From NCBI RefSeq assembly GCF_000184745.1, contig NC_014931.1:1426001-1490000 (forward strand): 64,000 bases of DNA, written 5' to 3'. The notes under the pieces were generated by a model. It made no database searches. It saw nothing but the letters and a program-made list of their open reading frames with translations, and was not told where the DNA came from. Source of the stretch: Variovorax paradoxus EPS (lineage in GTDB: Bacteria; Pseudomonadota; Gammaproteobacteria; Burkholderiales; Burkholderiaceae_C). This document shows positions 1 to 64,000 of this stretch, piece after piece. The stretch's first letter is position 1. Every line of letters begins with the position of its first letter. A program made the position numbers and the translations under genes.

Positions 1-1
1 C

Positions 2-445
2 ATCACGCACCGTGCGCTGTCCCACGCGCTCGGCCGAGCGCCGCGCATCGGCGTGGCAGGCCTCAACCCGCATGCGGGCGAGGGCGGCCTTTTCGGTTCG
101 GAAGAGCGCGAAATCATTGCGCCGGCCATCGCCGCCGCGCGCGCCGAAGGCATCGACGCCAACGGGCCGCATGCGCCCGACACCGTCTTCATGCGCGCTC
201 GCGCCCGGCACGGTGTGCCGGACAGCGGTGAGTTCGATGTGGTGATCGCGATGTACCACGACCAGGGCCTGATCCCGGTCAAGTACCTCGGCGTGGAAAA
301 GGGGGTGAATGTGACGCTGGGGCTGCCGCTGGTGCGCACCAGCCCCGATCACGGCACCGCGTTCGATATCGCGGGTGCCGGGCTCGCCGATGCGTCGAGC
401 CTCGTAGAGGCGCTTCGCATGGCGAAGGCGCTGGGAAGCGCCTGA
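2..445 (+). CDS. pdxA: 4-hydroxythreonine-4-phosphate dehydrogenase, 3' part
   Basis: Pyridoxal-phosphate biosynthesis enzyme of the cytosol that oxidises 4-phosphohydroxy-L-threonine with NAD. Only the C-terminal ~147 residues are present; the 5' end lies outside the window and the frame is open from base 2. Visible are the conserved LNPHAGEGG and MYHDQGLIPVKYLG segments, whose histidines bind the catalytic metal in the PdxA family, and the RTSPDHGTAFDIAG motif near the C-terminus. It ends 8 bases before the convergent mscL. The identification is secure for the fragment seen. Confidence 0.95.
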   Translation: MTHRALSHALGRAPRIGVAGLNPHAGEGGLFGSEEREIIAPAIAAARAEGIDANGPHAPDTVFMRARARHGVPDSGEFDVVIAMYHDQGLIPVKYLGVEKGVNVTLGLPLVRTSPDHGTAFDIAGAGLADASSLVEALRMAKALGSA

Positions 446-453
446 GAGTCTTC

Positions 454-888
454 TTAAGAAGGGCGCTTCAGGCTGTCGCGGATTTCGCGCAGCAAGGTAA
501 TGTCTTCTGGCGTTGCGGCCGGCGCAGCAGGTGCCGCCGCTTCGGTCTTTCGCAGCCTGTTGATCTGCTTGACCATCATGAAGATGATGAAGGCCAGGAT
601 CACGAAGTTCACCGCCACGGTGATGAAGCTGCCGTAGGCCAGCACCGGCACGCCGGCTTTCTTGAGATCGGCCAGCGTGTTCGCCACGCCGGCAGGTGCT
701 GTGCCGAGCACCACGTAGAGGTTCGAGAAATCGAGCTTGCCGAACACCACGCCCACCAGCGGCATGATGATGTCGGCAACCAGCGAGTCGACGATCTTGC
801 CGAACGCCGCGCCGATGATCACGCCGACCGCAAGGTCGATGACGTTGCCCTTGACGGCAAATTCCTTGAATTCACTGAGGATGCTCAT
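454..888 (-). CDS. mscL: Large-conductance mechanosensitive channel MscL
   Basis: Inner-membrane stretch-activated pore that releases solutes on hypo-osmotic shock. The 144-residue product has the usual MscL length and N-terminal signature ([20 protein letters not shown]), a first glycine-rich membrane helix, a periplasmic loop, a second helix ([19 protein letters not shown]) and a charged C-terminal helix ending KRPS. An Ala/Pro-rich stretch precedes the C-terminal helix, as is common in betaproteobacteria. It is transcribed convergently with pdxA and appears monocistronic. Confidence 0.97.
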
Positions 889-947
889 GATTCAAAAGGC
901 TGCTGGAGCTCTGCTGTTGAAGGAGTGCCGAGTATGCCCGCGATTGC

Positions 948-3449
948 TCACTTCTCCAGAGGGCGGAGGGCAACGCCGATGTGCGCCGGCGGCAACCCTT
1001 CACGGCTGCGCGCGGCAATTTGCCGGAAGCCGTCTTCCAGGTGCCGCACGAAGCGCGGCGTGTCGAAGTAGCCGCGGCGCGCGTCCTTCGCTTCCGCAAG
1101 CCGGCCGCGCAGCACGGCCAGTTCGTTCCGATGCGTGGCGTAGTGCACGGCCTTCTCGACGTATTCGTCGCGGGTCGTCGCCACCAGCTCCGGCAGGCCG
1201 ATGGCGCTCAGCAGGCTGCCCGCCATGCGCGACACCATCGTCGTGCCGGTGAGCGCAAGCAGCGGCACGCCGGCCCACAGCACGTCGTTCGCGGTGGCAC
1301 CGCTGCTGTAGGGAAAGGTGTCGATGAACAGGTCGGCCAGGCCGATGCGCGCCAGGTGCCTGTCGATCGGCATGCGCGGCGAAACGATGAGGCGTTCTGC
1401 CGGCAGGCCGGCCGCCTCCCACTGCGCACGCAGGTTCGTCTCGAAGCCGTTAGGCCCCTGCGCCAGCCAGAGCACCGCGTTCGGAATGCGCCGCACGATG
1501 CGCACCCAGGCCGCGAAAGTCTCCGGCTGGATCTTGAAGGACTGCGAGAAATTGCACAGCACGAACGCGTCCTCGGGCAGCCCGTGGTCGGCACGCGTGG
1601 CCTTCTGCGGATTGGTGGGACGCTGCGAGTCGATGACCTGGAAGGTCTCGGGCAGCCGAAGCAGCTTCTCGGAATAGCAGTCTTCCGTGCCCGGGGGCGA
1701 GAGGAAGTTGTCGGAGACCAGGTAGTCGTAGTTCGGTGTGCCGCTGGTGCCCATGTAGCCCAGCCACATGAGCTGCGCCGGCGCCGCGTGGTAGGCCATT
1801 ACCTGCGGCTTCGCACCGCGCGTGTCGCCCGAGAGGTCGATGAGGATGTCGACCTCGTCCTCGCGGATGCGCTCGGCCATCTGCTGGATCGACCGGCCTT
1901 GCATGTCCACGAAATTCTCGACGGATGAAGCGATGCGCGCGCGGGCAGGGTGCCCATCGTCGGGTCCGTACGAATACGCGAACACCTCGAAGTCCTTGCG
2001 GTCGTGCCGGGCGAACAGCTCGGCCGTGAGATGCGCGACCGGATGGTTGCGGAAGTCGAACGAGTAGTAGCCCACGCGAATGCGCGGCGACGTGCGCAGC
2101 GCGCCTGCATCGGCGAACGGCTGGATGCCCACGTTCCTGTCTGCCAGCGCGGCGGAGCGTTGCGTCCAGGCCATGAGGCGCCGGGCGTCGTCGTAGTTGG
2201 ACATCAGGATGAACGATGACACCGTCTGGTCGTTGCCCGGGGTGTCCAGCAGCGTGGCGATTTTTTCGCGCAGTTCGGGCACGCCGCGCCAGTCGGCGAT
2301 GTGGGCTTTTTCGCCCAGCATCCAGACCATGGCCGACATGAAGTTCGGGTCGTCGCGCAGGCACTGCTCGAACTGCGCAATGGCCGCCTCCGACTGGCCG
2401 GCCATCACGTAGGTCACCCCCAGGTTGCAGCGTGCGAGCACCTGTTTCGGATGCACTTCGAGTGCCTTCTTGAGCACCTCGATGGCGGTGTCGAAATGGC
2501 CGAGCCTGAAATTCACCGTTCCCAGGTTGTTCAGCAGCAGCTCGTGCTCCGGCAGGCTGTCGAGCGCGATCTTGTAGAGCTCGGCCGATTCCGCGAAGCG
2601 CATCGACACGCCCTCGAGCGCGCCGCAGACGCCATAGAGCGCCGCCACGCCTTCGGGATCGGACAGCGCCTTGTGGCGCTCCTCGGCCGGCCAGTTGCGC
2701 ATGGCGTGCTGCATGGGCGCGATGGCGTCCCCGGGGCGGCCGGCGCTGAGCAGCGCGCGCGAGAGCAGGTACGAGGCCTCCAGGTCGCGCGGGTCGGCCG
2801 CCGCCAGCTCGAGCGAGGCGAGGGCGCCTGTCCAATCCTTCTGGTGCGCGCGGATCTTGCCGATGTTCTTGTGGGCGGCGGTGTAGTTCGCGTCGAGCTT
2901 CAGGGCCTGCTGGAAGTGAAGGACGGCTTCGTCGAAGCGGTTCTGTTCCATGTCGATCGCGCCAGCGTTGTTCCATGCGGCGGGCGCTTGTGGTGCGAGT
3001 CGCGTGGCGTCGGCCGCGGCTTCGCGTGCCTGCCTGAACTTCTTTTGCTGGCGGTAGACCGCCGAAAGATTGATGTACGCCTCGGGGTAGTTCGCAAATG
3101 CCTTGATCGCGCGGCGCAGGTCCTGCTGCGCTTCGGCCAGCAGGTTCAGGTGCATGAAGATCGTTGCGCGGGTATTGAAATAGAAGTGATGCGGCGACTG
3201 CGCGATCGCCTGGTTCACATGGTTGAGCGCCAGCCGGGGCCGGCCTTGCCGGTACAGCGCTTCGCCCGTCAGGTGCAGAGCGTCGGCATCGCCAGGGAAT
3301 CGGGACAGCAGGGCCTGGTAGATCTGCAGCGCTTCTGCAAGGCGGCCCTGCCGATGCAGCGCGAGGCCTTGCTCCAGCAGCGCCGAGGCGTCGGCCTTGG
3401 CGTTTTCCTCGAAAGTGGCGGGTGCTGGCGCGATGGAAGAGGTGGTCAT
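948..3449 (-). CDS. TPR protein with GT41 (OGT/SPINDLY/HMW1C-type) glycosyltransferase domain
   Basis: An 833-residue protein. Roughly the first 400 residues are tandem TPR-like helices (for example YPEAYINLSAVYRQQKKF and HELLLNNLGTVNFRLGHFDT). Residues ~450-830 form a family-41 glycosyltransferase, seen in SFDFRNHPVAHLTAELFARH (the position of the catalytic-region His of OGT), LCNFSQSFKIQPETF (the nucleotide-sugar-binding Lys region) and FIDTFPYSSGATANDVLWAG. Known members transfer a sugar from a nucleotide donor to Ser/Thr, or in the HMW1C branch to Asn of N-X-S/T, usually in the cytoplasm. It lies 157 bases downstream of a repeat-rich adhesin on the same strand, so the adhesin is a plausible substrate. 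The domain assignment is firm; acceptor and linkage are inferred. Confidence 0.88.
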   Translation of the reverse strand: MTTSSIAPAPATFEENAKADASALLEQGLALHRQGRLAEALQIYQALLSRFPGDADALHLTGEALYRQGRPRLALNHVNQAIAQSPHHFYFNTRATIFMHLNLLAEAQQDLRRAIKAFANYPEAYINLSAVYRQQKKFRQAREAAADATRLAPQAPAAWNNAGAIDMEQNRFDEAVLHFQQALKLDANYTAAHKNIGKIRAHQKDWTGALASLELAAADPRDLEASYLLSRALLSAGRPGDAIAPMQHAMRNWPAEERHKALSDPEGVAALYGVCGALEGVSMRFAESAELYKIALDSLPEHELLLNNLGTVNFRLGHFDTAIEVLKKALEVHPKQVLARCNLGVTYVMAGQSEAAIAQFEQCLRDDPNFMSAMVWMLGEKAHIADWRGVPELREKIATLLDTPGNDQTVSSFILMSNYDDARRLMAWTQRSAALADRNVGIQPFADAGALRTSPRIRVGYYSFDFRNHPVAHLTAELFARHDRKDFEVFAYSYGPDDGHPARARIASSVENFVDMQGRSIQQMAERIREDEVDILIDLSGDTRGAKPQVMAYHAAPAQLMWLGYMGTSGTPNYDYLVSDNFLSPPGTEDCYSEKLLRLPETFQVIDSQRPTNPQKATRADHGLPEDAFVLCNFSQSFKIQPETFAAWVRIVRRIPNAVLWLAQGPNGFETNLRAQWEAAGLPAERLIVSPRMPIDRHLARIGLADLFIDTFPYSSGATANDVLWAGVPLLALTGTTMVSRMAGSLLSAIGLPELVATTRDEYVEKAVHYATHRNELAVLRGRLAEAKDARRGYFDTPRFVRHLEDGFRQIAARSREGLPPAHIGVALRPLEK

Positions 3450-3606
3450 GGGCTGTGTGAAGGACGGATCGCAGGGACACCAGGCACATCGGCCCCGACC
3501 CTTTGCGGCAGCAAAAAAGACCGGTCACCCAGTATAGGTGCCGGCCTTCGATTTCATCCTTGGCAAGCACCCCGGCGCGCTCGCGCCGCGGGTGCACGGG
3601 AGCGGA

Positions 3607-5580
3607 TTACCAGGACCAGGAGGCGCCGATGCCGCCGCCGACCTTGCCGTTGTTGCCGCTGCCGAAGTTCACCTTGATCTGGGCCGATTCGCTCAGGCGG
3701 AAGCTCGCAGCCGCGGCGACCGCCGAGCGGCCGTCGTAGGAGCCCACGCCCACGCCGATGCCGAAGCTCTTGCCCGCTTCGAGCGCCGGCACCGAGGCGG
3801 CAGCCAGGGCGATGGCCGCACCGGTGCTGCTGGTCTTGCGCATGTCCTGCACTTCGCTGCGAACCTGGTTCAACTGCGACATGTTGGCTGCGTCCGTCGG
3901 CAGGATGCCGGGCGCCACGTTCTGCACGCGCCCGTTGGCCACCATGCCGTTGCCGGCCGTGATCGAGCCGCCGGCCGTCACGTTGCCGGTGACGTTCACC
4001 GTGCCTGCGTTCAAGGTGGTGACGTTGCCGGTCACCGCGTTGATCGTCGTGATGTTGCCGGTCTGCGTGTTCAGCACCGTGATGTTGCCGTTGGCTGCCG
4101 TCAGCGTCTGGAAGTTGCCGGTGTTGGCATTCACGGTGGTGGCATTCACCGTGCTCGCATTGACCGTGCTGGCATTCACCGTGGTCGCAGCCACCGTGTT
4201 GGCGGTCAGCGCGTTGATGGTTGCGCTGGCTGCCGACAGGTTGGTGGTGCTGACGTTGGTGGCGCTGATCGTATTGATCGTGGCACGGCTTGCCGTCAGG
4301 TTGGTGGTGCTGACGTCGGTGGCACTCATCGTATTGATGGTGCCGCTGTTGGCTGTCAGGTTCGTGGTGCTGACGTCGGTGGCACTCAGCGTATTGATCG
4401 TGCCGCTGTTGGCTGTCAGGTTCGTGGTGCTGACGTCGGTGGCACTCAGCGTATTGATCGTGCCGCTGTTGGCCGTCAGGTTCGTGGTGCTGACGTCGGT
4501 GGCACTCAGCGTATTGATCGTGCCGCTGTTGGCCGTCAGGTTCGTGGTGCTGACGTCGGTGGCACTGAGCGTATTGATCGTGCCGCTGTTGGCCGTCAGG
4601 TTCGTGGTGCTGACGTCGGTGGCACTCAGCGTATTGATGGTGCCGCTGTTGGCTGTCAGGTTCGTGGTGCTGACGTCGGTGGCACTCAGCGTATTGATGG
4701 TGCCGCTGTTGGCTGTCAGGTTCGTGGTGCTGACGTCGGTGGCACTCATCGTATTGATGGTGCCGCTGTTGGCCGTCAGGTTCGTGGTGCTGACGTCGGT
4801 GGCACTGAGCGTATTGATCGTGCCGCTGTTGGCCGTCAGGTTCGTGGTGCTGACGTCGGTGGCACTGAGCGTATTGATCGTGCCGCTGTTGGCCGTCAGG
4901 TTCGTGCTGCTGACGTCGGTGGCACTCAGCGTATTGATGGTGCCGCTGTTGGCCGTCAGGTCGGTGGTGCTGACGTTGGTGGCGCTCAACGTGTTGACAG
5001 TGCCGTTGGACGCCGTGAGGTTGCTCGTGCTGACGTTGGTGGACGTGAGCGACGAGATGCTGCCGTTGCCCGCCGTGATGTTCGCCGTGTTGATGTTGGT
5101 GGCATCGACGTTCGTGCCGAGGATGTTCGTGGCGGTCACGCCGGTGGCGAGGATGTTGGTCGACGTCAGCGACTGGATCGTGCCGTTGCCCGACGACAGG
5201 TTGCCGGTGGTCACGTTGTTTGCGCTCAGCGTGCCGAGCGTTCCGTCGGCGGCGGAAATGCTGGCCGAACTGATGCTGGTTGCGGTCACGGTGCCGGCGC
5301 TGACGCTCGATGAGGTCAGGCTGGTTGCCGTCAGGTTGGGCGTGGAAATGCCGTCGGCGGACGTCAGAACGCCGTTGTTGCCGCTCGTGATGTTGAGGAT
5401 GCCCAGGCCGGGAGGATCGACGACGACGTTGACGCCGCCGACGGCCACTTGCGCGTACGCAACCGGCAACGTCATCACGTACCCCGCACCTACCAACACA
5501 GAGGCCAGAACACGGCTGATCCCCGCGGGGCGAACGCTGCGGGAACCGGGGTTGGAAGCGGAGCGCTTGGGTGTAGTCAT
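3607..5580 (-). CDS. YadA-like trimeric autotransporter adhesin with 20-residue repeats
   Basis: A 657-residue predicted surface protein. The start is the ATG at 5580, preceded by AAGGAAA. The N-terminus is a long basic, Ser/Arg-rich signal sequence with a hydrophobic core (VLASVLVGAGYVMTLPVAYA) and likely cleavage after AYA. The passenger is low complexity: about ten near-identical 20-residue repeats of the type NLTANSGTINTLSATDVSTT, flanked by degenerate copies and TVNAS/GNVT runs. The last ~110 residues (GRVQNVAPGILPTDAANMSQ, then a helix, then alternating strands ending GGIGASWSW) match the YadA anchor that trimerises in the outer membrane. N-X-S/T sites are very abundant. The GT41 gene downstream may glycosylate it. 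Confidence 0.85.
   Translation of the reverse strand: MTTPKRSASNPGSRSVRPAGISRVLASVLVGAGYVMTLPVAYAQVAVGGVNVVVDPPGLGILNITSGNNGVLTSADGISTPNLTATSLTSSSVSAGTVTATSISSASISAADGTLGTLSANNVTTGNLSSGNGTIQSLTSTNILATGVTATNILGTNVDATNINTANITAGNGSISSLTSTNVSTSNLTASNGTVNTLSATNVSTTDLTANSGTINTLSATDVSSTNLTANSGTINTLSATDVSTTNLTANSGTINTLSATDVSTTNLTANSGTINTMSATDVSTTNLTANSGTINTLSATDVSTTNLTANSGTINTLSATDVSTTNLTANSGTINTLSATDVSTTNLTANSGTINTLSATDVSTTNLTANSGTINTLSATDVSTTNLTANSGTINTLSATDVSTTNLTANSGTINTMSATDVSTTNLTASRATINTISATNVSTTNLSAASATINALTANTVAATTVNASTVNASTVNATTVNANTGNFQTLTAANGNITVLNTQTGNITTINAVTGNVTTLNAGTVNVTGNVTAGGSITAGNGMVANGRVQNVAPGILPTDAANMSQLNQVRSEVQDMRKTSSTGAAIALAAASVPALEAGKSFGIGVGVGSYDGRSAVAAAASFRLSESAQIKVNFGSGNNGKVGGGIGASWSW
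4201..5040. repeat. 60-bp tandem repeats within the adhesin gene
   Basis: Fourteen consecutive 60-base units, each coding 20 residues. The ten from 4321 to 4920 differ from one another at only a few bases; the outer ones are progressively degenerate. The unit contains GTATTGAT and TGCCGCTGTTGG and keeps the reading frame. Because 60 is a multiple of three and the unit lacks stops, long spurious open frames arise in other frames. Such arrays change copy number by slippage or recombination and are prone to assembly collapse. Confidence 0.95.
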
Positions 5581-6077
5581 CTGACTGTTTCCTTGGTGGA
5601 TGGGCGACAACTTCGCGAGCCCGGACTGCCCGGGTTAGCCTCGAAGCGAGGTCGGGTTTCATTGAGTTACCCGATGCAACCAATGCTAGGAATCGTGGCG
5701 CCGATGAACATCACCGGGATCGGTAGTTCTTGGCCTATGCCTTCGACTGCCGCGCCGTCCGTGGCGCGAGTGAAAGCCTGCTGAAAGCCAATGCACATGC
5801 GGGGTCGGCCGAACCGCATGGACGGGATGCCGCATCGAACTGCCGGTTTTCCATGCGTTCCGAAGTGGCGCGATGCTACGTAACACGCACGGTCACAAGT
5901 GCGTAACAACAGGGCCAAAACAAGCCCTGGACGCGCCGTTGGAAGCGCATTGACGCCCCTCGTTTCTGGCTAATTTCCCAATGAAATCAAGGTGCTGGTC
6001 GCCTTGCCGCACTTGACTCGGCCGGTGTGCTTTCGTGCGGGCATCGTTCCTGCGGTATCTGAAACGAAAGTCAACAT
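5581..6077. other. Non-coding region between adhesin and LuxR gene
   Basis: No convincing gene was found. On the minus strand, the untranslated leader of the adhesin holds two small hairpins: arms CCTCG/CGAGG at 5639-5651 and CCCGG/CCGGG at 5620-5634, about 40 bases ahead of the start codon. They do not match a riboswitch class I recognise. The rest (about 5735-6077) must hold the divergent promoters, but I could not assign -35/-10 boxes with confidence. Confidence 0.5.
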
Positions 6078-6869
6078 TTGGACGCTACCTTGCGTAGCAA
6101 GAGGGACGTGCGCGTGGCCATCAATCTTTCCAGTCATCCTTTGAGAACGGCGCCGATGTCGTCGGCGTCGCAGCTCTCGTACGTGAGCACTTTTCACGGT
6201 GCACTGATCGTCGAGGAAGACCCCGACGTGGCCGCCCGGCTGCGCCGCATACTGGGTAACCTCGCGCCCGGCCGCCGCGTCGTGGTCGCATCCACGCGCG
6301 CCGAGGCGTGCAACCTCCTGGCCTCGCTGCCCTACGACCTCCTGCTGGTCGGCATGTGCCTGCCGGGCAGTGACGGCGTCTCGCTGATCCGCCATGTGCG
6401 CGAGACCTATCGGCACATCGAGACCATCGCCATGTCGCCGTGCGACGACCATGAACTGGTGAACGCCGCGATCTCCGCGGGCGCCATCGGCTACCTGCTG
6501 ACGGAGGCGGACGACGCCGAACTTTCTTTCCTGCTGCGCTCGATCGAGCGCGGCGGTGCGCCGATGGACTCGCGCGTCGCGCGGCGCATCCTCGGGCTGA
6601 TCGCCGCATCGGCGAAGACGCGGACGATCGAGCCGATCCGGACCGTGCCTCTTGCCGAGCCGCCGTCGGCACCCGCCCGGCTCTCGCCGCGCGAGCTCAA
6701 GGTGCTGCGGCTGATTGCGCAGGGATGGAGCAACCGGCAGATCGCGGAGGCGGTCTACCTGTCGGTCAACACGATCGAGTTCCACGCCAAGAGCATCTAT
6801 CGGAAGCTCGCGGTCAAGTCGCGGACCCAGGCGGTCCACGAGGCGATGCAGCACGGGCTTCTGAACTGA
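6078..6869 (+). CDS. LuxR-family regulator with degenerate receiver domain
   Basis: A cytoplasmic DNA-binding regulator of up to 263 residues. The N-terminal half has the receiver fold (GALIVEEDPDVAARLRR, then YDLLLVGMCLPGSDG), but the residue aligned with the phosphoacceptor Asp is Gly (residue 92) and the conserved Lys after GYLL is Thr (residue 142), so phosphorylation is unlikely. The C-terminus is a LuxR-type HTH (LSPRELKVLRLIAQGWSNRQ, IAEAVYLSVNTIEFH). The start is uncertain: this TTG is the longest choice, GTG at 6114 has GAGGG eight bases upstream, and ATG at 6156 is also possible. No kinase is adjacent. Targets are unknown. Confidence 0.85.
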   Translation: MDATLRSKRDVRVAINLSSHPLRTAPMSSASQLSYVSTFHGALIVEEDPDVAARLRRILGNLAPGRRVVVASTRAEACNLLASLPYDLLLVGMCLPGSDGVSLIRHVRETYRHIETIAMSPCDDHELVNAAISAGAIGYLLTEADDAELSFLLRSIERGGAPMDSRVARRILGLIAASAKTRTIEPIRTVPLAEPPSAPARLSPRELKVLRLIAQGWSNRQIAEAVYLSVNTIEFHAKSIYRKLAVKSRTQAVHEAMQHGLLN

Positions 6870-6976
6870 AGGCTGCCCGGTCGAGCCACCGCGGCCCCGC
6901 CGCCCGGCATGTGTGGTGCGCGTTCCACGGACGCGCAGCGCCGGCCATCGTTCGCCGGCCACGCGCATGGCAGCCA

Positions 6977-7006
6977 TTGAATATCCCTTCGGCGCCCCGC
7001 TACAAT
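6977..7006 (+). promoter_or_regulatory. Sigma-70-type promoter of petABC
   Basis: TTGAAT at 6977-6982 and TACAAT at 7001-7006 are separated by 18 bases, a good match to the vegetative consensus, 44 bases upstream of the petA start codon. Confidence 0.65.
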
Positions 7007-7050
7007 CGCGGGTTGACCCCTGCTCCAGCGAAGAAGACAAGAGGATCCCC

Positions 7051-7668
7051 ATGAGTGACATGACCTCCGGCTCGCCCCGGATCGACACAAGCAAGCGGAC
7101 GTGGTTGATCGCATCCAGCTGTGCCGGCGTAGCGGGTGGCGTGGCCACCGTAGTTCCATTTGTGAGTACTTTCCAGCCGTCGGAGAAGGCCAAGGCCGCC
7201 GGCGCTGCTGTCGAAGTCGACATTTCGGGCCTCAAGGTTGGCGAGAAAATGACCGTCGAATGGCGCGGCAAGCCGGTCTGGATCCTCAAGCGCTCGCCCG
7301 AGCAGGTCGCGGAGCTCCCCAAGCTGGACGGCCAACTGGCCGACCCGCTCTCCAAGCGCCACCCCGACGAATTCACACCCAAGTACGCCCAGAACGAGCA
7401 TCGCTCGATCAAGCCCGACGTGCTGGTCGTGGTGGGTATCTGCACCCACCTGGGCTGCTCGCCGGTGGACCGCCTGCAAGCCGGCCCCCAGCCTTCGCTG
7501 CCGGCCGACTGGGAAGGCGGCTTCCTCTGCCCTTGCCACGGTTCCACGTTCGACCTGGCCGGCCGCGTCTTCAAGAACAAGCCCGCGCCCGACAACCTGC
7601 CTGTGCCTCCGCACATGTACCTGTCGGACACCAAGCTCCTGATCGGTGAAGACTCCAAGAAGGCCTGA
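7051..7668 (+). CDS. petA: Ubiquinol-cytochrome c reductase, Rieske iron-sulfur subunit
   Basis: The 2Fe-2S subunit of the cytochrome bc1 complex (respiratory complex III), which takes one electron from ubiquinol at the Qo site and passes it to cytochrome c1. The 205-residue protein has an N-terminal membrane anchor after a KR-type Tat-like motif (SKRTWLIASSCAGVAGG) and both Rieske cluster motifs: CTHLGC, and CPCHGSTFDLAGRVF. The ATG at 7051 was chosen because GAGG precedes it by six bases and it gives the usual N-terminus; an upstream in-frame GTG does not. It is first of three genes, 14 bases before petB. Confidence 0.97.
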   Translation: MSDMTSGSPRIDTSKRTWLIASSCAGVAGGVATVVPFVSTFQPSEKAKAAGAAVEVDISGLKVGEKMTVEWRGKPVWILKRSPEQVAELPKLDGQLADPLSKRHPDEFTPKYAQNEHRSIKPDVLVVVGICTHLGCSPVDRLQAGPQPSLPADWEGGFLCPCHGSTFDLAGRVFKNKPAPDNLPVPPHMYLSDTKLLIGEDSKKA

Positions 7669-7682
7669 GGCAGAAGAAGAAC

Positions 7683-9119
7683 ATGGCTGAATTCCACGAA
7701 ATTTCCCCCAACGCGCCGGCTGGCGAGAAGCTGCTCAACTGGGTCGACAATCGCTTCCCGCTGACCAAGCTCTGGAACGACCAGTGGGGCAAGTACTACG
7801 CACCGAAGAACTTCAACTTCTGGTACATCTTCGGCTCGCTGGCGATGCTGGTCCTCGTGATCCAGATCGTCACCGGCATCTTCCTCGTCATGCATTACAA
7901 GCCCGACGCGAACCAGGCGTTCGCATCGGTCGAGTACATCATGCGCGACGTGCCCTGGGGCTGGCTCATCCGCTACATCCACTCGACGGGCGCCTCCGCG
8001 TTCTTTGTCGTGGTGTACCTGCACATGTTCCGCGGCCTCATGTACGGCAGCTACCGCAAGCCCCGCGAGCTGATCTGGGTGTTCGGCTGCGCGATCTTCC
8101 TGTGCCTCATGGCCGAAGCCTTCATGGGCTACCTGCTGCCCTGGGGCCAGATGTCCTACTGGGGCGCCCAGGTGATCGTGAACCTGTTCGCCGCCATTCC
8201 GTTCATCGGTCCTGACCTGGCCCTCCTGATCCGCGGCGACTATGTGGTGAGCGACGCCACGCTGAACCGCTTCTTCAGCTTCCACGTGATCGCCGTGCCG
8301 CTGGTGCTGCTCGGCCTGGTGGTGGCTCACCTGATCGCGCTGCACGAAGTGGGTTCCAACAACCCCGACGGCATCGAGATCAAGGCCAACCGCGGTCCCG
8401 ACGGCCATCCGCTCGACGGCATTCCGTCGCATCCGTACTACACGGTGCACGACATCTTCGGCGTGGTGGTGTTCCTCACGATCTTCTCGGCGGTGATCTT
8501 CTTCGCGCCCGAAGCCGGTGGGTACTTCCTCGAGTACAACAACTTCATCCCGGCCGATTCGCTGAAGACGCCCAACCACATCGCCCCGGTCTGGTACTTC
8601 ACGCCGTTCTATTCGATGCTGCGTGCGACGACCGACGACATGGTCAACGTGTTCGCGCTGATCATCGGCCTGGCTGCCATCCTGAACTTCGTCAAGGGCA
8701 AGTCGGGTACGGCGCTGAAGATCGCGATCGTCGTCGTGGCGGCCGTGGCCATCTTCCTGCTCAAGGCCTTCGACGCCAAGTTCTGGGGCGTGGTCGTGAT
8801 GGGCGGTTCGGTCATCATCCTGTTCTTCCTGCCGTGGCTGGACCACAGCGAAGTCAAGTCGATCCGCTACCGCCCGAGCTGGCACAAGTATGTGTATGGC
8901 GTCTTCGTCTTCCTCTTCCTGATCCTGGGCTACCTGGGCATCCAGCCGCCCGGCGTCTGGGGCAACCTGGTGATCGGCTCCTTTGCCCTCGACATCGCCC
9001 AGACCATCTCGCAGATCGGCACGCTCTTCTACTTCGGCTTCTTCCTCTTGATGCCCTGGTGGAGCCGCAAGGGCGAATTCAAGCCCGTGCCCGAGCGCGT
9101 GGTCTTCGCCGCGCATTGA
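7683..9119 (+). CDS. petB: Cytochrome b of the bc1 complex
   Basis: The membrane core of complex III, binding two b haems and both quinone sites. The 478-residue protein has about nine hydrophobic helices; haem-ligand histidine pairs lie in helices II (IRYIHSTGAS, YLHMFRGLMYGSYR) and IV (FFSFHVIAVP, VVAHLIALHEVGS). The Qo-site motif reads PVWY (HIAPVWYFTPF) instead of the mitochondrial PEWY. The C-terminal segment (KYVYGVFVFLFLILGYLGI onward) is the longer form seen in betaproteobacteria. It is co-transcribed with petA and petC. Confidence 0.97.
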   Translation: MAEFHEISPNAPAGEKLLNWVDNRFPLTKLWNDQWGKYYAPKNFNFWYIFGSLAMLVLVIQIVTGIFLVMHYKPDANQAFASVEYIMRDVPWGWLIRYIHSTGASAFFVVVYLHMFRGLMYGSYRKPRELIWVFGCAIFLCLMAEAFMGYLLPWGQMSYWGAQVIVNLFAAIPFIGPDLALLIRGDYVVSDATLNRFFSFHVIAVPLVLLGLVVAHLIALHEVGSNNPDGIEIKANRGPDGHPLDGIPSHPYYTVHDIFGVVVFLTIFSAVIFFAPEAGGYFLEYNNFIPADSLKTPNHIAPVWYFTPFYSMLRATTDDMVNVFALIIGLAAILNFVKGKSGTALKIAIVVVAAVAIFLLKAFDAKFWGVVVMGGSVIILFFLPWLDHSEVKSIRYRPSWHKYVYGVFVFLFLILGYLGIQPPGVWGNLVIGSFALDIAQTISQIGTLFYFGFFLLMPWWSRKGEFKPVPERVVFAAH

Positions 9120-9158
9120 GACGAGACACGAGAAGTGCAAGAGCTTGAGAGAAACACG

Positions 9159-9944
9159 ATGAAGAAAAGAATTTCCGGCTGGCTCGCGGTCATGGCTACC
9201 TTGGGTCTGGCGCTGGGGCTGACCTTCTCCGCCCCCGCATCGGCCGAGTCCGGTGGCCTGGCTTGGGACAAGGCGCCCAACAAGACGACCGACGTGCAGG
9301 CTTTGCAGAACGGCGCCAAGCTGTTCGTCAACTACTGCCTCAACTGCCACTCGGCCGCCTTCATGCGCTACAACCGCCTGCAGGACATCGGCATCACCGA
9401 GCAGCAGATCAAGGACAACCTTCTGTTCACGACCGACAAGGTCGGCGAAACCATGAAGGCCAACATCGACGCGCGCCAGGCCAAGGAGTGGTTCGGCACC
9501 ACGCCGCCCGACCTCACGCTGGTCGCGCGTTCGCGTGCCGGCCACGGCGGCACGGGCGCCGACTACCTCTACACCTTCCTTCGCACCTTCTACCGCGACG
9601 ACACCAAGGCCACCGGCTGGAACAACCTCGTGTTCCCGAGCGTCGCCATGCCGAACCCCCTGTGGGAACTGCAGGGCGAGCGCCGGCCGGTCTACACCAA
9701 GGTCGAGCAGCACGGCCATGCCACCGAAGTCTTCACGGGCAAGTGGGAGCAGGTCACCCCCGGCACCCTGAACTCGGTGCAATACGACAACGCCGTTGGC
9801 GACCTGGTCAGCTACCTGCAGTGGATGGCCGAGCCCGCGCAGAACACCCGCATTCGCATTGGCGTCTGGGTCCTGCTGTTCCTGGCCATGTCGGTGGTTT
9901 TCGTGTGGCGACTGAACGCCTCGTACTGGAAAGACGTCAAGTAG
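9159..9944 (+). CDS. petC: Cytochrome c1 of the bc1 complex
   Basis: Periplasmic, membrane-anchored c-type haem subunit that receives electrons from the Rieske protein and delivers them to soluble cytochrome c. The 261-residue precursor has a cleavable signal (MKKRISGWLAVMATLGLALG, ending SAPASAES), the haem-binding CLNCH motif about 60 residues in, the axial-Met region PSVAMPNPLW, and a C-terminal anchor helix (VWVLLFLAMSVVFVWRL). The ATG at 9159 was preferred over an in-frame GTG at 9135 because it gives a normal signal peptide and has GAGAG upstream. It is last gene of petABC, followed by a terminator. Confidence 0.96.
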   Translation: MKKRISGWLAVMATLGLALGLTFSAPASAESGGLAWDKAPNKTTDVQALQNGAKLFVNYCLNCHSAAFMRYNRLQDIGITEQQIKDNLLFTTDKVGETMKANIDARQAKEWFGTTPPDLTLVARSRAGHGGTGADYLYTFLRTFYRDDTKATGWNNLVFPSVAMPNPLWELQGERRPVYTKVEQHGHATEVFTGKWEQVTPGTLNSVQYDNAVGDLVSYLQWMAEPAQNTRIRIGVWVLLFLAMSVVFVWRLNASYWKDVK

Positions 9945-9986
9945 TTCCGTCCACGCCGACCGGTTGCCTCGTGCATCCGGTCCCAC

Positions 9987-10018
9987 AGAGTGGGTTGCCA
10001 ACGCGACCCACTCTTTTT
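9987..10018 (+). terminator. Rho-independent terminator after petC
   Basis: A hairpin with nine-base arms AGAGTGGGT/ACCCACTCT (9987-9995 and 10006-10014) is followed by a T run. It sits between petC and the sspA ribosome binding site, so it ends petABC and may also attenuate read-through into sspA. Confidence 0.8.
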
Positions 10019-10039
10019 GATTTTTAGGAGTCTCTCGCC

Positions 10040-10651
10040 ATGATGGTCTTGTATTCAGGAACGACCTGCCCCTTTTCCCACCGCTGCCGCTTCGTTCTGT
10101 TCGAAAAGGGCATGGACTTCGAGATCCGCGACGTCGATCTCTACAACAAGCCCGAAGACATCAGCGTGATGAATCCGTATGGCCAGGTGCCGATCCTGGT
10201 CGAGCGCGACCTGATCCTGTACGAGTCGAACATCATCAACGAGTACATCGACGAGCGCTTCCCGCATCCGCAACTGATGCCCGGCGACCCGGTCGACCGC
10301 GCCCGCGTGCGCCTGTTCCTGCTCAACTTCGAGAAGGAACTGTTCGTGCATGTGTCCACGCTGGAGAACCGCACCACCAAGGGCAACGAGAAAACCATCG
10401 AAAAGGCCCGCTCGCACATCCGCGACCGCCTGACGCAACTGGCGCCCGTGTTCCTCAAGAACAAGTACATGCTGGGCGACAACTTCTCGATGCTCGACGT
10501 GGCCATCGCGCCGCTGCTCTGGCGCCTGGACTACTACGGCATCGACCTCAGCAAGAACGCGGCGCCGCTGCTGAAGTATGCCGAGCGCATCTTCTCGCGT
10601 CCCGCCTACATCGAAGCGCTCACGCCCTCGGAAAAGGTCATGCGCAAGTAA
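10040..10651 (+). CDS. sspA: Stringent starvation protein A (GST-fold)
   Basis: A 203-residue RNA-polymerase-associated protein with a glutathione-S-transferase fold: a thioredoxin-like N-terminal domain (MVLYSGTTCPFSHRCRFVL, NPYGQVPILVERD) and a helical C-terminal domain (YMLGDNFSMLDVAIAPLLWR). In the family it binds RNA polymerase and affects stress and starvation transcription rather than acting as a GST. TAGGAG lies nine bases before the ATG. It is followed 33 bases later by sspB, the conserved order. Confidence 0.95.
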   Translation: MMVLYSGTTCPFSHRCRFVLFEKGMDFEIRDVDLYNKPEDISVMNPYGQVPILVERDLILYESNIINEYIDERFPHPQLMPGDPVDRARVRLFLLNFEKELFVHVSTLENRTTKGNEKTIEKARSHIRDRLTQLAPVFLKNKYMLGDNFSMLDVAIAPLLWRLDYYGIDLSKNAAPLLKYAERIFSRPAYIEALTPSEKVMRK

Positions 10652-10684
10652 AAGCTGCGTCCAAGTCCCGTTCTCTGCTCTTTC

Positions 10685-11251
10685 ATGATCAACGCGCTCG
10701 AGTCGTCTTCCACCCGCCCGTACCTCATCCGGGCGCTGTACGAATGGTGCACCGACAACGGGTTCACGCCCTATGTCGCTGTGCAGGTCGACGACACCGT
10801 CCAGGTGCCGCGCGAGTATGTGAAGAACGGCGAGATCGTGCTCAACATCAGCTTCGATGCGACCAGCTCGCTCAAGCTGGGCAACGATTTCATCGAGTTC
10901 AAGGCCCGCTTTGCGGGCAGTGCGCGCGAGATCAGCGTGCCGGTGGGGCGCGTGATCGCGATCTATGCGCGCGAGAACGGACAGGGCATGGCGTTTCCCG
11001 CCCCAGCGCCTGCGGTCGACAGCGGCAGCGATGTGCCAGCCTCGCCCACGGGTCCGGCGCGCATGCCTTTGCGTGACGCCTCGCGCGGCACCGAAGGCGA
11101 TGCCGGCAAGATCGTTCACCTGGTCACGGGTGAAGAAGGCGGCGAAGTGGTCGATGCCGACTCTGCCGGCGCGCCCATGGACCCCGTCGACGAGCCGCCG
11201 CGCCCGCCGGCCGGTGGCGGTTCGAGGCCCTCGCTCAAGCGCATCAAGTAG
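10685..11251 (+). CDS. sspB: ClpXP protease specificity-enhancing factor SspB
   Basis: An adaptor that tethers ssrA-tagged proteins to ClpX for degradation. The 188-residue product has the conserved N-terminal substrate-binding core (TRPYLIRALYEWCTDNGFTP, VPREYVKNGEIVLNIS, and ARFAGSAREISVPVGRVIAI). A Pro/Gly/Asp-rich flexible linker leads to the basic C-terminal ClpX-binding tail (RPSLKRIK). It is in an operon with sspA and followed by tRNA-Thr. Confidence 0.95.
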   Translation: MINALESSSTRPYLIRALYEWCTDNGFTPYVAVQVDDTVQVPREYVKNGEIVLNISFDATSSLKLGNDFIEFKARFAGSAREISVPVGRVIAIYARENGQGMAFPAPAPAVDSGSDVPASPTGPARMPLRDASRGTEGDAGKIVHLVTGEEGGEVVDADSAGAPMDPVDEPPRPPAGGGSRPSLKRIK

Positions 11252-11296
11252 GCGCTTGCAACGGACTACTAGAATCACGCACTCCGAAGAAATTCA

Positions 11297-11372
11297 GCCG
11301 CTTTAGCTCAATTGGTAGAGCACCCGCCTTGTAAGCGGAAGGTCGTCAGTTCGATTCCGACAAGCGGCACCA
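11297..11372 (+). tRNA. tRNA-Thr (anticodon TGT)
   Basis: A complete cloverleaf of 76 bases including an encoded CCA. Acceptor arms are GCCGCTT/AAGCGGC, the D-loop contains AATTGGTA, the anticodon loop is CTTGTAA with anticodon TGT, and the T-loop is TTCGATT. Confidence 0.97.
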
Positions 11373-11380
11373 AAACCCGA

Positions 11381-11417
11381 AAAAGCCCTCCCGCGGTTCT
11401 CCGCTCGGAGGGCTTTT
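11381..11417 (+). terminator. Rho-independent terminator after tRNA-Thr
   Basis: Arms AAAAGCCCTCC (11381-11391) and GGAGGGCTTTT (11407-11417) form an 11-base stem with a 15-base loop. The A/U flanks could let it act in both directions, also serving the convergent SDR gene. Confidence 0.8.
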
Positions 11418-11445
11418 CTTTAGGCGACAGATGAGCGAGAGGTGG

Positions 11446-12252
11446 CTACGACAGCGCCGTCTTCCGCTCGGCACTCCCCGGCTCCGCCAGCTTGCGATGC
11501 TGCTCCGCCAGCTTCGGCCCCGGCATCACCCGCGACAGCGCCACCTGCATCTTGTTGCGCCATCCCGCGATCACGCCGCTCTCGCCCTTCATCATCGCGT
11601 CGAAGCCGGCCTTGGCCACTTCCGCCGGGTCGGCCTTGTCGGTTTGCTGGCCGACGCGCGTGTCGAGCATGTCGGCGCGCGCGAAGAAGTGGGTGTCGGT
11701 CACGCCGGGCATCAAGCAACTCACCGAGACGCCCGTGCCCTTCAACTCATTGCGCAGCGCCATCGCGAACGAGTCGATGAACGCCTTGCTGCCGTTGTAG
11801 ACCGCCTGGAAGCTCCCCGGCTGGAAGCCCGCGATCGAGCCCGTGATGAGGATGCGCCCCTGGCCCGCCTTGCGCATCTCGCGGCCCACGCACTGCACGA
11901 GGTAGATGGTGCCGGTGATGTTGGTGTTGATCACGTGCTGCACGTCGTGAAAGTCCTGGTCGAGAAAGCCGTGGCCGAGGCCGTGGCCCGCATTCGCGAA
12001 CAGCGCGTCGATGGGCCGGCCCTCGGCGGCGGCCAGCAGCGCGTCCACGCCGTCGCGCGTGGCGAAGTCGGCGCGCACCGACACCACGTTCGCGCCCAGC
12101 ACGCGCAGCTCGGTTTCGGCCTGCTCCAGGGGCTCGTCCGCGCCGATCAACAAGTCGTAGCCGTTGCGCGCGGCGAGCAGCGCGAGTTGAAAGCCGATGC
12201 CTGACGAGGCGCCCGTCACCACGGCAAGGGGGCGAAGGTCTGTGGTTTCCAT
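11446..12252 (-). CDS. SDR-family NAD(P)-dependent oxidoreductase
   Basis: A 268-residue short-chain dehydrogenase/reductase. The Rossmann cofactor motif is TGASSGIGFQ near residue 15, the NAG motif is FANAGHG, and the catalytic tetrad includes Ser of ITGSIAG and the YNGSKAF Tyr-Lys pair. The C-terminal region (MPGVTDTHFFARADMLDTRV) is typical of the classical family, whose members oxidise or reduce alcohols and ketones. The substrate cannot be read from the sequence. The gene appears monocistronic and converges on tRNA-Thr. Confidence 0.85.
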   Translation of the reverse strand: METTDLRPLAVVTGASSGIGFQLALLAARNGYDLLIGADEPLEQAETELRVLGANVVSVRADFATRDGVDALLAAAEGRPIDALFANAGHGLGHGFLDQDFHDVQHVINTNITGTIYLVQCVGREMRKAGQGRILITGSIAGFQPGSFQAVYNGSKAFIDSFAMALRNELKGTGVSVSCLMPGVTDTHFFARADMLDTRVGQQTDKADPAEVAKAGFDAMMKGESGVIAGWRNKMQVALSRVMPGPKLAEQHRKLAEPGSAERKTALS

Positions 12253-12581
12253 GTCGGTCTCCTTGGAAAAGTTGAATGAAACGAAGCGCGCCGGGCCCGT
12301 TGTCCGTTGTGCCTCCGGGCTTGACCGCGGGCGCCTGCATTCGAAAAACCACCGTAAAACCTTGCGATCGGCTGCGCGTAGGAATGCGTGCCGAATCTGC
12401 GCCCGCCATGTCGTGGGCTCGCGGCGGTCAGAGTGGAAGCGACGCGCCGCTGTATGGAAACGCGGGTTGGTTGCTTAGATAAAAGTAGTCAATTTCATTT
12501 GCAAAATCACATCGCCGCCAAGCCATAGTTCACAGTTATTCTTGCCAATTGACTTTGTTTGCTTTGAGTAAAGTAGGGGGC
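12253..12581. other. Intergenic region before the two-component locus
   Basis: No gene is supported. From about 12475 the sequence turns A/T-rich. TTGACT at 12549 and TAAAGT at 12569 are promoter-like but only 14 bases apart, too close for a standard sigma-70 promoter. Confidence 0.4.
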
Positions 12582-12848
12582 ATGGATGAACTGATCGAAG
12601 CACGCCGCGCAGCGCTTCACGATGTCATCGACGACGCGGGTCGCCCCAGCAAGGTCTCCGCAAAATACGGCTCGACGCCACCCCACATGAGCCGACTTCC
12701 CCAACTGATTGCCCAGGGCTCCTACGCCTTCCGGCGCGGGCAAAGCGCCCGCGACTGGCCGATCCGCCATCTGCCCCTGCCCCGGCGAATTGCCGCGCTC
12801 GTTCCGCTGCAGACCATCGAGCCGCGCGGCCGACATTGCAATACCTGA
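12582..12848 (+). CDS. Small HTH-like protein, possibly degenerate
   Basis: An 88-residue reading frame with a good start (ATG preceded by AGGGGG). The first half (MDELIEARRAALHDVIDDAG, then PSKVSAKYGSTPPHMSRL) resembles the short Cro/CI-like helix-turn-helix proteins of betaproteobacteria. The second half is Pro/Arg-rich and only weakly similar, with a possible frameshift near 12735. A second frame (12709-12894) continues to the next gene's start. It may be a diverged regulator or a decaying remnant. It lies 42 bases before the response regulator. Confidence 0.4.
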   Translation: MDELIEARRAALHDVIDDAGRPSKVSAKYGSTPPHMSRLPQLIAQGSYAFRRGQSARDWPIRHLPLPRRIAALVPLQTIEPRGRHCNT

Positions 12849-12890
12849 CTTCCATTCGGCAGAACAAAAACACCCCGGCGAAAAGTACCA

Positions 12891-13535
12891 ATGATCAACG
12901 TCCTGTTCATAGAAGACCAACCTCTGGTGTCGGAAGCGACAGCAGAAAAAATTGCGCGAAGTCCGCTCGTCGCCAATATCGAGGTCTGCAACAGCGCCGA
13001 TAAAGCGCTGCTTGCATTGAAGGCAACGCCCGACCGATGGGGCTTGATCCTGCTCGACCTGGACGTGCCCGGCGCGGTCGGTTTGTCGCTGGCCATGGAA
13101 ATCAAGAAGCTGGGCAAGGAAGGGCGCACCTGCATCCTGACCGGCACGCACCGGACCGACTACATCGCCCAGGCCAAGGCCAGCGGGTTCCAGGGCTACA
13201 TCCTCAAAGCCATCGAAATCAAGGAGCTCGAGGCGAGCCTGGACAAGGCGATTGCGGGCGAAAAGGTCTTTCCCGAATTGCCCGACCTGGGCGCGAATCC
13301 GAATGCCATCCGGCTGACCAACCGCCAGTGCCAATGCCTCGAATTCGTCGGCGCGGGGCGCTCTACCAAGGAAATCGCGCGATTGCTGTCATTGCACCCG
13401 GGAACGGTCAATTACCACATCGATTCCGCCATGGAAGCGCTGGGCGTGAAATCGCGCGCACACGCCGTTCAGAAGGCATTGCAACTCGGGCTCCTGGCAG
13501 GTTTCGCCACGAGGAGCAGCGATGGGAATGCTTGA
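12891..13535 (+). CDS. LuxR/NarL-type two-component response regulator
   Basis: A 214-residue regulator. The receiver domain keeps all key residues: the acidic pair in LFIEDQ, the phosphoacceptor Asp at ~56 (ILLDLDVPG), Thr at ~84 and Lys at ~106 (GYILKA). The C-terminal HTH (LTNRQCQCLEFVGAGRSTKE, ARLLSLHPGTVNYH) binds DNA. It overlaps the downstream histidine kinase by 14 bases, so the two are translationally coupled and almost certainly a cognate pair. Stimulus and targets are unknown. Confidence 0.9.
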   Translation: MINVLFIEDQPLVSEATAEKIARSPLVANIEVCNSADKALLALKATPDRWGLILLDLDVPGAVGLSLAMEIKKLGKEGRTCILTGTHRTDYIAQAKASGFQGYILKAIEIKELEASLDKAIAGEKVFPELPDLGANPNAIRLTNRQCQCLEFVGAGRSTKEIARLLSLHPGTVNYHIDSAMEALGVKSRAHAVQKALQLGLLAGFATRSSDGNA

Positions 13536-14979
13536 GGAGCTTCTTCGGGGCTTCACCAAGAACAAAAGCGAGCCGCTCGACGAATCGCTGATGGAAAAGC
13601 AGGGGCGGCTCTCCCGCTCCCTGATTCACGCGACGCTGGCGCACCGTCATCTGGCGGAGCGCCAATTCTTTGTCCAGCAGGTGGCTTACTGGATCACGAT
13701 CTTCGGGCTCCTGGTCGCCGAGGCGAGCGCGCCGATTCTGGATTCGGCATCGATGTGGACCTGGCTCACCGTCTCGGTGGTGACCTGGCTGATCCGCGTC
13801 GCGCTTTTCTGGCCGCTGACGCAATTGCCACCGGCGGTCGTCAAGAAATCCCTCGGGCTGAAGCTGATCCCGATCGTCATCATCGTCATTGCCTGCTTCT
13901 ACTGGATCTGGACCATCCATTTGTTCGTGGGGCCGGTGCTCACGGTGCGCGTATTGATCATGTGCATCGGCCTGCTCAGCATCAGCGTGTCGATGACCGG
14001 CATGTGGCCGGTGACTCCCATTGCCGTGGTTCTTTACAACGTGCTGCTGTGGGGCGCTTTTTCGGCCAATCTGTATTCCAACGGCGTGGCGAGCCTGTCG
14101 GTCATCGTGGCGCTCGACATGGGGGTGCTGGCCGTGTTGTGGCTGAATATTTTCATTGCGGTTCGCCAGCTCAACGACTTGCTCGCGCGCACCCATGAAG
14201 CCAGTCAATTGGTGAACCAGCTCGAAATTGCCAACGACAAGCTCGAACGGCTGAAGGACACCGCATACAAAACGCTCGATACCCGCTCGGAATTCTTCGC
14301 GGGTGCGAGCCACGATTTCCAGCAGCGCCTGCATGCCGCGAAATTGTGGGTGCTGTCCGCCATGGCGGCGACCAAGACGCATCAATCCGCGGAATCGACG
14401 CTGGATCGGCTGGGACAGGAAATCGATGCGCTTCAGATCTATATCAACAATATTCTCGAATTCGCGCGAATTGAAGCGCTCGATGCCGGCGTAAAGATCC
14501 GAGCCACGGAAATTCAATCGCTATTTCAAAAGCTCGATCTGCATTTCGAGAAAATCGCCGAACGCGATGGCGTGCAATTGCGTTTTCGAATTGCGAGAAT
14601 TACCGTGGGCACCGATGCTTCCATGCTGCTGCGCATGCTTGAAAACCTGGTTTCCAATGCGCTCAAATACACCAAGAATGGTGTGCTGGTATGCGCCCGC
14701 AGAACATCGAGGGGCGCTTCCATTGAAATCTGGGACCAGGGGCCCGGAATAAAACTTGAAGCGCGGCAGCGGATTTTTGACGCATTTCATCAGGAAGAAG
14801 TCGACGATCAAGGCCGCAGCAAAGGCGTGGGATTGGGTTTGGCCATCGTGAAGCGATTTGCCACGCGCCTCAATTACCGTATTGATGTCAAATCGGTGAT
14901 GGGGCAGGGGACGCTTTTCAGAATTCTTATTCCGAGGGAATTCGTGATAGGGCCGGGTACGATCGAAAATTCCCGGTGA
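13522..14979 (+). CDS. Membrane sensor histidine kinase
   Basis: A 485-residue kinase. Residues ~50-215 hold about six or seven hydrophobic helices with short loops and no large periplasmic domain, suggesting sensing within the membrane. A coiled linker (EASQLVNQLEIANDKLERLK) precedes the H-box, with the phosphorylated His at ~264 (GASHDFQQRLHAAKL). The ATP-binding domain shows the N-box (MLENLVSNALKYT), G1 (IWDQGPGI) and G2 (GVGLGLAIVKRF). Codon use is noticeably more A/T-rich at third positions than in neighbouring operons (many AAT, ATT, GAA), hinting at a different history. It partners the response regulator whose 3' end it overlaps. Confidence 0.92.
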   Translation: MGMLEELLRGFTKNKSEPLDESLMEKQGRLSRSLIHATLAHRHLAERQFFVQQVAYWITIFGLLVAEASAPILDSASMWTWLTVSVVTWLIRVALFWPLTQLPPAVVKKSLGLKLIPIVIIVIACFYWIWTIHLFVGPVLTVRVLIMCIGLLSISVSMTGMWPVTPIAVVLYNVLLWGAFSANLYSNGVASLSVIVALDMGVLAVLWLNIFIAVRQLNDLLARTHEASQLVNQLEIANDKLERLKDTAYKTLDTRSEFFAGASHDFQQRLHAAKLWVLSAMAATKTHQSAESTLDRLGQEIDALQIYINNILEFARIEALDAGVKIRATEIQSLFQKLDLHFEKIAERDGVQLRFRIARITVGTDASMLLRMLENLVSNALKYTKNGVLVCARRTSRGASIEIWDQGPGIKLEARQRIFDAFHQEEVDDQGRSKGVGLGLAIVKRFATRLNYRIDVKSVMGQGTLFRILIPREFVIGPGTIENSR

Positions 14980-15382
14980 TTCGAATTGGTCGAGGCATGG
15001 GCGTGAGATTTAAATTGCCAATTAAGTTTGGGTAAATACCGCGCCGGCTTTTTAATTCGATGCGCAATGCATCAATTCCAATTTGCAATGGCGGACCACC
15101 GTCACCCTTGCAAGGCCGCAACGCACTGAACCTGGCGTCGATGTTCGTGGTCACAACCGATCGCGCACTCCAGCACCGTGGCCCGCCATTGGGAATACGC
15201 AGAATTCACTGGTGTTGCGCAATGGCGCGTATACGGAAGTTTTATTTCCAATCGAAGTCGCTGTTCCACACAACGCAATTGCACGGGTCACGGCCCGACT
15301 GGTATTAGTCATTGGTTGTTTGAAATTCAGTTGTCTCTAAAGTCGCGGCGTGCGCTCATCGGAGGCGCGGGGAGAGAACGCA
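14980..15382. other. A/T-rich intergenic region
   Basis: No convincing gene is present. Base composition is clearly more A/T-rich than the window average. A weak promoter-like pair, TTGTTT at 15316 and TAAAGT at 15338 with a 16-base spacer, lies 40 bases before the small membrane-peptide ORF. Confidence 0.4.
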
Positions 15383-15676
15383 ATGCAGGCCGCATCGGAC
15401 GCAGATCCTGGGAGGGAGCGTGACGACTTTTTCTGTCCACGGACGGAGGAGCGATTGCTTCGATGGGGCCGGCTTGTGAATCAGGGAGGTGCTGCGAGGA
15501 GGGGGGTTGACGCTGTGGACATCGACGGGTTGCTGCTCCGGAATTCGGAGACGCTGTGCGCGCATTCCCGTGCGACGGAAGCCAGCCGCAGGGCGGAAGG
15601 TTTCCTCATGGGGCTGTGCGTGGTCGTGGCCTACAGCTGGGCGTTGGTCGTGTCGGTGGCTTTGTACGTGCGATGA
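15383..15676 (+). CDS. Hypothetical small protein with one C-terminal membrane helix
   Basis: A 97-residue ORF. The ATG at 15383 has GGGGAG eight bases upstream. The first two thirds are charged (RDDFFCPRTEERLLRWGRL); the last ~22 residues form one hydrophobic helix (GLCVVVAYSWALVVSVALYV) ending with Arg, as in tail-anchored membrane peptides. A hairpin and T run follow at 15824. I recognise no family. Support is the start signal, the helix and the terminator; it could still be a chance frame. Confidence 0.4.
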   Translation: MQAASDADPGRERDDFFCPRTEERLLRWGRLVNQGGAARRGVDAVDIDGLLLRNSETLCAHSRATEASRRAEGFLMGLCVVVAYSWALVVSVALYVR

Positions 15677-15823
15677 CTCCGGGGGAGCGCGGGTGCAACC
15701 CGTCGAACGGTGCTCCGACGAGCATTCGACCGCTTGCATCTGCCGGCTTGCACGTGCCTGAAACCACGGAAATCGGCGCGGCTAAACGCAGTCTCCCCCC
15801 TCCAACCAGGTAATCAAGGCAAT

Positions 15824-15860
15824 CCAGGTCCTCCGGAAAGGCCTGGTTTCTTTTTCTTCT
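15824..15860 (+). terminator. Rho-independent terminator
   Basis: Arms CCAGG (15824-15828) and CCTGG (15842-15846), with a further paired CCT/AGG inside, are followed by TTTCTTTTTCTTCTT. It points along the plus strand, just before the recJ stop codon on the other strand. Confidence 0.55.
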
Positions 15861-15864
15861 TCTT

Positions 15865-17586
15865 CTAGAACTCCGCCCCTTCGACCAGGAAGCGCAGGCG
15901 CCGCACGCCCTGCCACTCGTCCGCATCGAGGCGGAACGCGAGCTTCACCTTCGGCGGCAACGGTTCGGTGTGGCTGAACCAGATCGCATCGATCGGCTGG
16001 CCCTGGTGCCGGAGCTTGAGCGCCAGGTGCTTCTCGCCCACGAGGCGCTGCGACACCACTTCCACTTCCTCGCTGAAGGTCGGCGGCGCAAAGCCCTGGC
16101 CCCACACCTCGCGGTGCAGCGTGTCCACGAGGTCGATGCGCATGTACTCGCGCGCGATCGGCCCGTCGGTCTCGATCTGGCGGGTGAGCGCCGATGCCGC
16201 CAGCCACTCGCCGGCCACCTGTGCGAGCGCCTGCTCGAAGGTCTCGAAATGCTCGCGCGCCACCGTGCAGCCCGCCGCCATCGCATGGCCGCCGAAGCGC
16301 AGCAGCACGCCCGGATGGCGCTTGGCCACGAGGTCCAGCGCGTCGCGCAGATGAAAGCCCGGAATCGATCGGCCCGAGCCCTTCAACTCCTGTTCCTTGC
16401 CCGGCGCGCCACTCGCGGCGAACACGAAGGTCGGACGATGGAAACGGTCCTTGATGCGCGAGGCCACGATGCCGACCACGCCCTCGTGGAAGTTCGCGTC
16501 GAACACGCTGATGGCCGGCGGCGGCGCCTCGATGCCTTCGCCGTCGGTGGCGAAGAGCGATTCGGCCAGCAGCAGCGCCTGGTCGCGCATGCCGCCCTCG
16601 ATGTCGCGCCGCTCGCGGTTGATGCCGTCGAGCATGCGCGCGAGTTCGTCGGCGCGGCCGGCGTCGTCGGTCAGCAGGCATTCGATGCCCAGCGTCATGT
16701 CGGCCAGGCGCCCGGCCGCATTGATGCGCGGGCCCAGGGCGAAGCCGAAGTCGAAGGTGGTGGCGACCGACGCCGTGCGGCCCGCGGCCTTGAAGAGCGC
16801 GGCGACGCCCGCGGGCATCGCGCCTGCGCGGATGCGGCGCAGGCCCTGCGCGACGAGGCGGCGGTTGTTGGCGTCGAGCTTCACCACGTCGGCGACCGTG
16901 CCGAGCGCGACCAGCGGCAGCAATGCATCGAGCTTCGGTTGCGACGCCACGTCGAACACGCCGCGCGCGCGCAGCTCGGAGCGCAGCGCGAGCAGCACAT
17001 AGAACATGACGCCGACGCCCGCGATGCTCTTGCTCTCGAAGTCGCAGCCGGGCTGGTTCGGATTCACCAGCACGTCGGCGATGGGCAGTTCGGGGCCGGG
17101 CAGATGGTGATCGGTCACCAGCACCTGCAGGCCGCGCGCCTTCGCAGCCGCGACGCCTTCGACGCTCGCGATGCCGTTGTCGACGGTGATCAGCATGTCG
17201 GCGCCGCTGTCGGCCACGCGCTCGGCAATCGGCGGCGTAAGGCCGTAGCCGTCGACCACGCGATCGGGCACGAGGTAGCTCACGTGTTTCGCGCCCAGGA
17301 GGCGCAGGCCGCGCACGCCGACCGCGCAGGCGGTGGCGCCGTCGCAGTCGTAGTCGGCGACGATACAGAGGCGCTTGTCCTGCGCCATCGCGTCCGCCAG
17401 CAGCACGGCGGCTTCGCGCGTGCCGCGCAGGGTGTCGGGAAGCAGCAGGCGGGCAAGGCCGTCGTCCAGCTCATCCTTGGCCATCACACCGCGCGCGGCA
17501 AAGAGGCGCGCGAGCAGCGGATGGACGCCGGCCTGCTCGAGGGCCCAGACGGTGCGCGGGGGAATGTCGCGGGCGATGATCTTCAC
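15865..17586 (-). CDS. recJ: Single-stranded-DNA-specific exonuclease RecJ
   Basis: A 5'-3' single-strand exonuclease of the DHH superfamily, used in recombination and mismatch repair. The 573-residue protein is the usual length and shows the metal-binding motifs in order: VADYDCDGATA, ITVDNGIASV, VTDHHLPGPE and GPRINAAGRLADM. These are followed by the DHHA1 motif LRFGGHAMAAGC and a C-terminal OB-like domain. The GTG at 17586 was chosen because it gives a standard N-terminus (VKIIARDIPP) and overlaps the stop codon of the upstream gene as GTGA, indicating translational coupling. Confidence 0.95.
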   Translation of the reverse strand: MKIIARDIPPRTVWALEQAGVHPLLARLFAARGVMAKDELDDGLARLLLPDTLRGTREAAVLLADAMAQDKRLCIVADYDCDGATACAVGVRGLRLLGAKHVSYLVPDRVVDGYGLTPPIAERVADSGADMLITVDNGIASVEGVAAAKARGLQVLVTDHHLPGPELPIADVLVNPNQPGCDFESKSIAGVGVMFYVLLALRSELRARGVFDVASQPKLDALLPLVALGTVADVVKLDANNRRLVAQGLRRIRAGAMPAGVAALFKAAGRTASVATTFDFGFALGPRINAAGRLADMTLGIECLLTDDAGRADELARMLDGINRERRDIEGGMRDQALLLAESLFATDGEGIEAPPPAISVFDANFHEGVVGIVASRIKDRFHRPTFVFAASGAPGKEQELKGSGRSIPGFHLRDALDLVAKRHPGVLLRFGGHAMAAGCTVAREHFETFEQALAQVAGEWLAASALTRQIETDGPIAREYMRIDLVDTLHREVWGQGFAPPTFSEEVEVVSQRLVGEKHLALKLRHQGQPIDAIWFSHTEPLPPKVKLAFRLDADEWQGVRRLRFLVEGAEF

Positions 17587-18545
17587 AGCGACTCCAGCAC
17601 CGTGGCGGCGCGTGTGCGGTCGAAGAGGCTCTTCGCCCAGCGCGCGAGGCCGCGCTGCTGCACGGTGTAGCGCTGCGCGGCGCGATCGCCGCAGAGCGTG
17701 AGCGTCACATCGGCGCCGCGCGTGTAGTCGGCCAGCAGCGAGGCGATGGCGCCGGCATCCAGCGCCTGCCAGGCTTCGGCCCAACCTGGGCCGTCGTCGC
17801 GCAGGGCGGGAACGCGCAGCGCGTCGGTGACCGTCGGCGAGGTGAATGCTGGCGTGGTGCCTTTCAATGCGCCGGTCCCGCTGAGCCAGAAGGAGTTGAT
17901 CGGCGGCACGCCGCGCGCGGCGCGGTCGTCGTTCACGCGCTGCGTGTAGAGCAGCATCTGCATCTCGTTCTGCAGGCGGCGCAGCGGCCGCGCCGAGTCG
18001 CCCAGCGGCGACCATTGCGAAATCGGGTAGCCCACCGCGCGGTCGATGGAGGCCGTGGCGAGGCCGTCGAAGATGCGCGCGCGAGCGAGCCAGCGGCCCG
18101 GCGTGGGCGAGGCGTGCAGCGCGATGCCGTCTTCCTCGAAGAAGGGGCGGGCGACCTCCAGCAGCGCGGCCGATTCGGCGGCATCGATCTCGATGACGGC
18201 CGGATCGCCCAGCGCCACGTCGTCGATGCCGACCTGCCAGTTGCATAGGGTGACGACGCCCCAGCCTTCGGTGTCGTCGGGGGCGGCAAGACCGGCCTCG
18301 CGGGCTTCGAGCGCGGCCCAGGGGATGCAGCCGTCGGCGGCGGCGATGCCCAGCGCCTTGGCGAGCGCCCGCTCGTGCGGAGGCGAGCGCGTGCTTTCGT
18401 CCTGCGTGTCGGTGTCCGCGAGGGAGAGGCGGGAGAGCAGGGATTCGAGATTCGGGAGCTTGAGTGCCGGCAGAGCGGCACGGCACGCCGGGGAACCGCG
18501 GCCGGCGAAGGGGATCAACAAGTGACGTGGGGGGTGTTCGGCCAT
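17583..18545 (-). CDS. RpfE-like / phosphoglycerate-mutase-like protein
   Basis: A 320-residue protein of the family often labelled regulatory protein RpfE, commonly found next to recJ in betaproteobacteria and xanthomonads and distantly related to cofactor-independent phosphoglycerate mutases. Features are LLIPFAGRGSPACRAAL at the N-terminus, CNWQVGIDDVALGDP, and PINSFWLSGTGAL near residue 230. Its biochemical role is not established. The ATG at 18545 is used; an in-frame start at 18590 lacks a good ribosome site. It is coupled to recJ by a four-base overlap. Confidence 0.75.
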   Translation of the reverse strand: MAEHPPRHLLIPFAGRGSPACRAALPALKLPNLESLLSRLSLADTDTQDESTRSPPHERALAKALGIAAADGCIPWAALEAREAGLAAPDDTEGWGVVTLCNWQVGIDDVALGDPAVIEIDAAESAALLEVARPFFEEDGIALHASPTPGRWLARARIFDGLATASIDRAVGYPISQWSPLGDSARPLRRLQNEMQMLLYTQRVNDDRAARGVPPINSFWLSGTGALKGTTPAFTSPTVTDALRVPALRDDGPGWAEAWQALDAGAIASLLADYTRGADVTLTLCGDRAAQRYTVQQRGLARWAKSLFDRTRAATVLESL

Positions 18546-18690
18546 CCCTCTATTGTCCCGGAAGCCCTCAAACGTTTCGGGATGCCACAATCCCGCCGTA
18601 TATGACCTACCCCCTCGCTCCTCACTTCGTGTATTCGCTGCCCCCCAAGGGCGGGCAGATTTCCTTTGAGGCGGCTTGGCAGGAAATTTG

Positions 18691-19947
18691 ATGCGACTCC
18701 CATATGAACTGCAGCTCGGCTGGCGCTACACGCGCGCAGGCCGGGCGACGCGGCGCAACGGCTTCATCTCCTTCATCTCCGGTGTCTCGATGCTCGGCAT
18801 CGCGCTGGGCGTGGCGGCGCTGATCATTGTGCTCAGTGTGATGAACGGCTTCCAGAAAGAGGTGCGCGACCGCATGCTCGGCGTGGTGTCGCACATCGAG
18901 ATCTTCTCGCGCGATGGCCAGGCGCTGCAGAGCCTGGACGAAATCATGGCCGCCGCGCGCAAGAACCCCGAGGTCATCGGCGCGGCACCCTTCATCAACA
19001 CGCAGGCGCTGATCGCGCGCGGCGAGGACATGAAGGGCGCGATCGTCCGAGGCATCGACCCGAAGCTCGAACCCGAAGTGACCGACACCGGCGGCATCGC
19101 GAGCAAGGGCACCTTCGACAAGCTGGTGCCGGGCGAATTCGGCATCGTGCTGGGCGTCGAGCTCGCGCGTTCGATGTTCGTGCAGCCCGGCGACAAGGTC
19201 ACGCTGGTGGCGCCGGGCGGCCAGGTGACGCCGGCCGGCGTGGTGCCGCGCCTGAAGCAGTTCACCGTGGTGGGCACCTTCGATTCGGGCCATTACGAGT
19301 ACGACTCGGCGCTGGCGATGGTGCACGAGCAGGACGCGGCCAAGGTGTTCCGCCTCGAAGGCCCGACCGGCATCCGCCTCAAGCTCAAGGACCTGAACGA
19401 GGCCCGCGACGTGGCCGACCAGCTGGCCGTGAGCCTGCCCGGCGAATTCCTGATCCGCGACTGGACGCGCCAGAACAAGACGTGGTTCGCGGCCGTGCAG
19501 GTCGAGAAACGCATGATGTTCATCATCCTCACGCTGATCGTGGCGGTGGCGGCCTTCAACCTCGTGTCCACGCTCGTGATGACGGTGACCGACAAGCGCG
19601 CCGACATCGCCATCCTGCGCACGCTGGGCAGCTCGCCGCGCAGCATCATGGGCATCTTCGTGGTGCAGGGCGCGATGGTGGGCGTGATCGGCACCGTGGC
19701 CGGCCTGCTCTTGGGCCTGGGCATTGCCTACAACATCGACGTGATCGTGCCCTTCCTCGAACAGCTCTTCCATGCGAGCTTCTTGCCCAAGGACATCTAC
19801 CTGATCAGCAAGATGCCGAGCGACCCGCAGCAGAGCGACATCATGCCGATTGCGATCATCTCCCTCGTCCTCGCCTTCCTGGCCACGTTGTACCCGAGCT
19901 GGCGCGCCAGTCGCGTCAATCCCGCGGAGGCGCTGCGCTATGAGTGA
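18691..19947 (+). CDS. lolC: Lipoprotein-releasing ABC transporter permease (LolC/LolE type)
   Basis: Inner-membrane subunit that extracts lipoproteins and hands them to LolA. The 418-residue protein has the LolC/E topology: an N-terminal helix ([20 protein letters not shown]), a large periplasmic domain (~55-265), and three C-terminal helices ([53 protein letters not shown]). It ends with the conserved [20 protein letters not shown] at 18691 follows AGGAAATTTG. Its end overlaps lolD by eight bases. Whether it acts as LolC with LolE elsewhere or as a single LolF-like subunit is not settled here. Confidence 0.93.
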
Positions 19948-20617
19948 AGTTGTTCTGAAGGCGCGTGGTCTCACGAAGCGTTTTCACGAAGGTCGCATCG
20001 ACCTGACGGTGCTGCACGGCGTGGACCTCGACGTGCATGCCGGCGAAACGCTGGCGATCGTCGGCGCATCCGGTTCGGGCAAGAGCACGCTGCTGCACCT
20101 GATGGGCGGGCTCGATTCGCCGACCGCAGGCAAGGTCGAACTGCTCGGCAAGGACATCGCGCATGCCGATGCGGCGGAGCAGGGGCGGCTGCGCAACCAG
20201 CACCTTGGGTTCGTCTACCAGTTCCATCATTTGTTGCCCGAATTCAGCGCGCTGGACAACGTAGCGATGCCGCTGAAGATCCGCCGCGTGGAATCGTCGC
20301 AGGCGGCGGAGTCGGCTCGCAAGATTCTCACGAGCGTGGGCCTGGGCGAGCGGGTGCAGCATCGCCCGGCCGAACTCTCGGGCGGCGAGCGCCAGCGTGT
20401 GGCGATTGCACGTGCGCTGGTCACGCAACCCGCGTGCGTGCTGGCGGACGAGCCGACTGGCAATCTGGACCGCAGCACGGCCGACACGGTGTTCGATTTG
20501 ATGCTCGATCTGGCGCACCGCCATGGCACGGCGTTCGTGATGGTCACGCATGACCAGGAACTGGCGAAGCGTTGCGACCGGGTGCTGCAACTGGTGGCGG
20601 GCCGCCTCGCGGGCTGA
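19940..20617 (+). CDS. lolD: Lipoprotein-releasing system ATP-binding protein LolD
   Basis: ATPase of the Lol exporter, 225 residues. It has Walker A (GASGSGKST), the Q-loop region ([19 protein letters not shown], diagnostic of the LolD/MacB group), the signature LSGGERQR, Walker B ([11 protein letters not shown]) and the switch His (VMVTHDQ). The ATG overlaps the end of lolC, so the two are translationally coupled. A palindromic repeat element follows its stop codon. Confidence 0.96.
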
Positions 20618-20630
20618 GTTTTTTGTCTTT

Positions 20631-20743
20631 CTCCCTCCCCTTCCGGGGGAGGGCCGGGGTGGGGGCGCAGCGGCCTTCAACGCCATGCAGCCTCGAAGGC
20701 CGCGCGTGCCCCCATCCCAACCTTCCCCCAGAGGGGGAAGGAG
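20631..20743. repeat. Palindromic intergenic repeat, copy 1
   Basis: About 113 bases. The left end is CTCCCTCCCCTTCCGGGGG and the right end CTTCCCCCAGAGGGGGAAGG, each a small hairpin, and the two ends are also inverted relative to each other around a ~45-base core. It lies between convergent lolD and the sigma-factor gene, reaching the latter's stop codon. Related copies are at 28521, 49339, 53186 and 56939. Confidence 0.85.
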
Positions 20744-21508
20744 CTAATACAACGCTTCTTCGGTCTGCCGCGCATCCAGCGGCAGCACGCACAGCACCTT
20801 CCCACCCAAGGTCAGCACAAGTCCGAGCTGTCCGCCGATCTGCATCACCTGGCACACCACGCGCGGTGCATCGGACTTCGGTGCCGTCGCAGCCGACATG
20901 GCGAGCGCACGCGCCGGTGGCTGGCGCAGCATCGCGAACAGCGTTCGCGCATCGCAGTCGTGCAGTGCTTGCCGGTACACATGGAAGACGGCATCAGCGC
21001 CGCGTTCTTCCACGTCCCTGTCGTCCTGCCGCAGCCGCAGCAACGCGCGATGCAACTGCTGCCGGCAAGCCGCCTCGGTCTTGCCGCTGGCCTGTGCGAT
21101 CTCCTTGAAGCTGGCCTCGAACACCTCGCGCAGCAGTACCGCGGCGCCGTCGGCGGGACCCAGCCGCGTGGCCAGCAGCCGCAGGGCCTGTTCGACCTCC
21201 TGGGCCAGCGCGGCGCGCGCCTCGATGGAAGAAGTCTCCGGCGCAGGCGCGAGCACCTGTGAATCCTGAAGCCAGCGCTGCATCCAGTTGCGCCGCCGCA
21301 GCCGGTCGATGGCCAGGTGCTGCATGACGGTGGTCAGCCAGGCCTGAGCCGCATCGAGTGCCGGCCGGTCGCCTTCCTCGAGGGCGCGCAGATACGTGTC
21401 CTGCACCACGTCTTCGGCCTCGGCCGTGTTGCCCAGGAGCCGTGCCGCGGCACGGACGAGCCGGCCGCGATGCGCCGGCAATTGCGACAGGTAGCGTTCA
21501 TCGAGCAT
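20744..21508 (-). CDS. ECF-like sigma-70 family RNA polymerase sigma factor
   Basis: A 254-residue sigma factor. Region 2 is seen in LVRAAARLLGNTAEAEDVVQ and DTYLRALEEG, and region 4 in LREVFEASFKEIAQASGKTE with HRALLRLRQ. A ~75-residue C-terminal extension ends in a beta-rich segment (CQVMQIGGQLGLVLTLGGKV), resembling ECF groups with a fused regulatory tail. No anti-sigma gene is adjacent. It is divergent from a ClpP-like protease gene with ~80 bases between. The stimulus is unknown; the tail may replace an anti-sigma factor. Confidence 0.85.
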   Translation of the reverse strand: MLDERYLSQLPAHRGRLVRAAARLLGNTAEAEDVVQDTYLRALEEGDRPALDAAQAWLTTVMQHLAIDRLRRRNWMQRWLQDSQVLAPAPETSSIEARAALAQEVEQALRLLATRLGPADGAAVLLREVFEASFKEIAQASGKTEAACRQQLHRALLRLRQDDRDVEERGADAVFHVYRQALHDCDARTLFAMLRQPPARALAMSAATAPKSDAPRVVCQVMQIGGQLGLVLTLGGKVLCVLPLDARQTEEALY

Positions 21509-21595
21509 CGGCGCAGCTTGCCACAGCCCCTGCAATGTCACGAAACTGTGGCCTTGTTCGTCAAGACAGTTCAACCACAGGAGTTTTTCTTGATC

Positions 21596-22189
21596 ATGGA
21601 AACCGACGACGACACCCAGCCCGCGGCCACGGCCGAGCCGCGCAACTCCTACTTGGAGGAAAAGGCGTTCAAATCGCGCACGCTCTTGATCTTCGGCAGC
21701 ATCACCGACTCGGTGGCCGCCGACGTGACGCGCCGGCTCATCGCGCTCGACGCGGACAACGCCGAGAAACCCATCGACATCCTCGTGAGCTCGCCCGGCG
21801 GGCACCTGGAGTCGGGCGATGCGATCCATGACATCGTGCGTTTCATCAGCGCGCCGGTGAACATGATCGGCACCGGCTGGGTGGGCAGCGCGGCCACGCA
21901 CCTGTTCCTCGCGGCCCCGCGCGAGCGGCGCGTGTGCCTGCCGAACACGCGCTTTTTGATCCACCAGCCCAGCGGCGGCGCGGGCGGGCAGGCGACCGAC
22001 ATCGCGATTCAGGCGCAGGAAATCATCAAGGCCCGCCAGCGCATCGCGCACGAGATCGCGCGCGAAACCGGCAAGCACATCGACGTGGTGCTGGCCGACA
22101 TCGAGCGCGACCGCTGGCTCTCGGCCGAGGAGGCGGTGGAATACGGGTTGGTCTCGCGGATCATCCAGCGCAAGACCGAGCTGAAGTAG
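21596..22189 (+). CDS. ClpP-like serine protease
   Basis: A 197-residue ClpP-family protein. The catalytic triad aligns intact: Ser in TGWVGSAATHLF, His in RFLIHQPSGG, and Asp in IERDRWLSAEEAVEYG. The fold motifs NAEKPIDILVSSPGGHLESG and CLPNTRFLIHQP are clear. It is a paralogue type outside the clpP-clpX operon, and its partner unfoldase is unknown. AGGAG lies 13 bases before the ATG but only ~7 before an in-frame TTG at 21590, so that TTG may be the real start. It is divergent from the sigma-factor gene. Confidence 0.88.
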   Translation: METDDDTQPAATAEPRNSYLEEKAFKSRTLLIFGSITDSVAADVTRRLIALDADNAEKPIDILVSSPGGHLESGDAIHDIVRFISAPVNMIGTGWVGSAATHLFLAAPRERRVCLPNTRFLIHQPSGGAGGQATDIAIQAQEIIKARQRIAHEIARETGKHIDVVLADIERDRWLSAEEAVEYGLVSRIIQRKTELK

Positions 22190-22194
22190 CCCGC

Positions 22195-22216
22195 AATCGG
22201 CCGATATCGGCCGATT
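22195..22216. repeat. 22-base perfect palindrome
   Basis: Arms AATCGGCCGAT and ATCGGCCGATT abut with no spacer, between the convergent clpP-like and ridA genes, overlapping the ridA stop codon. There is no T run. It could be a protein-binding site or a transcript-end structure. Confidence 0.5.
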
Positions 22217-22601
22217 ACTTCGGCTTGTAGGCCACCACGTCGATCTCGACCTTCGCGTCGACCATGAGGCGCGCCTCGGTGGTCGAGCGCGCCGGCTTGT
22301 TCTCGCCGAAGTAGCTCATGTAGATGCGGTTGAAGGCACCAAAGTCGCGCGCGTCGTGCAGCCATACGGTGCTCTTGCACACGTCGTCGAGCGTGGCACC
22401 GGCCAGTGCGAGCACTTTCTTCAGGTTCTCCATCACCTGGCGCGTCTGCGCCTCGATGCCGCCCACCACGATTTCGCCATCGGCATTCGCCGGGACCTGG
22501 CCCGACACATAGATGAAGTCGCCCGCGCGCACGGCCGGGGAGAAGGGGCGGGCCTGGCGGTCCGAAGCGACGGGCGGGGCACCGAGGTATTCGAGGGGCA
22601 T
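22215..22601 (-). CDS. RidA-family imine/enamine deaminase
   Basis: A 128-residue RidA/YjgF-family protein, usually a trimer with active sites at subunit interfaces. In the canonical branch it hydrolyses reactive 2-aminoacrylate and similar imines to keto acids and ammonia. Motifs are FIYVSGQVPANADGEIV, VMENLKKVLALAGATLDDV, and the interface Arg in PARSTTEARL with the acidic VEIDVVAYKP end. It is divergent from an operon containing a D-serine-dehydratase-like PLP enzyme, which would release exactly such enamines, so a protective role is likely. Confidence 0.88.
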   Translation of the reverse strand: MPLEYLGAPPVASDRQARPFSPAVRAGDFIYVSGQVPANADGEIVVGGIEAQTRQVMENLKKVLALAGATLDDVCKSTVWLHDARDFGAFNRIYMSYFGENKPARSTTEARLMVDAKVEIDVVAYKPK

Positions 22602-22659
22602 GGGAGGACTCCTGAAATGAGGGAAGTGAAAGGAAAAGGGATCGCAAGTATCGATCTAA

Positions 22660-22678
22660 TCTGAAAATCTATTTCAGA
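22660..22678. promoter_or_regulatory. Inverted repeat, candidate RpiR operator
   Basis: TCTGAAA and TTTCAGA are separated by five bases in the ridA/ABC-operon divergent region. GAAA-N-TTTC dyads are typical of RpiR-family sites, and an RpiR gene is in the operon. The link is inferred. Confidence 0.5.
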
Positions 22679-22679
22679 A

Positions 22680-22699
22680 TAACCCTTGAACAAGGGTTA
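22680..22699. promoter_or_regulatory. Inverted repeat, second candidate operator
   Basis: Nine-base arms TAACCCTTG and CAAGGGTTA are separated by two bases, immediately next to the first dyad and ~90 bases before the binding-protein start. The perfect symmetry suggests a dimeric regulator site. Which regulator binds is unknown. Confidence 0.5.
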
Positions 22700-22791
22700 A
22701 CACGGATGATTTGGCATGGTTGATGCTTCAAAGTCCGGGCGGAAAAGAAAATTTCTTTCATACCCTAGCCTGCCCCACGAAGGAGTTCCCC

Positions 22792-24375
22792 ATGCCCCAT
22801 GCCGCCAACGCCGGTCTTGCCCGGCGCCTGCCCAAGCTGTCCAAACGCAGCCTGCTGGGTGTGTCTCTCCTCGCGATGCTGTGCGCCGCGCTGCCGTATC
22901 AGCAGGCGCATGCCCAGGGGCCGCGCAACTTCGCCACGCTCGCGATGGTGGCCGAGCCGCAGACGCTCGACCCGATGGCATCGACCGCCGATCTGGTCGG
23001 AACCATCATGCAGCACGTGTACGAGACGCTCTACACCTTCGATGCCAAGTGGAACGTGGTGCCGATGCTGGCCGAGACGATGCCGAAGATCTCGGCCGAC
23101 GGCAAGACCTACGCCATCACCCTGCGCAAGGGCGTGATGCTGCACAACGGCCGCGAACTCAACGCCGACGATGTGGTGGCGAGCCTGCAGCGCTGGATGG
23201 ACCAGTCGCCGCGCGGCAAGGCCGTGGGCAAGGAAATCGAGACGCTCAAGGCCAAGGGTCCGCTGGGCGTGGAGATCGTGCTGAAGGCGCCGTACGCACC
23301 GCTGCTCTCGCAGCTCGCACTGCCCAGCGGCATGGCCGCGATCATGGCGAAGGACTCGATCGCTTCGCCGCTGAAGGAGTTCGTCGGCACCGGTCCCTAC
23401 AAGTTCAAGGAGCGCCGCCCCGACCAGTTCGTGCTGCTCACCCGCTTCGACAAGTACGCAGCGCGCAAGGAACCTGCAAGCGGCTATGGCGGCAAGCGCG
23501 AAGCGGTGATCGAAGAGCTGCGCTTCGTGCCCGTGCCCAACGCCAGCACGCGCGTCGAAGGCGCGCTCGCCGGCCAGTACGACTTTGCCGACCTGCTGCC
23601 GGTCGAAGCGCTGCCGCGCCTGGAGAAGTCGGGCGGCAAGACCGTGCCGATCATGACGCCGTCGTTCGGCTTCCCGTACCTCGTGCTCAACACCAAGGAA
23701 GGCGTGGCCGCGAGCCAGTCGGTGCGCCAGGCGATCCAGACCGCGCTCGGCGAAGGCGAGATGCTGGCCGCCGGCTTCGGCGACACCCGCTTCTTCGTGG
23801 CCGAAGCCAATCACTTCCCCAAGGGCTCGCCGTTCTACTCGACCGCCGGCGGCGACCAGTACAACCAGCGCAACGCCGCCAAGGCCAAGGAGGCCGCGGC
23901 CAAGGCCGGCTACAAGGGCGAGCCGATCCGCGTGCTCACCAGCCGCCAGTACGACTTTCACTACAACATGTCGCTCTTGATGGCCGAGCAGCTCAAGCGC
24001 GCGGGCTTCAAGGTCGACCTCAACGTGGTCGACTGGGCCACGCTGGTTCAGCGCCGCAACGATGCCAAGCTCTGGGACATCTACGTGACCCACTCGGGCC
24101 AGTTCCCCGAGCCGATGCTCTCGCCGCCGCAACTGGGCGACGGCGCACCGGGCTGGTGGGACTCGCCCGCCAAGAAGTCGGCGCTGCAGGCCTTCAATGT
24201 CGAGAGCGACCCCGCCAAGCGCGGCGCGCTGTGGGGCAAGGTGCAGCAGGTCGTCTACGACGAGGTGCCGTACATCAACGTCGGCAAGTTCAACGGCCTC
24301 TCGGCGAAGAGCCCTGCGCTGGACAACTACCAGCCGGCGACCTGGCCGTTCTTCTGGAACGCGAAGATCAAGTAA
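22792..24375 (+). CDS. Peptide-type ABC transporter substrate-binding protein (family 5)
   Basis: A periplasmic solute receptor of the DppA/OppA group, 527 residues. The signal peptide (RSLLGVSLLAMLCAALPY ending QQAHAQ) is followed by the family-5 hallmarks MVAEPQTLDPMASTADLVG, ALAETMPKISADGKT-type text and FVGTGPYKFKERRPDQFVL. Start ATG at 22792 follows AAGGAG. It heads an operon with matching permeases and ATPases. The enzymes further down imply that the ligand is an (N-acyl) D-amino acid or D-residue peptide rather than ordinary dipeptides; that is inference. Confidence 0.92.
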   Translation: MPHAANAGLARRLPKLSKRSLLGVSLLAMLCAALPYQQAHAQGPRNFATLAMVAEPQTLDPMASTADLVGTIMQHVYETLYTFDAKWNVVPMLAETMPKISADGKTYAITLRKGVMLHNGRELNADDVVASLQRWMDQSPRGKAVGKEIETLKAKGPLGVEIVLKAPYAPLLSQLALPSGMAAIMAKDSIASPLKEFVGTGPYKFKERRPDQFVLLTRFDKYAARKEPASGYGGKREAVIEELRFVPVPNASTRVEGALAGQYDFADLLPVEALPRLEKSGGKTVPIMTPSFGFPYLVLNTKEGVAASQSVRQAIQTALGEGEMLAAGFGDTRFFVAEANHFPKGSPFYSTAGGDQYNQRNAAKAKEAAAKAGYKGEPIRVLTSRQYDFHYNMSLLMAEQLKRAGFKVDLNVVDWATLVQRRNDAKLWDIYVTHSGQFPEPMLSPPQLGDGAPGWWDSPAKKSALQAFNVESDPAKRGALWGKVQQVVYDEVPYINVGKFNGLSAKSPALDNYQPATWPFFWNAKIK

Positions 24376-24390
24376 GCAGGAGCCGCAGCC

Positions 24391-25647
24391 ATGCCATCGC
24401 GTCGCCAACTTCTGCAAGCCAGCGCACTGGCCTCCGGTCTCGGAGCCCTGGGTCTCACGACCTCTACTGTTCAGGCCGCGACCTCCGGCCCGGTCTACGC
24501 CTACGTCGGCACCTACAGCGACGGCGGCAAGCCGTGGCGCGGCGGGCGCGGGCTCGGCGTCCACCAGTTCGTGGTGGACGGCGCGACCGGTGCGCTCAAG
24601 CCCATTCCCGGCGCGCCGCCGGCCGTGGCCAGCACGGGCAGCGATGCCAAGCTGCGCAACCCCGCATCGCTCGCGCGGCACCCGAAGCTGCCGATGCTCT
24701 ACGCGGCCAACGAGTTCGAGGCCGGCTCCGTTTCCGCCTTCCGCATTGGAGCGAATGGCGCGCTGTCGTTCGTGGCCGAGATGGCCTGCGGCGGCAAGGA
24801 CCCGGCCTACGTCAGCGTGCATCCCGACGGGCGCTTTCTGTTCACCGCGAACTACGCGAGTGGCGATGTGAGCGTGATCGCGCTGCGCACCGACGGCGGC
24901 TTCGATCCGGACGTCGCCGCTGTCGTCTACAAGGACGCGGCCGCCTGCGGCGCCACGCCCTGCAAGCCCGGCGCTGACGTGGTGCCGGCCGCGGCCCGAT
25001 CGCACGAAGGCTTTGCCACGAGCGACCACGACGGCCCGCATGCACACATGGTGCACAGCGACCCGACCGGCAACTTCGTGCTGGTCGCGGACCTGGGGCT
25101 GGACCGCGTGATCTCGTACCGCTTCGACCGCATCACCGGCGTGCTGAGCCAGCCGAGCACCGTCGCGGTTTCGGAAAGCTCGGGCGCGCGCCACTTCGTC
25201 TTTCACCCGAACGGCAAGTGGTTCTACCTTGTGAACGAAGAAGCCTCGACCATCGCCCTCATGCGCTACGACGGCGCCACCGGCGTGCTCACGCTGGTGA
25301 GCGAAACCTCGGCGCTGCCGGCCGGCTTCAAGGGCACCAGCTACGCCTCGGGTATCCGCATGCTGCCGGACGGCCAGCACTTCGTGTCGCTCAACCGCCT
25401 GCACGATTCGATCTCGCTCTTCAGGATCGATGCCCGCACCGGCGCCCCCACGCTCGTGCGCGAGGAGTGGACGCGTGGCAACTACCCGCGCAGCTGCACG
25501 CTCGATCCGAGCGGGCGCTTTCTTTATGTGTGCCACAACAAGCAGGGCGACAACGTCACGGTGTTCCGCGTGAAGAAGGGCGACATCCAGTTCACCGGCC
25601 AGTACGTGGCCGTCGGCAGCGCGGCGGCCATCGAGTTCTCGTCGTGA
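24391..25647 (+). CDS. Lactonase-family seven-bladed beta-propeller, exported
   Basis: A 418-residue protein of the 6-phosphogluconolactonase (YbhE-type) beta-propeller family. A Tat-like signal (MPSRRQLLQASALASGLGAL) leads to a mature start near AATSGPVYAYVGTYSDGGKP. Repeated blades show motifs such as YAYVGTY, DHDGPHAHMV, DLGLDRVISYRFD, GARHFVFHPNGKWFY and GRFLYVCHNKQGDNV. Family members hydrolyse sugar lactones, but many are uncharacterised. Its place between the binding protein and permeases of the importer, with its stop overlapping the permease start, suggests periplasmic processing of the imported compound. Confidence 0.82.
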   Translation: MPSRRQLLQASALASGLGALGLTTSTVQAATSGPVYAYVGTYSDGGKPWRGGRGLGVHQFVVDGATGALKPIPGAPPAVASTGSDAKLRNPASLARHPKLPMLYAANEFEAGSVSAFRIGANGALSFVAEMACGGKDPAYVSVHPDGRFLFTANYASGDVSVIALRTDGGFDPDVAAVVYKDAAACGATPCKPGADVVPAAARSHEGFATSDHDGPHAHMVHSDPTGNFVLVADLGLDRVISYRFDRITGVLSQPSTVAVSESSGARHFVFHPNGKWFYLVNEEASTIALMRYDGATGVLTLVSETSALPAGFKGTSYASGIRMLPDGQHFVSLNRLHDSISLFRIDARTGAPTLVREEWTRGNYPRSCTLDPSGRFLYVCHNKQGDNVTVFRVKKGDIQFTGQYVAVGSAAAIEFSS

Positions 25648-26609
25648 TGATGAAGATGAAGAGCGCTTCGCTCCGCTACATCGCCTCCCGCGCAGGCGGC
25701 ATGCTCATCGTGCTCGCCATCGTGGCGGTGCTGGTCTTCGTGCTCACGCGCGCCGCATCGGGCGACCCGGTCTCGGTGCTGCTGGGCGACCAGGCCACGG
25801 CCGCCGACATCGCGCGCGTGCAGAAGGACTACGGCCTCGACAAACCGCTGCCCGTGCAGTTCGGCTACTGGCTGCGCGAAGTGCTGCAGGGCAACCTGGG
25901 CACCTCGATCTTTCTGCAGCGCCCGGTGACACAGGCGCTTTGGGAGCGCGCCGAGCCCACCACGCTGCTCGCGCTCATGGCCGTGGCCATCGCGGCGCTG
26001 ATCGGCGTTCCTTGTGGCATCGTCTCGGCGGTGTTCCGAGGGCGGGTGGTCGACCAGCTCTTCACCGGCATCGCGATGCTCGGGGCGAGCATTCCGAGCT
26101 TCTGGCTGGGCATCGTGCTGATCCAGATCTTCGCGGTGTCGTTCGGCTGGTTCCCGGTGTCGGGCTACGGCGCGCCCGATGCGCCATTCATGGAGCGGCT
26201 GCATGCGCTGGTACTGCCCGCGACGGTGCTGGGCCTGTTGAACTCGGCGCTCATCATCCGCTTCACGCGGGCCTCGATGCTCGATGTGCTCGGTGAAGAC
26301 TATGTGCGCACCGCGCGCTCCAAGGGCCTCTCCGAAAGCAAGGTGGTGCTCAAGCACGCGCTGCGCAATGCGCTGGTGCCCATCGTCACGGTGATCGGCC
26401 TGACGGTCGCGCTGATGATCGGCGGCGCCGTCATCACCGAGACGGTGTTCGGCCTGCCCGGCGTCGGCAACCTCGTGGTGAGCGCGGTGCTGCGGCGCGA
26501 CTACCCCGTGATCCAGGGGGCGCTGCTCGTGATCGCCGCGATCTACGTGCTCATCAATTTCTCGATCGACCTGCTCTACGCCGTCGTCGATCCTCGCGTG
26601 AAGGTCTGA
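25647..26609 (+). CDS. ABC transporter permease (DppB type)
   Basis: A 320-residue inner-membrane permease of the peptide/nickel family. About six helices are visible; the N-terminal helix (GGMLIVLAIVAVLVFVLTRA) is followed by the conserved GDP segment, and the EAA loop reads DYVRTARSKGLSESKVVLKH. It ends LLYAVVDPRVKV as in DppB. Its ATG shares its A with the stop codon of the lactonase gene. It forms the channel with the next gene product. Confidence 0.93.
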   Translation: MMKMKSASLRYIASRAGGMLIVLAIVAVLVFVLTRAASGDPVSVLLGDQATAADIARVQKDYGLDKPLPVQFGYWLREVLQGNLGTSIFLQRPVTQALWERAEPTTLLALMAVAIAALIGVPCGIVSAVFRGRVVDQLFTGIAMLGASIPSFWLGIVLIQIFAVSFGWFPVSGYGAPDAPFMERLHALVLPATVLGLLNSALIIRFTRASMLDVLGEDYVRTARSKGLSESKVVLKHALRNALVPIVTVIGLTVALMIGGAVITETVFGLPGVGNLVVSAVLRRDYPVIQGALLVIAAIYVLINFSIDLLYAVVDPRVKV

Positions 26610-26612
26610 GCC

Positions 26613-27451
26613 GTGCAGATGCCCCGAATGCTCCGCCAACTGATGCACCGCCGCATCGTGATGGTCTCCGCGCTGGTGCTGCTGGTGATTGCCGTGCTCG
26701 CCATCGGCGCGCCGCTGTTCGCCTCCATCGACCCCAACGACACCGCAGTGCTCGACCGCCTGAAGGCGCCGAGCGCCGAACACCTGCTGGGCACCGACGA
26801 GCTCGGCCGCGACCTCTATTCGCGCATCGTGCATGGCGCGCGCTACTCGCTCGCCATCGCGGCGCTCACTGCGCTGGGCTCGGTTATCGCCGGCACGGTG
26901 CTGGGCCTCATGGCCGGTTTCTTCCGGCGGCTCGACACGCCGCTCATGCGCGTGGTCGACGCAATGATGTCCTTCCCCGACATCCTGCTGGCCATCGCAC
27001 TTGTGGCGATCCTCGGGCCGTCGCTCATGAACACCGTGCTCGCGCTGGTGCTGGTCTACACGCCGCGCGTGGCGCGGGTGGTGCGGGCCTCCACGCTGGT
27101 GGTGCGGGAGCTGCTGTTCGTCGAGGCGGTGCGCGCGCTGGGCGTTCGCACCTCGCGCATCCTGTGGCGGCACATCTTGCCGAACCTGATGTCGCCCATC
27201 CTCGTGCAGGTGTCGTTCATCTTCGCCTACGCCATCCTGGCCGAGGCGGGCCTGTCGTTCCTCGGCGTCGGCGTGCCGCCCGAGATCCCGACCTGGGGCA
27301 CCATGGTCGCGGGCAGCCAGCAGTACGCGCACCAGGCCTTCTGGGTGGTGCTGTTCCCGGGGCTCGCGATCATCTTCACGGCGCTCTCGCTGCAGCTGCT
27401 GGGCGACGGCGTGCGCGACCTGCTCGACCCCAAGCTCAAGAAGACCTCGTG

Positions 27452-27452
<1 letters not shown>
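26613..27452 (+). CDS. ABC transporter permease (DppC type)
   Basis: The second permease of the importer, 279 residues. Typical DppC features are the N-terminal helix (MVSALVLLVIAVLAIGAPLF), HLLGTDELGRDLYSRIVHGA, and the EAA loop FVEAVRALGVRTSRILWRHI. The likely start is GTG at 26613, three bases after the previous stop; ATG at 26619 is an alternative. Its stop overlaps the start of the first ATPase gene. Confidence 0.93.
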
Positions 27453-28498
<1,046 letters not shown>

Positions 28499-28520
28499 CA
28501 AGCGCGCTGCCTGGCGTTTT

Positions 28521-28636
28521 GCTCCTTCCCCTTCCGGGGGAAGGCTGGGATGGGGGCAAGCGGCGTTCGTTCGGCGCAGTGCTTCATCCAGTGCCGTCGT
28601 GCCCCCACCCCCACCCTCCCCCGGAAGGGGAGGGAG
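28521..28636. repeat. Palindromic intergenic repeat, copy 2
   Basis: A 116-base element inside the importer operon, between the two ATPase genes. It begins GCTCCTTCCCCTTCCGGGGG and ends CCCCCGGAAGGGGAGGGAG. Its core (GGCGTTCGTTCGGCGCAGTG and following) is almost identical to the copy at 49339, implying recent duplication. Confidence 0.92.
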
Positions 28637-28655
28637 CCAAAACCACAAGCCCACG

Positions 28656-29642
28656 ATGACCGCCGTTTCTTCTTCCTCTCCCCTCATCGAAGTCCGCGGC
28701 CTGAAGAAATACTTCGGCAGCAGCGACCGCCCCGTGCGCGCGGTCGACGACGTGTCGTTCGCCATCCAGCCCGGCGAGACGCTGGGGCTGGTTGGAGAAT
28801 CAGGCTCGGGCAAGAGCACCATCGGCCGCACCGTGCTGCGCCTGGTCGAGCGCACCGAGGGCCAGGTGCTCTACCGCGGCGACGACATCGGCGCGCTCTC
28901 GGGCGAGCGCATGCGGAAGCTCCGCAGCAAGCTGCAGATCATTTTTCAGGACCCGTACGCGAGCCTGAATCCGAAGATGCGCATCAGCGCGATCCTTGGC
29001 GAGGCGCTGTCGACGCACGGGCTGCACAAAGGGGCAGCGGCGCGCGACAAGCGCATCGCCGAACTGCTGGAGACCGTCGGCTTGCGCGCCGAGCATGCGA
29101 GCCGGTTTCCGCACGAGTTCTCGGGCGGGCAGCGCCAGCGCATCGGCGTGGCGCGCGCGCTCGCGGTCGAGCCGGAGTTCATCGTGGCCGACGAGCCGCT
29201 GTCCGCACTCGACGTATCGATCCAGTCGCAGGTCATCAACCTGCTGGCGGACCTGCGCGAGCGCCTGGGTTTGACCATGCTCTTCATCTCGCACGATCTC
29301 GATGTGGTCGAGTACCTGTGCGACCGCGTGGTGGTGTTGTACCTGGGCAAGGTGATGGAAGTGGCCGAGACCGACGAGCTCTTCGCGCGGCCTTCGCACC
29401 CCTACACCCAGGCGCTTCTGGCCGCGAGCCCGAAGCCCGATCCGACGCTCGCGACCGAACGCATCGCGCTCAAGGGCGACATCCCCAGCCCCATCTCTCC
29501 CCCTTCGGGCTGCGTGTTCCGCACGCGCTGCCCGCACGCCATCGAGGCCTGCGCGCAGACCGTGCCGCCGCTCGAAGAAATTTCTCCCGGACACTACAGC
29601 GCCTGCATCCGCAAGGAACTGCTCTCCAACATCGCCGCATGA
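28656..29642 (+). CDS. ABC transporter ATP-binding protein (DppF type)
   Basis: The second ATPase, 328 residues, pairing with the DppD-type subunit. Walker A is GESGSGKST, the Q-loop region IIFQDPYASLNPKMRIS, the signature FSGGQRQRIGVARAL and Walker B FIVADEPLSALD. The C-terminal Cys motif is CVFRTRCPHAIEAC. The ATG at 28656 begins right after the repeat element, so its ribosome site (GGAGGGAG region) is partly supplied by the repeat end. Its end overlaps the next start. Confidence 0.94.
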   Translation: MTAVSSSSPLIEVRGLKKYFGSSDRPVRAVDDVSFAIQPGETLGLVGESGSGKSTIGRTVLRLVERTEGQVLYRGDDIGALSGERMRKLRSKLQIIFQDPYASLNPKMRISAILGEALSTHGLHKGAAARDKRIAELLETVGLRAEHASRFPHEFSGGQRQRIGVARALAVEPEFIVADEPLSALDVSIQSQVINLLADLRERLGLTMLFISHDLDVVEYLCDRVVVLYLGKVMEVAETDELFARPSHPYTQALLAASPKPDPTLATERIALKGDIPSPISPPSGCVFRTRCPHAIEACAQTVPPLEEISPGHYSACIRKELLSNIAA

Positions 29643-30964
29643 CGACCATGACAGACACCGCCGCAACCTCCGCTATCAAAGCCAACTTCACCGACCCGCT
29701 GCTCGGCAGCAACTTCAAGGGCTACCCGCGCACCCAGCCGCCGCGCCTGCGCAGCGAAGTCGGTGCCGCTGGCTGGAACGTGCTGGCCGGCGACCTGCCG
29801 CTGCCGCTGGCAATGCTCAAGCGCGAGGCGCTGGAGCACAACCTCGCGTGGATGCAGTCGCGGGTGCGCGAGTGGGGCATCGACCTTGCGCCGCACGGCA
29901 AGACGACCATGTCGCCGCAGCTCTTCCAGCGTCAGCTCGATGCGGGCGCGTGGGGGCTGACCTTCGCCACTGTCACGCAATTGGCCGTGGGCGTGGCGGC
30001 CGGGGCGCGCCGCACGCTCATTGCGAATCAGGTGGTGAGCGATGAAGACCTGGCGGGCATCCAGCTGCTGTTGAGTGCGAATGCGGGTCTGCGCATCGTG
30101 TTCCTGGTCGATTCGCTCGCGCAGCTCGCGCTCATCGAAGACTGGGCCAAGCGCCACACCGCGAGCGTGCCCTTCGAAGTGATGATCGAGATCGGCGTCG
30201 AAGGCGCGCGCACCGGCTGCCGCACGCACGAAGAGGCCGTGACACTCGCCACGCGCCTGCGCGCAAGCGAGAAGGTCAAGCTCGTCGGCATCGAGACCTA
30301 CGAAGGGCAGGGCGCCACCGGCGTCAGCGAGCCCGACACCGCATATGCGAACACGCTGATGGACCGCGTCGAAGCCATCGCGCGTCACTGCGACACGCAG
30401 AAGCTCTTCGAGACCGACGAGGTGCTGGTATCGGCCGGCGGCTCGGCGATCTTCGACCTCGTGGCCGGGCGCCTGAAGCCCGCGTTAGGTTCTCCGGTGC
30501 GGGGCTTGCTGCGCTCGGGCTGCTACGTCACGCACGACCACGGCTTCTACAAGCGCATGGTCAGCGCGGTGGACGAGCGCCTGGGTTGCGACTGCGGCGA
30601 AAGCCTGCGCCCCGCCATGGAAGTCTGGGCCACGGTGCAATCGCGCCCCGAGCCGGGCCTTGCGATCCTTGCCGTGGGCAAGCGCGACATCTCGTTCGAT
30701 CTCTCGATGCCCGTGCCCATCGGACGCGCGGCACGCGGGGCGCGCGAAGCAGAGGCCGTGCCCGCCGGTTGGAAGATCACCGCACTCAACGACCAGCACG
30801 CGTACCTGCGCTGGGATGCGAACGAGGAAGCGGAGGCGCCCAAGGTCGGCGACCGCGTCGGCCTCGGCATCTCGCACCCCTGCACCACCTTCGACAAATG
30901 GCACTGGATGCCCATCGTCGAGAACGACTACCGCGTGAGCGACGCCGTCGCCATGCATTTCTGA
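29639..30964 (+). CDS. D-serine-dehydratase-like PLP amino acid deaminase
   Basis: A 441-residue fold-III PLP enzyme with an alanine-racemase-type N-terminal barrel. The PLP Lys lies in APHGKTTMSPQLFQ. The C-terminal D-serine-dehydratase-like domain keeps the Zn-binding HxC in GISHPCTTFDKWHW. Relatives remove ammonia from D-serine or D-threonine, or cleave beta-hydroxy D-amino acids, passing through an enamine. The gene overlaps the ATPase stop by four bases and is followed by rpiR-like and deacylase genes, consistent with use of D-amino acids released after import. Exact substrate is unknown. Confidence 0.88.
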   Translation: MTTMTDTAATSAIKANFTDPLLGSNFKGYPRTQPPRLRSEVGAAGWNVLAGDLPLPLAMLKREALEHNLAWMQSRVREWGIDLAPHGKTTMSPQLFQRQLDAGAWGLTFATVTQLAVGVAAGARRTLIANQVVSDEDLAGIQLLLSANAGLRIVFLVDSLAQLALIEDWAKRHTASVPFEVMIEIGVEGARTGCRTHEEAVTLATRLRASEKVKLVGIETYEGQGATGVSEPDTAYANTLMDRVEAIARHCDTQKLFETDEVLVSAGGSAIFDLVAGRLKPALGSPVRGLLRSGCYVTHDHGFYKRMVSAVDERLGCDCGESLRPAMEVWATVQSRPEPGLAILAVGKRDISFDLSMPVPIGRAARGAREAEAVPAGWKITALNDQHAYLRWDANEEAEAPKVGDRVGLGISHPCTTFDKWHWMPIVENDYRVSDAVAMHF

Positions 30965-30974
30965 AATCGCAACG

Positions 30975-31892
30975 ATGACCACCTCCCTGCTCCGGAAGAT
31001 CGCGGAGATCCGCAGCGGTGCCCCGGCCACGCGGCGCGCGATTCTCGACCTGATCCTCGAAGACCCCGACCGCGTGCTGGAAGAGAGCTTCGAGCAACTG
31101 GCCGAGCGCTCGCGCAGCTCGGTGCCGACCATCATGCGCACCTGCCGCGACCTGGGCTTTGCAGGCCTGCGCGAATTCAAGCTCGCGCTCGCGCAGGAGC
31201 TGGCGCTCGGCGGCTCGCCGCTGCACCGCCGCGTCAACATCGAGGACGCGGCCGACGAAGTGGTCGGCAAGATCGCGCGCAGCGCCGCGGCTTCTGTCTC
31301 GGGCGTGCGCGGCCAGCTCGACATGCAGGTGCTCGACGGCGCCGTGGCGGCCATCGCGGCCGCGCCGCACGTGGACCTGTACGGTGCAGGCGCCACCTCG
31401 TGGTTCATGGCCAACGATCTGCAGGCGCGGCTCTTCCGCCTCGGCCTTTCGGCGAACGCATGGGCCGACTACCACCTGCAGCAAGTCGCCGGCGCGGCGC
31501 AGCGGCCGGGCGGCGTGGTCATCGCCATCTCGCACGTCGGCGGCATGCCCTCGCTGCTCGACGCGGTGGACATCGCGCGCGGGCAGGGCGCCAAGGTGGT
31601 CGCGCTCACGCGGCCCGGCACGGCGCTCGCGGCGAAGGCCGACTTTTTGCTGGGCCTCTCCGTGCCCGACGATGCGGTGATGCACGTGGGCATCGATGCC
31701 TATCTCACGCACCTCACCGCCATCGAGATTCTCACGGTGCTGGTCGCGCAACGCCGCGGCGAGCCCGCCGTGCAGCGCCTGCAGCGCGCACGCGAAGCCT
31801 TCCAGCGCCATGGCATCGACGCGACCACGCACCCGCTGCAAAGCTGGGACGGCGGCGGCATCAATGACGAAAAAGGAGGACGCGCATCGTGA
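30975..31892 (+). CDS. RpiR/MurR-family transcriptional regulator
   Basis: A 305-residue regulator. The N-terminal HTH-6 domain (RRAILDLILEDPDRVLEESF, then SRSSVPTIMRTCRDLGFAG) binds DNA, and the C-terminal SIS domain (VDLYGAGATSWFMANDLQAR, VVIAISHVGGMPSLLD) binds a sugar phosphate or other effector. Relatives control sugar or amino-sugar operons. It lies inside the D-amino-acid operon and overlaps the deacylase start by four bases. It is the obvious candidate to bind the dyads at 22660-22699. Confidence 0.9.
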   Translation: MTTSLLRKIAEIRSGAPATRRAILDLILEDPDRVLEESFEQLAERSRSSVPTIMRTCRDLGFAGLREFKLALAQELALGGSPLHRRVNIEDAADEVVGKIARSAAASVSGVRGQLDMQVLDGAVAAIAAAPHVDLYGAGATSWFMANDLQARLFRLGLSANAWADYHLQQVAGAAQRPGGVVIAISHVGGMPSLLDAVDIARGQGAKVVALTRPGTALAAKADFLLGLSVPDDAVMHVGIDAYLTHLTAIEILTVLVAQRRGEPAVQRLQRAREAFQRHGIDATTHPLQSWDGGGINDEKGGRAS

Positions 31893-33367
31893 GCGACCCC
31901 CAAGCCGTGAAAGCCGTATTGCTCGAAGCCGGCCTCGTGGTCGACGGTTCGGGTGGACCCTCGTGGCCCGGCGACGTGCTGCTGCAGGGCGACCGCATCC
32001 TCGCGCTCGGCGAGGGCCTGCGCGGGCGCTTGCCCGAAGGGCTCACGCTCGCCGACGTCGAGGTGATCGACTGCAGCGCCAAGGTCATCGCGCCCGGCTT
32101 CATCGACGCGCACACGCACGACGATGCGATCGTGCTGCGCGATCCGCTGTGCCTGCCCAAGGTGTCGCAGGGCATCACCACCGTGGTGACGGGCAACTGC
32201 GGCATCTCGCTCGCGCCGTACCGCACGCCGCAATCCCAACCGCCGCTCACGCTGCTGGGCGCCGATTCTTTCAAGCACGCGACGATGGCCGAGTACCGCG
32301 CCGCCGTCGATGCGACGCAGCCCGCGCTCAATGTGGCCGCGCTCGTGGGCCACACCACGCTGCGCTTCGCGACGATGCAGGCGCTCGACCGACCCGCGAG
32401 TGGCGATGAATTGGCGCACATGGAATCGCTGCTCGACAGTTGCATGGCAGACGGTGCGCACGGCATGTCGTCAGGCCTGTTCTATGAAGAGGCCTTCGCT
32501 GCGCCGGCAGAGGAAGTGACCGCGCTCGCGCGTGTCGTCGCGCGCTACGGGGGCGTGTACGCCACGCACCTGCGCAGCGAGATGCAGCAGATCATCGAGG
32601 CGCTGCACGAGGCTGGCGACTCGGCTTTCAACGCGGGCGTGCCGCTGGTCATCTCGCACCACAAGTGCGCCGGCCCCGCGAACTGGGGCCGCACGAAAGA
32701 GACGCTGCCGCTGATCGAATCGCTCGCGCAGCGCCAGCAGATCGCGATGGACGTGTACCCCTACGTGGCCGGCTCCACCGTGCTGCGCGAAGACCTGGTG
32801 GATGGCGTCATCGACGTGCTGCTCACTTGGTCCGATCCGCATCCCGAGATGACAGGTCGGCTGCTCTCCGACATCGCGCGCGAATGGGGAACCACCGAGC
32901 AGGAGGCGTGCGTGCGGCTGAAGCCCGGCGGCGCCTGCTACTTCCAGATGCAGGAAGAAGACGTGGAGCGTGTCATCGCACACCCGCTCACGATGATCGG
33001 CAGCGACGGCCTGCCGCACGACCGCCATCCGCATCCGCGCCTGTGGGGTGCGTTCCCCCGCGTGTTCGCGCGCTACTGGCGCCAGCGTCGCCTGTTCACG
33101 CTGGAGCAGGCCGTTCACAAGATGACCGGCATGACCGCGCGCAACCTGCGCATCGCCGACCGCGGCCTGCTGCGCGTCGGCACGATGGCCGACGTGGTGG
33201 TGTTCGACCCCGAGACCATCGCCGACACCGCCACCTACGACAAGCCGCACGGCGTGAGCCTGGGCGTGGAGCGGGTGTTCGTAAACGGCGTGCTGGCGTA
33301 TCGCGGCGGCGAGGGCGAAGCCCGCGTGCTTGCGCGCGCGGGGCGGATGCTCACGCGCGGAAGCTAG
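31889..33367 (+). CDS. N-acyl-D-amino-acid deacylase (amidohydrolase family)
   Basis: A 492-residue metal-dependent hydrolase that releases D-amino acids from N-acyl-D-amino acids. The amidohydrolase metal motif is APGFIDAHTHDDAIV, with NCGISLAP, THLRSEMQQIIEAL, the HH of VISHHKCAGP, DVYPYVAGST and MIGSDGLPHDRHPHPR (the catalytic Asp region). The C-terminus carries the usual GTMADVVVFDPETI. The GTG start overlaps the regulator's TGA. Together with the PLP deaminase it makes a two-step route: deacylate, then deaminate. Confidence 0.93.
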   Translation: MSDPQAVKAVLLEAGLVVDGSGGPSWPGDVLLQGDRILALGEGLRGRLPEGLTLADVEVIDCSAKVIAPGFIDAHTHDDAIVLRDPLCLPKVSQGITTVVTGNCGISLAPYRTPQSQPPLTLLGADSFKHATMAEYRAAVDATQPALNVAALVGHTTLRFATMQALDRPASGDELAHMESLLDSCMADGAHGMSSGLFYEEAFAAPAEEVTALARVVARYGGVYATHLRSEMQQIIEALHEAGDSAFNAGVPLVISHHKCAGPANWGRTKETLPLIESLAQRQQIAMDVYPYVAGSTVLREDLVDGVIDVLLTWSDPHPEMTGRLLSDIAREWGTTEQEACVRLKPGGACYFQMQEEDVERVIAHPLTMIGSDGLPHDRHPHPRLWGAFPRVFARYWRQRRLFTLEQAVHKMTGMTARNLRIADRGLLRVGTMADVVVFDPETIADTATYDKPHGVSLGVERVFVNGVLAYRGGEGEARVLARAGRMLTRGS

Positions 33368-33549
33368 CCGCCAAAGCGCTCAAGCTCGACGCCGTATTCC
33401 TCTTTGCCGATGACCTTGTAGGTGCGCGTCATTGGCATTGGACGTTCCTGGTAGTCGGTGTCGATTCGACTGCTGCATCGCATAGCAGCTCCCAACCCGG
33501 GCAGCGCGAGCACCATCGGAGCGCAACAGAGGATGGCGCGCTCTTTCAT
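33364..33549 (-). CDS. Hypothetical small exported protein
   Basis: A 61-residue ORF on the minus strand. The start ATG at 33549 has GGAGAGAAGGGG upstream. The N-terminus looks like a short signal peptide (KERAILCCAPMVLALPGLGA) and the rest is polar, ending KVIGKEEYGVELERFGG. Its stop overlaps that of the deacylase by four bases in convergent orientation. I recognise no family. Support is the start signal and signal-like N-terminus only. Confidence 0.45.
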   Translation of the reverse strand: MKERAILCCAPMVLALPGLGAAMRCSSRIDTDYQERPMPMTRTYKVIGKEEYGVELERFGG

Positions 33550-33783
33550 GCCGGCAGCCCCTTCTCTCCAGGCGTGTTGCACGAAAAGCTGTAGACGGGG
33601 CATTCCTGGCCGTATATCACCGCGGTCATGGGCCCGTGACAGCGTGCGGCGGTCGCACAGATCCTGATCGACCGTATCGGGGGGACGCCGCGTCGCTTGC
33701 AAGCGACGGCAACCAGGATTTTTCATACAGCGCATTCAATTCCGTCTGATAGGATGACCCGATTTTTTAATAGGAGGTAGGGC

Positions 33784-34566
33784 GTGAAGATTTCAAATGG
33801 TTCGGCTACTAAATGCGCATTCATTTTTGCCGCTGTGACAGTCCTTTCAGGGTGCGTTGCTTATCCTAACGTCGAGAAAATTAACGCTGATTTCGGCGGC
33901 TATCTGAATTCGGAATACAGCATTTCCTACCCGTCTGCAGCTTTGCGAGCAAAATTGACGGAGGTTAATCTGAAGCCAAAACCTGGAATTAAAGAGTTTT
34001 CGATGAAAATGAATTTAAGTCAGGCTGGTATTGGAGAGCAGACCCCTAAGGTCAGTCCTTTCGATGTGCGATTCACGAATCTTGGTAATGGCTTTTATCG
34101 CGAGGTCCGTGAGCTTCGAAATAATGACTTTCTCACGGCGCGATTTGTGTATTTGACGTGGGCTGGGCTCTTGCAGTTGAAGAGCGACACAATCGTCAGT
34201 GGGGACACTTTCCCGGTGCCATACCAAGAAGTTAAGGATGTGGCGCAATTTAAGTTTGACCCGGTAAATATGAAAGTCGGGGATAAATTGGTTTTCGAAA
34301 CAAAGCTGGGCAATCGTCCTCAAGCTTTTAACTTCATAACTGAAAAATCCGAATGCATTGCTGAAAAAATAGCGCCTGCAGCCAGCTTGCAAAAGAATTT
34401 TTCTGGGAATGGCGTGTGGTTGGCGTGCACTAGCAAGAACGACAGAGGCTTCGATTCCAAGAAAAAATCGGTCTACCTGATCGACTACGCTCTTGCGATT
34501 CCCCTCGAGTTCAAATCGCCTACAAGAACTCAAGAGTACGAAATTACCGGATTTACGGCGCAATAA
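33784..34566 (+). CDS. Hypothetical lipoprotein, A/T-rich
   Basis: A 260-residue protein with a lipoprotein signal: KCAFIFAAVTVLSGC ends in a lipobox (LSGC), so it is probably anchored to a membrane by its Cys. The mature part is mixed polar and beta-like with no domain I recognise. The GTG start follows a near-perfect AGGAGG. Base composition is far lower in GC than all neighbours, with many AAT, AAA and TTT codons, which suggests recent acquisition. No mobility gene is adjacent. Confidence 0.75.
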   Translation: MKISNGSATKCAFIFAAVTVLSGCVAYPNVEKINADFGGYLNSEYSISYPSAALRAKLTEVNLKPKPGIKEFSMKMNLSQAGIGEQTPKVSPFDVRFTNLGNGFYREVRELRNNDFLTARFVYLTWAGLLQLKSDTIVSGDTFPVPYQEVKDVAQFKFDPVNMKVGDKLVFETKLGNRPQAFNFITEKSECIAEKIAPAASLQKNFSGNGVWLACTSKNDRGFDSKKKSVYLIDYALAIPLEFKSPTRTQEYEITGFTAQ

Positions 34567-34667
34567 AGCCAAGCGAAGGTATCGCATCGTCGCGTTTTGT
34601 CGGTGGCGGAGCATCCCAACGCGCCGGGCGCGCTTTGTTTCTGGTGTGCGTTCGCTCATGGCCGGGT

Positions 34668-34698
34668 CAAGCCGCCTTGAGCGGGGCGGGCTTTTTGA
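34668..34698 (+). terminator. Possible rho-independent terminator
   Basis: TCAAGCCGCC and GGCGGGCTTTTTGA form an imperfect stem around a short loop with a T run, about 100 bases after the lipoprotein gene. The stem has one bulged G. Confidence 0.45.
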
Positions 34699-34833
34699 AG
34701 GGCCGCTGGTTGATGTTCCTGCTGAAGAACGTGCCGATGGAGTCTGCCGCCAAGAGGTCTGCATGCAGCTTCGCGTCGACGTTCGGGTACTGATAGACCG
34801 TGCCGGACCCGCAGGTGAGGTCACGGCTAGCCG

Positions 34834-36093
34834 TCAGGCAAACACCAGGCACACCGGCGTAGGCACCTGCGCCACTTGCATCGGCTGGTCGAGCTTGCCG
34901 CTCGCCGGATCGATGTGCAGGCGCAGGATGGTGTCGCCCTTCTGGCTGAGCGCGTAGAGGTGGCCGCCACCCGGCGCCATCGCCAGCGCGCGCGGAAAGC
35001 GCAGGCCCTCACTCCAGTGTTGCAGCGGTGTCAGCGCGCCGTTGCCTGCATCGATGCGGAACGCGGCGATGCTGTCGGCCATCGGGTGGTCCGACTTCAA
35101 CCGGCGGTTGGTCGCATAGAGAAACTGCCCTGACGGATGCATCACCAGCGCCGCCGCGCTCGTCTGGCCGCTGTAGCCATCGGGCAGGGTCGAGACGCGC
35201 TGGCGCTGTTCCTCGACCTTGCCGCTCGCTGCGTCGTAGCTGAAAGAGGCGACCGTGGCATCGAGCTCGTTCACCAAGTACAGGAAGCGCTGCGACGGAT
35301 GCAGTGCGAGGTGGCGCGGGCCGCTGCCGGACGCGACCGACGTGCGGCCGAGCACGGCCAGCTTGCCATCGGCGAGCGTGAACGCATTGATGCGATCGGT
35401 GCCGAGGTCGGTGCCGAGCACGCGCTGGCCCGAGGCATCGAACAGCACCATGTGCGGATGCGGCGATTCCTGCCGTTCGGTGACGGGGCCGGACCCGGTT
35501 TCCTTCTCGATGCCCGAGACCTTGCCGAGCCTGCCGTCCGCCTCGATCGGCAGCACGTTGTAGGCGCCGCCGCCATACAGGGCGACGGCCAGCGCGCGGC
35601 CATCGGGCGACACCGCGAGGTGCGCAGGGATCACGCCCGAGAGCGAGAGCGGCTGGCGGTTGAGCAGCGTGAGCCGCCCGTCGTTCGCATCGATCGCATA
35701 GGCCTCGGCCGTGCCTGTGGGCAGGCCCTGGTAGGTGTCGATTTCGTTGATCGCGTAGAGGAAGCGCCGGCTGGGGTGCACCGCGAGGAACGATGGGTTC
35801 GCACTTGCGACGGTCTGCACCGGCGTCCAGCCGCCGTCGCGCATGGCGAGCACGTAGATGCCCTTGGATGCCGGGCCGCCGGCGGTGCCGCCGGGCGCGT
35901 CGAAGGTGTAGGTGCCGACGTAGGCGAAACGGGGCGCGGGCGCGGTGCTGGCGGCCGCGCTGTTGTTCGCTGTCTCAGGAGTCTGCGCACCGGCAGGGAC
36001 CAGCGGCGTCAACGCGCCAAGGGCGGAGGCGCCGCCGATCCACTGCATCACGGCGCGGCGGTTCTGGCCGGGGAGGCTGGGGCTGTGTGTCAT
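34834..36093 (-). CDS. Lactonase-family beta-propeller, exported
   Basis: A 419-residue second member of the lactonase propeller family. The N-terminus (MTHSPSLPGQNRRAVMQWIG, then GASALGALTPL) is a Tat-like signal with RR. Blade motifs include FAYVGTYTFDAPGG, HPSRRFLYAINEID, GIEKETGSGPVTERQESPHP, LGTDLGTDRINAF and HPSGQFLYATNRR. The ATG at 36093 follows GAGGAAGGAAACCC. It lies 20 bases after a FAD sugar-oxidase-like gene; such oxidases make lactones, the substrate class of this family, so the two likely act in sequence. Confidence 0.82.
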   Translation of the reverse strand: MTHSPSLPGQNRRAVMQWIGGASALGALTPLVPAGAQTPETANNSAAASTAPAPRFAYVGTYTFDAPGGTAGGPASKGIYVLAMRDGGWTPVQTVASANPSFLAVHPSRRFLYAINEIDTYQGLPTGTAEAYAIDANDGRLTLLNRQPLSLSGVIPAHLAVSPDGRALAVALYGGGAYNVLPIEADGRLGKVSGIEKETGSGPVTERQESPHPHMVLFDASGQRVLGTDLGTDRINAFTLADGKLAVLGRTSVASGSGPRHLALHPSQRFLYLVNELDATVASFSYDAASGKVEEQRQRVSTLPDGYSGQTSAAALVMHPSGQFLYATNRRLKSDHPMADSIAAFRIDAGNGALTPLQHWSEGLRFPRALAMAPGGGHLYALSQKGDTILRLHIDPASGKLDQPMQVAQVPTPVCLVFA

Positions 36094-36113
36094 GGGTTTC
36101 CTTCCTCTCTCGT

Positions 36114-37643
36114 TCAGGGCCGCACCGACATGGCATGGTGAAAGACATTGTTCGGGTCGTAGCGCCGCTTCGCTTTTCGCAGGAAGTCGTAGAGCCCCTG
36201 GTCCCCGTAGTAAAGCTGCGACCAGAACGGATACGCCAGCATGTCGTTGTCGGGGTAGTTGATATAGCAGCCTTCGTAGCGCTCGCCGGGGTAGGGCGTG
36301 CCGGCATAGCGCTCGGGCACGTCGGGCGTGCCGTACACGTCGCGGTAGAAGTCGCTGATCCAGCGCAGGTGGCCCGCATCGTCCGCCGCGCTGCGCCAGT
36401 AGGTCTGGTACTGCAGCTTCATGATCGATGCGCGCTGCGGCACGGCGGTGTCGCCGATGCGCTCGGGCTTGTTGACCGCGCCGCCATAGGAGTCGACCTG
36501 CACCAGCGACTGGCTCAGATCGACGCCGGGCATCGTGCGCGTGAGGTGCGTGTAGATGCGCTGCGCCTCGCGGGCGCTGAAGTTCTGCTTCATGTAGGCC
36601 GACTTGTACTTGCCGCGCTGGTTCTCGCCCGAGCCGTTGAGGTACTGCGTGGCGGTGAGCCAGTCGTAGCGCGTCACGGTGTGCGGCTTGGAGCACAGCA
36701 ACTGCCCGCTACCCCGCTGCGGCGCCGGACCCACGCCCGGTGGGCGGCCCTTCAGCGGCACGGGCGTGCAGGCGCGGAAGCGGTCGAGGAAATCGTTGAG
36801 CACCGTCAGGTCGTTGCAGGTGCCGTCGGGGTTGCAGAACTGCGTGAGCATCACGATCTGGCCCGACGAGCGGTGCGTGAGCTTGAGCAGCGAGAACATG
36901 CCCCAGGTGTCGGGCGCCTTGCCGCGCGTGGCCCAGTAGTCGCCGTAGATGGAGAGCAGTTCGGCAAAGCGCGCGGGCGTCATCGTGGCCCAGTCGAACG
37001 CGACCACCGCGATCGCCACTTCGCGCGGCGCCGTCGGCAGGGTGTCGAACACGTAATTGGTGATCGCGCCGAAGTTGCCGCCGCCCGCGCCGCGGCAGGC
37101 GCGGAACAGTTCGGGCTCGCGGGCCGCGTCCACGGTGCGCGGCACGACCTTGCCGCGCGCATCGACCGTGAGGATGTCCACCGCGGAGAGCCAGTCGACC
37201 GTGAGCCCCTGCAGGCGCGACAAGAGGCCGTAGCCGCCGCCGCAGATGTGTCCGCCCGCGCCCACCGAATAGCAGGAACCGCCGGGGAGCGTGACATTGC
37301 TCTGCTTGTACAGCTCCAGGTAGCCGTTCCAGTTCTGCGTGCCGGGGCCGATGCGATAGCGCCCGTCGGTCTTGCCGGTGCTCGCGCCGCTGAGCAGGCT
37401 CAGGTCGAGGATGGCGCCGTCGGGGTTGTTGGAGACGAAGTCTTCATAGCAATGACCACCGCTGCGCAACGTGGGCCGCAGGCCCGCATCGACGATGCGC
37501 TGCAACGCGGCCGCGGCATCGCCCGCGTTTTCCACCAGCTCGATGCGCGAAGCCGCGTCCGACTCCGTGGACGGCCATCGCAGGTTGAAGCCCTTTTTCA
37601 GGGTGTTGTAGCGCGCATCCTGGCGTGTCACGGTGATTGACAT
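36114..37643 (-). CDS. FAD-linked oxidase with bicovalent flavin motifs (BBE-type)
   Basis: A 509-residue flavoprotein of the berberine-bridge/oligosaccharide-oxidase family. The FAD domain has [10 protein letters not shown], whose His is the covalent flavin ligand in the family, and [16 protein letters not shown], whose Cys is the second covalent ligand in bicovalent members. The C-terminal BBE segment reads [20 protein letters not shown]. Bicovalent members typically oxidise sugars at C1 to lactones with oxygen. No signal peptide is evident. ATG at 37643 is used; a GTG two codons earlier is possible. It precedes the exported lactonase gene. Confidence 0.85.
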
Positions 37644-37880
37644 GGGCACTTTCTGGTGGAGGTGTTTGCGACGGTGGGAGCTGGGGAAGGAGAAGGTGTG
37701 CGTTGCTCTTGGTTGGCCTAGGAAATGAAAGGTTTTTTCTTAATTGCGTTGAAATTGCTTGAAATCTGCGATGAATCACCCTATTCACTCATATTTCCCT
37801 CCGTTTTGAAATAACTTTTCAATGACTTGTGGAGATTCGGGCGGTCGATAGGATGTGCGCCACTTCCCACGGCCCTATCC

Positions 37881-38444
37881 ATGCACACAGCGGCACCTCA
37901 TTTCGTCGTTCACCTCGTCGGCCCCGGCGGCGCCGGGAAGACCACGGCCGGCCCTTTGCTGGCAGGCCGGCTCGGCTGGCGCTTCGTGGATCTGGATCGG
38001 GAGTTCATCGCGCGGGAAGGCGATGTCGCCGCGTACATGGCAGTCCATGGGTATGCGGGCTATGCGCAGCGAAACGTAGCTGTCTATCGCGAGGCGATGA
38101 ACGCACGCTCGGCACCCACCGTCTTCGCGCTCTCGTCCGGTTTCATGACCTACGGTGCAACGACGGAGGCGCAATACGCGGTGCTTCGACAGGCCATCGA
38201 GCACGGCGCGCTGACCGCGTTACTGCTGCCGTCTTTCGATCTGGAAACATGCGTTGAGGCCATCGTGCAAAGACAACTGGCGCGGCCGTACCTGTCGGGC
38301 AACCGGGCGAACGAAGAAGCGCGCATACGCGAGCGGTTTCCCGCGTTCATGGCGCTGCAGTGCGCGCGGTTCGACAGCAGCGAAGCACCGCGGGAGCTTG
38401 CGATGCGGATCGAGCAATTCGTGCGTGCGCGGTGCGCCGCATGA
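37881..38444 (+). CDS. Shikimate-kinase-like P-loop protein
   Basis: A 187-residue P-loop protein. Walker A is GPGGAGKTTAGPLLAGRLG, followed by WRFVDLDREFIAREGDV, matching the nucleotide and acceptor-binding start of shikimate/gluconate kinase-like proteins. The C-terminal part (RPYLSGNRANEEARIRERFP) resembles the lid and adenine-binding region. It is unlikely to be the housekeeping AroK, which normally sits beside aroB. Function is unknown. ATG at 37881 was preferred because upstream in-frame starts add a non-conserved leader. Confidence 0.7.
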   Translation: MHTAAPHFVVHLVGPGGAGKTTAGPLLAGRLGWRFVDLDREFIAREGDVAAYMAVHGYAGYAQRNVAVYREAMNARSAPTVFALSSGFMTYGATTEAQYAVLRQAIEHGALTALLLPSFDLETCVEAIVQRQLARPYLSGNRANEEARIRERFPAFMALQCARFDSSEAPRELAMRIEQFVRARCAA

Positions 38445-38447
38445 GTC

Positions 38448-39368
38448 CTAGGAAGCTTCTTCGTCTTCCGCCTGCGCCTGGAACATCCGCGTGAAATCGC
38501 AGCACTCCTGCGCCAGCATCACGATCGACGAGGTGAGCGCGCTGCGGTGCTCGCCCTTGTGCATCGCGACGTAGCGCACCACCGGTAGGGGCGGCGTGAC
38601 CTCGATCACCGACAGCATGCCGGCCGCGACCAGCGGGGCGAGGCATTCGCGCGGCAGGTAGCTCACGCCCAGCCCGGACACGGTGAGCCCGGTGAGCGCG
38701 ACGAGGTTGCTCACCACGATCACGTTGGACGGCTGCACGCCCTGGTCTTTCATCCACGCGTCGTAGGCGCGCCCCGTGCCCGAGTTGTTGCCCTGCACCA
38801 GCATGCGGTGCCGCGCGAGGTCGTGCAGGCGCACGGTGCCCGTCGTCTGCACCACGCCGGGCTTGCACATCCACGCGCTCTTCACCTTGCCGATGACCTT
38901 GCTCTGCATGCGCGAGTCGGTGAAGGTGTCGGGCACGATGACCACGTCGAGCGCATCGACCAGGAGCTTGTCGCGCAACTGCAGGCTGTCGTCCACGTCG
39001 GGTTCGAGGATCACCTTGGGGTAGTGCTGCTGGATGAGGCCGACGAGGCGCGGCAGCCACGTCATCGCGGTGAGTTCGGTCACGCCGATGCGGATGCGGC
39101 GCTCCACCACGCCGGGCTTGCCGAACTGCTCGACCGCGGCATCGCGCTGCTCCAGCAGCTTCTTGGCGAGCACGAACATCTCCTCGCCCTTTTCGGTGAG
39201 GCGCGCGGTGCGCTGGCTGCGGTCGAAGAGTTCGGTGTCGAACAGCAGCTCCAGTTCATGCACCCGTTTGGATACGGCCGATTGGGATGTGTGCAACTGG
39301 TTCGCGGCCTGGGCGAAGCCGCCGAGCTGGCCGATCCAGTAGAGGGCTTCGAGTTGCTTGAAGGTCAT
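38448..39368 (-). CDS. LysR-family transcriptional regulator
   Basis: A 306-residue regulator. The winged HTH is at the N-terminus (MTFKQLEALYWIGQLGGFAQ, LHTSQSAVSKRVHELE), followed by the effector-binding domain (RIRIGVTELTAMTWLPRLVG; ALDVVIVPDTF). The ATG at 39368 gives the normal LysR N-terminus; a longer in-frame start exists at 39431. It is divergent from a solute-binding protein and an aminotransferase gene, which it probably controls from the 145-base region between them. Confidence 0.9.
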   Translation of the reverse strand: MTFKQLEALYWIGQLGGFAQAANQLHTSQSAVSKRVHELELLFDTELFDRSQRTARLTEKGEEMFVLAKKLLEQRDAAVEQFGKPGVVERRIRIGVTELTAMTWLPRLVGLIQQHYPKVILEPDVDDSLQLRDKLLVDALDVVIVPDTFTDSRMQSKVIGKVKSAWMCKPGVVQTTGTVRLHDLARHRMLVQGNNSGTGRAYDAWMKDQGVQPSNVIVVSNLVALTGLTVSGLGVSYLPRECLAPLVAAGMLSVIEVTPPLPVVRYVAMHKGEHRSALTSSIVMLAQECCDFTRMFQAQAEDEEAS

Positions 39369-39513
39369 CACGGTGCGTGTCTCCTCTGCAGGCGGTCCGA
39401 AAGAACGCTTTTGTTCATGCGATTCGATCACAAAAAATCGCTTTTAGAAATTCATCGAGGCGCAGAAGATTCGCCCAGCTCACCCCCTCACTGCAAACCA
39501 AGGAATACACGCC

Positions 39514-40416
39514 ATGGACTTCTTCAAGCTGCCTTCTGCCCTTGCCCTGGGACTCACCCTCGCCTTCACCTGCGGCGCCGCCAGCGCCCAGGACGGCGGC
39601 ACGCTGCAGAAGATCAAGGAGAGCGGCACGATCCAGATCGGCGCGCGCGACAGCCAGATTCCGTTCTCCTACAAGCTCAGCGCCGACAGCGCGCCCATTG
39701 GCTACACCAACGACATCTGCCTGAAGATCGTCGATGCGGTGAAGGCCAAGCTTGGTCTCTCGAAGATCGAGGTGCGCTACACGATGCTGAACTCGACCAA
39801 CCGCATTCCGCTCCTGCAGAACGGCACGGTCGACCTCGACTGCGCGACCACCACCAACACCACGCAGCGCCAGGCGCAGGTCGATTTCGCGCCGAGCCAT
39901 TTCGTGACCAACATCACCGCCGCGGTGCGCAAGAACTCGGGCATCAATGCACTGTCCGACCTCAACGGCAAGAACGTGGCCACGGTCTCGGGCAGCACCT
40001 CGATCCAGCTGCTGCGCGGCGCGCGCAAGAGCGGCACGATCGAAGTGAACGAGATCGCGGGCAAGGACACCTCCGACGGCTTTTTGCTGCTCTCGACCGG
40101 CCGCGCCGATGCCTACGTGCTCGACGACGTGCAGCTCGCCGGCATGATCGCCAGCGCCACCAACCCGGGCGAATACAAGCTCCTGAAGGAGTCGCTGCGC
40201 CAGGAGCCCTACGGAATCATGCTGCGCAAGGACGATCCGCAGTTCAAGGCGCTGGTCGATGAAACGGTCACCGGGCTCATGAAGTCGGGCGCCATCGAGC
40301 AGCTCTATGCCAAGTGGTTCATGTCGCCGGTTCCGCCGAAGAACGCGAACCTGAATTTCCCGATGTCCGACGCGGTGCGCGACATCTACAAGAACCCGAA
40401 CAACAAGGGCGTCTGA
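39514..40416 (+). CDS. Amino-acid-type ABC substrate-binding protein (family 3)
   Basis: A periplasmic receptor of 300 residues in the GltI/glutamate-aspartate-like group. The signal peptide is LPSALALGLTLAFTCGAASA, followed by GTLQKIKESGTIQIGARDSQ and IPFSYKLSADSAPIGYTNDI. CATTTNTTQRQAQVDF and GKNVATVSGSTS match the ligand-binding lobes. No permease or ATPase gene is adjacent, so it must borrow another system's membrane parts or act as a sensor. It is eight bases before the aminotransferase gene. Confidence 0.9.
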   Translation: MDFFKLPSALALGLTLAFTCGAASAQDGGTLQKIKESGTIQIGARDSQIPFSYKLSADSAPIGYTNDICLKIVDAVKAKLGLSKIEVRYTMLNSTNRIPLLQNGTVDLDCATTTNTTQRQAQVDFAPSHFVTNITAAVRKNSGINALSDLNGKNVATVSGSTSIQLLRGARKSGTIEVNEIAGKDTSDGFLLLSTGRADAYVLDDVQLAGMIASATNPGEYKLLKESLRQEPYGIMLRKDDPQFKALVDETVTGLMKSGAIEQLYAKWFMSPVPPKNANLNFPMSDAVRDIYKNPNNKGV

Positions 40417-40424
40417 GCACACAC

Positions 40425-41717
40425 ATGACGACCACCCTCGAAAACCACCCCCGCGGTCTCGCGTTCTCCGAGGCGCTGATGCGCGAGGTGAAGTCGCGCT
40501 TCCTCCTCGTGGACCGCGACCACCACGGCCACGAACGCCTGTACTTCGACAACGCCGGCGGCTCGTTTCGCCTGAAGGCCGCGGCCGAGCGCTTCGCACA
40601 GGTCGATGCGGTTCCCGACAACGCCGAGCGCATCCACGCGACCGCCGTCGAGCTGCAGCAGATCCAGGCGAAGGCCGGCGACGATCTGCGCACCATCCTC
40701 AATGCGCGCGGCGGCAGCGTCTACGCCTCGCTCACCGCTTCGGGCGCCATGTTCGACATGGTGCGCGCGGTGGCCGAGAACGTGCCGGGCACGAACATGG
40801 TCACGACGGTGCTCGAACATCCGTCGGCGTTCGATGCGATGAGTCTCTACGCCGACCGGCTCGGCCGCGAGCTGCGCGTGGCGAAGAGCAACCCGGTGAC
40901 GGGCGGCGTCGATGTGGAAGAGATCGTTCGCCTCGTCGACAAAAACACGTGCCTCCTCAACGTGATCTACGCCTCGAACATCTCGGGCGCGAAGCTCGAC
41001 ATGGCCGAGATCGTGCGCCGCGCGCGCGCCGTCAAGCCCGACCTCTACATCCTCGTGGACGCGGTGCAGCATGCGCCGCACGGCCCCATCGACCTCGAGA
41101 AGACGCCGGTGGACGGCATCAACCTCGCGCCCTACAAGTTCTTCGGTTGCCGCGGCTCGGGGCTCTCGTGGATGTCCGACCGCGCGGCCGTGCTGCCGCA
41201 CCACAAGCTCGCGGGCAAGAAGCCGGACTACTGGGACCTGGGCAGTTCCGCGCCGTGGCAGTTCGCGGCGCTCACGGAGATCGTCGATTACGTGTGCTGG
41301 ATCGGCAAGCAGTTCACCGACGCCACCGAGCGCCGCGCGCTGTTCGTCGAAGGCATCGGGCGCATCGAATTGCACGAGCGCGCGCTGCTCGCCGCGCTGC
41401 TCGATGGCACCGGCAATGCGACCGGGCTGCGCGAGATGCGGGGCGTCGAGGTGTTCCTCGACCACGAAGACCTGACCAAGCGCGACCTGATCCTGGGCAT
41501 CGGCTTCGACCGCATCGACTGCACGCAGGCGGTGGTCGAGTACGGCAAGCGCGGCGTCACGGTGTACGAGCGCGTGGCGACGAGCATCTATTCGAAGCGG
41601 ATGCTCGAATCCTTCGGGCTCGAAGGCACGGTGCGCGTCTCGCCGCTGCACTGCCATTCGATGGCCGATGTGGAGCGGTTTCTCCAGGCCACGCAGGAGA
41701 TCGCGGCGGCCGTCTGA
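40425..41717 (+). CDS. Class V aminotransferase-fold PLP enzyme
   Basis: A 430-residue fold-I PLP enzyme of the cysteine-desulfurase/isopenicillin-epimerase group. Features are YFDNAGGSFRLKAAAERF at the N-terminus, TTVLEHPSAFDAM, ILVDAVQHAPHGPID (the PLP-binding Asp and His), and the Schiff-base Lys in NLAPYKFFGCRGSG. No cysteine-desulfurase active-site loop is recognisable, so IscS-type activity is not indicated. It is in an operon with an amino-acid-type binding protein and a LysR regulator. The substrate is unknown. Confidence 0.85.
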   Translation: MTTTLENHPRGLAFSEALMREVKSRFLLVDRDHHGHERLYFDNAGGSFRLKAAAERFAQVDAVPDNAERIHATAVELQQIQAKAGDDLRTILNARGGSVYASLTASGAMFDMVRAVAENVPGTNMVTTVLEHPSAFDAMSLYADRLGRELRVAKSNPVTGGVDVEEIVRLVDKNTCLLNVIYASNISGAKLDMAEIVRRARAVKPDLYILVDAVQHAPHGPIDLEKTPVDGINLAPYKFFGCRGSGLSWMSDRAAVLPHHKLAGKKPDYWDLGSSAPWQFAALTEIVDYVCWIGKQFTDATERRALFVEGIGRIELHERALLAALLDGTGNATGLREMRGVEVFLDHEDLTKRDLILGIGFDRIDCTQAVVEYGKRGVTVYERVATSIYSKRMLESFGLEGTVRVSPLHCHSMADVERFLQATQEIAAAV

Positions 41718-41781
41718 CCTGGCCGGGGGTATCCAAGTCCGCGCCGTAGGGTTGATCGATCGGATCGCCGCTCGCATCGAG

Positions 41782-41800
41782 GATAATGCGAGCCATTCTC
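41782..41800. promoter_or_regulatory. Fur-box-like site
   Basis: GATAATGCGAGCCATTCTC matches the 19-base Fur consensus at 14 positions. It lies 33 bases upstream of the DUF3649 start, where iron-loaded Fur would block transcription of the trio that follows. Confidence 0.55.
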
Positions 41801-41832
41801 ATTTGGTCCGTTCTTTCGATCCCGTCCAAGCC

Positions 41833-42129
41833 ATGGCCCGTAGCGCTGCCTCCGCCGTCCACGTCGTCTCCCGCATCGCGGCCGGGGTGCTGGGCAGCTA
41901 CGTTTTCTGCTGGGGTTTCATCGCGCTGGGCGTCGGCCTGCTGTACAGCGCAGGCATGCCGTTCCACGATGCCGAGTCGCTCAGCAGCATGCTGGCCTTT
42001 CTCGTGTTCCTGGTTGCGTTCCTCTGGGCCTTTGCGGCCGGCAGCCTTGCGCGCGTGTGGTTCGTGCTGCTGGGAGGAGGGCTCGCGATGACGGGGGCCG
42101 CCTCCCTGGTGCAGTGGGCGCTGCTCTGA
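41833..42129 (+). CDS. DUF3649 small membrane protein
   Basis: A 98-residue membrane protein with three hydrophobic helices (IAAGVLGSYVFCWGFIALGV; MLAFLVFLVAFLWAFAAGSL; VWFVLLGGGLAMTGAASLV). It matches the DUF3649 type that usually precedes PepSY and DUF3325 genes near siderophore receptors. No biochemical function is established. A Fur-like site lies upstream, supporting iron-starvation expression. Confidence 0.8.
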   Translation: MARSAASAVHVVSRIAAGVLGSYVFCWGFIALGVGLLYSAGMPFHDAESLSSMLAFLVFLVAFLWAFAAGSLARVWFVLLGGGLAMTGAASLVQWALL

Positions 42130-42154
42130 CTCTTTTCTTTCCAGGAATCTTCCC

Positions 42155-43834
42155 GTGAATCAGAACTTCCGGCTGTCCATGGCCTGGCTGCACACCTGGT
42201 TCGGCCTGACGCTCGGTTTCGTTCTGATGGTCGTCTTCTTCTTCGGCTCGCTATCGGTGTTCGACCGCGAGATCGACCGCTGGGCGATTCCCGAGACCCG
42301 TTTTGAGCCGCAACCGATGCCGTCGTTCGACCGCATGCTGCTGCCCATCTTCCAGGACATCAAGCCCACCGCCGAGAGCATCGATCAGGCGCGCAGCCGA
42401 GTGAACGGGCCGATGGCCGAGAGCTTCAGCCCCAAGCAATGGACCGCCTACACCACCCATCGCGATCCGGTGCTGAGCCTGTTCACGAGCTACACGCTGC
42501 CCAATGCCAAGGACCCGGAAGACGCCGTATTCGGCAACCGGACCATCGACCCGCGCGTGGGCAAGGCGCTGCCGGACGACCGGCTCAAGCTCGGCAGCGA
42601 GTTCTTCTATCCGCTGCACTACAGCCTGCACCTGGACTGGCTGAACCTGGGCACCTGGATCGTCGGCCTCGCGGCGCTCGTGATGCTGGCGGCGCTGGTG
42701 AGCGGCGTGGTGATGCACCGCAAGATCTTCCGCGAGCTCTTCACCTTCCGTCCGGCCAAGCACACGCAGCGCAGCGCGCTCGATCTTCACAACCTGACGG
42801 GCGTGGTGGCGCTGCCGTTTCACTTCATCTTCGCGCTGTCGGGGCTGGTGGTTTTCGCGGGCGTCTACTTTCCGGTCACGCACACGCAGCTGGAGCCGCT
42901 GCACGAACTGCACGAAAAGCTAGACGCGCAAAAGACCGGGCTGCCGCACGACCGCGCCGGCGTCCCCGGCACGCTGGCGTCGGTGGATGCGATGGTGGCC
43001 GAGGCCAAGCGGCGCTGGGCCGCACGTGACGCGGCGGGCGAGGTCGGCATGCTGGTGGTGCAGCACGTGAACGATGCCAATGCCTACGTGAGCGTCTATC
43101 GCGCGGGCAGCGACCGCGTCACCCTCACCGGCGAAGGCATCCATTTCAAGGGGTCCACGGGCGAGCTGATCCGCGAAGACCCGCCGCCGACGGTCGTGGC
43201 CGGCATCGTGGACTTCCTCACCGGCCTGCACCTGCAGCATTTCGAGCACTGGCTGCTGCGCTGGCTGTACGTGCTGGGTGGCCTCTCGGGCTGCGCGTGC
43301 ATCGCCACCGGCTTCATCTTCTTCGTGGAAAAGCGCAAGCGCCAGCACGCCAAGCAGGGTGTGAGCGGCGCGCGCTGGGTCGATGCCTGCGCGGTCGCGA
43401 CGGTGACCGGCCTCCTGGTCGCGACCTTCGCCATGCTCATCGGCAACCGCCTGCTGCCCGACAGCCTGCCGCTGCGTGGCAGCTGGGAGAAGGGCATCTT
43501 CCTGGGCGCGTGGCTGCTGGCCTTCGCGCACGGCATCTGGCGCACCGCGCCCACCGCCGAAGGCCGCCTGTCGCCCGCCTGGGCGGAGCAGTGCTGGGCC
43601 GTGGCCGTGATGGCGGTGGCCGCGGTGCTGCTCAACTGGGTCACCACGGGCGACCACCTGCTGCGCACCATCGGCAGCGGCTACTGGCCGGTGGCGGGCG
43701 TCGATTTGTCCCTCATCGCGAGTGCCGCGCTGGCCGTGGTGGCCGCGCGCATGCTCAAGCGCCGTGCCGATGCGGCGATGGTCGCCTCCGCCCGATTCGC
43801 GCCCGACGCCAACACCTCGGCCGCCCGTGCCTGA
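42155..43834 (+). CDS. PepSY-associated transmembrane protein (siderophore-iron reductase type)
   Basis: A 559-residue inner-membrane protein of the PepSY_TM family, which includes FoxB/FhuX-type proteins implicated in reductive release of iron from siderophores. The N-terminal helix (FGLTLGFVLMVVFFFGSLSV) is followed by a periplasmic region, paired helices (IVGLAALVMLAALVSGVVMH; PFHFIFALSGLVVFAGVYFP), a PepSY-like domain, and a C-terminal set of four or more helices. Conserved His residues in the helices could bind haem. It sits in the DUF3649-PepSY-DUF3325 order. The TonB receptor is not in the window. Confidence 0.85.
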   Translation: MNQNFRLSMAWLHTWFGLTLGFVLMVVFFFGSLSVFDREIDRWAIPETRFEPQPMPSFDRMLLPIFQDIKPTAESIDQARSRVNGPMAESFSPKQWTAYTTHRDPVLSLFTSYTLPNAKDPEDAVFGNRTIDPRVGKALPDDRLKLGSEFFYPLHYSLHLDWLNLGTWIVGLAALVMLAALVSGVVMHRKIFRELFTFRPAKHTQRSALDLHNLTGVVALPFHFIFALSGLVVFAGVYFPVTHTQLEPLHELHEKLDAQKTGLPHDRAGVPGTLASVDAMVAEAKRRWAARDAAGEVGMLVVQHVNDANAYVSVYRAGSDRVTLTGEGIHFKGSTGELIREDPPPTVVAGIVDFLTGLHLQHFEHWLLRWLYVLGGLSGCACIATGFIFFVEKRKRQHAKQGVSGARWVDACAVATVTGLLVATFAMLIGNRLLPDSLPLRGSWEKGIFLGAWLLAFAHGIWRTAPTAEGRLSPAWAEQCWAVAVMAVAAVLLNWVTTGDHLLRTIGSGYWPVAGVDLSLIASAALAVVAARMLKRRADAAMVASARFAPDANTSAARA

Positions 43835-43842
43835 CTGACGCC

Positions 43843-44178
43843 ATGCTCCTTTTCGCCGCCATGGTCACCAGCATTGCCGCCGCGGGCTTTCTCGCGCTGT
43901 CCATGGATGTGCACTGGGAGCAGGTGCGCGCCGATCCGCAGTGCTCCCCGCGCATGGTCCGGCTGCTGCGGGTTTTGGGGGCGGCTTGCGTGCTCGCATC
44001 GCTCGCGCTGTGCCTCGGTGCGGACCATGTCTCGATGGCCTCGCTGGTCTGGTTCATGACGCTCGCCGGTGCGGCGCTGGTCGTGACCTTCACGCTGAGC
44101 TGGCGCCCGCGCTGGCTCCGTCCGCTGGTGATGTGGATTCCCGCGACCACCGCGCGGGAAGAAGCCGGCCGGTCGTAA
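43843..44178 (+). CDS. DUF3325 small membrane protein
   Basis: A 111-residue protein with three hydrophobic helices (MLLFAAMVTSIAAAGFLALS; VLGAACVLASLALCLGA; FMTLAGAALVVTFTLSW) and a basic C-terminus. It is the usual third member of the iron-linked trio, starting eight bases after the PepSY gene. Function is unknown beyond that association. Confidence 0.8.
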   Translation: MLLFAAMVTSIAAAGFLALSMDVHWEQVRADPQCSPRMVRLLRVLGAACVLASLALCLGADHVSMASLVWFMTLAGAALVVTFTLSWRPRWLRPLVMWIPATTAREEAGRS

Positions 44179-44245
44179 TCCGAGGCGGGGTCTCCGAGCG
44201 AACAGTGCCTGTTTCGCGACCACACGGGCGGAAGCCCGAGCGAGT

Positions 44246-45199
44246 TCAGGCGGCAGGCGGCGCAGCGCTGACCGCACGAGGCTGCACGCGGTCATTCACA
44301 CGTGCATGGGCGATGTGCCCCGCGCCCGCCCGCTGCAGGCCGTTGACGCCCTCCGCGTCGTAGCGGACCACGGTCTGTTCGCCGTCCAGGTCCTCCGTGA
44401 GCACAAGACCGGTCTCCAGCAGCAGCGCAGCGAGCGCCGCTGGATCGAAGCCCGAGAGAAAGGCCTCGCCGACGCCCGACACATCGCTGCGCAGCTTGCG
44501 GAACCCCTCGGTGCCCACATGGCCGGGTTGCAGCGCCGCTTCGTCGATGTAGGTGAAGACCAGCTCGCTCCCCGCGGGTGCGATGGAGGCGATGGCGCGC
44601 AGCGTTGCGAGGTTCGCTTCGCGCGTGAGATACACGGTGACGCCGAGCCACGAGAAGAAGCTCGGTTGCGTCGGATCGAAGGACGAGCGTGCGAGCGCCG
44701 ACTGCAGCGTCTCTTCGGACAGGTCCGCCGCCACGAAATGCACCGCATCCGATTCGGCGATGCCGCAGTGCCGCGGGCGCTCGCGCTTCAGTTGCTGCGT
44801 CGCGGGGTGGTCCACTTCAAAGATCTGCAGGCCTTCGGCCCAGGCCGGGCGGCGGCAGAGAAAACTGTCGAAGCCCGCGCCGATGAGCACGTACTGCGTG
44901 ATGCCGCGCGCGACCGCGGCTTCCAGCATGTCTTCGGTGTAGCGGCTGCGCAGGATGACGCCGGGATAGGCCGCGTTTGCGCGCATCGCGGCATCCAGCA
45001 CCCTGGCGGGCGCGGCTTCGGCGCGCAGTGCGGGGTCCAGCCGTGCCATCGCCCGCTCGCGCAGGCCTGCCTGCACCGACTCGGGCACGAGGCGGTCGCC
45101 CCACGGGTCGTCCAGTAGCGGTGCGGGATCGCTGCGCGTGTGAACCGCGCGCATCAGCGAGGTGACGAGGGCGGTGTAGCTGGCTTTCGAGGGTTCCAT
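44246..45199 (-). CDS. SAM-dependent methyltransferase (leucine carboxyl methyltransferase fold)
   Basis: A 317-residue class I methyltransferase of the group related to leucine carboxyl methyltransferase. Motifs are LDDPWGDRLVP, QYVLIGAGFDSFLCR (SAM-binding), FEVDHPATQQLKRERP (acidic ribose contact) and WLGVTVYLTREANLAT. The ATG at 45199 has GGAG nine bases upstream. A longer in-frame start at 45298 would run into the start of the divergent flavin reductase and is less likely. The substrate is unknown. Confidence 0.82.
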   Translation of the reverse strand: MEPSKASYTALVTSLMRAVHTRSDPAPLLDDPWGDRLVPESVQAGLRERAMARLDPALRAEAAPARVLDAAMRANAAYPGVILRSRYTEDMLEAAVARGITQYVLIGAGFDSFLCRRPAWAEGLQIFEVDHPATQQLKRERPRHCGIAESDAVHFVAADLSEETLQSALARSSFDPTQPSFFSWLGVTVYLTREANLATLRAIASIAPAGSELVFTYIDEAALQPGHVGTEGFRKLRSDVSGVGEAFLSGFDPAALAALLLETGLVLTEDLDGEQTVVRYDAEGVNGLQRAGAGHIAHARVNDRVQPRAVSAAPPAA

Positions 45200-45296
45200 G
45201 AAGGGGCGCTCCGGGCAGAAGATGACGAAGGGCGGGCTTTGTGCGACGCTTGCCGCCGCTTCGGCCTCAGTTCCTGCTTCATTTTCCGACGACTTC

Positions 45297-45932
45297 ATGA
45301 ACGCCTCCTCGTCTTCGCATCGCCGCCCCGTCCCGCTCGCCAAGGCCTATCGCCTGCTCAACCACGGCCCCACGGTCCTCGTGAGTGCCGCGCACGGCGG
45401 CCAGCGCAACATCATGGCGGCCGCGTGGGCGATGCCGCTGGATTTCGATCCGCCCAAGGTGGCGGTGGTGCTCGACAAGAGCACCTGGACGCGCGTACTG
45501 CTGGAAGGCGCGGGCACCTTTGCGCTGCAGGTGCCGGTGCGCGCGCAACTCGACCTGACCGAAGCGCTGGGCAACAGCTCGGGCCGCAAGATCGTCGAGA
45601 CCTCGGGGCATGACAAGTTCGCGGCCTATGGCCTTCAGACCTTCGCAGGCACCGCGACCGATGCGCCATTGCTCGAAGGCTGCGCCGCATGGCTCGAATG
45701 CCGCCTCTTGCCCGAGCCGCCGATCCAGGAGCGCTACGACCTCTTTCTCGGCGAGGTGATCGCCGCACAGGCCGATGCGCGCGTGTTCTCCGACGGGCGC
45801 TGGAACTTCACCGGCCACGACGAGCTGCGCACGCTGCATCACGTGGCGGGCGGGCACTTCATCGTCGATGGCGAGGCGGTGGATGCGCGGCCATTGGGAC
45901 CGCTGGCCTCGGCTACACCAAGAACGGAATGA
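45297..45932 (+). CDS. Flavin reductase family protein
   Basis: A 211-residue FMN-binding split-barrel protein of the flavin-reductase-like family (LLNHGPTVLVSAAHGGQRNI; AWAMPLDFDPPKVAVVLDKS; FALQVPVRAQLDLTEALG). Such proteins supply reduced flavin to monooxygenases or act directly on small substrates. It is divergent from the methyltransferase gene and its end overlaps the convergent ICMT-like gene by 20 bases. Confidence 0.85.
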   Translation: MNASSSSHRRPVPLAKAYRLLNHGPTVLVSAAHGGQRNIMAAAWAMPLDFDPPKVAVVLDKSTWTRVLLEGAGTFALQVPVRAQLDLTEALGNSSGRKIVETSGHDKFAAYGLQTFAGTATDAPLLEGCAAWLECRLLPEPPIQERYDLFLGEVIAAQADARVFSDGRWNFTGHDELRTLHHVAGGHFIVDGEAVDARPLGPLASATPRTE

Positions 45933-46473
45933 AGCGCCGCGTGCCGCGCATGTAGTCGCGGTAGGTATCGCCGAAATGCGCGATGCATTCCTTCTCGTCG
46001 CGCAGCGCCGTCAGCACCAGCAGCAGCGTGGCCGCCAGCACCAGCGCCAGCGTGAGCCAGGTGAACTGCTTGAGGAAGGCGCCCCAGGCCAGCAGCATGA
46101 GCGCGGTGTACATCGGGTGGCGGATGTAGCGGAAGGCGCCCGAGGTCACGAGCGAGGAGGTCTTCTCGAAACCGTAGAGGGCCGGATCGTCGTTGCGCGC
46201 ATCGCTGGGCTTGCCCTGTGCCTTGAGCAGCCGCACCGCGTGGATCGGCAGCCAGATCGAGAGCGCGAGAAATACGCACGAGACGATCTGCGTTGCCGAG
46301 AACGGATCGACGTGCCACACCGGCAGGTTCAGCACGATCAGCACCAGCATGCATTCCCACGCGAAGAAGCGATAGAAGCCATGCGAGCCGGGCTGCTGCA
46401 GCGGCCCGCGCGAGACATAGAGCAGCGCGGCAGTGCCGGCGACGAAAAGAAAGATCTGGAACCAGAAGAGCAT
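45913..46473 (-). CDS. Isoprenylcysteine-carboxyl-methyltransferase-like membrane protein
   Basis: A 186-residue membrane protein with about five helices, ending in the ICMT/PEMT-family SAM-binding segment: TSGAFRYIRHPMYTALMLL and LRDEKECIAHFGDTYRDYM. Family members methylate lipid or small hydrophobic acceptors. The substrate in bacteria is generally unknown. No operon partner is evident on this strand. Confidence 0.8.
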   Translation of the reverse strand: MLFWFQIFLFVAGTAALLYVSRGPLQQPGSHGFYRFFAWECMLVLIVLNLPVWHVDPFSATQIVSCVFLALSIWLPIHAVRLLKAQGKPSDARNDDPALYGFEKTSSLVTSGAFRYIRHPMYTALMLLAWGAFLKQFTWLTLALVLAATLLLVLTALRDEKECIAHFGDTYRDYMRGTRRFIPFLV

Positions 46474-46503
46474 GGCGGCCGAATCTACACGGGCCGCCCG
46501 TCT

Positions 46504-47262
46504 TCAGCCAGAGATAGAAAACCCGCCGTCGACCGGAATGGCCGTGCCCGTCACGTAGTCCGAAGCGGGGCTCGCGAGGAACACCGCGGTGCCGGCGATA
46601 TCGGCCGGCTGGCCCCATCGGCCGGCGGCGGCGCGGGCCACCACGCGGTCGTACAGGCCCGGAATCTGGCTGCGCGCGCCGTCCGTGAGTTCGGTCTCGA
46701 ACCAGCCGGGCAGGATTGCGTTGACCTGGATGTTGTCGGCCGCCCACGAGAGCGCGGTCGACTTGGTGAGCTGCACGATGCCCGCCTTGCTCGCGGCGTA
46801 GGCCGGCGCATAGGGCGCGCCGAAGATGGACATCATCGAGCCGATGTTGATGATCTTGCCGCCGCCCGCGCGCTGAAGATGCGGATGCGCGGCGCGGCTG
46901 CAGAGGAAGGCGCTCGTGAGGTTGGTGTCCATCACCTGGTGCCATTCGGCGAGCGCGAGCTGGTCGACCGGCTTGCGCACCGTGGTGCCGGCGTTGTTGA
47001 CGAGGATGTCGAGCCGGCCGCAGCGCGCGACGGCTTCGTCGAACGCCTTCTGCACCGACGCTTCGCTGGTCACGTCGAGTTCGAGCGCGAAGCTGTCGCT
47101 GCCCAGCGCCTTGAGCGCCTCGACCGCGGCAGAGGACTTCTGTGCATTGCGCGCCGCGACGATGACACGCGCGCCTGCCTTCGCGAGGCCTTGTGCCATG
47201 CCGAGGCCGATGCCGCCGTTGCCGCCGGTGACGAGCGCGACTTTTCCTGTGAGATCGAACAT
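46504..47262 (-). CDS. SDR-family oxidoreductase at the end of the paa/liv run
   Basis: A 252-residue short-chain dehydrogenase. The cofactor motif is TGGNGGIGLGMA, followed by the structural motif VNNAGTTVR, catalytic Ser in GSMMSIF and the YAASKAG Tyr-Lys, with a C-terminal PVDGGFSISG typical of FabG/gluconate-dehydrogenase-like members. Its start overlaps the last base of paaZ, so it is part of the phenylacetate transcript. It may act on a hydroxyacyl intermediate, but it is not PaaH, which belongs to another family. Confidence 0.85.
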   Translation of the reverse strand: MFDLTGKVALVTGGNGGIGLGMAQGLAKAGARVIVAARNAQKSSAAVEALKALGSDSFALELDVTSEASVQKAFDEAVARCGRLDILVNNAGTTVRKPVDQLALAEWHQVMDTNLTSAFLCSRAAHPHLQRAGGGKIINIGSMMSIFGAPYAPAYAASKAGIVQLTKSTALSWAADNIQVNAILPGWFETELTDGARSQIPGLYDRVVARAAAGRWGQPADIAGTAVFLASPASDYVTGTAIPVDGGFSISG

Positions 47263-49313
47263 CAGGTTCCTTCCGGTTTCTTGGAGACGAGAGTCAGGAT
47301 GTCGTAGCTTGCCACCACATCGCCGTCCTGGTTCGTCACCTCGACATCCCATGCCACCACGCCCTGGCCCTGGCCGCTCGCGTCCTTCTTGTTGCGGTCG
47401 ATCTTGCGCTTGCAGGTCAGGCGCGCGCGGATGGTGTCGCCGATGCCCACGGGCTTGACGAAGCGCAGCGTGTCCAGGCCGTAGTTGGCGAGCACCGGGC
47501 CCGGCGCGGGCGAGACGAACAGGCCCGCCGCCGCCGACAGCACGAAGTAGCCGTGCGCGATGCGCTTGCCGAACGGCGATTCCTTCGCCGCGACTTCGTC
47601 GAAGTGCATGTAGAAATAGTCGCCCGAGATGCCGCCGAAGGCCACGATATCGGCCTCGCCGACGGTGCGGCGATGGGTGAGCAGCGAGTCGCCGATGCGC
47701 AGGTCCTCGAAGTAGCTGCGGAACGGATGCACCTCGCTCTCGCGCACGGCCGCGCCGCGCACGTGCTCGCCGGTGATCGCGGCCAGCATGGTGGGCGAGC
47801 CCTGCACCGCGGCGCGCTGCAGGTAGTGCTTGACGGCGCGCAGGCCGCCCAGCTCTTCGCCGCCGCCCGCGCGGCCGGGGCCGCCGTGCTTGAGTTGCGG
47901 CAGCGGCGAGCCGTGGCCGGTCGATTCGGTGGCGGCTTCGCGGTCGAGCACCAGCAGGCGGCCATGCCATGCGGCAGCGACCGGAATGGCCTTGGCCGCG
48001 ATGGCCGGATCGCGCGTGACCAGCGTGCCGACGAGGCTGCCGCGGCCGCGTGCGGCGAGTGCGAGGGCTTCGTCGATGCCGTCATACGGCATCAGCGTGC
48101 TGACGGGGCCGAAGGCCTCGACGTCGTGCGCCGCATCGTGTTCGAGGGGCTTGCGGCTCAGCAGCAGCGTGGGCGCGAAGAAGGCGCCTTCGCTCACGCC
48201 GTCGCCCACGGGCGAGAAGCCGTCGCGCCCGCCGTAGACCAGCTCCGCACCCTGCAACAGCGTGGCCACGCGCTCGGCCACGTCGGCCTGCTGCGCGTGC
48301 GAGGCGAGGGCGCCCATGCGCACTTCTTCGCGCGACGGATCGCCAATGACCGTTTTCGCGAGCCGTGCGCGCAGGCGCTCGGCCACCGCGTCGAGGTGCT
48401 GGCGCGGCACGATCGCGCGGCGGATCGCGGTGCACTTCTGGCCGGCCTTGGTCGTCATCTCGCGCGCCACTTCCTTTACGAAGAGATCGAACTCCTCGTC
48501 GTCGGGCGTCACGTCGGGCGCGAGGATCGCGCAGTTGAGCGAGTCGGCCTCGGCGTTGAACGGGATCGACTGGCGAACGATGTTCGGATGCACACGCAGC
48601 TTGGCAGCGGTGTCGGCCGAGCCGGTGAAGGTGACCACGTCCGGCCCTTCGAGGCGATCGAGCAGGTCGCCCGTGCCGCCGATCACCAGCTGCAGGCTGC
48701 CCTCGGGCAGGATGCCCGACTGCACGATGAGCCGAACCGCGGCCTCGGTGAGATAGCTCGTGGCCGAGGCCGGCTTGCCGATGCACGGCATGCCCGCGAG
48801 GAAGCTGGGCGCGAATTTCTCGAGCAGGCCCCACACCGGAAAGTTGAAGGCGTTGATGTGCACCGCCACGCCGCCGCGCGGCACCAGGATGTGCGTGCCC
48901 GCGAAGCCGCCCTTCTTGCCGAGCGGGAAGGCCGGGCCTTCGTGCACCAGGTTGCCCGAGGGCAGCTCGTTGGAGCCGATGCCGGCGTAGGCGCTCAGCG
49001 TGCCGGCGCCGCCTTCGATGTCGATCCAGCTGTCGGCGCGCGTGGCACCGGTGTGGGCCGAAATTGCATAGAGCGTTTCCTTGTTCGCGGCGAGGTACTT
49101 GGCCAGCGCCTTCAGGCGCTCGGCGCGCTGCTGGAAGTCGAGCTTCATGAGCGCGGGGATGCCGGTGCGGCGTGCGTACTGCAGCGCTTCGGCGAAGTCG
49201 ATGGCCTCGGCATGCGTGCTCGCGACGGGCTTGCCGTTGATGGCGCTGCGCAGTTGCTGCGCGCTTTCCTTGCCGATCCAGCGGCCGGCGATGTAGCTTT
49301 GAAGGGTGGTCAT
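47262..49313 (-). CDS. paaZ: Oxepin-CoA hydrolase / 3-oxo-5,6-dehydrosuberyl-CoA semialdehyde dehydrogenase
   Basis: The bifunctional ring-opening enzyme of aerobic phenylacetate degradation, 683 residues. The N-terminal aldehyde dehydrogenase domain (~1-520) has the catalytic Cys in TKAGQKCTAIRR and Glu in FNAEADSLN. The C-terminal MaoC-type (R)-hydratase domain (~535-683) has the Asp/His motif in GGISGDYFYMHFDEV and FGKRIAHGYFVLS. It hydrolyses oxepin-CoA and oxidises the resulting semialdehyde. A palindromic repeat separates it from livF upstream. Confidence 0.96.
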   Translation of the reverse strand: MTTLQSYIAGRWIGKESAQQLRSAINGKPVASTHAEAIDFAEALQYARRTGIPALMKLDFQQRAERLKALAKYLAANKETLYAISAHTGATRADSWIDIEGGAGTLSAYAGIGSNELPSGNLVHEGPAFPLGKKGGFAGTHILVPRGGVAVHINAFNFPVWGLLEKFAPSFLAGMPCIGKPASATSYLTEAAVRLIVQSGILPEGSLQLVIGGTGDLLDRLEGPDVVTFTGSADTAAKLRVHPNIVRQSIPFNAEADSLNCAILAPDVTPDDEEFDLFVKEVAREMTTKAGQKCTAIRRAIVPRQHLDAVAERLRARLAKTVIGDPSREEVRMGALASHAQQADVAERVATLLQGAELVYGGRDGFSPVGDGVSEGAFFAPTLLLSRKPLEHDAAHDVEAFGPVSTLMPYDGIDEALALAARGRGSLVGTLVTRDPAIAAKAIPVAAAWHGRLLVLDREAATESTGHGSPLPQLKHGGPGRAGGGEELGGLRAVKHYLQRAAVQGSPTMLAAITGEHVRGAAVRESEVHPFRSYFEDLRIGDSLLTHRRTVGEADIVAFGGISGDYFYMHFDEVAAKESPFGKRIAHGYFVLSAAAGLFVSPAPGPVLANYGLDTLRFVKPVGIGDTIRARLTCKRKIDRNKKDASGQGQGVVAWDVEVTNQDGDVVASYDILTLVSKKPEGT

Positions 49314-49338
49314 GAAGGTGTCCTTTGGCTTCGTATTG

Positions 49339-49454
49339 GCTCCTTCCCCTTCCGGGGGAAGGCTGGGATGGGGGCAAGCGGCGTTCGTTCGGCGCAGTGC
49401 TTCATCAAATGCCGTCGTGCCCCCACCCCAGCCCTCCCCCGGAAGGGGAGGGAG
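49339..49454. repeat. Palindromic intergenic repeat, copy 3
   Basis: A 116-base copy between livF and paaZ with the same ends and nearly the same core as the copy at 28521, including GCGTTCGTTCGGCGCAGTGC. It lies within the paa/liv transcript and could form a long hairpin in the mRNA. Confidence 0.92.
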
Positions 49455-49478
49455 AAAGACAGGGAGAGCAAGGCGGGT

Positions 49479-50210
49479 TCAGTGTTTGTTGCCGATGCCC
49501 AGGTAGGTGTCGATGATTCTTTGGTCGTGCAGCAGGTCGCGTGCATTGCCTTCCAGCGCCACGTCGCCCATCTCCAGCACATACGCCCGGTCGGCCACCT
49601 GCAGCGCGGCGCGCGCGTTCTGTTCCACGAGCAGCACCGAGACGCCATGGCTTCGCAGTTGCGAGACCACGCGCAGCACTTCGCGCACCACCAGCGGCGC
49701 GAGGCCGAGCGAGGGTTCGTCGAGCATCAGGAGGCGCGGCCGCGCCATCAGCGCACGGCCGATGGCCAGCATCTGGCGTTCGCCGCCCGAGAGCGTGGAG
49801 GCCATCTGCGGCTTGCGCTCGCGCAGGCGCGGGAAGATCTCGAACACTTCTTCCATGCGCGCGCGCTGGTCGCGCTTGCCCTTGCGCCACTGGTAGAAGC
49901 CGCCGAGCAGCAGGTTGTCTTCGACCGACATCTCGCCGAACAGCTCGCGCCGCTCGGGCACCAGCGCCACGCCGCGCGCGACCATGGTCTCGACGCCGGG
50001 GCGTGCGATGCGCTCGCCCGAAAGCGTGAGCGCGCCGGTGGAAGGCAGGAGGCCCATCGTCGCGCACAAGAGCGTGGTCTTGCCCGCGCCGTTGGGGCCG
50101 ATGACGGTGACGATCTCGCCTTCGTTCACATGCAGGCGCACGCTGTGCACCGCCTCGACGGTGCGGTAGGCGACGCAGAAGTCGTCCAGTTGAAGCAGGG
50201 GATGGCTCAT
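49479..50210 (-). CDS. livF: Branched-chain-type ABC transporter ATPase LivF
   Basis: ATPase of 243 residues in the LivF class. Walker A is GPNGAGKTTLL, the LivF-type loop is VALVPERRELFGEMSVEDNL, the signature LSGGERQMLAIGRAL and Walker B LLMLDEPSLGLAP. The C-terminus (DLLHDQRIIDTYLGIG) is standard. The ATG overlaps the stop of the fused permease/ATPase gene. Because it is embedded in the phenylacetate cluster, the system probably imports phenylacetate or a related aromatic acid. Confidence 0.93.
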   Translation of the reverse strand: MSHPLLQLDDFCVAYRTVEAVHSVRLHVNEGEIVTVIGPNGAGKTTLLCATMGLLPSTGALTLSGERIARPGVETMVARGVALVPERRELFGEMSVEDNLLLGGFYQWRKGKRDQRARMEEVFEIFPRLRERKPQMASTLSGGERQMLAIGRALMARPRLLMLDEPSLGLAPLVVREVLRVVSQLRSHGVSVLLVEQNARAALQVADRAYVLEMGDVALEGNARDLLHDQRIIDTYLGIGNKH

Positions 50211-52108
50211 CGTGCGTCTTCCAGCAGTTCGTCGTCGGCGCCGCCGAGGTAGGCCTCGAGCACGCGCGGATTGGCCTGCACTTCGGCCGGCGTTCCCGTG
50301 GCGATGACGGTGCCGAACTCCAGCACCGTGATGCGGTCGGCCAGGTTCATCACGAACTCCATGTCGTGCTCCACCACGAGGATGCCCAGGCCCTCGGCGC
50401 GCAGCTGGCTCAGCAGCACGGAGAGCGCGCGCTTTTCCAGGTGGCGCAGGCCCGCGGCGGGCTCGTCGAGCAGCAGCACCGAAGGCTGACCGGCGAGGGC
50501 GCGCGCGATTTCGACCACGCGCTGCTGGCCGAGCGAGAGCGATGCGGCCGGCGTGTCGGCATGCGCGCCGAGGCCGCAGCGTTCGATCTGGCGGCGGGCT
50601 TCGGCCATCAGCGCCGCTTCTTCGGCACGGTCCAGCCGCAGCATCGCGGCGAGCCAGCCGCGCTTGGCGCGCAGGTGGGCGCCGAGCGCGACGTTCTCGA
50701 CCACGCTGCGCTGGCCGAGCAGGCGCACATGCTGGAAGGTGCGGCCGAGGCCGAGTGCGGCGAAGGCGCGCGAGGGCTTCGTCGCCATCGACTGGCCGGA
50801 GAGCCGCACCACGCCCGAGGTCGGATCGTCCACGCCCGAGATCATGTTGAAGAAGGTGCTCTTGCCCGCGCCGTTCGGGCCGATCAGCGCATGGATCTCG
50901 CCGGCCTTCAGGGTCATCGAGATCGCGTTGTTGGCGACGAGGCCGCCGAAACGCTTGCTCACGTCGCTGGCTTCGAGCAGCAGCTCGCCCGATGCGGGCA
51001 GGGTGCGCTGCGCCAGTTGAGCGGGCGCGGCCTTCGATGCCGCGGGCGCTGCCTTCGGCGCCTCGTTGCGCACCCAGCGGCTCGCGAGCCGCGAGAGCGT
51101 GGGCCAGAGCCCGTCCGCAAAGCGCTGCAGCACGAAGAGCATCAGGAGGCCGAACACGATCACCTCGAAGTTGCCGCTCGTGCCCAGCAGCGCGGGCAGC
51201 ACGTCCTGCAGCTTTTCCTTCAGCAGCGTGATGAGCGCCGCGCCGAGCACCGCGCCCCACAGGTGTCCCGCGCCGCCGACCACCGCCATGAACAGCAACT
51301 CGATGCCGATGTTCAGGTTGAAGGGCGTGGGGTTCACGAAGCGTTGCAGGTGCGCATAGAGCCAGCCCGACAGCGCCGCGAGCAGCGCGGCCAAGACGAA
51401 GAGCTTGATGCGGTGTCGCGCGGTATCGACGCCCATCGACTCGGCCATCAGCCGCCCGCCCTTGAGCGCGCGGATGGCGCGGCCTTCGCGCGAATCGAGC
51501 AGGTTGTGCATCGCCCACAGCGCGAGCAGCAGCACGCCCCAGATCACCACGCCGAGCGCACGCGGCGTGGCGAGCGACACGCCGGCAACCACCAGCGGCG
51601 GCACGCCGGTGATGCCGGTCTGCCCGCCCAGGAACTCCATGTTGCCGAACAGGTAGTAAAGGCTCAGGCCCCAGGCGATGGTGCACAGCGGCAGGTAGTG
51701 GCCCTGCAGCTTGAGCGTGACCGCGCCCAGCGCCCAGGCGAGCGCGAAGGTGAAGACCAGGCCCAATGCGAGGCCGGCCCACGGCAGCAGCGCGGGGCTC
51801 ACCGCGCCGCCCAGCCATGCGGCGGCGGTGGGCGAGGTGCAGATCCACGCGGTGGCATACGCACCCATGCCGACGAACGCGGCCTGGCCGAACGAGGTCA
51901 TGCCGCCCACGCCGGTGAGCATCACCAGCCCCGCGGCGACCAGCGCATAGAGCCCGATGTTGCTCAGCACGGACACGGTGAACTCGGGCAGGAAGCCCCA
52001 GGCCAGCGCGAGCGCAACGACGAAGACCAGCGTGAGCTGGCGCGGCGTGACCAGCGGCTTGCCGGCGGGCGGCGCGTTCACGGCGATATTGTTGGATGGC
52101 GAGCTCAT
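50207..52108 (-). CDS. Fused LivM permease - LivG ATPase
   Basis: A 633-residue fusion. Residues ~20-345 are a LivM permease with about eight to ten helices and the motif [20 protein letters not shown]. After an Ala/Pro-rich linker (~350-385), residues ~390-633 are a LivG ATPase: [64 protein letters not shown]. Such fusions are known in aromatic-acid and branched-chain importers of proteobacteria. It is coupled by four-base overlaps to livH upstream and livF downstream. Confidence 0.93.
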
Positions 52109-53133
52109 TCCTCGTCCTCCACATGATGGCTGCGCAGCGAACGCCACCACAGCACGGGAATGATCAAAGTGAAGACCAGCACTTCCTTGAACGGGCTGGC
52201 CCAGAAAGAGGCGAAGGCTTCGAGCTGCCCGACCAGCAGCGCGCCGACCAGCGCCAGCGGATAGCTCGCGAGCCCGCCGACGATGGCCGCGACGAAGCCC
52301 TTGAGGCCGATCAGGAAGCCGGTGTCGTAGTACACGGTGGTGAGCGGTGCGATGAGCAGGCCCGACACCGCGCCGATGAGCGCCGCGAGCGCGAAGCTCA
52401 GGTCGCCCGAGAGTTCGGTCGGAATGCCCGAGAGCCGTGCGCCGACGCGGTTGATGGCGGTCGCGCGCAATGCCTTGCCGACCATCGAGCGCCCGAAGAA
52501 CAGGAACATCGCGATCACCAGCAGCAGCGTGACCCCGACCACCACCAGCGATTGCCCGCTGACCGGGATGCCGCCGATGTCGAAGCGTGCGTCCGAGAAG
52601 GCCGTGGTGCGCGAGCCTTCGGCGCCGAAGAAGAGCAGGCCCAGGCCCACGAGCACGCCGTGCAGCGCGACCGAGACGATCAGCAGCATCAGCACGTTGG
52701 CATCCGCCAGCGGCCGATAGGCCAGGCGGTAGAGCAGCGGGCCGAGCGGCGTGATGAGGACGAGCGTGGTGAGCGTCTGTCCCGCCATCGACGTGGGCTT
52801 GAGCAGCAGCACCAGCGCGGCGGCGGCCAGCGGAAGCACCACGCACCAGGCGATCGCCGAGGCCCAGTCGACCACCGCCCCGCGCTTCCAGCGCCAGAAC
52901 TCGACGATCAGCACCGTCACCGCGAGCGCAAGCAAGAGCCACAGCGTGGCCGGCACGCGGCCGGCCTGCAGCATCGCCATCGAGAGCGCCCCGAAGGCGA
53001 CGAACTCGCCCTGGGGGATGAAGATGACGCGCGTGACCGAGAACACCAGCACGAGGGCGAGCGCCATCAATCCGTAGACGGCACCGTTGACGATGCCGTC
53101 CTGCCCCAACAACAGGGCGATCTGCAAATCCAT
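52105..53133 (-). CDS. livH: Branched-chain-type ABC transporter permease LivH
   Basis: A 342-residue permease with about eight helices. It starts MDLQIALLLGQDGIVNGAVY and has GLMALALVLVFSVTRVIFIP, the LivH motif FFGRSMVGKALRATAINRVG, and the conserved GGLASYPLALVGALLVGQLE. It overlaps the livMG start by four bases. It forms the channel with the LivM half of the fusion. Confidence 0.93.
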   Translation of the reverse strand: MDLQIALLLGQDGIVNGAVYGLMALALVLVFSVTRVIFIPQGEFVAFGALSMAMLQAGRVPATLWLLLALAVTVLIVEFWRWKRGAVVDWASAIAWCVVLPLAAAALVLLLKPTSMAGQTLTTLVLITPLGPLLYRLAYRPLADANVLMLLIVSVALHGVLVGLGLLFFGAEGSRTTAFSDARFDIGGIPVSGQSLVVVGVTLLLVIAMFLFFGRSMVGKALRATAINRVGARLSGIPTELSGDLSFALAALIGAVSGLLIAPLTTVYYDTGFLIGLKGFVAAIVGGLASYPLALVGALLVGQLEAFASFWASPFKEVLVFTLIIPVLWWRSLRSHHVEDEE

Positions 53134-53185
53134 AAGAGAACCTTCGGGCTTGGCCCGTTTATCGAATCAGTCGCTGCACCGTATG

Positions 53186-53299
53186 GCTCCTTCCCCCTCT
53201 GGGGGAAGGTTGGGATGGGGGCCGCCCCCGCAGTCACGGCTACGCGTACGTCAATGCCGTCGTGCCCCCACCCCCGCCCTCCCCCAGAGGGGGAGGGAG
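53186..53299. repeat. Palindromic intergenic repeat, copy 4
   Basis: A 114-base copy between livK and livH. The left end is GCTCCTTCCCCCTCTGGGGG and the right end CCTCCCCCAGAGGGGGAGGG. The core differs from copies 2 and 3, sharing only the last ~15 bases before the right arm (CAATGCCGTCGTGCCCC). Confidence 0.88.
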
Positions 53300-53312
53300 A
53301 AAGGCAAAGACA

Positions 53313-54461
53313 TCAGGGCTGGTATTTCCAGGCGCCGTTCTCGATCTTCACCATCACGCGCGCGCGTTGGTCCAGACCCAGGTGGTCCTTCTCGGTCATA
53401 TTGAACACGCCATGCGCGCCCGACACATCCTTGGTCTGCTCCAGCGCATCGCGAAGCGCCGCGCGGAACTCCGGCGTGCCCGGCTGCGCCTTCTTCAGCG
53501 CGACCGGCACGGCCGAGGTCATCAAGAGGCCCGCGTCCCATGCATGCGCGCCGAAGGTCGACACGGTGCCCTTGCCGTTGGCCGCTTCATAGGCCGTCAC
53601 GTAGGCCAGTGCGGACTTCTTCACCGGGTTGTCGGCAGGCAACTGGGCCGCCACGAGCACGGGGCCTGCGGGCAGGAAGGTGCCTTCCACATCCTTGCCG
53701 CCCACGCGCAGGAAGTCGGAATTCGCCACGCCGTGCGTCTGGTACATCTTGCCGGTGTAGCCGCGCTCCTTGAGCGTCTTCTGCGGCAGTGCGGCCGGCG
53801 TGCCCGAGCCCCCGACCAGCACGGCGTCGGGCTTGGCGGCCATGATCTTCAGCGCCTGGCCGGTCACCGAGGTGTCGCTGCGCGAGAAGCGCTCGTTGGC
53901 GACCACGGTGATCTTCTTGAGCGCCGCGGCCTTGGCGAATTCTTCCGACCAGCCTTCGCCGTACGCATCGGAAAAGCCGATGTAGGCGACGGTCTTTACG
54001 CCGTTGGCAGCCATGTGCTCGGCGATGGCGAGGGACATCATGATGTCGTTCTGCGGCGTCTTGAAGACCCACTTCTTCTTCGCGTCCATCGGCTCGATGA
54101 TGCGGGCCGAGGCGGCGATGGAGATCATGGGCACCTTGGCTTCGCTCACCACGTCGATCATCGCGAGCGAGTTGGGCGTGGTGGTGGAGCCCAGCACGAT
54201 GTCGACCTTGTTCTCGGCGATCAGCTTGCGGGTGTTGGCCACGGCCGCGGTGGTGTCGGAGGCATCGTCCAGCACGATGTAGTTGATCTTCTGGCCACCG
54301 ATGGTCTTGGGCATCAGCGCGATGGTGTTCTTCTCGGGAATGCCGAGCGAGGCGGCCGGGCCGGTGGCCGACACCGTCACGCCGACATTGACGTCGGCCC
54401 ACGCCGCGGCGGCGGTGGCGCACAGCGCGGCGATCAGAAGGGGCTGGAAGAAGAATTTCAT
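53313..54461 (-). CDS. ABC transporter substrate-binding protein (LivK type)
   Basis: A periplasmic receptor of 382 residues in the Leu/Ile/Val-binding-protein family. The signal peptide (FFFQPLLIAALCATAAAAW) ends near AWA-D. The mature part begins VNVGVTVSATGPAASLGIPE, and IVLDDASDTTAAVANTRKLI with GSTTTPNSLAMIDVV matches the ligand-binding hinge. Its place directly after paaE suggests phenylacetate or another aromatic acid as ligand. ATG at 54461 gives a normal signal peptide. Confidence 0.9.
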   Translation of the reverse strand: MKFFFQPLLIAALCATAAAAWADVNVGVTVSATGPAASLGIPEKNTIALMPKTIGGQKINYIVLDDASDTTAAVANTRKLIAENKVDIVLGSTTTPNSLAMIDVVSEAKVPMISIAASARIIEPMDAKKKWVFKTPQNDIMMSLAIAEHMAANGVKTVAYIGFSDAYGEGWSEEFAKAAALKKITVVANERFSRSDTSVTGQALKIMAAKPDAVLVGGSGTPAALPQKTLKERGYTGKMYQTHGVANSDFLRVGGKDVEGTFLPAGPVLVAAQLPADNPVKKSALAYVTAYEAANGKGTVSTFGAHAWDAGLLMTSAVPVALKKAQPGTPEFRAALRDALEQTKDVSGAHGVFNMTEKDHLGLDQRARVMVKIENGAWKYQP

Positions 54462-54505
54462 TGGGTCTTGTCTCCGGGTTGAAAAATCGTTGTTTGACCG
54501 AGGTG

Positions 54506-55600
54506 TCAACGCTCGTCGAAGGACAAGGTGACACGGTCGGTGAGGGGGTGGGCCTGGCAGGTCAGCACGAACCCGGCGGCCACTTCATTCTTGTCGAGCG
54601 CGAAGTTTCTTTCCATGCGGACTTCCCCGTCCACGCACTTCGCGCGGCAGGTGCCGCACACGCCGGAGGTGCACGAGAACGGCACTTCGAGGCCGGCGGC
54701 GGATGCCGCGTCGAGGATGCTGGGTTGGCCTTCGGTGAAAGTGATCTCGCGCTGCAGGCCGTCGCGCACGATGGTGATGCGGGCCTGCTTGGCGTCGCCC
54801 GGCTGCGGCTCGTGCACCACGGCGCCGACCTGGCCGGAGGAGGAGGTCGAGGGCAGGGCCACGCCGAAGCGTTCGATGTGGATGCGGTCTTCCGGCACGC
54901 CGGCCGCGAGCAGCGCGGCTTCGGCCTCGTCGTTCATCTGGAACGGGCCGCAGACGTACACATGGTCGATCTTCTTCGCCGGCACCACCGACTGCAGGAA
55001 CTCGCCGATCTTCTCGCGGTTCATCACGCCGAAGCCCAGCGGCGAATCGGTGTGCTCGTCGGAGAACACGTGCAGCAGCACGAGGCGCGTCATGTAGCGG
55101 TTCTTCAGGTCCTCGATCTCTTCCTTGAACATCGTGGACTGCAGCTGGCGGTTGCCGTAGATCAGCGTGAAGCGGCTCGCGGGTTCGCGCGCCAGCACCG
55201 TCTTCATGATCGAGAGGATCGGCGTGATGCCGCTGCCGCCCGCGATGCCGACGTGGTGCCGGGCCGAGGCCGGCTCGATCGGCACGAAGAAGCGGCCCTG
55301 CGGCGCCATCACCTGCAAGGTGTCGCCGGGCTGCAGGCTGGCGTTGATCCAGTTGGAGAACACGCCGCCGCGCACCTTGCGCACGCCGACGCGCAGCTCG
55401 CCGTCGTCCAGGCCCGCGCAGATCGAATAGGAGCGGCGCAAGTCCTGGCCGTCGATGTCGTGGCGGAGGGTCAGGTACTGGCCCTGCGTGAAGCCGAAGA
55501 CTTCCTGCAGGTCGGCCGGCACCTCGAACGAGACGATGACGGCCTCGTGCGTGTCGGGCTCGATGGCCTTCACGCGCAGGGGATGGAAAAGGGTGCTCAT
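54506..55600 (-). CDS. paaE: 1,2-phenylacetyl-CoA epoxidase reductase subunit PaaE
   Basis: The electron-supply subunit of the PaaABC(D)E epoxidase, 364 residues. A ferredoxin-reductase-type FAD domain (GQYLTLRHDIDGQDLRRSYS) and an NAD domain (GIAGGSGITPILSIMKTVL) are followed by a C-terminal plant-type 2Fe-2S domain (PFSCTSGVCGTCRAKC with a later Cys at LTCQAHP). It passes electrons from NAD(P)H to the diiron centre in PaaA. Confidence 0.96.
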   Translation of the reverse strand: MSTLFHPLRVKAIEPDTHEAVIVSFEVPADLQEVFGFTQGQYLTLRHDIDGQDLRRSYSICAGLDDGELRVGVRKVRGGVFSNWINASLQPGDTLQVMAPQGRFFVPIEPASARHHVGIAGGSGITPILSIMKTVLAREPASRFTLIYGNRQLQSTMFKEEIEDLKNRYMTRLVLLHVFSDEHTDSPLGFGVMNREKIGEFLQSVVPAKKIDHVYVCGPFQMNDEAEAALLAAGVPEDRIHIERFGVALPSTSSSGQVGAVVHEPQPGDAKQARITIVRDGLQREITFTEGQPSILDAASAAGLEVPFSCTSGVCGTCRAKCVDGEVRMERNFALDKNEVAAGFVLTCQAHPLTDRVTLSFDER

Positions 55601-55610
55601 CGGGGGTGCC

Positions 55611-56138
55611 TTAGATCGGCTTGAAATGTTCGAAAGGTTCGCGGCAGGCCATGCAGCGATAGAGGGCCTTGCAGGCGGTGGAGCCGAAGGCCGAGAGCCG
55701 CTCGGTGCGCTCGCTCGCGCAGCGCGGGCAGGCGATGCGTTCGCCGGCGATGCGGCCGAAGAGCCTGATCGGCATCGCGGTGCTGGCGGCGGCTTCGGGT
55801 GTGAGGTGCGCCGGCGGCGCGATGCCGTAGGCCTTGAGCTTGGCGCGGCCTTCGTCGCTGATCCAGTCGCTCGTCCATGCAGGCGCGCGGCGCAGCGTGG
55901 CGCGTGCGCGGCCGAGACCGGCCTGCTCGATGGCAGCCAGCACGTCGTGCTCGATGGCTTCGGTCGCGGGGCAACCGGAGTAGGTCGGCGTGAGCACGAT
56001 CTCCAGCCCGTCGTCATGCTCGATCACTTCGCGCACGATGCCCAGGTCGCACACCGACACGGCCGGCACCTCGGGGTCGAGCACGGTGTGCAGCACGGCC
56101 CAGGCAGCCTCGACACGCGATGCCACGTCGGTGTTCAC
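55611..56138 (-). CDS. paaD: Phenylacetyl-CoA epoxidase maturation subunit PaaD
   Basis: A 175-residue PaaD/MIP18-family protein thought to help assemble the metal or Fe-S parts of the epoxidase. The DUF59 domain shows VLDPEVPAVSVCDLGIVREV and TPTYSGCPATEAIEHDV. The C-terminus has a zinc-ribbon-like pair (ACPRCASERT, and RCMACREPFEHF). The GTG at 56138 is chosen because GGAGG lies six bases before it and it overlaps the paaC stop as GTGA; a GTG one codon earlier is possible. Confidence 0.94.
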   Translation of the reverse strand: MNTDVASRVEAAWAVLHTVLDPEVPAVSVCDLGIVREVIEHDDGLEIVLTPTYSGCPATEAIEHDVLAAIEQAGLGRARATLRRAPAWTSDWISDEGRAKLKAYGIAPPAHLTPEAAASTAMPIRLFGRIAGERIACPRCASERTERLSAFGSTACKALYRCMACREPFEHFKPI

Positions 56139-56914
56139 CACACGCCTCCGGGGAAGCTGCGCTGCAGATGCTGCATCTCGGTGAGGATGTAGCCCATGTG
56201 CTCGCTGTGCACGCCCTGCTTGCCCGTGCTGCGGAAGGCGGCCTCCTTGGGCATCGGGAGGCCGGCCGCATCGAGCACCTGCTGCATCTCGGCGTGCCAC
56301 GGCTCGCGCAGTTCGCTCCATGCGGGGCCGAGGCCGCTGGCGCTGGCTTCAGCGTCCACTGCGTCGCTCTCGAAGAGTTCAGGCACATAGAGCCAGAGCT
56401 GCTTCAACGCCTTCTCGGTGCGGCGGCGCGATTCGTCGGTGCCGTCGCCCAGGCGCACGACCCAGTCGGCCGAGTGCTGCTGGTGGTAGCGCGCTTCCTT
56501 CACCGCCTTGCCGGCGATGGCTGCCACTTCCGCATCGCTCGATGCTGCAAGGCGCTGCCACAGCAGCTTGAGCAGCGTGGCGACCATGGTGTTGCGCAGC
56601 ACGGCGAAAGCGAAGTCGCCGCGCGGCAACTCGACCAGCGTGAGGTTGAAGTAGTCGCGCTCGTCGCGCAGGTACGCGAGCTGGTCTTCGTCGTGCGCGC
56701 GGCCTTCGCCCTCGAGCTTGCCGGCATGCGTGAGCAGCGCGCGGGCCTGGCCGACGAGGTCGAGCGCGATGTTGGCCATCGCGATGTCTTCTTCGAGCAC
56801 GGGCGCATGGCCGCACCACTCGCCCAGGCGCTGCGCGAGCACGAGGCACGTGTCGCCGATGCGCAGCAGGTATTGCACGGCGGGCGTGCGGTTCAGTTCG
56901 ATCGATGCTTGCAT
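56135..56914 (-). CDS. paaC: 1,2-phenylacetyl-CoA epoxidase structural subunit PaaC
   Basis: The helical structural partner of PaaA, 259 residues, with a ferritin-like fold (QYLLRIGDTCLVLAQRLGEW; EEDIAMANIALDLVGQARAL; KEARYHQQHSADWVVRLGDG). PaaC lacks a full diiron site in characterised systems. ATG at 56914 gives the standard N-terminus. A palindromic repeat lies between it and paaB, an unusual interruption of the paaAB-paaC order. Confidence 0.96.
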   Translation of the reverse strand: MQASIELNRTPAVQYLLRIGDTCLVLAQRLGEWCGHAPVLEEDIAMANIALDLVGQARALLTHAGKLEGEGRAHDEDQLAYLRDERDYFNLTLVELPRGDFAFAVLRNTMVATLLKLLWQRLAASSDAEVAAIAGKAVKEARYHQQHSADWVVRLGDGTDESRRRTEKALKQLWLYVPELFESDAVDAEASASGLGPAWSELREPWHAEMQQVLDAAGLPMPKEAAFRSTGKQGVHSEHMGYILTEMQHLQRSFPGGVW

Positions 56915-56938
56915 GTCAGCGGCTCCAACTCTGTCTTG

Positions 56939-57050
56939 CTCCCTCTCCCCTTGGGGAGAGGGCTGGGGTGAGGGCATGGGCGGTGGATAAAGCCTGTCGG
57001 TGGCGAAGGCCGGCGGCCCTCACCCTAGCCCTCTCCCAGAGGGAGAGGGG
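56939..57050. repeat. Palindromic intergenic repeat, copy 5
   Basis: About 112 bases between paaB and paaC. The ends are GCTCCCTCTCCCCTTGGGGA and CTCTCCCAGAGGGAGAGGGG. The core is different from the other copies and the arms are the most diverged, so it is the oldest or a separate subtype. Confidence 0.82.
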
Positions 57051-57087
57051 ACAACGCGAAGTCCACGTGCGGGTGCTCATCGGGGCC

Positions 57088-57387
57088 TCACATGTGGTCC
57101 ACGGACTTGGGCAGCGCGTAGAAAGTCGGATGGCGGTAGACCTTGTCTTCGGCCGGGTCGAAGTACATGTCCTTCTCTCCTGGGTCGCTCGCCACGATCT
57201 GCTCGGAGCGCACCACCCAGATGCTGCTGCCTTCCTGGCGGCGCGTGTACACGTCGCGCGCCATCTGGATCGCCATCTTCGAATCGGCCGCGTGCAGGCT
57301 GCCGCAGTGCTTGTGGTCCAGGCCCGCCTTGCTGCGAACGAACACTTCCCACAGGGGCCACTCTTGCTTGGTCGTATCGGCGCTCAT
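57088..57387 (-). CDS. paaB: 1,2-phenylacetyl-CoA epoxidase subunit PaaB
   Basis: A small subunit of the epoxidase, 99 residues, the usual length ([59 protein letters not shown]). It bridges PaaAC heterodimers in the complex and is needed for activity. It overlaps the paaA stop by four bases. Confidence 0.97.
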
Positions 57388-58391
57388 GCGGCCTCCTTCA
57401 TCGGTTGTTTGTTGGCGTGGGCCATCGCGGCTTCGCGGACCCATTCGCCGTCTTCCCAGGCGTCGACGCGCGCCTGCAGGCGCTCGCGGTTGCAGGGGCC
57501 GTCGCCGCCGACCACGCGCCAGAACTCGCTCCAGTCGATGGCGCCGAAGTCGTGCGCCTGGCGCTCTTCGTTCCACTTCAAGTCGGGGTCGGGCAGGGTC
57601 ACGCCGAGGATGGCGGCCTGTTCCACGGCGGCGTCGATGAACTTCTGGCGCAGTTCGTCGTTGCTGAAGCGCTTGATGCCCCAGCGCATCGACTGCGCCG
57701 AGTTGGGCGACTGGTCGTCGGGCGGGCCGAACATCATGATCGAGGGCCACCACCAGCGGTTGACCGCGTCCTGCACCATCGCCTTCTGCGCGTCGGTGCC
57801 GTGGGTCATCATGGTGAGCAGGGCTTCGTAGCCCTGGCGCTGGTGAAAGCTCTCCTCGCGGCAGATGCGGATCATGGCGCGCGCATACGGTGCGTACGAG
57901 CAGCGGCAGATCGGCACCTGGTTCATGATGGCCGCGCCATCGACCAGCCAGCCGATGGTGCCCATGTCGGCCCAGGTGAGCGTGGGGTAGTTGAAGATCG
58001 AGCTGTACTTGGCCTTGCCGCTGTGCAGCGCGTCGAACATCTGGTCGCGCGAGGTGCCCAGCGTTTCGGCGGCGGCATACAGGTAGAGGCCGTGGCCGCC
58101 TTCGTCCTGCACCTTGGCCAGCAGGATCGCTTTGCGCTTGAGCGTCGGTGCGCGGCTGATCCAGTTGCCCTCGGGCAGCATGCCGACGATTTCGGAGTGC
58201 GCGTGCTGGCTGATCTGGCGCACCAACGTCTTGCGGTAGTGCTCGGGCATCCAGTCCTTCGCCTCGATGAATTCGCCTGCATCGATCTGCGCATCGAAGC
58301 GCTCCTCGAGCCGCATCTCGTCGGCGGAACGCACGGCCTTCTTGCCGTCGCCTGCGTCCTTGCCCATGGTGTCCATGGCCTGGGTGTACAT
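57384..58391 (-). CDS. paaA: 1,2-phenylacetyl-CoA epoxidase catalytic subunit PaaA
   Basis: The diiron oxygenase subunit that converts phenylacetyl-CoA to the ring-1,2-epoxide, 335 residues. Conserved segments are [38 protein letters not shown] and [16 protein letters not shown], carrying the Glu and ExxH iron ligands, and [19 protein letters not shown]. It is followed by paaB with a four-base overlap and preceded by paaK. Confidence 0.97.
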
Positions 58392-58418
58392 GTGCGTGTC
58401 CTTTCGTGTGTGGGGGAT

Positions 58419-59729
58419 TCAGCGCGGGCGCGTGTCGATCACGCGGCGCGCCTTGCCGGTCTGTGTGCGTTCCATCTCGTCAGGCGCGTGAACCACCACG
58501 CGCGTCGAAATGCCGATGAGCGTCTTCACGCGGTGCTGCACCCATTCGCCGATGGCGGTGCGGTCGGCCGAGGCGGCGTCGGCGGGGTTGAGTTCGCAGT
58601 GCACCTCGACCTGATCGAGCTTGTCGACACGGCTCACGTGCACCTGGTAGAGGCCCGACAGGCTCTTGTGCGCGAGCACGATCTCCTCCACCTGCGTGGG
58701 AAAGACGTTCACGCCGCGGATGATCATCATGTCGTCGCTGCGCCCGACGATCTTGCCCATGCGGCGGAACGAACGCGAGGTGGGCGGCAACAGGCGCGTG
58801 AGATCGCGCGTGCGGTAGCGAATGATGGGCATTGCCTCTTTGCTGAGCGACGTGAAGACCAGTTCGCCTTCTTCGCCGTCGGCTTTCAGCTCGCCGGTTT
58901 CGGGGTCGATGATCTCGGGATAGAAGTGGTCTTCCCAGATCACCGGGCCGTCCTTGCTCTCGACGCATTCGCTCGCGACGCCGGGGCCCATCACTTCGGA
59001 GAGGCCGTAGATGTCGACCGCGTCGATGCCGGCCTTGGTCTCGATGTCGCGGCGCATCGCTTCGGTCCACGGCTCGGCGCCGAAGATGCCGATCTTGAGC
59101 GAGCTGTCTTTCGCGTCGAGGCCCTGGCGCTCGAACTGCTCGATGATCACCTGCATGTAGCTGGGCGTGACCATGATGATGTTCGGCTTGAAGTCCTGGA
59201 TGATCTGCACCTGCTTCTCGGTCTGGCCGCCCGACATCGGGATGACCGTGCAGCCCGCGCGCTCGGCGCCGTAGTGCGCGCCGAGGCCCCCGGTGAAGAG
59301 GCCGTAGCCGTACGACACATGCACCATGTCGCCGGGCCGTCCGCCCGCTGCGCGGATGGAGCGGGCGACGAGATCGGCCCAGGTGTCGATGTCTTTCAGC
59401 GTGTAGCCGACCACCGTCGGCTTGCCGGTGGTGCCCGACGAGGCATGGATGCGCGCCACGTTTTCGCGCGGCACGGCGAACATGCCGAAGGGATAGTTGT
59501 CGCGCAGGTCGCTCTTCACCGTGAACGGAAACTTCGACAGGTCGGCGAGCGACTTCAGATCGTCGGGGTGCACGCCCTTCGCATCGAAGGCTCGGCGATA
59601 GTGCGGCACGTTGTCGTAGGCGCGCTGCAGCGTGGCGCGCAGGCGCGTGAGCTGCAGTGCAGCGATCTCGTCGCGGCTCGCGGTTTCGATGGGGTCGAGT
59701 TCGCCGGGGGCGGGGTGTCGGGCGGTCAT
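58419..59729 (-). CDS. paaK: Phenylacetate-CoA ligase PaaK
   Basis: Activates phenylacetate to its CoA thioester with ATP, the first step of the pathway. The 436-residue AMP-forming ligase has the P-loop-like ASSGTTGKPTVVGYT, YGYGLFTGGLGAHYGAERAG, IYGLSEVMGPGVASEC and the hinge/C-terminal region GRSDDMMIIRGVNVFPTQVE. Length and motifs fit PaaK rather than benzoate-CoA ligase. Confidence 0.96.
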   Translation of the reverse strand: MTARHPAPGELDPIETASRDEIAALQLTRLRATLQRAYDNVPHYRRAFDAKGVHPDDLKSLADLSKFPFTVKSDLRDNYPFGMFAVPRENVARIHASSGTTGKPTVVGYTLKDIDTWADLVARSIRAAGGRPGDMVHVSYGYGLFTGGLGAHYGAERAGCTVIPMSGGQTEKQVQIIQDFKPNIIMVTPSYMQVIIEQFERQGLDAKDSSLKIGIFGAEPWTEAMRRDIETKAGIDAVDIYGLSEVMGPGVASECVESKDGPVIWEDHFYPEIIDPETGELKADGEEGELVFTSLSKEAMPIIRYRTRDLTRLLPPTSRSFRRMGKIVGRSDDMMIIRGVNVFPTQVEEIVLAHKSLSGLYQVHVSRVDKLDQVEVHCELNPADAASADRTAIGEWVQHRVKTLIGISTRVVVHAPDEMERTQTGKARRVIDTRPR

Positions 59730-59752
59730 GGTGGGTCTTCTTGTCTCTTCGT

Positions 59753-60205
59753 TCAGGCAGGGACGGCAGGAACGGCGGGGCGGCCCTTGGCGGTGTACGA
59801 ACGGCCACGGAACATCGCGATGCGCTCGCCGCGCTGGTTGGTGATTTCGGTGTCGTACACGCCGGTGCGGCCGGCCTTGGAGACCTCGTGGCAGCGCGCG
59901 GTGAGCACATCGCCTTCGCGCGCGGGGGCGATGAAGTCGATCGAGAAGCCCGAGGCCACGGTCAGCTCGTTGTACGAGTTGCAGGCGAAGGCGAAGGTCG
60001 AGTCGGCCAGCGTGGCCATGAAGCCGCCATGGCAGGTGGCGTGGCCGTTGAGCATGTCGGGGCGAACGCGCATCTCGATGGTGGCCTGGCCGGGGCCGAC
60101 CTCGACGATGCGCATGTTCAAACCCTTGGTGGCGTTGTCGTTGGCGAGCATGCCGTCACGAACGTACTCGGCCGTCTGCTGGGGCGTGCGGGTCGGTTCG
60201 GTCAT
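59753..60205 (-). CDS. paaI: Hydroxyphenylacetyl-CoA thioesterase PaaI
   Basis: A hotdog-fold thioesterase of 150 residues that frees CoA from stalled or misrouted pathway intermediates. The catalytic region reads LNGHATCHGGFMATLADS, followed by ASGFSIDFIAPAREGDVLTA and RTGVYDTEITNQRGERIAMF. It lies between paaG and paaK, two bases after the paaG stop. Confidence 0.94.
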   Translation of the reverse strand: MTEPTRTPQQTAEYVRDGMLANDNATKGLNMRIVEVGPGQATIEMRVRPDMLNGHATCHGGFMATLADSTFAFACNSYNELTVASGFSIDFIAPAREGDVLTARCHEVSKAGRTGVYDTEITNQRGERIAMFRGRSYTAKGRPAVPAVPA

Positions 60206-60207
60206 GC

Positions 60208-61011
60208 TCAGCGGTCCTTGAACACCGGCGCGCGCTTGGCGCGAAAGGCTTCGACGCCTTCGCGGTAGTCGTCGGCGTTGCCCATCTCGCGCTGGATGCG
60301 GGCTTCTTCGGCGAGCGCCGCGTCGAGGTCCAAGTCCTGCGCAGCAGCCATCGCTTCGCGGGTCGCGACGAGGGCGCGGGTCGGCATCGCGGCGAGCTTC
60401 GATGCGAGTGCGGCGGCCGTGTCGGCCAATGCCGCGTCGTCTACGCACTGCCAGATCAGGCCGATGCGCGCGGCTTCTTCGGCCGGCAGCTTGTCGCCGA
60501 GCATCGCGATGCCGAGGGCGCGCGCCGAGCCCACCAGACGCGGCAGCAGCCAGGTGCCGCCGGTGTCGGGCACGAGGCCGATCTTGGTGAAGGCCTGGAT
60601 GAAGCTGGCCGAGCGGCCGGCCACGACGAGGTCGCAGCACAGCGCGAGGTTGGCGCCCGCTCCGGCGGCAACGCCGTTGACGGCTGCGACCACCGGCACC
60701 GGCATCGAGCGCAGGCGCGCGACGAGCGGCGCGTAGTAAGTGGAGATGACGTGGCCCAGGTCTTTGGGCGCGGCGCCGGGCGTGGGGTCGGGGGCGACCG
60801 AAGGATCGGCGAGGTCCTGTCCCGCGCAGAAGGCGCGTCCGGCGCCGGTGAGGACGACGCAGCGCACGCTGTCGTCCTTGGCCGCCGATTCGAGCGCCGC
60901 CATCAATTCGGCATGCAGCCCGGTCGTGAAGCTGTTGAGCGCCGCGGGGCGGTTGAGGCTCAGCGTGCGGACGGCACCGGCATTGCTGACGAGAACTAAA
61001 GGTTCCGACAT
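60208..61011 (-). CDS. paaG: 2-(1,2-epoxy-1,2-dihydrophenyl)acetyl-CoA isomerase PaaG
   Basis: A crotonase-family isomerase of 267 residues that converts the ring-epoxide to oxepin-CoA and can also shift double bonds downstream. It has AFCAGQDLADPSVAPDPTPG (CoA-binding), ANGVAAGAGANLALCCDLVV and the catalytic-Asp region IGLVPDTGGTWLLPR. It is the first gene of the minus-strand paa run, divergent from paaY across a TetR-type palindrome. Confidence 0.95.
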   Translation of the reverse strand: MSEPLVLVSNAGAVRTLSLNRPAALNSFTTGLHAELMAALESAAKDDSVRCVVLTGAGRAFCAGQDLADPSVAPDPTPGAAPKDLGHVISTYYAPLVARLRSMPVPVVAAVNGVAAGAGANLALCCDLVVAGRSASFIQAFTKIGLVPDTGGTWLLPRLVGSARALGIAMLGDKLPAEEAARIGLIWQCVDDAALADTAAALASKLAAMPTRALVATREAMAAAQDLDLDAALAEEARIQREMGNADDYREGVEAFRAKRAPVFKDR

Positions 61012-61062
61012 GGCGTGTCTTTCATCCTTGTGTGGGTACGAATCGGCTAGTAAACACTATTG

Positions 61063-61076
61063 ACCGACCGTTCGGT
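61063..61076. promoter_or_regulatory. TetR-type operator, candidate PaaR site
   Basis: ACCGACCGTTCGGT, with five-base arms ACCGA/TCGGT around CCGT, lies in the 151-base region between divergent paaG and paaY. A TetR gene follows paaY, so this is its likely operator for the pathway. Confidence 0.6.
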
Positions 61077-61162
61077 TGATTTTAGGATTGACCGCAATCC
61101 CGGCACAAGCGGGTCGATTCAGGGCAAACCCTGAGTCCCCCTAAAAAAAGGAGACCGACCGA

Positions 61163-61765
61163 ATGCCCAGCTATTCCATCGACGGCGTGATTCCCGTCGT
61201 CGACCCGAGCGCCTATGTGCATCCCAGCGCCGTGCTGATCGGCGATGTGATCGTCGGCCCGAACTGCTACGTCGGCCCCTTGGCGAGCCTGCGCGGCGAC
61301 TTCGGCCGCATCGTGCTGGAGGAGGGCTCCAACGTGCAGGACCACTGCTGCATCCACGGTTTTCCCGAGAACGACACGGTGGTGGAGGTCAACGGCCATA
61401 TTGGCCACGGCGCGATCCTGCACAGCTGCATCGTGCGGCGCGACGCGCTGGTGGGCATGAACGCGGTGGTGATGGACGAGGCCGAGATCGGCGAGAAGGC
61501 CATCGTCGCGGCCTGCGCCTTCGTTCCGGCCGGCATGAAGGTGCCGGCGCGCTCGCTGGTGTCGGGCATTCCGGCGAAGGTGAAACGCGAGCTCAGCGAC
61601 GACGAGATCGCCTGGAAGCTCGAAGGTACGCACGTCTATCAGGCGCTCACGGTGCGCAGCCTCGAGAGCCTGCGCGAAGTGGCGCCGCTGGCCGAGATGG
61701 AAGCGGACCGCCCGCGCCTGCCGGCGATCGACGTGCGCTCGCTCATCGCCACGCGGCGCGGCTGA
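61163..61765 (+). CDS. paaY: PaaY, gamma-carbonic-anhydrase-like thioesterase
   Basis: A 200-residue left-handed beta-helix protein of the PaaY branch. Hexapeptide repeats are visible ([40 protein letters not shown]), with metal-binding His in [10 protein letters not shown] and GHGAILHSC. In the pathway it hydrolyses dead-end CoA esters that would trap CoA. It is divergent from paaG; the start follows AAAAAGGAG. Confidence 0.94.
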
Positions 61766-61848
61766 GAGGCTGAGCCTCCAACCCGCCGCCCGCTTCATGC
61801 AAGATCGCGCGCTGTCCCCAACCGCTTGAATCCAAGGAACCCGACCCG

Positions 61849-62499
61849 ATGCCGCGTGGAAGATCCGCCACCTACGACGACCAGCGCGAACTGATCCTCG
61901 CGCAGGCCGCCCAGCTGTTCGCGCGCCGGGGCTATCCCGCCACGTCGATGAACCAGGTGGCCGAGGCGTGCAACCTCTCGAAGGCCACGCTCTATCACTA
62001 CTACAAGGACAAGAGCAGTTTGCTCATCAGCATCGCCGAGACGCACGTGTCGAAGCTCGCGGCGCTGGTGGCCGAGGAAGAGGCCTCGACGCAAACCGAC
62101 GAAGAGCGCCTTCGCCGCTTCATCTACCGCATCGTCGAGGAATACGCCGGCGCGCAGGACGCGCACCGCGTGCTCACCGACGATGTGCGCTTTCTCGAAG
62201 AGGAAGACCGCGAGCGCGTGCTCGACAAGGAGCGCGAGGTGGTCGCGGGCTTTGCGCGTGCGGTGTCGGCCCTGCGGCCCGGCGCGCCGAGCGACGACCT
62301 CGCCAAGCCGCTGACCATGCTGCTGTTCGGCATGATCAACTGGATGTTCACCTGGATGAAACCGAGCGGAAAGCTCGACCACGCAGCGATTGCGCCGATC
62401 GTGGCCGATCTGTTCCTCGGAGGCATCGGCGCCGTGAAGTCGCCGGACTACGCGGCGATCAAGGCCGAGGCCGAGCCCGATCAGGCCGTCGCGAGGTAG
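61849..62499 (+). CDS. paaR: TetR/AcrR regulator, PaaR-like
   Basis: A 216-residue TetR-family repressor. The HTH is near the N-terminus (QLFARRGYPATSMNQVAEAC, NLSKATLYHYYKDKSS). The ligand domain is typical of the PaaR group found beside paaY in betaproteobacteria, whose inducer is phenylacetyl-CoA. Position and the palindrome at 61063 support control of this cluster. Its last 19 bases overlap the convergent SDR gene. The symbol is given by context. Confidence 0.85.
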   Translation: MPRGRSATYDDQRELILAQAAQLFARRGYPATSMNQVAEACNLSKATLYHYYKDKSSLLISIAETHVSKLAALVAEEEASTQTDEERLRRFIYRIVEEYAGAQDAHRVLTDDVRFLEEEDRERVLDKEREVVAGFARAVSALRPGAPSDDLAKPLTMLLFGMINWMFTWMKPSGKLDHAAIAPIVADLFLGGIGAVKSPDYAAIKAEAEPDQAVAR

Positions 62500-63284
62500 C
62501 GCGCGGCCGGCTTGCTGGTCTGCGAGGCGCCGAACAGCTTGGCGCTTGTATCGACAAAGGTCGCGAGCAGGGTCGCATCGTTCACCGACGGCAGGGTGAT
62601 CGGCTCGCCCAGGTCGAGGCCGGCCAGGGCCGCGTCCACGCAATCTTCGGCGGCCATGATCGTGCCTTCGGCCAGCGCCGACATCGGCACGCCCGAGAGT
62701 TCCCAGATGTCGGTGGCCGTAGCTGCCGGCAGCACCAGCTGCACCTTCACGCCGGTGCCCGCCACTTCGTCCTGCAGCCCGCGCGTGAACGCCACCACGA
62801 AGGCCTTGGTGCCGCTGTAGATGCTGCTGATCGGCAGCGTGTGAAAGCCCAGCACCGAGCCGATGTTCACCAGCGTGCCGCGGTCGCGCGACTTAAAGGC
62901 GGCGAGCACGGTGTGGCTCAAGTGCGCGAGGGCGTTGATGTTCACGTCGAGCATGCTCTGCAGTTGCGCGGCCGTGGTCTGCGCAACGGGCGCGAGCGTC
63001 GAGAGGCCGGCGTTGTTGACCAGCAGCGTGATCGAGGCATCGGTGGACACGGCCTTGGCCACGCGTTCGAGGTCGCCGGCGGCGGCCAGGTCGGCGGCCA
63101 GCGTCTGCACCTTCACGCCGTACTTGGTGCGCAGGTCGGCTGCGACTTCTTCCAGCAGTTCGGCGCGCCGCGCCACCAGCAGCAGGTCGTGGCCGCGGCG
63201 GGCCAGGCGGTCTGCGTAGATCTTGCCGAGACCGGCCGAGGCGCCTGTGACGACGGCGGTGCCGAGGGTTGCTTGTTCGCTCAT
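62481..63284 (-). CDS. SDR-family oxidoreductase
   Basis: A 267-residue short-chain dehydrogenase of the DltE/YqjQ-like group. Motifs are TGASAGLGKIYADRLARRGH, NNAGLSTLAPV, the Ser of NIGSVLGF and the YSGTKAF Tyr-Lys. ATG at 63284 is used; the upstream extension lies in the operator region. It is divergent from a TetR gene with shared operators, so its substrate or a related compound is probably that regulator's inducer. Confidence 0.85.
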   Translation of the reverse strand: MSEQATLGTAVVTGASAGLGKIYADRLARRGHDLLLVARRAELLEEVAADLRTKYGVKVQTLAADLAAAGDLERVAKAVSTDASITLLVNNAGLSTLAPVAQTTAAQLQSMLDVNINALAHLSHTVLAAFKSRDRGTLVNIGSVLGFHTLPISSIYSGTKAFVVAFTRGLQDEVAGTGVKVQLVLPAATATDIWELSGVPMSALAEGTIMAAEDCVDAALAGLDLGEPITLPSVNDATLLATFVDTSAKLFGASQTSKPAARYLATA

Positions 63285-63341
63285 TTCGAATCCGTTCAAA
63301 AGGTAGGTTGGAGGTCGTCGGAAAGCCGTTTTCACTGCAAG

Positions 63342-63357
63342 CATGATGACCATCATG
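63342..63357. promoter_or_regulatory. TetR-type operator 1
   Basis: Perfect dyad CATGATG-AC-CATCATG between the divergent SDR and TetR genes, 58 bases from the SDR start. Confidence 0.6.
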
Positions 63358-63358
63358 T

Positions 63359-63387
63359 TTGAGGTGGCGAAGCATGATGGTTATCAT
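63359..63387 (+). promoter_or_regulatory. Promoter of the TetR gene
   Basis: TTGAGG (63359-63364) and TATCAT (63382-63387) with a 17-base spacer, about 50 bases before the TetR start. The -10 box overlaps operator 2, consistent with self-repression. Confidence 0.5.
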
Positions 63388-63388
63388 G
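63373..63388. promoter_or_regulatory. TetR-type operator 2
   Basis: CATGAT-GGTT-ATCATG, nearly the same as operator 1 and beginning 31 bases (about three helical turns) from it. It overlaps the TetR-gene -10 box. Confidence 0.6.
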
Positions 63389-63437
63389 AATAGCGTCAAA
63401 CGGGGGATCGAATTACCCCGGAACAGAAAGAGGTCAC

Positions 63438-64000
63438 ATGCGATACCCCGCAGCGGAAACCGCCGAAAAGCACCAGAAGATCCTTGCCGAGGCTTCGCGC
63501 CTCTTCAAGGAGCGCGGCTTTGGCGTGAGCGTGAGCGAGATCATGAAAACCACGGGCCTGACGCACGGGCCCTTCTACAACCACTTCGATTCGAAGGAGG
63601 CGCTGATGGCCGAGTGCATCACGCACTCCGCCGCGTCCGCGCTCGCCGATCTCGATGTGGCCGGCGAAACGTCCGAGGGCATGCGCGCCTACGTGCAGGG
63701 CTACCTGAGCCACGAGCACCGCGACGCGCGCGCCGAGGGCTGCCTGATCGCGGCGTTCGCCGGCCAGGCGGGCAACGGCGAAGGCGTGAATGCGTCGCTC
63801 ACGGCGTACCTGAAGTCGGTCATCGACCGGTTCGCCTGCAACTTTCCGTGGCGATCGAAGAAGAATGCGCGGGGCGATGCGATCCGCACGCTGGCGTCGA
63901 TGTACGGCGGCGTCGTGATGGCCCGCGCGGTGGACGACGAGGCGCTGTCGGAGGAGATCCTGCGCGAGGTGCTCGCCGGCCTCGAGGCCGCGCCGAAGTC
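63438..64000 (+). CDS. TetR/AcrR-family regulator, 5' part
   Basis: The frame opens at ATG 63438 and stays open to the window end (187 codons plus two bases), so the C-terminus is missing. The N-terminal HTH is clear: ILAEASRLFKERGFGVSVSE and TTGLTHGPFYNHFDSKEAL. The middle (HRDARAEGCLIAAFAGQAG) resembles TetR_C regulators that often repress a neighbouring SDR gene. AGAAAGAGG lies upstream of the start. It is the likely binder of the two dyads at 63342-63388. Confidence 0.9.
   Translation, partial: MRYPAAETAEKHQKILAEASRLFKERGFGVSVSEIMKTTGLTHGPFYNHFDSKEALMAECITHSAASALADLDVAGETSEGMRAYVQGYLSHEHRDARAEGCLIAAFAGQAGNGEGVNASLTAYLKSVIDRFACNFPWRSKKNARGDAIRTLASMYGGVVMARAVDDEALSEEILREVLAGLEAAPK

Follow-up and report, generated by a model that had tools for sequence, protein, structure and literature searches.

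An OGT-type GT41 glycosyltransferase encoded beside a trimeric autotransporter adhesin in Variovorax: a probable enzyme-substrate pair

A trimeric autotransporter adhesin (TAA) gene of Variovorax paradoxus EPS lies upstream of a gene for a TPR-bearing glycosyltransferase of family GT41, on the same strand and with 157 bases between them, and this order is conserved in relatives. We consider it probable that the two products form a dedicated cytoplasmic enzyme-substrate pair, in which the sugar is likelier to be O-linked than N-linked. Here, "the window" denotes the whole analysed stretch of 64,000 nucleotides (NC_014931.1, positions 1,426,001 to 1,490,000). Both reading frames are open and arranged head to tail, as the preliminary description had reported. 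Given that the 6.55-Mb genome encodes four YadA anchors (about a 1.2% chance per gene of having one within 10 kb), that PF13844 matches only one gene in the whole genome, and that the arrangement recurs in relatives, the adjacency exceeds chance expectation.

The two genes are separated by a hairpin followed by a T-run (Table 1), with a fold z of −4.8, which is present in all 21 loci examined. Its loop sequence, CCTATACTG, occurs once in the window (0.01 expected). The hairpin is a putative terminator of the adhesin gene and/or promoter of the GT41 gene, and because it is terminator-like, a single transcript for both genes is not assured. The flanking genes are presumably an MscL-like channel gene on one side and, on the other, a response regulator-like gene and petABC. 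The mscL-like gene directly follows the GT41 gene in 22/22 Variovorax genomes with an ortholog of the latter and is found in 97 of 101 genomes overall; it is not thought to be a member of the pair. The order of the response regulator gene and petABC is identical in four other loci (L126, L153, L222, and L283).

Table 1. Features of the adhesin-GT41 locus and its neighbours (positions in the window)
Feature	Position	Strand	Remarks
MscL-like channel gene (presumed)	454..888	-	Neighbour, about 60 bases past the GT41 gene
OGT-type GT41 glycosyltransferase with N-terminal TPR domain	948..3449	-	Open frame, 833 aa; Pfam
GT41 catalytic domain	1017..2084	-	Residues 456-811
TPR region of the GT41 protein	2310..3401	-	About residues 17-380; many TPR families (Pfam)
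Hairpin and T-run between the two genes	3513..3549	-	Loop contains TATACT, resembling a -10 box
TAA gene	3607..5580	-	Open frame; 657 aa from ATG
YadA membrane anchor of the adhesin	3610..3789	-	Residues 598-657; genome 1429610-1429789
Tandem 60-bp units coding a 20-residue repeat	4261..4980 (approximate ends)	-	Mostly one N-L-T each
LuxR-type response regulator-like gene (presumed)	6078..6869	+	Neighbour on the far side of the adhesin gene, followed by cytochrome bc1 genes petABC

Orthologs of the GT41 gene are present in 22 of the 101 Variovorax genomes (missing in 79), and orthologs of the adhesin gene in 19 (missing in 82). In 19/19 of these genomes the adhesin gene lies beside the GT41 gene on the same strand, and in none of them (0/19) does it occur without the enzyme. 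The pair was likewise found in all 14 named Variovorax loci for which the upstream region was available, a set that overlaps the 101 genomes. A dedicated pairing had been proposed in the preliminary description, with conserved adjacency in related genomes as its check and a lack of co-occurrence as its refutation; the co-occurrence seen here, together with the same gene order in two other genera, does not refute the proposal but supports it. That the pair is kept together suggests that the enzyme decorates the adhesin. Because the pair occupies one site within Variovorax, with mscL after the GT41 gene in every case, the counts within this genus are not independent.

One genome (G109) carries an open, full-length GT41 gene and its hairpin, with no adhesin gene at the locus, and seems to have lost the adhesin alone; its enzyme may therefore have other targets, or the loss may be recent. 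In two further Variovorax genomes the GT41 gene is reduced to its final 50 or 32 codons; these genomes, with no match to the adhesin C-terminus, seem to have lost both genes. These two scars were found among 15 mscL loci from pair-less genomes. In the other 13, mscL and pdxA lie together and no match to the response regulator gene or petABC was detected in the fetched stretch, so a simple insertion of the pair between mscL and petA was not borne out. In Variovorax sp. OK212 (L042), a 1599-aa frame that looked like a fusion of adhesin and GT41 was discarded, since it reflects a wrong adhesin reading frame running into the GT41 gene.

Beyond Variovorax, a GT41 gene directly follows a TAA gene in two other genera, with GT41 proteins 50% and 41% identical to that of the window. 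The partner adhesins, both cut by contig ends, have Pfam YadA anchors and C-termini 32-33% identical to that of the window's adhesin, and one (G170) also has a YadA_stalk match (Pfam). Neither of the two fetched stretches showed any of the outer neighbours known from the window. The same two genera also contain species in which the enzyme is lacking (3 of 4 and 2 of 3). Metagenomes contributed further homologs, with 46-63% identity. When the adhesin was used as a query, only one protein was matched, over 13% of the adhesin, and its relatives outside Variovorax are therefore known from synteny. In the class sample, 1 of 369 passed the 1e-150 threshold for GT41, namely the window's own genome; in the order sample, 1e-140 was passed by 45 of 399, with 1402 bits for the window's protein and at most 572 for the other 44.

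The GT41 proteins of pair-type loci form one clade (support, 0.998) in a tree that includes one gene twice (L145 and L220). Wherever the context of its members was seen, a TAA gene lies directly upstream, with the exception of G109. TAA-GT41 proximity occurs at three separate places in the tree, which does not distinguish separate gains from losses. Near other GT41 genes, a TAA gene was found at 4 of 31 other Variovorax loci (31 of 32 rows, with G022:C1103 left out), 1 of 26 other loci of the order, and 0 of 17 others; flanks were short in 6, 5, and 7 of these, respectively, and the counts cover GT41s of 1e-60 or stronger. Anchors were also sought with a local model built from 20 seeds, which included L215 and L216 (both Pfam-confirmed). 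The P values for TAA proximity, like those for paired versus unpaired passengers, are too small because the rows are kin. On Pseudomonas and Cereibacter plasmids, GT41 genes adjoin genes for ALTTAQ-repeat proteins. Type I secretion genes are annotated nearby in 5 of 7 plasmid contexts examined (out of 139 matching records), but not near the GT41 gene of A. brasilense Sp 7, and the L256 record showed two genes only. A wider reading, which we consider doubtful, would have each of several OGT-type clades accompany a different repeat protein, a TAA here and an ALTTAQ-repeat protein on the plasmids.

The preliminary description had named both HMW1C-type and OGT-type enzymes as models for the pair. 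The likeness to HMW1C holds as an arrangement, in that an enzyme is encoded beside an adhesin, but not as family membership, which we reject. The catalytic domain scores 268 bits against human OGT, 240 against XcOGT, 165 against TtOGT, and 158 against SPINDLY, versus 51 bits against HMW1C-like enzymes; the NCBIfam NGT model NF049992 yields 48.2 bits, far below its cut-off of 1000 (40.8 bits for the G272 homolog); and the protein contains TPRs. By these comparisons the catalytic domain, which also matches PF13844 (301 bits; cut-off, 25; Pfam), is OGT-type and not HMW1C-type. H469 and K639, as counted from alignments to human OGT chains 7yea/7yeh, align with H568 and K852 of those chains and are taken by us to be the active-site His and Lys. 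Together with T719 and D722, they are invariant in 17/17 aligned relatives. By analogy with OGT and FlmG, the TPR region is proposed to be the substrate-binding part.

The Pfam families matching the adhesin at E <= 1 are YadA_anchor (43.3 bits; cut-off, 22.7), which ends at the stop, and Decapeptide, a weak match; at the same threshold no coiled YadA stalk or head repeats and no ESPR were found. Residues 1-44 look, on a by-eye reading, like a Sec-like export signal. Eleven N-L-T sites stand in exact 20-residue register (residues 227-427), in agreement with the preliminary description, which had also called the adhesin sequon-rich. In absolute density the latter claim stands (4.95 sequons per 100 residues of a 667-residue frame, whereas the median for 19 unpaired TAAs is 0.99), but relative to composition it does not: 33 sequons are observed versus 27.7 ± 4.0 in shuffled sequences (P = 0.11), and 18 versus 18.9 in the repeat part (residues 171-455). 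We therefore rejected the sequon richness of this adhesin as stand-alone evidence. Removal of exact repeat copies leaves 24 sequons versus 16.5 expected (P = 0.013).

Paired adhesins as a group are richer in sequons than unpaired ones. Their passengers have 5.8 versus 1.0 sequons per 100 aa and 11.5% versus 4.5% N, in a comparison with 17 paired Variovorax proteins (L042 and L156 have the same figures and are likely one strain twice) and 19 unpaired TAAs from 20 hand-picked regions in five pair-holding genomes (L197 gave no row). All 16 paired adhesins in the shuffle test, from three genera and with differing repeat units, lie above the shuffle mean, and 14 of the 16 have a significant excess (P < 0.05), also after removal of exact repeat copies. 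This test omits L042 as well as L034 and L045, whose start was not recognised; runs of N or contig ends excluded L033, L035, L046, and L047 from both sequon analyses, and the adhesins of L215 and L216 are partial.

This excess speaks for N-linked transfer, in which the OGT-type enzyme would modify Asn in N-X-S/T of the adhesin. Such transfer would still make the two proteins enzyme and substrate, with the main alternative linkage, and we regard it as rather unlikely. Also in its favour, the 19 unpaired TAAs have a median sequon z of −1.9, the two best-scoring non-orthologous relatives of the adhesin (partial frames) have z of 0.4 and −1.2, N is uncoupled from S/T at +2 in three such relatives (odds ratio, 1.05), and TAAs near other GT41 clades (L095, L096, L128, L129, and a 135-aa piece in L220) range from −0.4 to 1.2. 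However, enrichment in Variovorax is no weaker for the mirror motif [ST]-x-N than for the sequon (odds ratios, 2.24 versus 1.84), and S/T follows a residue plus V/L/I in similar fractions of cases for N (0.74), S (0.70), and D (0.67), with only 0.43 for T. The five-residue periodicity that these patterns point to can explain much of the sequon excess. Moreover, N in sequons is no more conserved than other N (0.94 versus 0.95) across the C-terminal 190 residues of 19 orthologs, and the catalytic domain is far from those of NGTs. Within GT41, Asn transfer at N-X-S/T is not known beyond the HMW1C side. A bolder version, in which OGT-type TPR-GT41s are a third, independent cytoplasmic class with secreted repeat proteins as dedicated targets, and use of N-X-S/T arose in the Variovorax clade by convergence with HMW1C, strikes us as doubtful.

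The enzyme might instead modify other proteins, such as flagellin or other adhesins, with the neighbouring adhesin a bystander or one target among several. The GT41 gene of G109, which stands without an adhesin, would fit this explanation, as would the ability of HMW1C-type enzymes to act on proteins encoded elsewhere, as described in PMC5303269 and PMC8151025, and the identification of flagellins as FlmG substrates (PMC7591256). It is nonetheless unlikely, though worth some weight, because the gene order is common to three genera, two of them without the outer neighbours, and no adhesin ortholog occurs without the enzyme among the 101 genomes. Inheritance or movement of two unrelated genes as one block would agree with the single site in Variovorax, with the absence of the genes from most genomes, and with the two scars among the 79 GT41-less genomes, which fit a single deletion of both genes. 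Persistence of the order at 41-50% GT41 identity without the outer neighbours, and TAA-GT41 proximity at three tree places, whether by gains or losses, make such hitch-hiking very unlikely. Finally, a GT41 protein that serves the adhesin as a TPR chaperone without sugar transfer, a role that was also proposed for HMW1C (PMC3983070), is highly improbable in view of the four invariant residues, among them the presumed active-site His and Lys.

Under the preferred enzyme-substrate reading, the GT41 enzyme would stay in the cytoplasm, where its TPR superhelix would capture the adhesin passenger in unfolded form. Single sugars would then be placed by the enzyme's OGT-like GT-B domain on the N/T/S-rich repeats, at many of their residues. 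The donor would be a nucleotide sugar, most likely UDP-GlcNAc or UDP-hexose. An OGT-type catalytic domain makes Ser/Thr the likelier acceptor. The sugar-bearing adhesin would then pass Sec, and its own YadA anchor would insert and thread it. That the adhesin is a substrate and is modified in the cytoplasm is our inference, as are the sugar, the way it is linked, and possible consequences for adhesion or stability. Few substrates are known for this class of bacterial OGT homologs, and the neighbouring repeat protein, if our reading is true, would be a testable one. How the TPR superhelix chooses acceptors is a long-standing question for human OGT, and with just two genes, of soil-bacterial origin and easy to handle in E. 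coli, it could be tested directly on a simple repeated peptide.

Judged by titles and abstract starts, the open-licence literature yielded no study that links an OGT-type enzyme to a trimeric adhesin. XcOGT, TtOGT, and human OGT, the best solved relatives, share the TPR and GT41 catalytic domains and the conserved His and Lys, but here the GT41 clade has a TAA gene directly upstream (G109 excepted); none of the three is known as a partner of an adhesin gene. FlmG of Caulobacter, likened here by description, also combines TPR and glycosyltransferase domains and, as proposed for our enzyme, O-links sugars in the cytoplasm to a protein secreted later, and its TPR part binds the substrate, a precedent for TPR binding of a secreted protein; it differs in its substrate (flagellin) and donor (pseudaminic acid), and is called GT-B, with "GT41" absent from the text (PMC7591256). 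HMW1C, EtpC, and NGT, enzymes with T5bSS neighbours, share with our enzyme family GT41 and, on the preferred reading, a cytoplasmic location and a type V secreted adhesin as substrate; their genes sometimes adjoin that of the substrate, and their acceptor sites are N-X-S/T (PMC3983070 and PMC8151025). HMW1C has an AAD fold (PMC3983070), whereas TPRs and an OGT-type catalytic domain are found here, and the known TAA cases are encoded apart from the enzyme (PMC5303269), whereas ours is adjacent. The BAHT heptosyltransferases, again compared by description, provide dedicated cytoplasmic O-glycosylation of autotransporters, as is proposed here, and are sometimes co-transcribed with their target, but they are described as unrelated to NGTs and their named example, TibA, is a classical autotransporter (PMC8151025). 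That 2021 review gives two mechanisms for cytoplasmic glycosylation of autotransporters, HMW1C-like NGTs and BAHTs (PMC8151025); a trimeric adhesin with an OGT-type enzyme of its own, if confirmed, would add a third route.

The trimeric autotransporter adhesin (TAA) carries a YadA anchor at its C-terminal end and is separated by 157 bases from the TPR-GT41 gene (see table). No head or stalk domains were found in it by Pfam at E ≤ 1, and its one further match at that level, to Decapeptide, is weak. The source genome is complete (6.55 Mb), has near relatives that carry the name Variovorax, and contains one gene matching PF13844 and four YadA anchors. Open frames of 591 to 709 aa overlap the adhesin on the + strand (antisense) and in another - frame, out of frame with it, and at one compared locus (L042) such an out-of-frame adhesin frame continues into GT41. 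Frames of these kinds are prone to mis-annotation.

Across 101 Variovorax genomes, the GT41 ortholog (at least 81% identity) is present in 22 and the adhesin ortholog (at least 83% over the last 150 residues; matches below ortholog level do not exceed 56%) in 19. The preliminary description had paired the two genes on location and composition, and co-occurrence in relatives, run as a check, bears this out: by coordinates, all 19 adhesin orthologs adjoin GT41 on the same strand (Fisher P = 9e−18 for co-occurrence, kinship ignored). Because MscL is encoded directly after GT41 in 22 of 22 genomes, the pair represents one inherited site in Variovorax. Three genomes have GT41 without an adhesin ortholog, namely, G010 and G116, both at contig ends, and G109. 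In G109, the response regulator is separated from GT41 by DNA that corresponds first to the region upstream of the adhesin and next to the hairpin that precedes GT41; the adhesin seems genuinely to have been lost there. In G048 and G098, which lack the pair, the final 50 and 32 GT41 codons remain as a scar, and neither site shows a match to the C-terminus of the adhesin. The flanks of the G048 scar match window positions 889-1083 and 5846-6100, as a single deletion taking both genes would leave them. In three other Variovorax loci (L223 to L225), the mscL-side DNA reads by eye as polysaccharide export and nucleotide-sugar enzyme genes, and the site may therefore be one where surface genes vary.

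Upstream of GT41, a hairpin whose loop is CCTATACTG is present in 21 of the 21 loci examined, G109 included, and it lies between the two genes where the adhesin is kept; the search string was CTATACTG, and the loop thus belongs to the definition of a hit. By eye, a T-rich run follows at all examined loci but L154, and the stem folds at −21.8 kcal/mol in the window (z = −4.8; z = −2.6 in G109). The hairpin looks like an intrinsic terminator with TATACT, which resembles the −10 consensus, in its loop; a promoter scan found no site. We infer that the adhesin transcript terminates at it and the GT41 transcript begins there, and its retention in G109 without the adhesin favors a role for GT41. A loop kept this constantly is unusual in a plain terminator and may reflect a promoter inside a terminator.

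Beyond the genus, 7 of 399 genomes in a family sample passed E 1e−110, 2 of them Variovorax. The GT41 proteins of G272 (50%) and G170 (41%) match that of the window over nearly their full length, and each is directly preceded on the same strand by a YadA-anchored gene (cut by the contig end) whose C-terminus is 32 to 33% identical to that of the window adhesin. No anchor was seen for the remaining three non-Variovorax GT41s of the family (33 to 38%). None of pdxA, mscL, response regulator, petABC, and sspA was found in the DNA examined around the pair in G272 or G170, and the G272 pair precedes what we take to be ribosomal-protein and fusA genes. At E 1e−120, the gene was missing from three of four other species in one of these two genera and from two of three in the other. 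A tree built from 114 catalytic domains, with one gene represented twice, and rooted at its midpoint places the GT41s of Variovorax, G272, G170, and metagenomes in one clade (support 0.998). Outside it, TAAs are found near GT41 at low frequency (4/31, 1/26, and 0/17 loci; 18 of the 74 have less than 3 kb on one side) and at two further places in the tree, at which gains and losses are not separable. One comprises four Variovorax loci (L096, L128, L129, and L220) with a second, divergent arrangement in which a TAA accompanies a different OGT-type GT41; the TAAs of the first three have no sequon (N-X-S/T) excess, and in L220 the anchor sits in a separate 135-aa frame. The other, L095 (G031, from another family of the order), carries a YadA adhesin that has head and stalk domains; a GT41 frame lies on the same strand about 2.7 kb away, with a transposase-like gene between them by eye.

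Locations of the adhesin, GT41, and related features (window positions, or locus coordinates where an L number is given)
Feature	Location	Strand	Details
Adhesin	3607-5580	-	657 residues; first in transcription order
TPR + GT41 domain protein	948-3449	-	833 residues; second in transcription order
Hairpin, loop CCTATACTG	3513-3549		Between adhesin and GT41
Open frames overlapping adhesin	3538-5683	+ and -	
GT41 remnants beside mscL	L222 5241-5388; L283 12364-12459		Two pair-less Variovorax genomes; last 50 and 32 codons
TAA + different GT41, divergent arrangement	L128 5696-9585; L129 6587-10476; L096 5036-12868; L220 6290-16415		Four Variovorax genomes
YadA adhesin + GT41 frame	L095 1186-8460	One strand	
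GT41 + ALTTAQ-repeat protein	L257 2959-9080; L258 2397-9107; L256 1-9083		
Repeat frame + GT41	L275 7402-16909		
Type I secretion and TPR/O-GlcNAc-transferase-like genes	L292 3290-8080		Pseudoroseomonas plasmid

The preliminary description had also allowed for an HMW1C-type enzyme, which the scores of the catalytic domain alone contradict (human OGT, 268 bits; XcOGT, 240; TtOGT, 165; SPINDLY, 158; HMW1C-like N-glycosyltransferase [NGT], 51). The NCBIfam NGT model scores 48 against a cut-off of 1000. The G272 protein ranks alike (OGT, 244; XcOGT, 217; NGT, at most 39). By sequence comparison, the window GT41 protein is OGT-type. Its H469 and K639, which we take to be catalytic, correspond to H568 and K852 in chains 7yea/7yeh (numbers counted from alignments) and do not vary across the 17 aligned rows.

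The window adhesin, noted initially as rich in sequons, has 33 of them versus 27.7 ± 4.0 in shuffles, a number that its composition accounts for. An excess is seen across paired adhesins: z is positive in all 16 measured (P < 0.05 in 14). The excess survives removal of exact repeat copies in 14 of the 16, and repeat units vary between species. Sequons number 5.8 per 100 residues in 17 paired Variovorax adhesins versus 1.0 in 19 unpaired TAAs (median z = −1.9) from five pair-holding genomes, with one strain seemingly present twice in the comparison; the two groups show no difference in S+T content (P = 0.36). The excess could be read as a sign of N-linked glycosylation, but the mirror motif is as enriched as the sequon in Variovorax (odds ratios of 2.24 for [ST] two before N and 1.84 for two after, each 9-residue context counted once), and the offsets +2 and −3 are coupled in the G272 and G170 adhesins, as a five-residue period requires. 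In Variovorax, moreover, S and D followed by V/L/I precede S/T nearly as often as N does (0.70 and 0.67 versus 0.74; T, 0.43), and over the last 190 residues of the 19 orthologs, N in sequons is conserved no better than other N (0.94 versus 0.95). Hence the repeat class goes with the enzyme, and N-linkage, or any linkage, is not readable from the repeats. We consider it likely that GT41 and the adhesin are enzyme and substrate, with O-linked modification favored over N-linked.

OGT-type GT41 genes also lie beside ALTTAQ-repeat (PF20080) proteins in each of three scanned loci on Pseudomonas and Cereibacter plasmids; L257 and L258 have type I secretion genes close by. By eye, a similar 2510-aa repeat frame precedes GT41 in L275, from an order relative (G768). 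L292 has, in one consecutive series, genes for type I secretion, for a UDP-glucuronate decarboxylase, and for two TPR/O-GlcNAc-transferase-like proteins, the last two adjoining each other, which hints at a donor sugar.

We propose that the adhesin would be modified in the cytoplasm ahead of export, with the TPR part choosing the substrate. The former step would resemble HMW1C and autotransporter heptosyltransferase (BAHT) systems (PMC8151025, PMC3983070), and the latter would resemble the Caulobacter glycosyltransferase FlmG, whose TPR part binds flagellin (PMC7591256). A 2021 review names two mechanisms for cytoplasmic glycosylation of autotransporters, NGTs and BAHTs (PMC8151025), and a search of open-licence literature found no paper that links a TAA to an OGT-type enzyme. 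Trimeric adhesins are known as targets of GT41 enzymes in Kingella and Aggregatibacter, where the enzymes are described as HMW1C-type and unlinked (PMC5303269). The arrangement found here is thus a known one with another GT41 subfamily as the enzyme: in contrast to those cases, the enzyme is OGT-type and its gene adjoins that of the adhesin.
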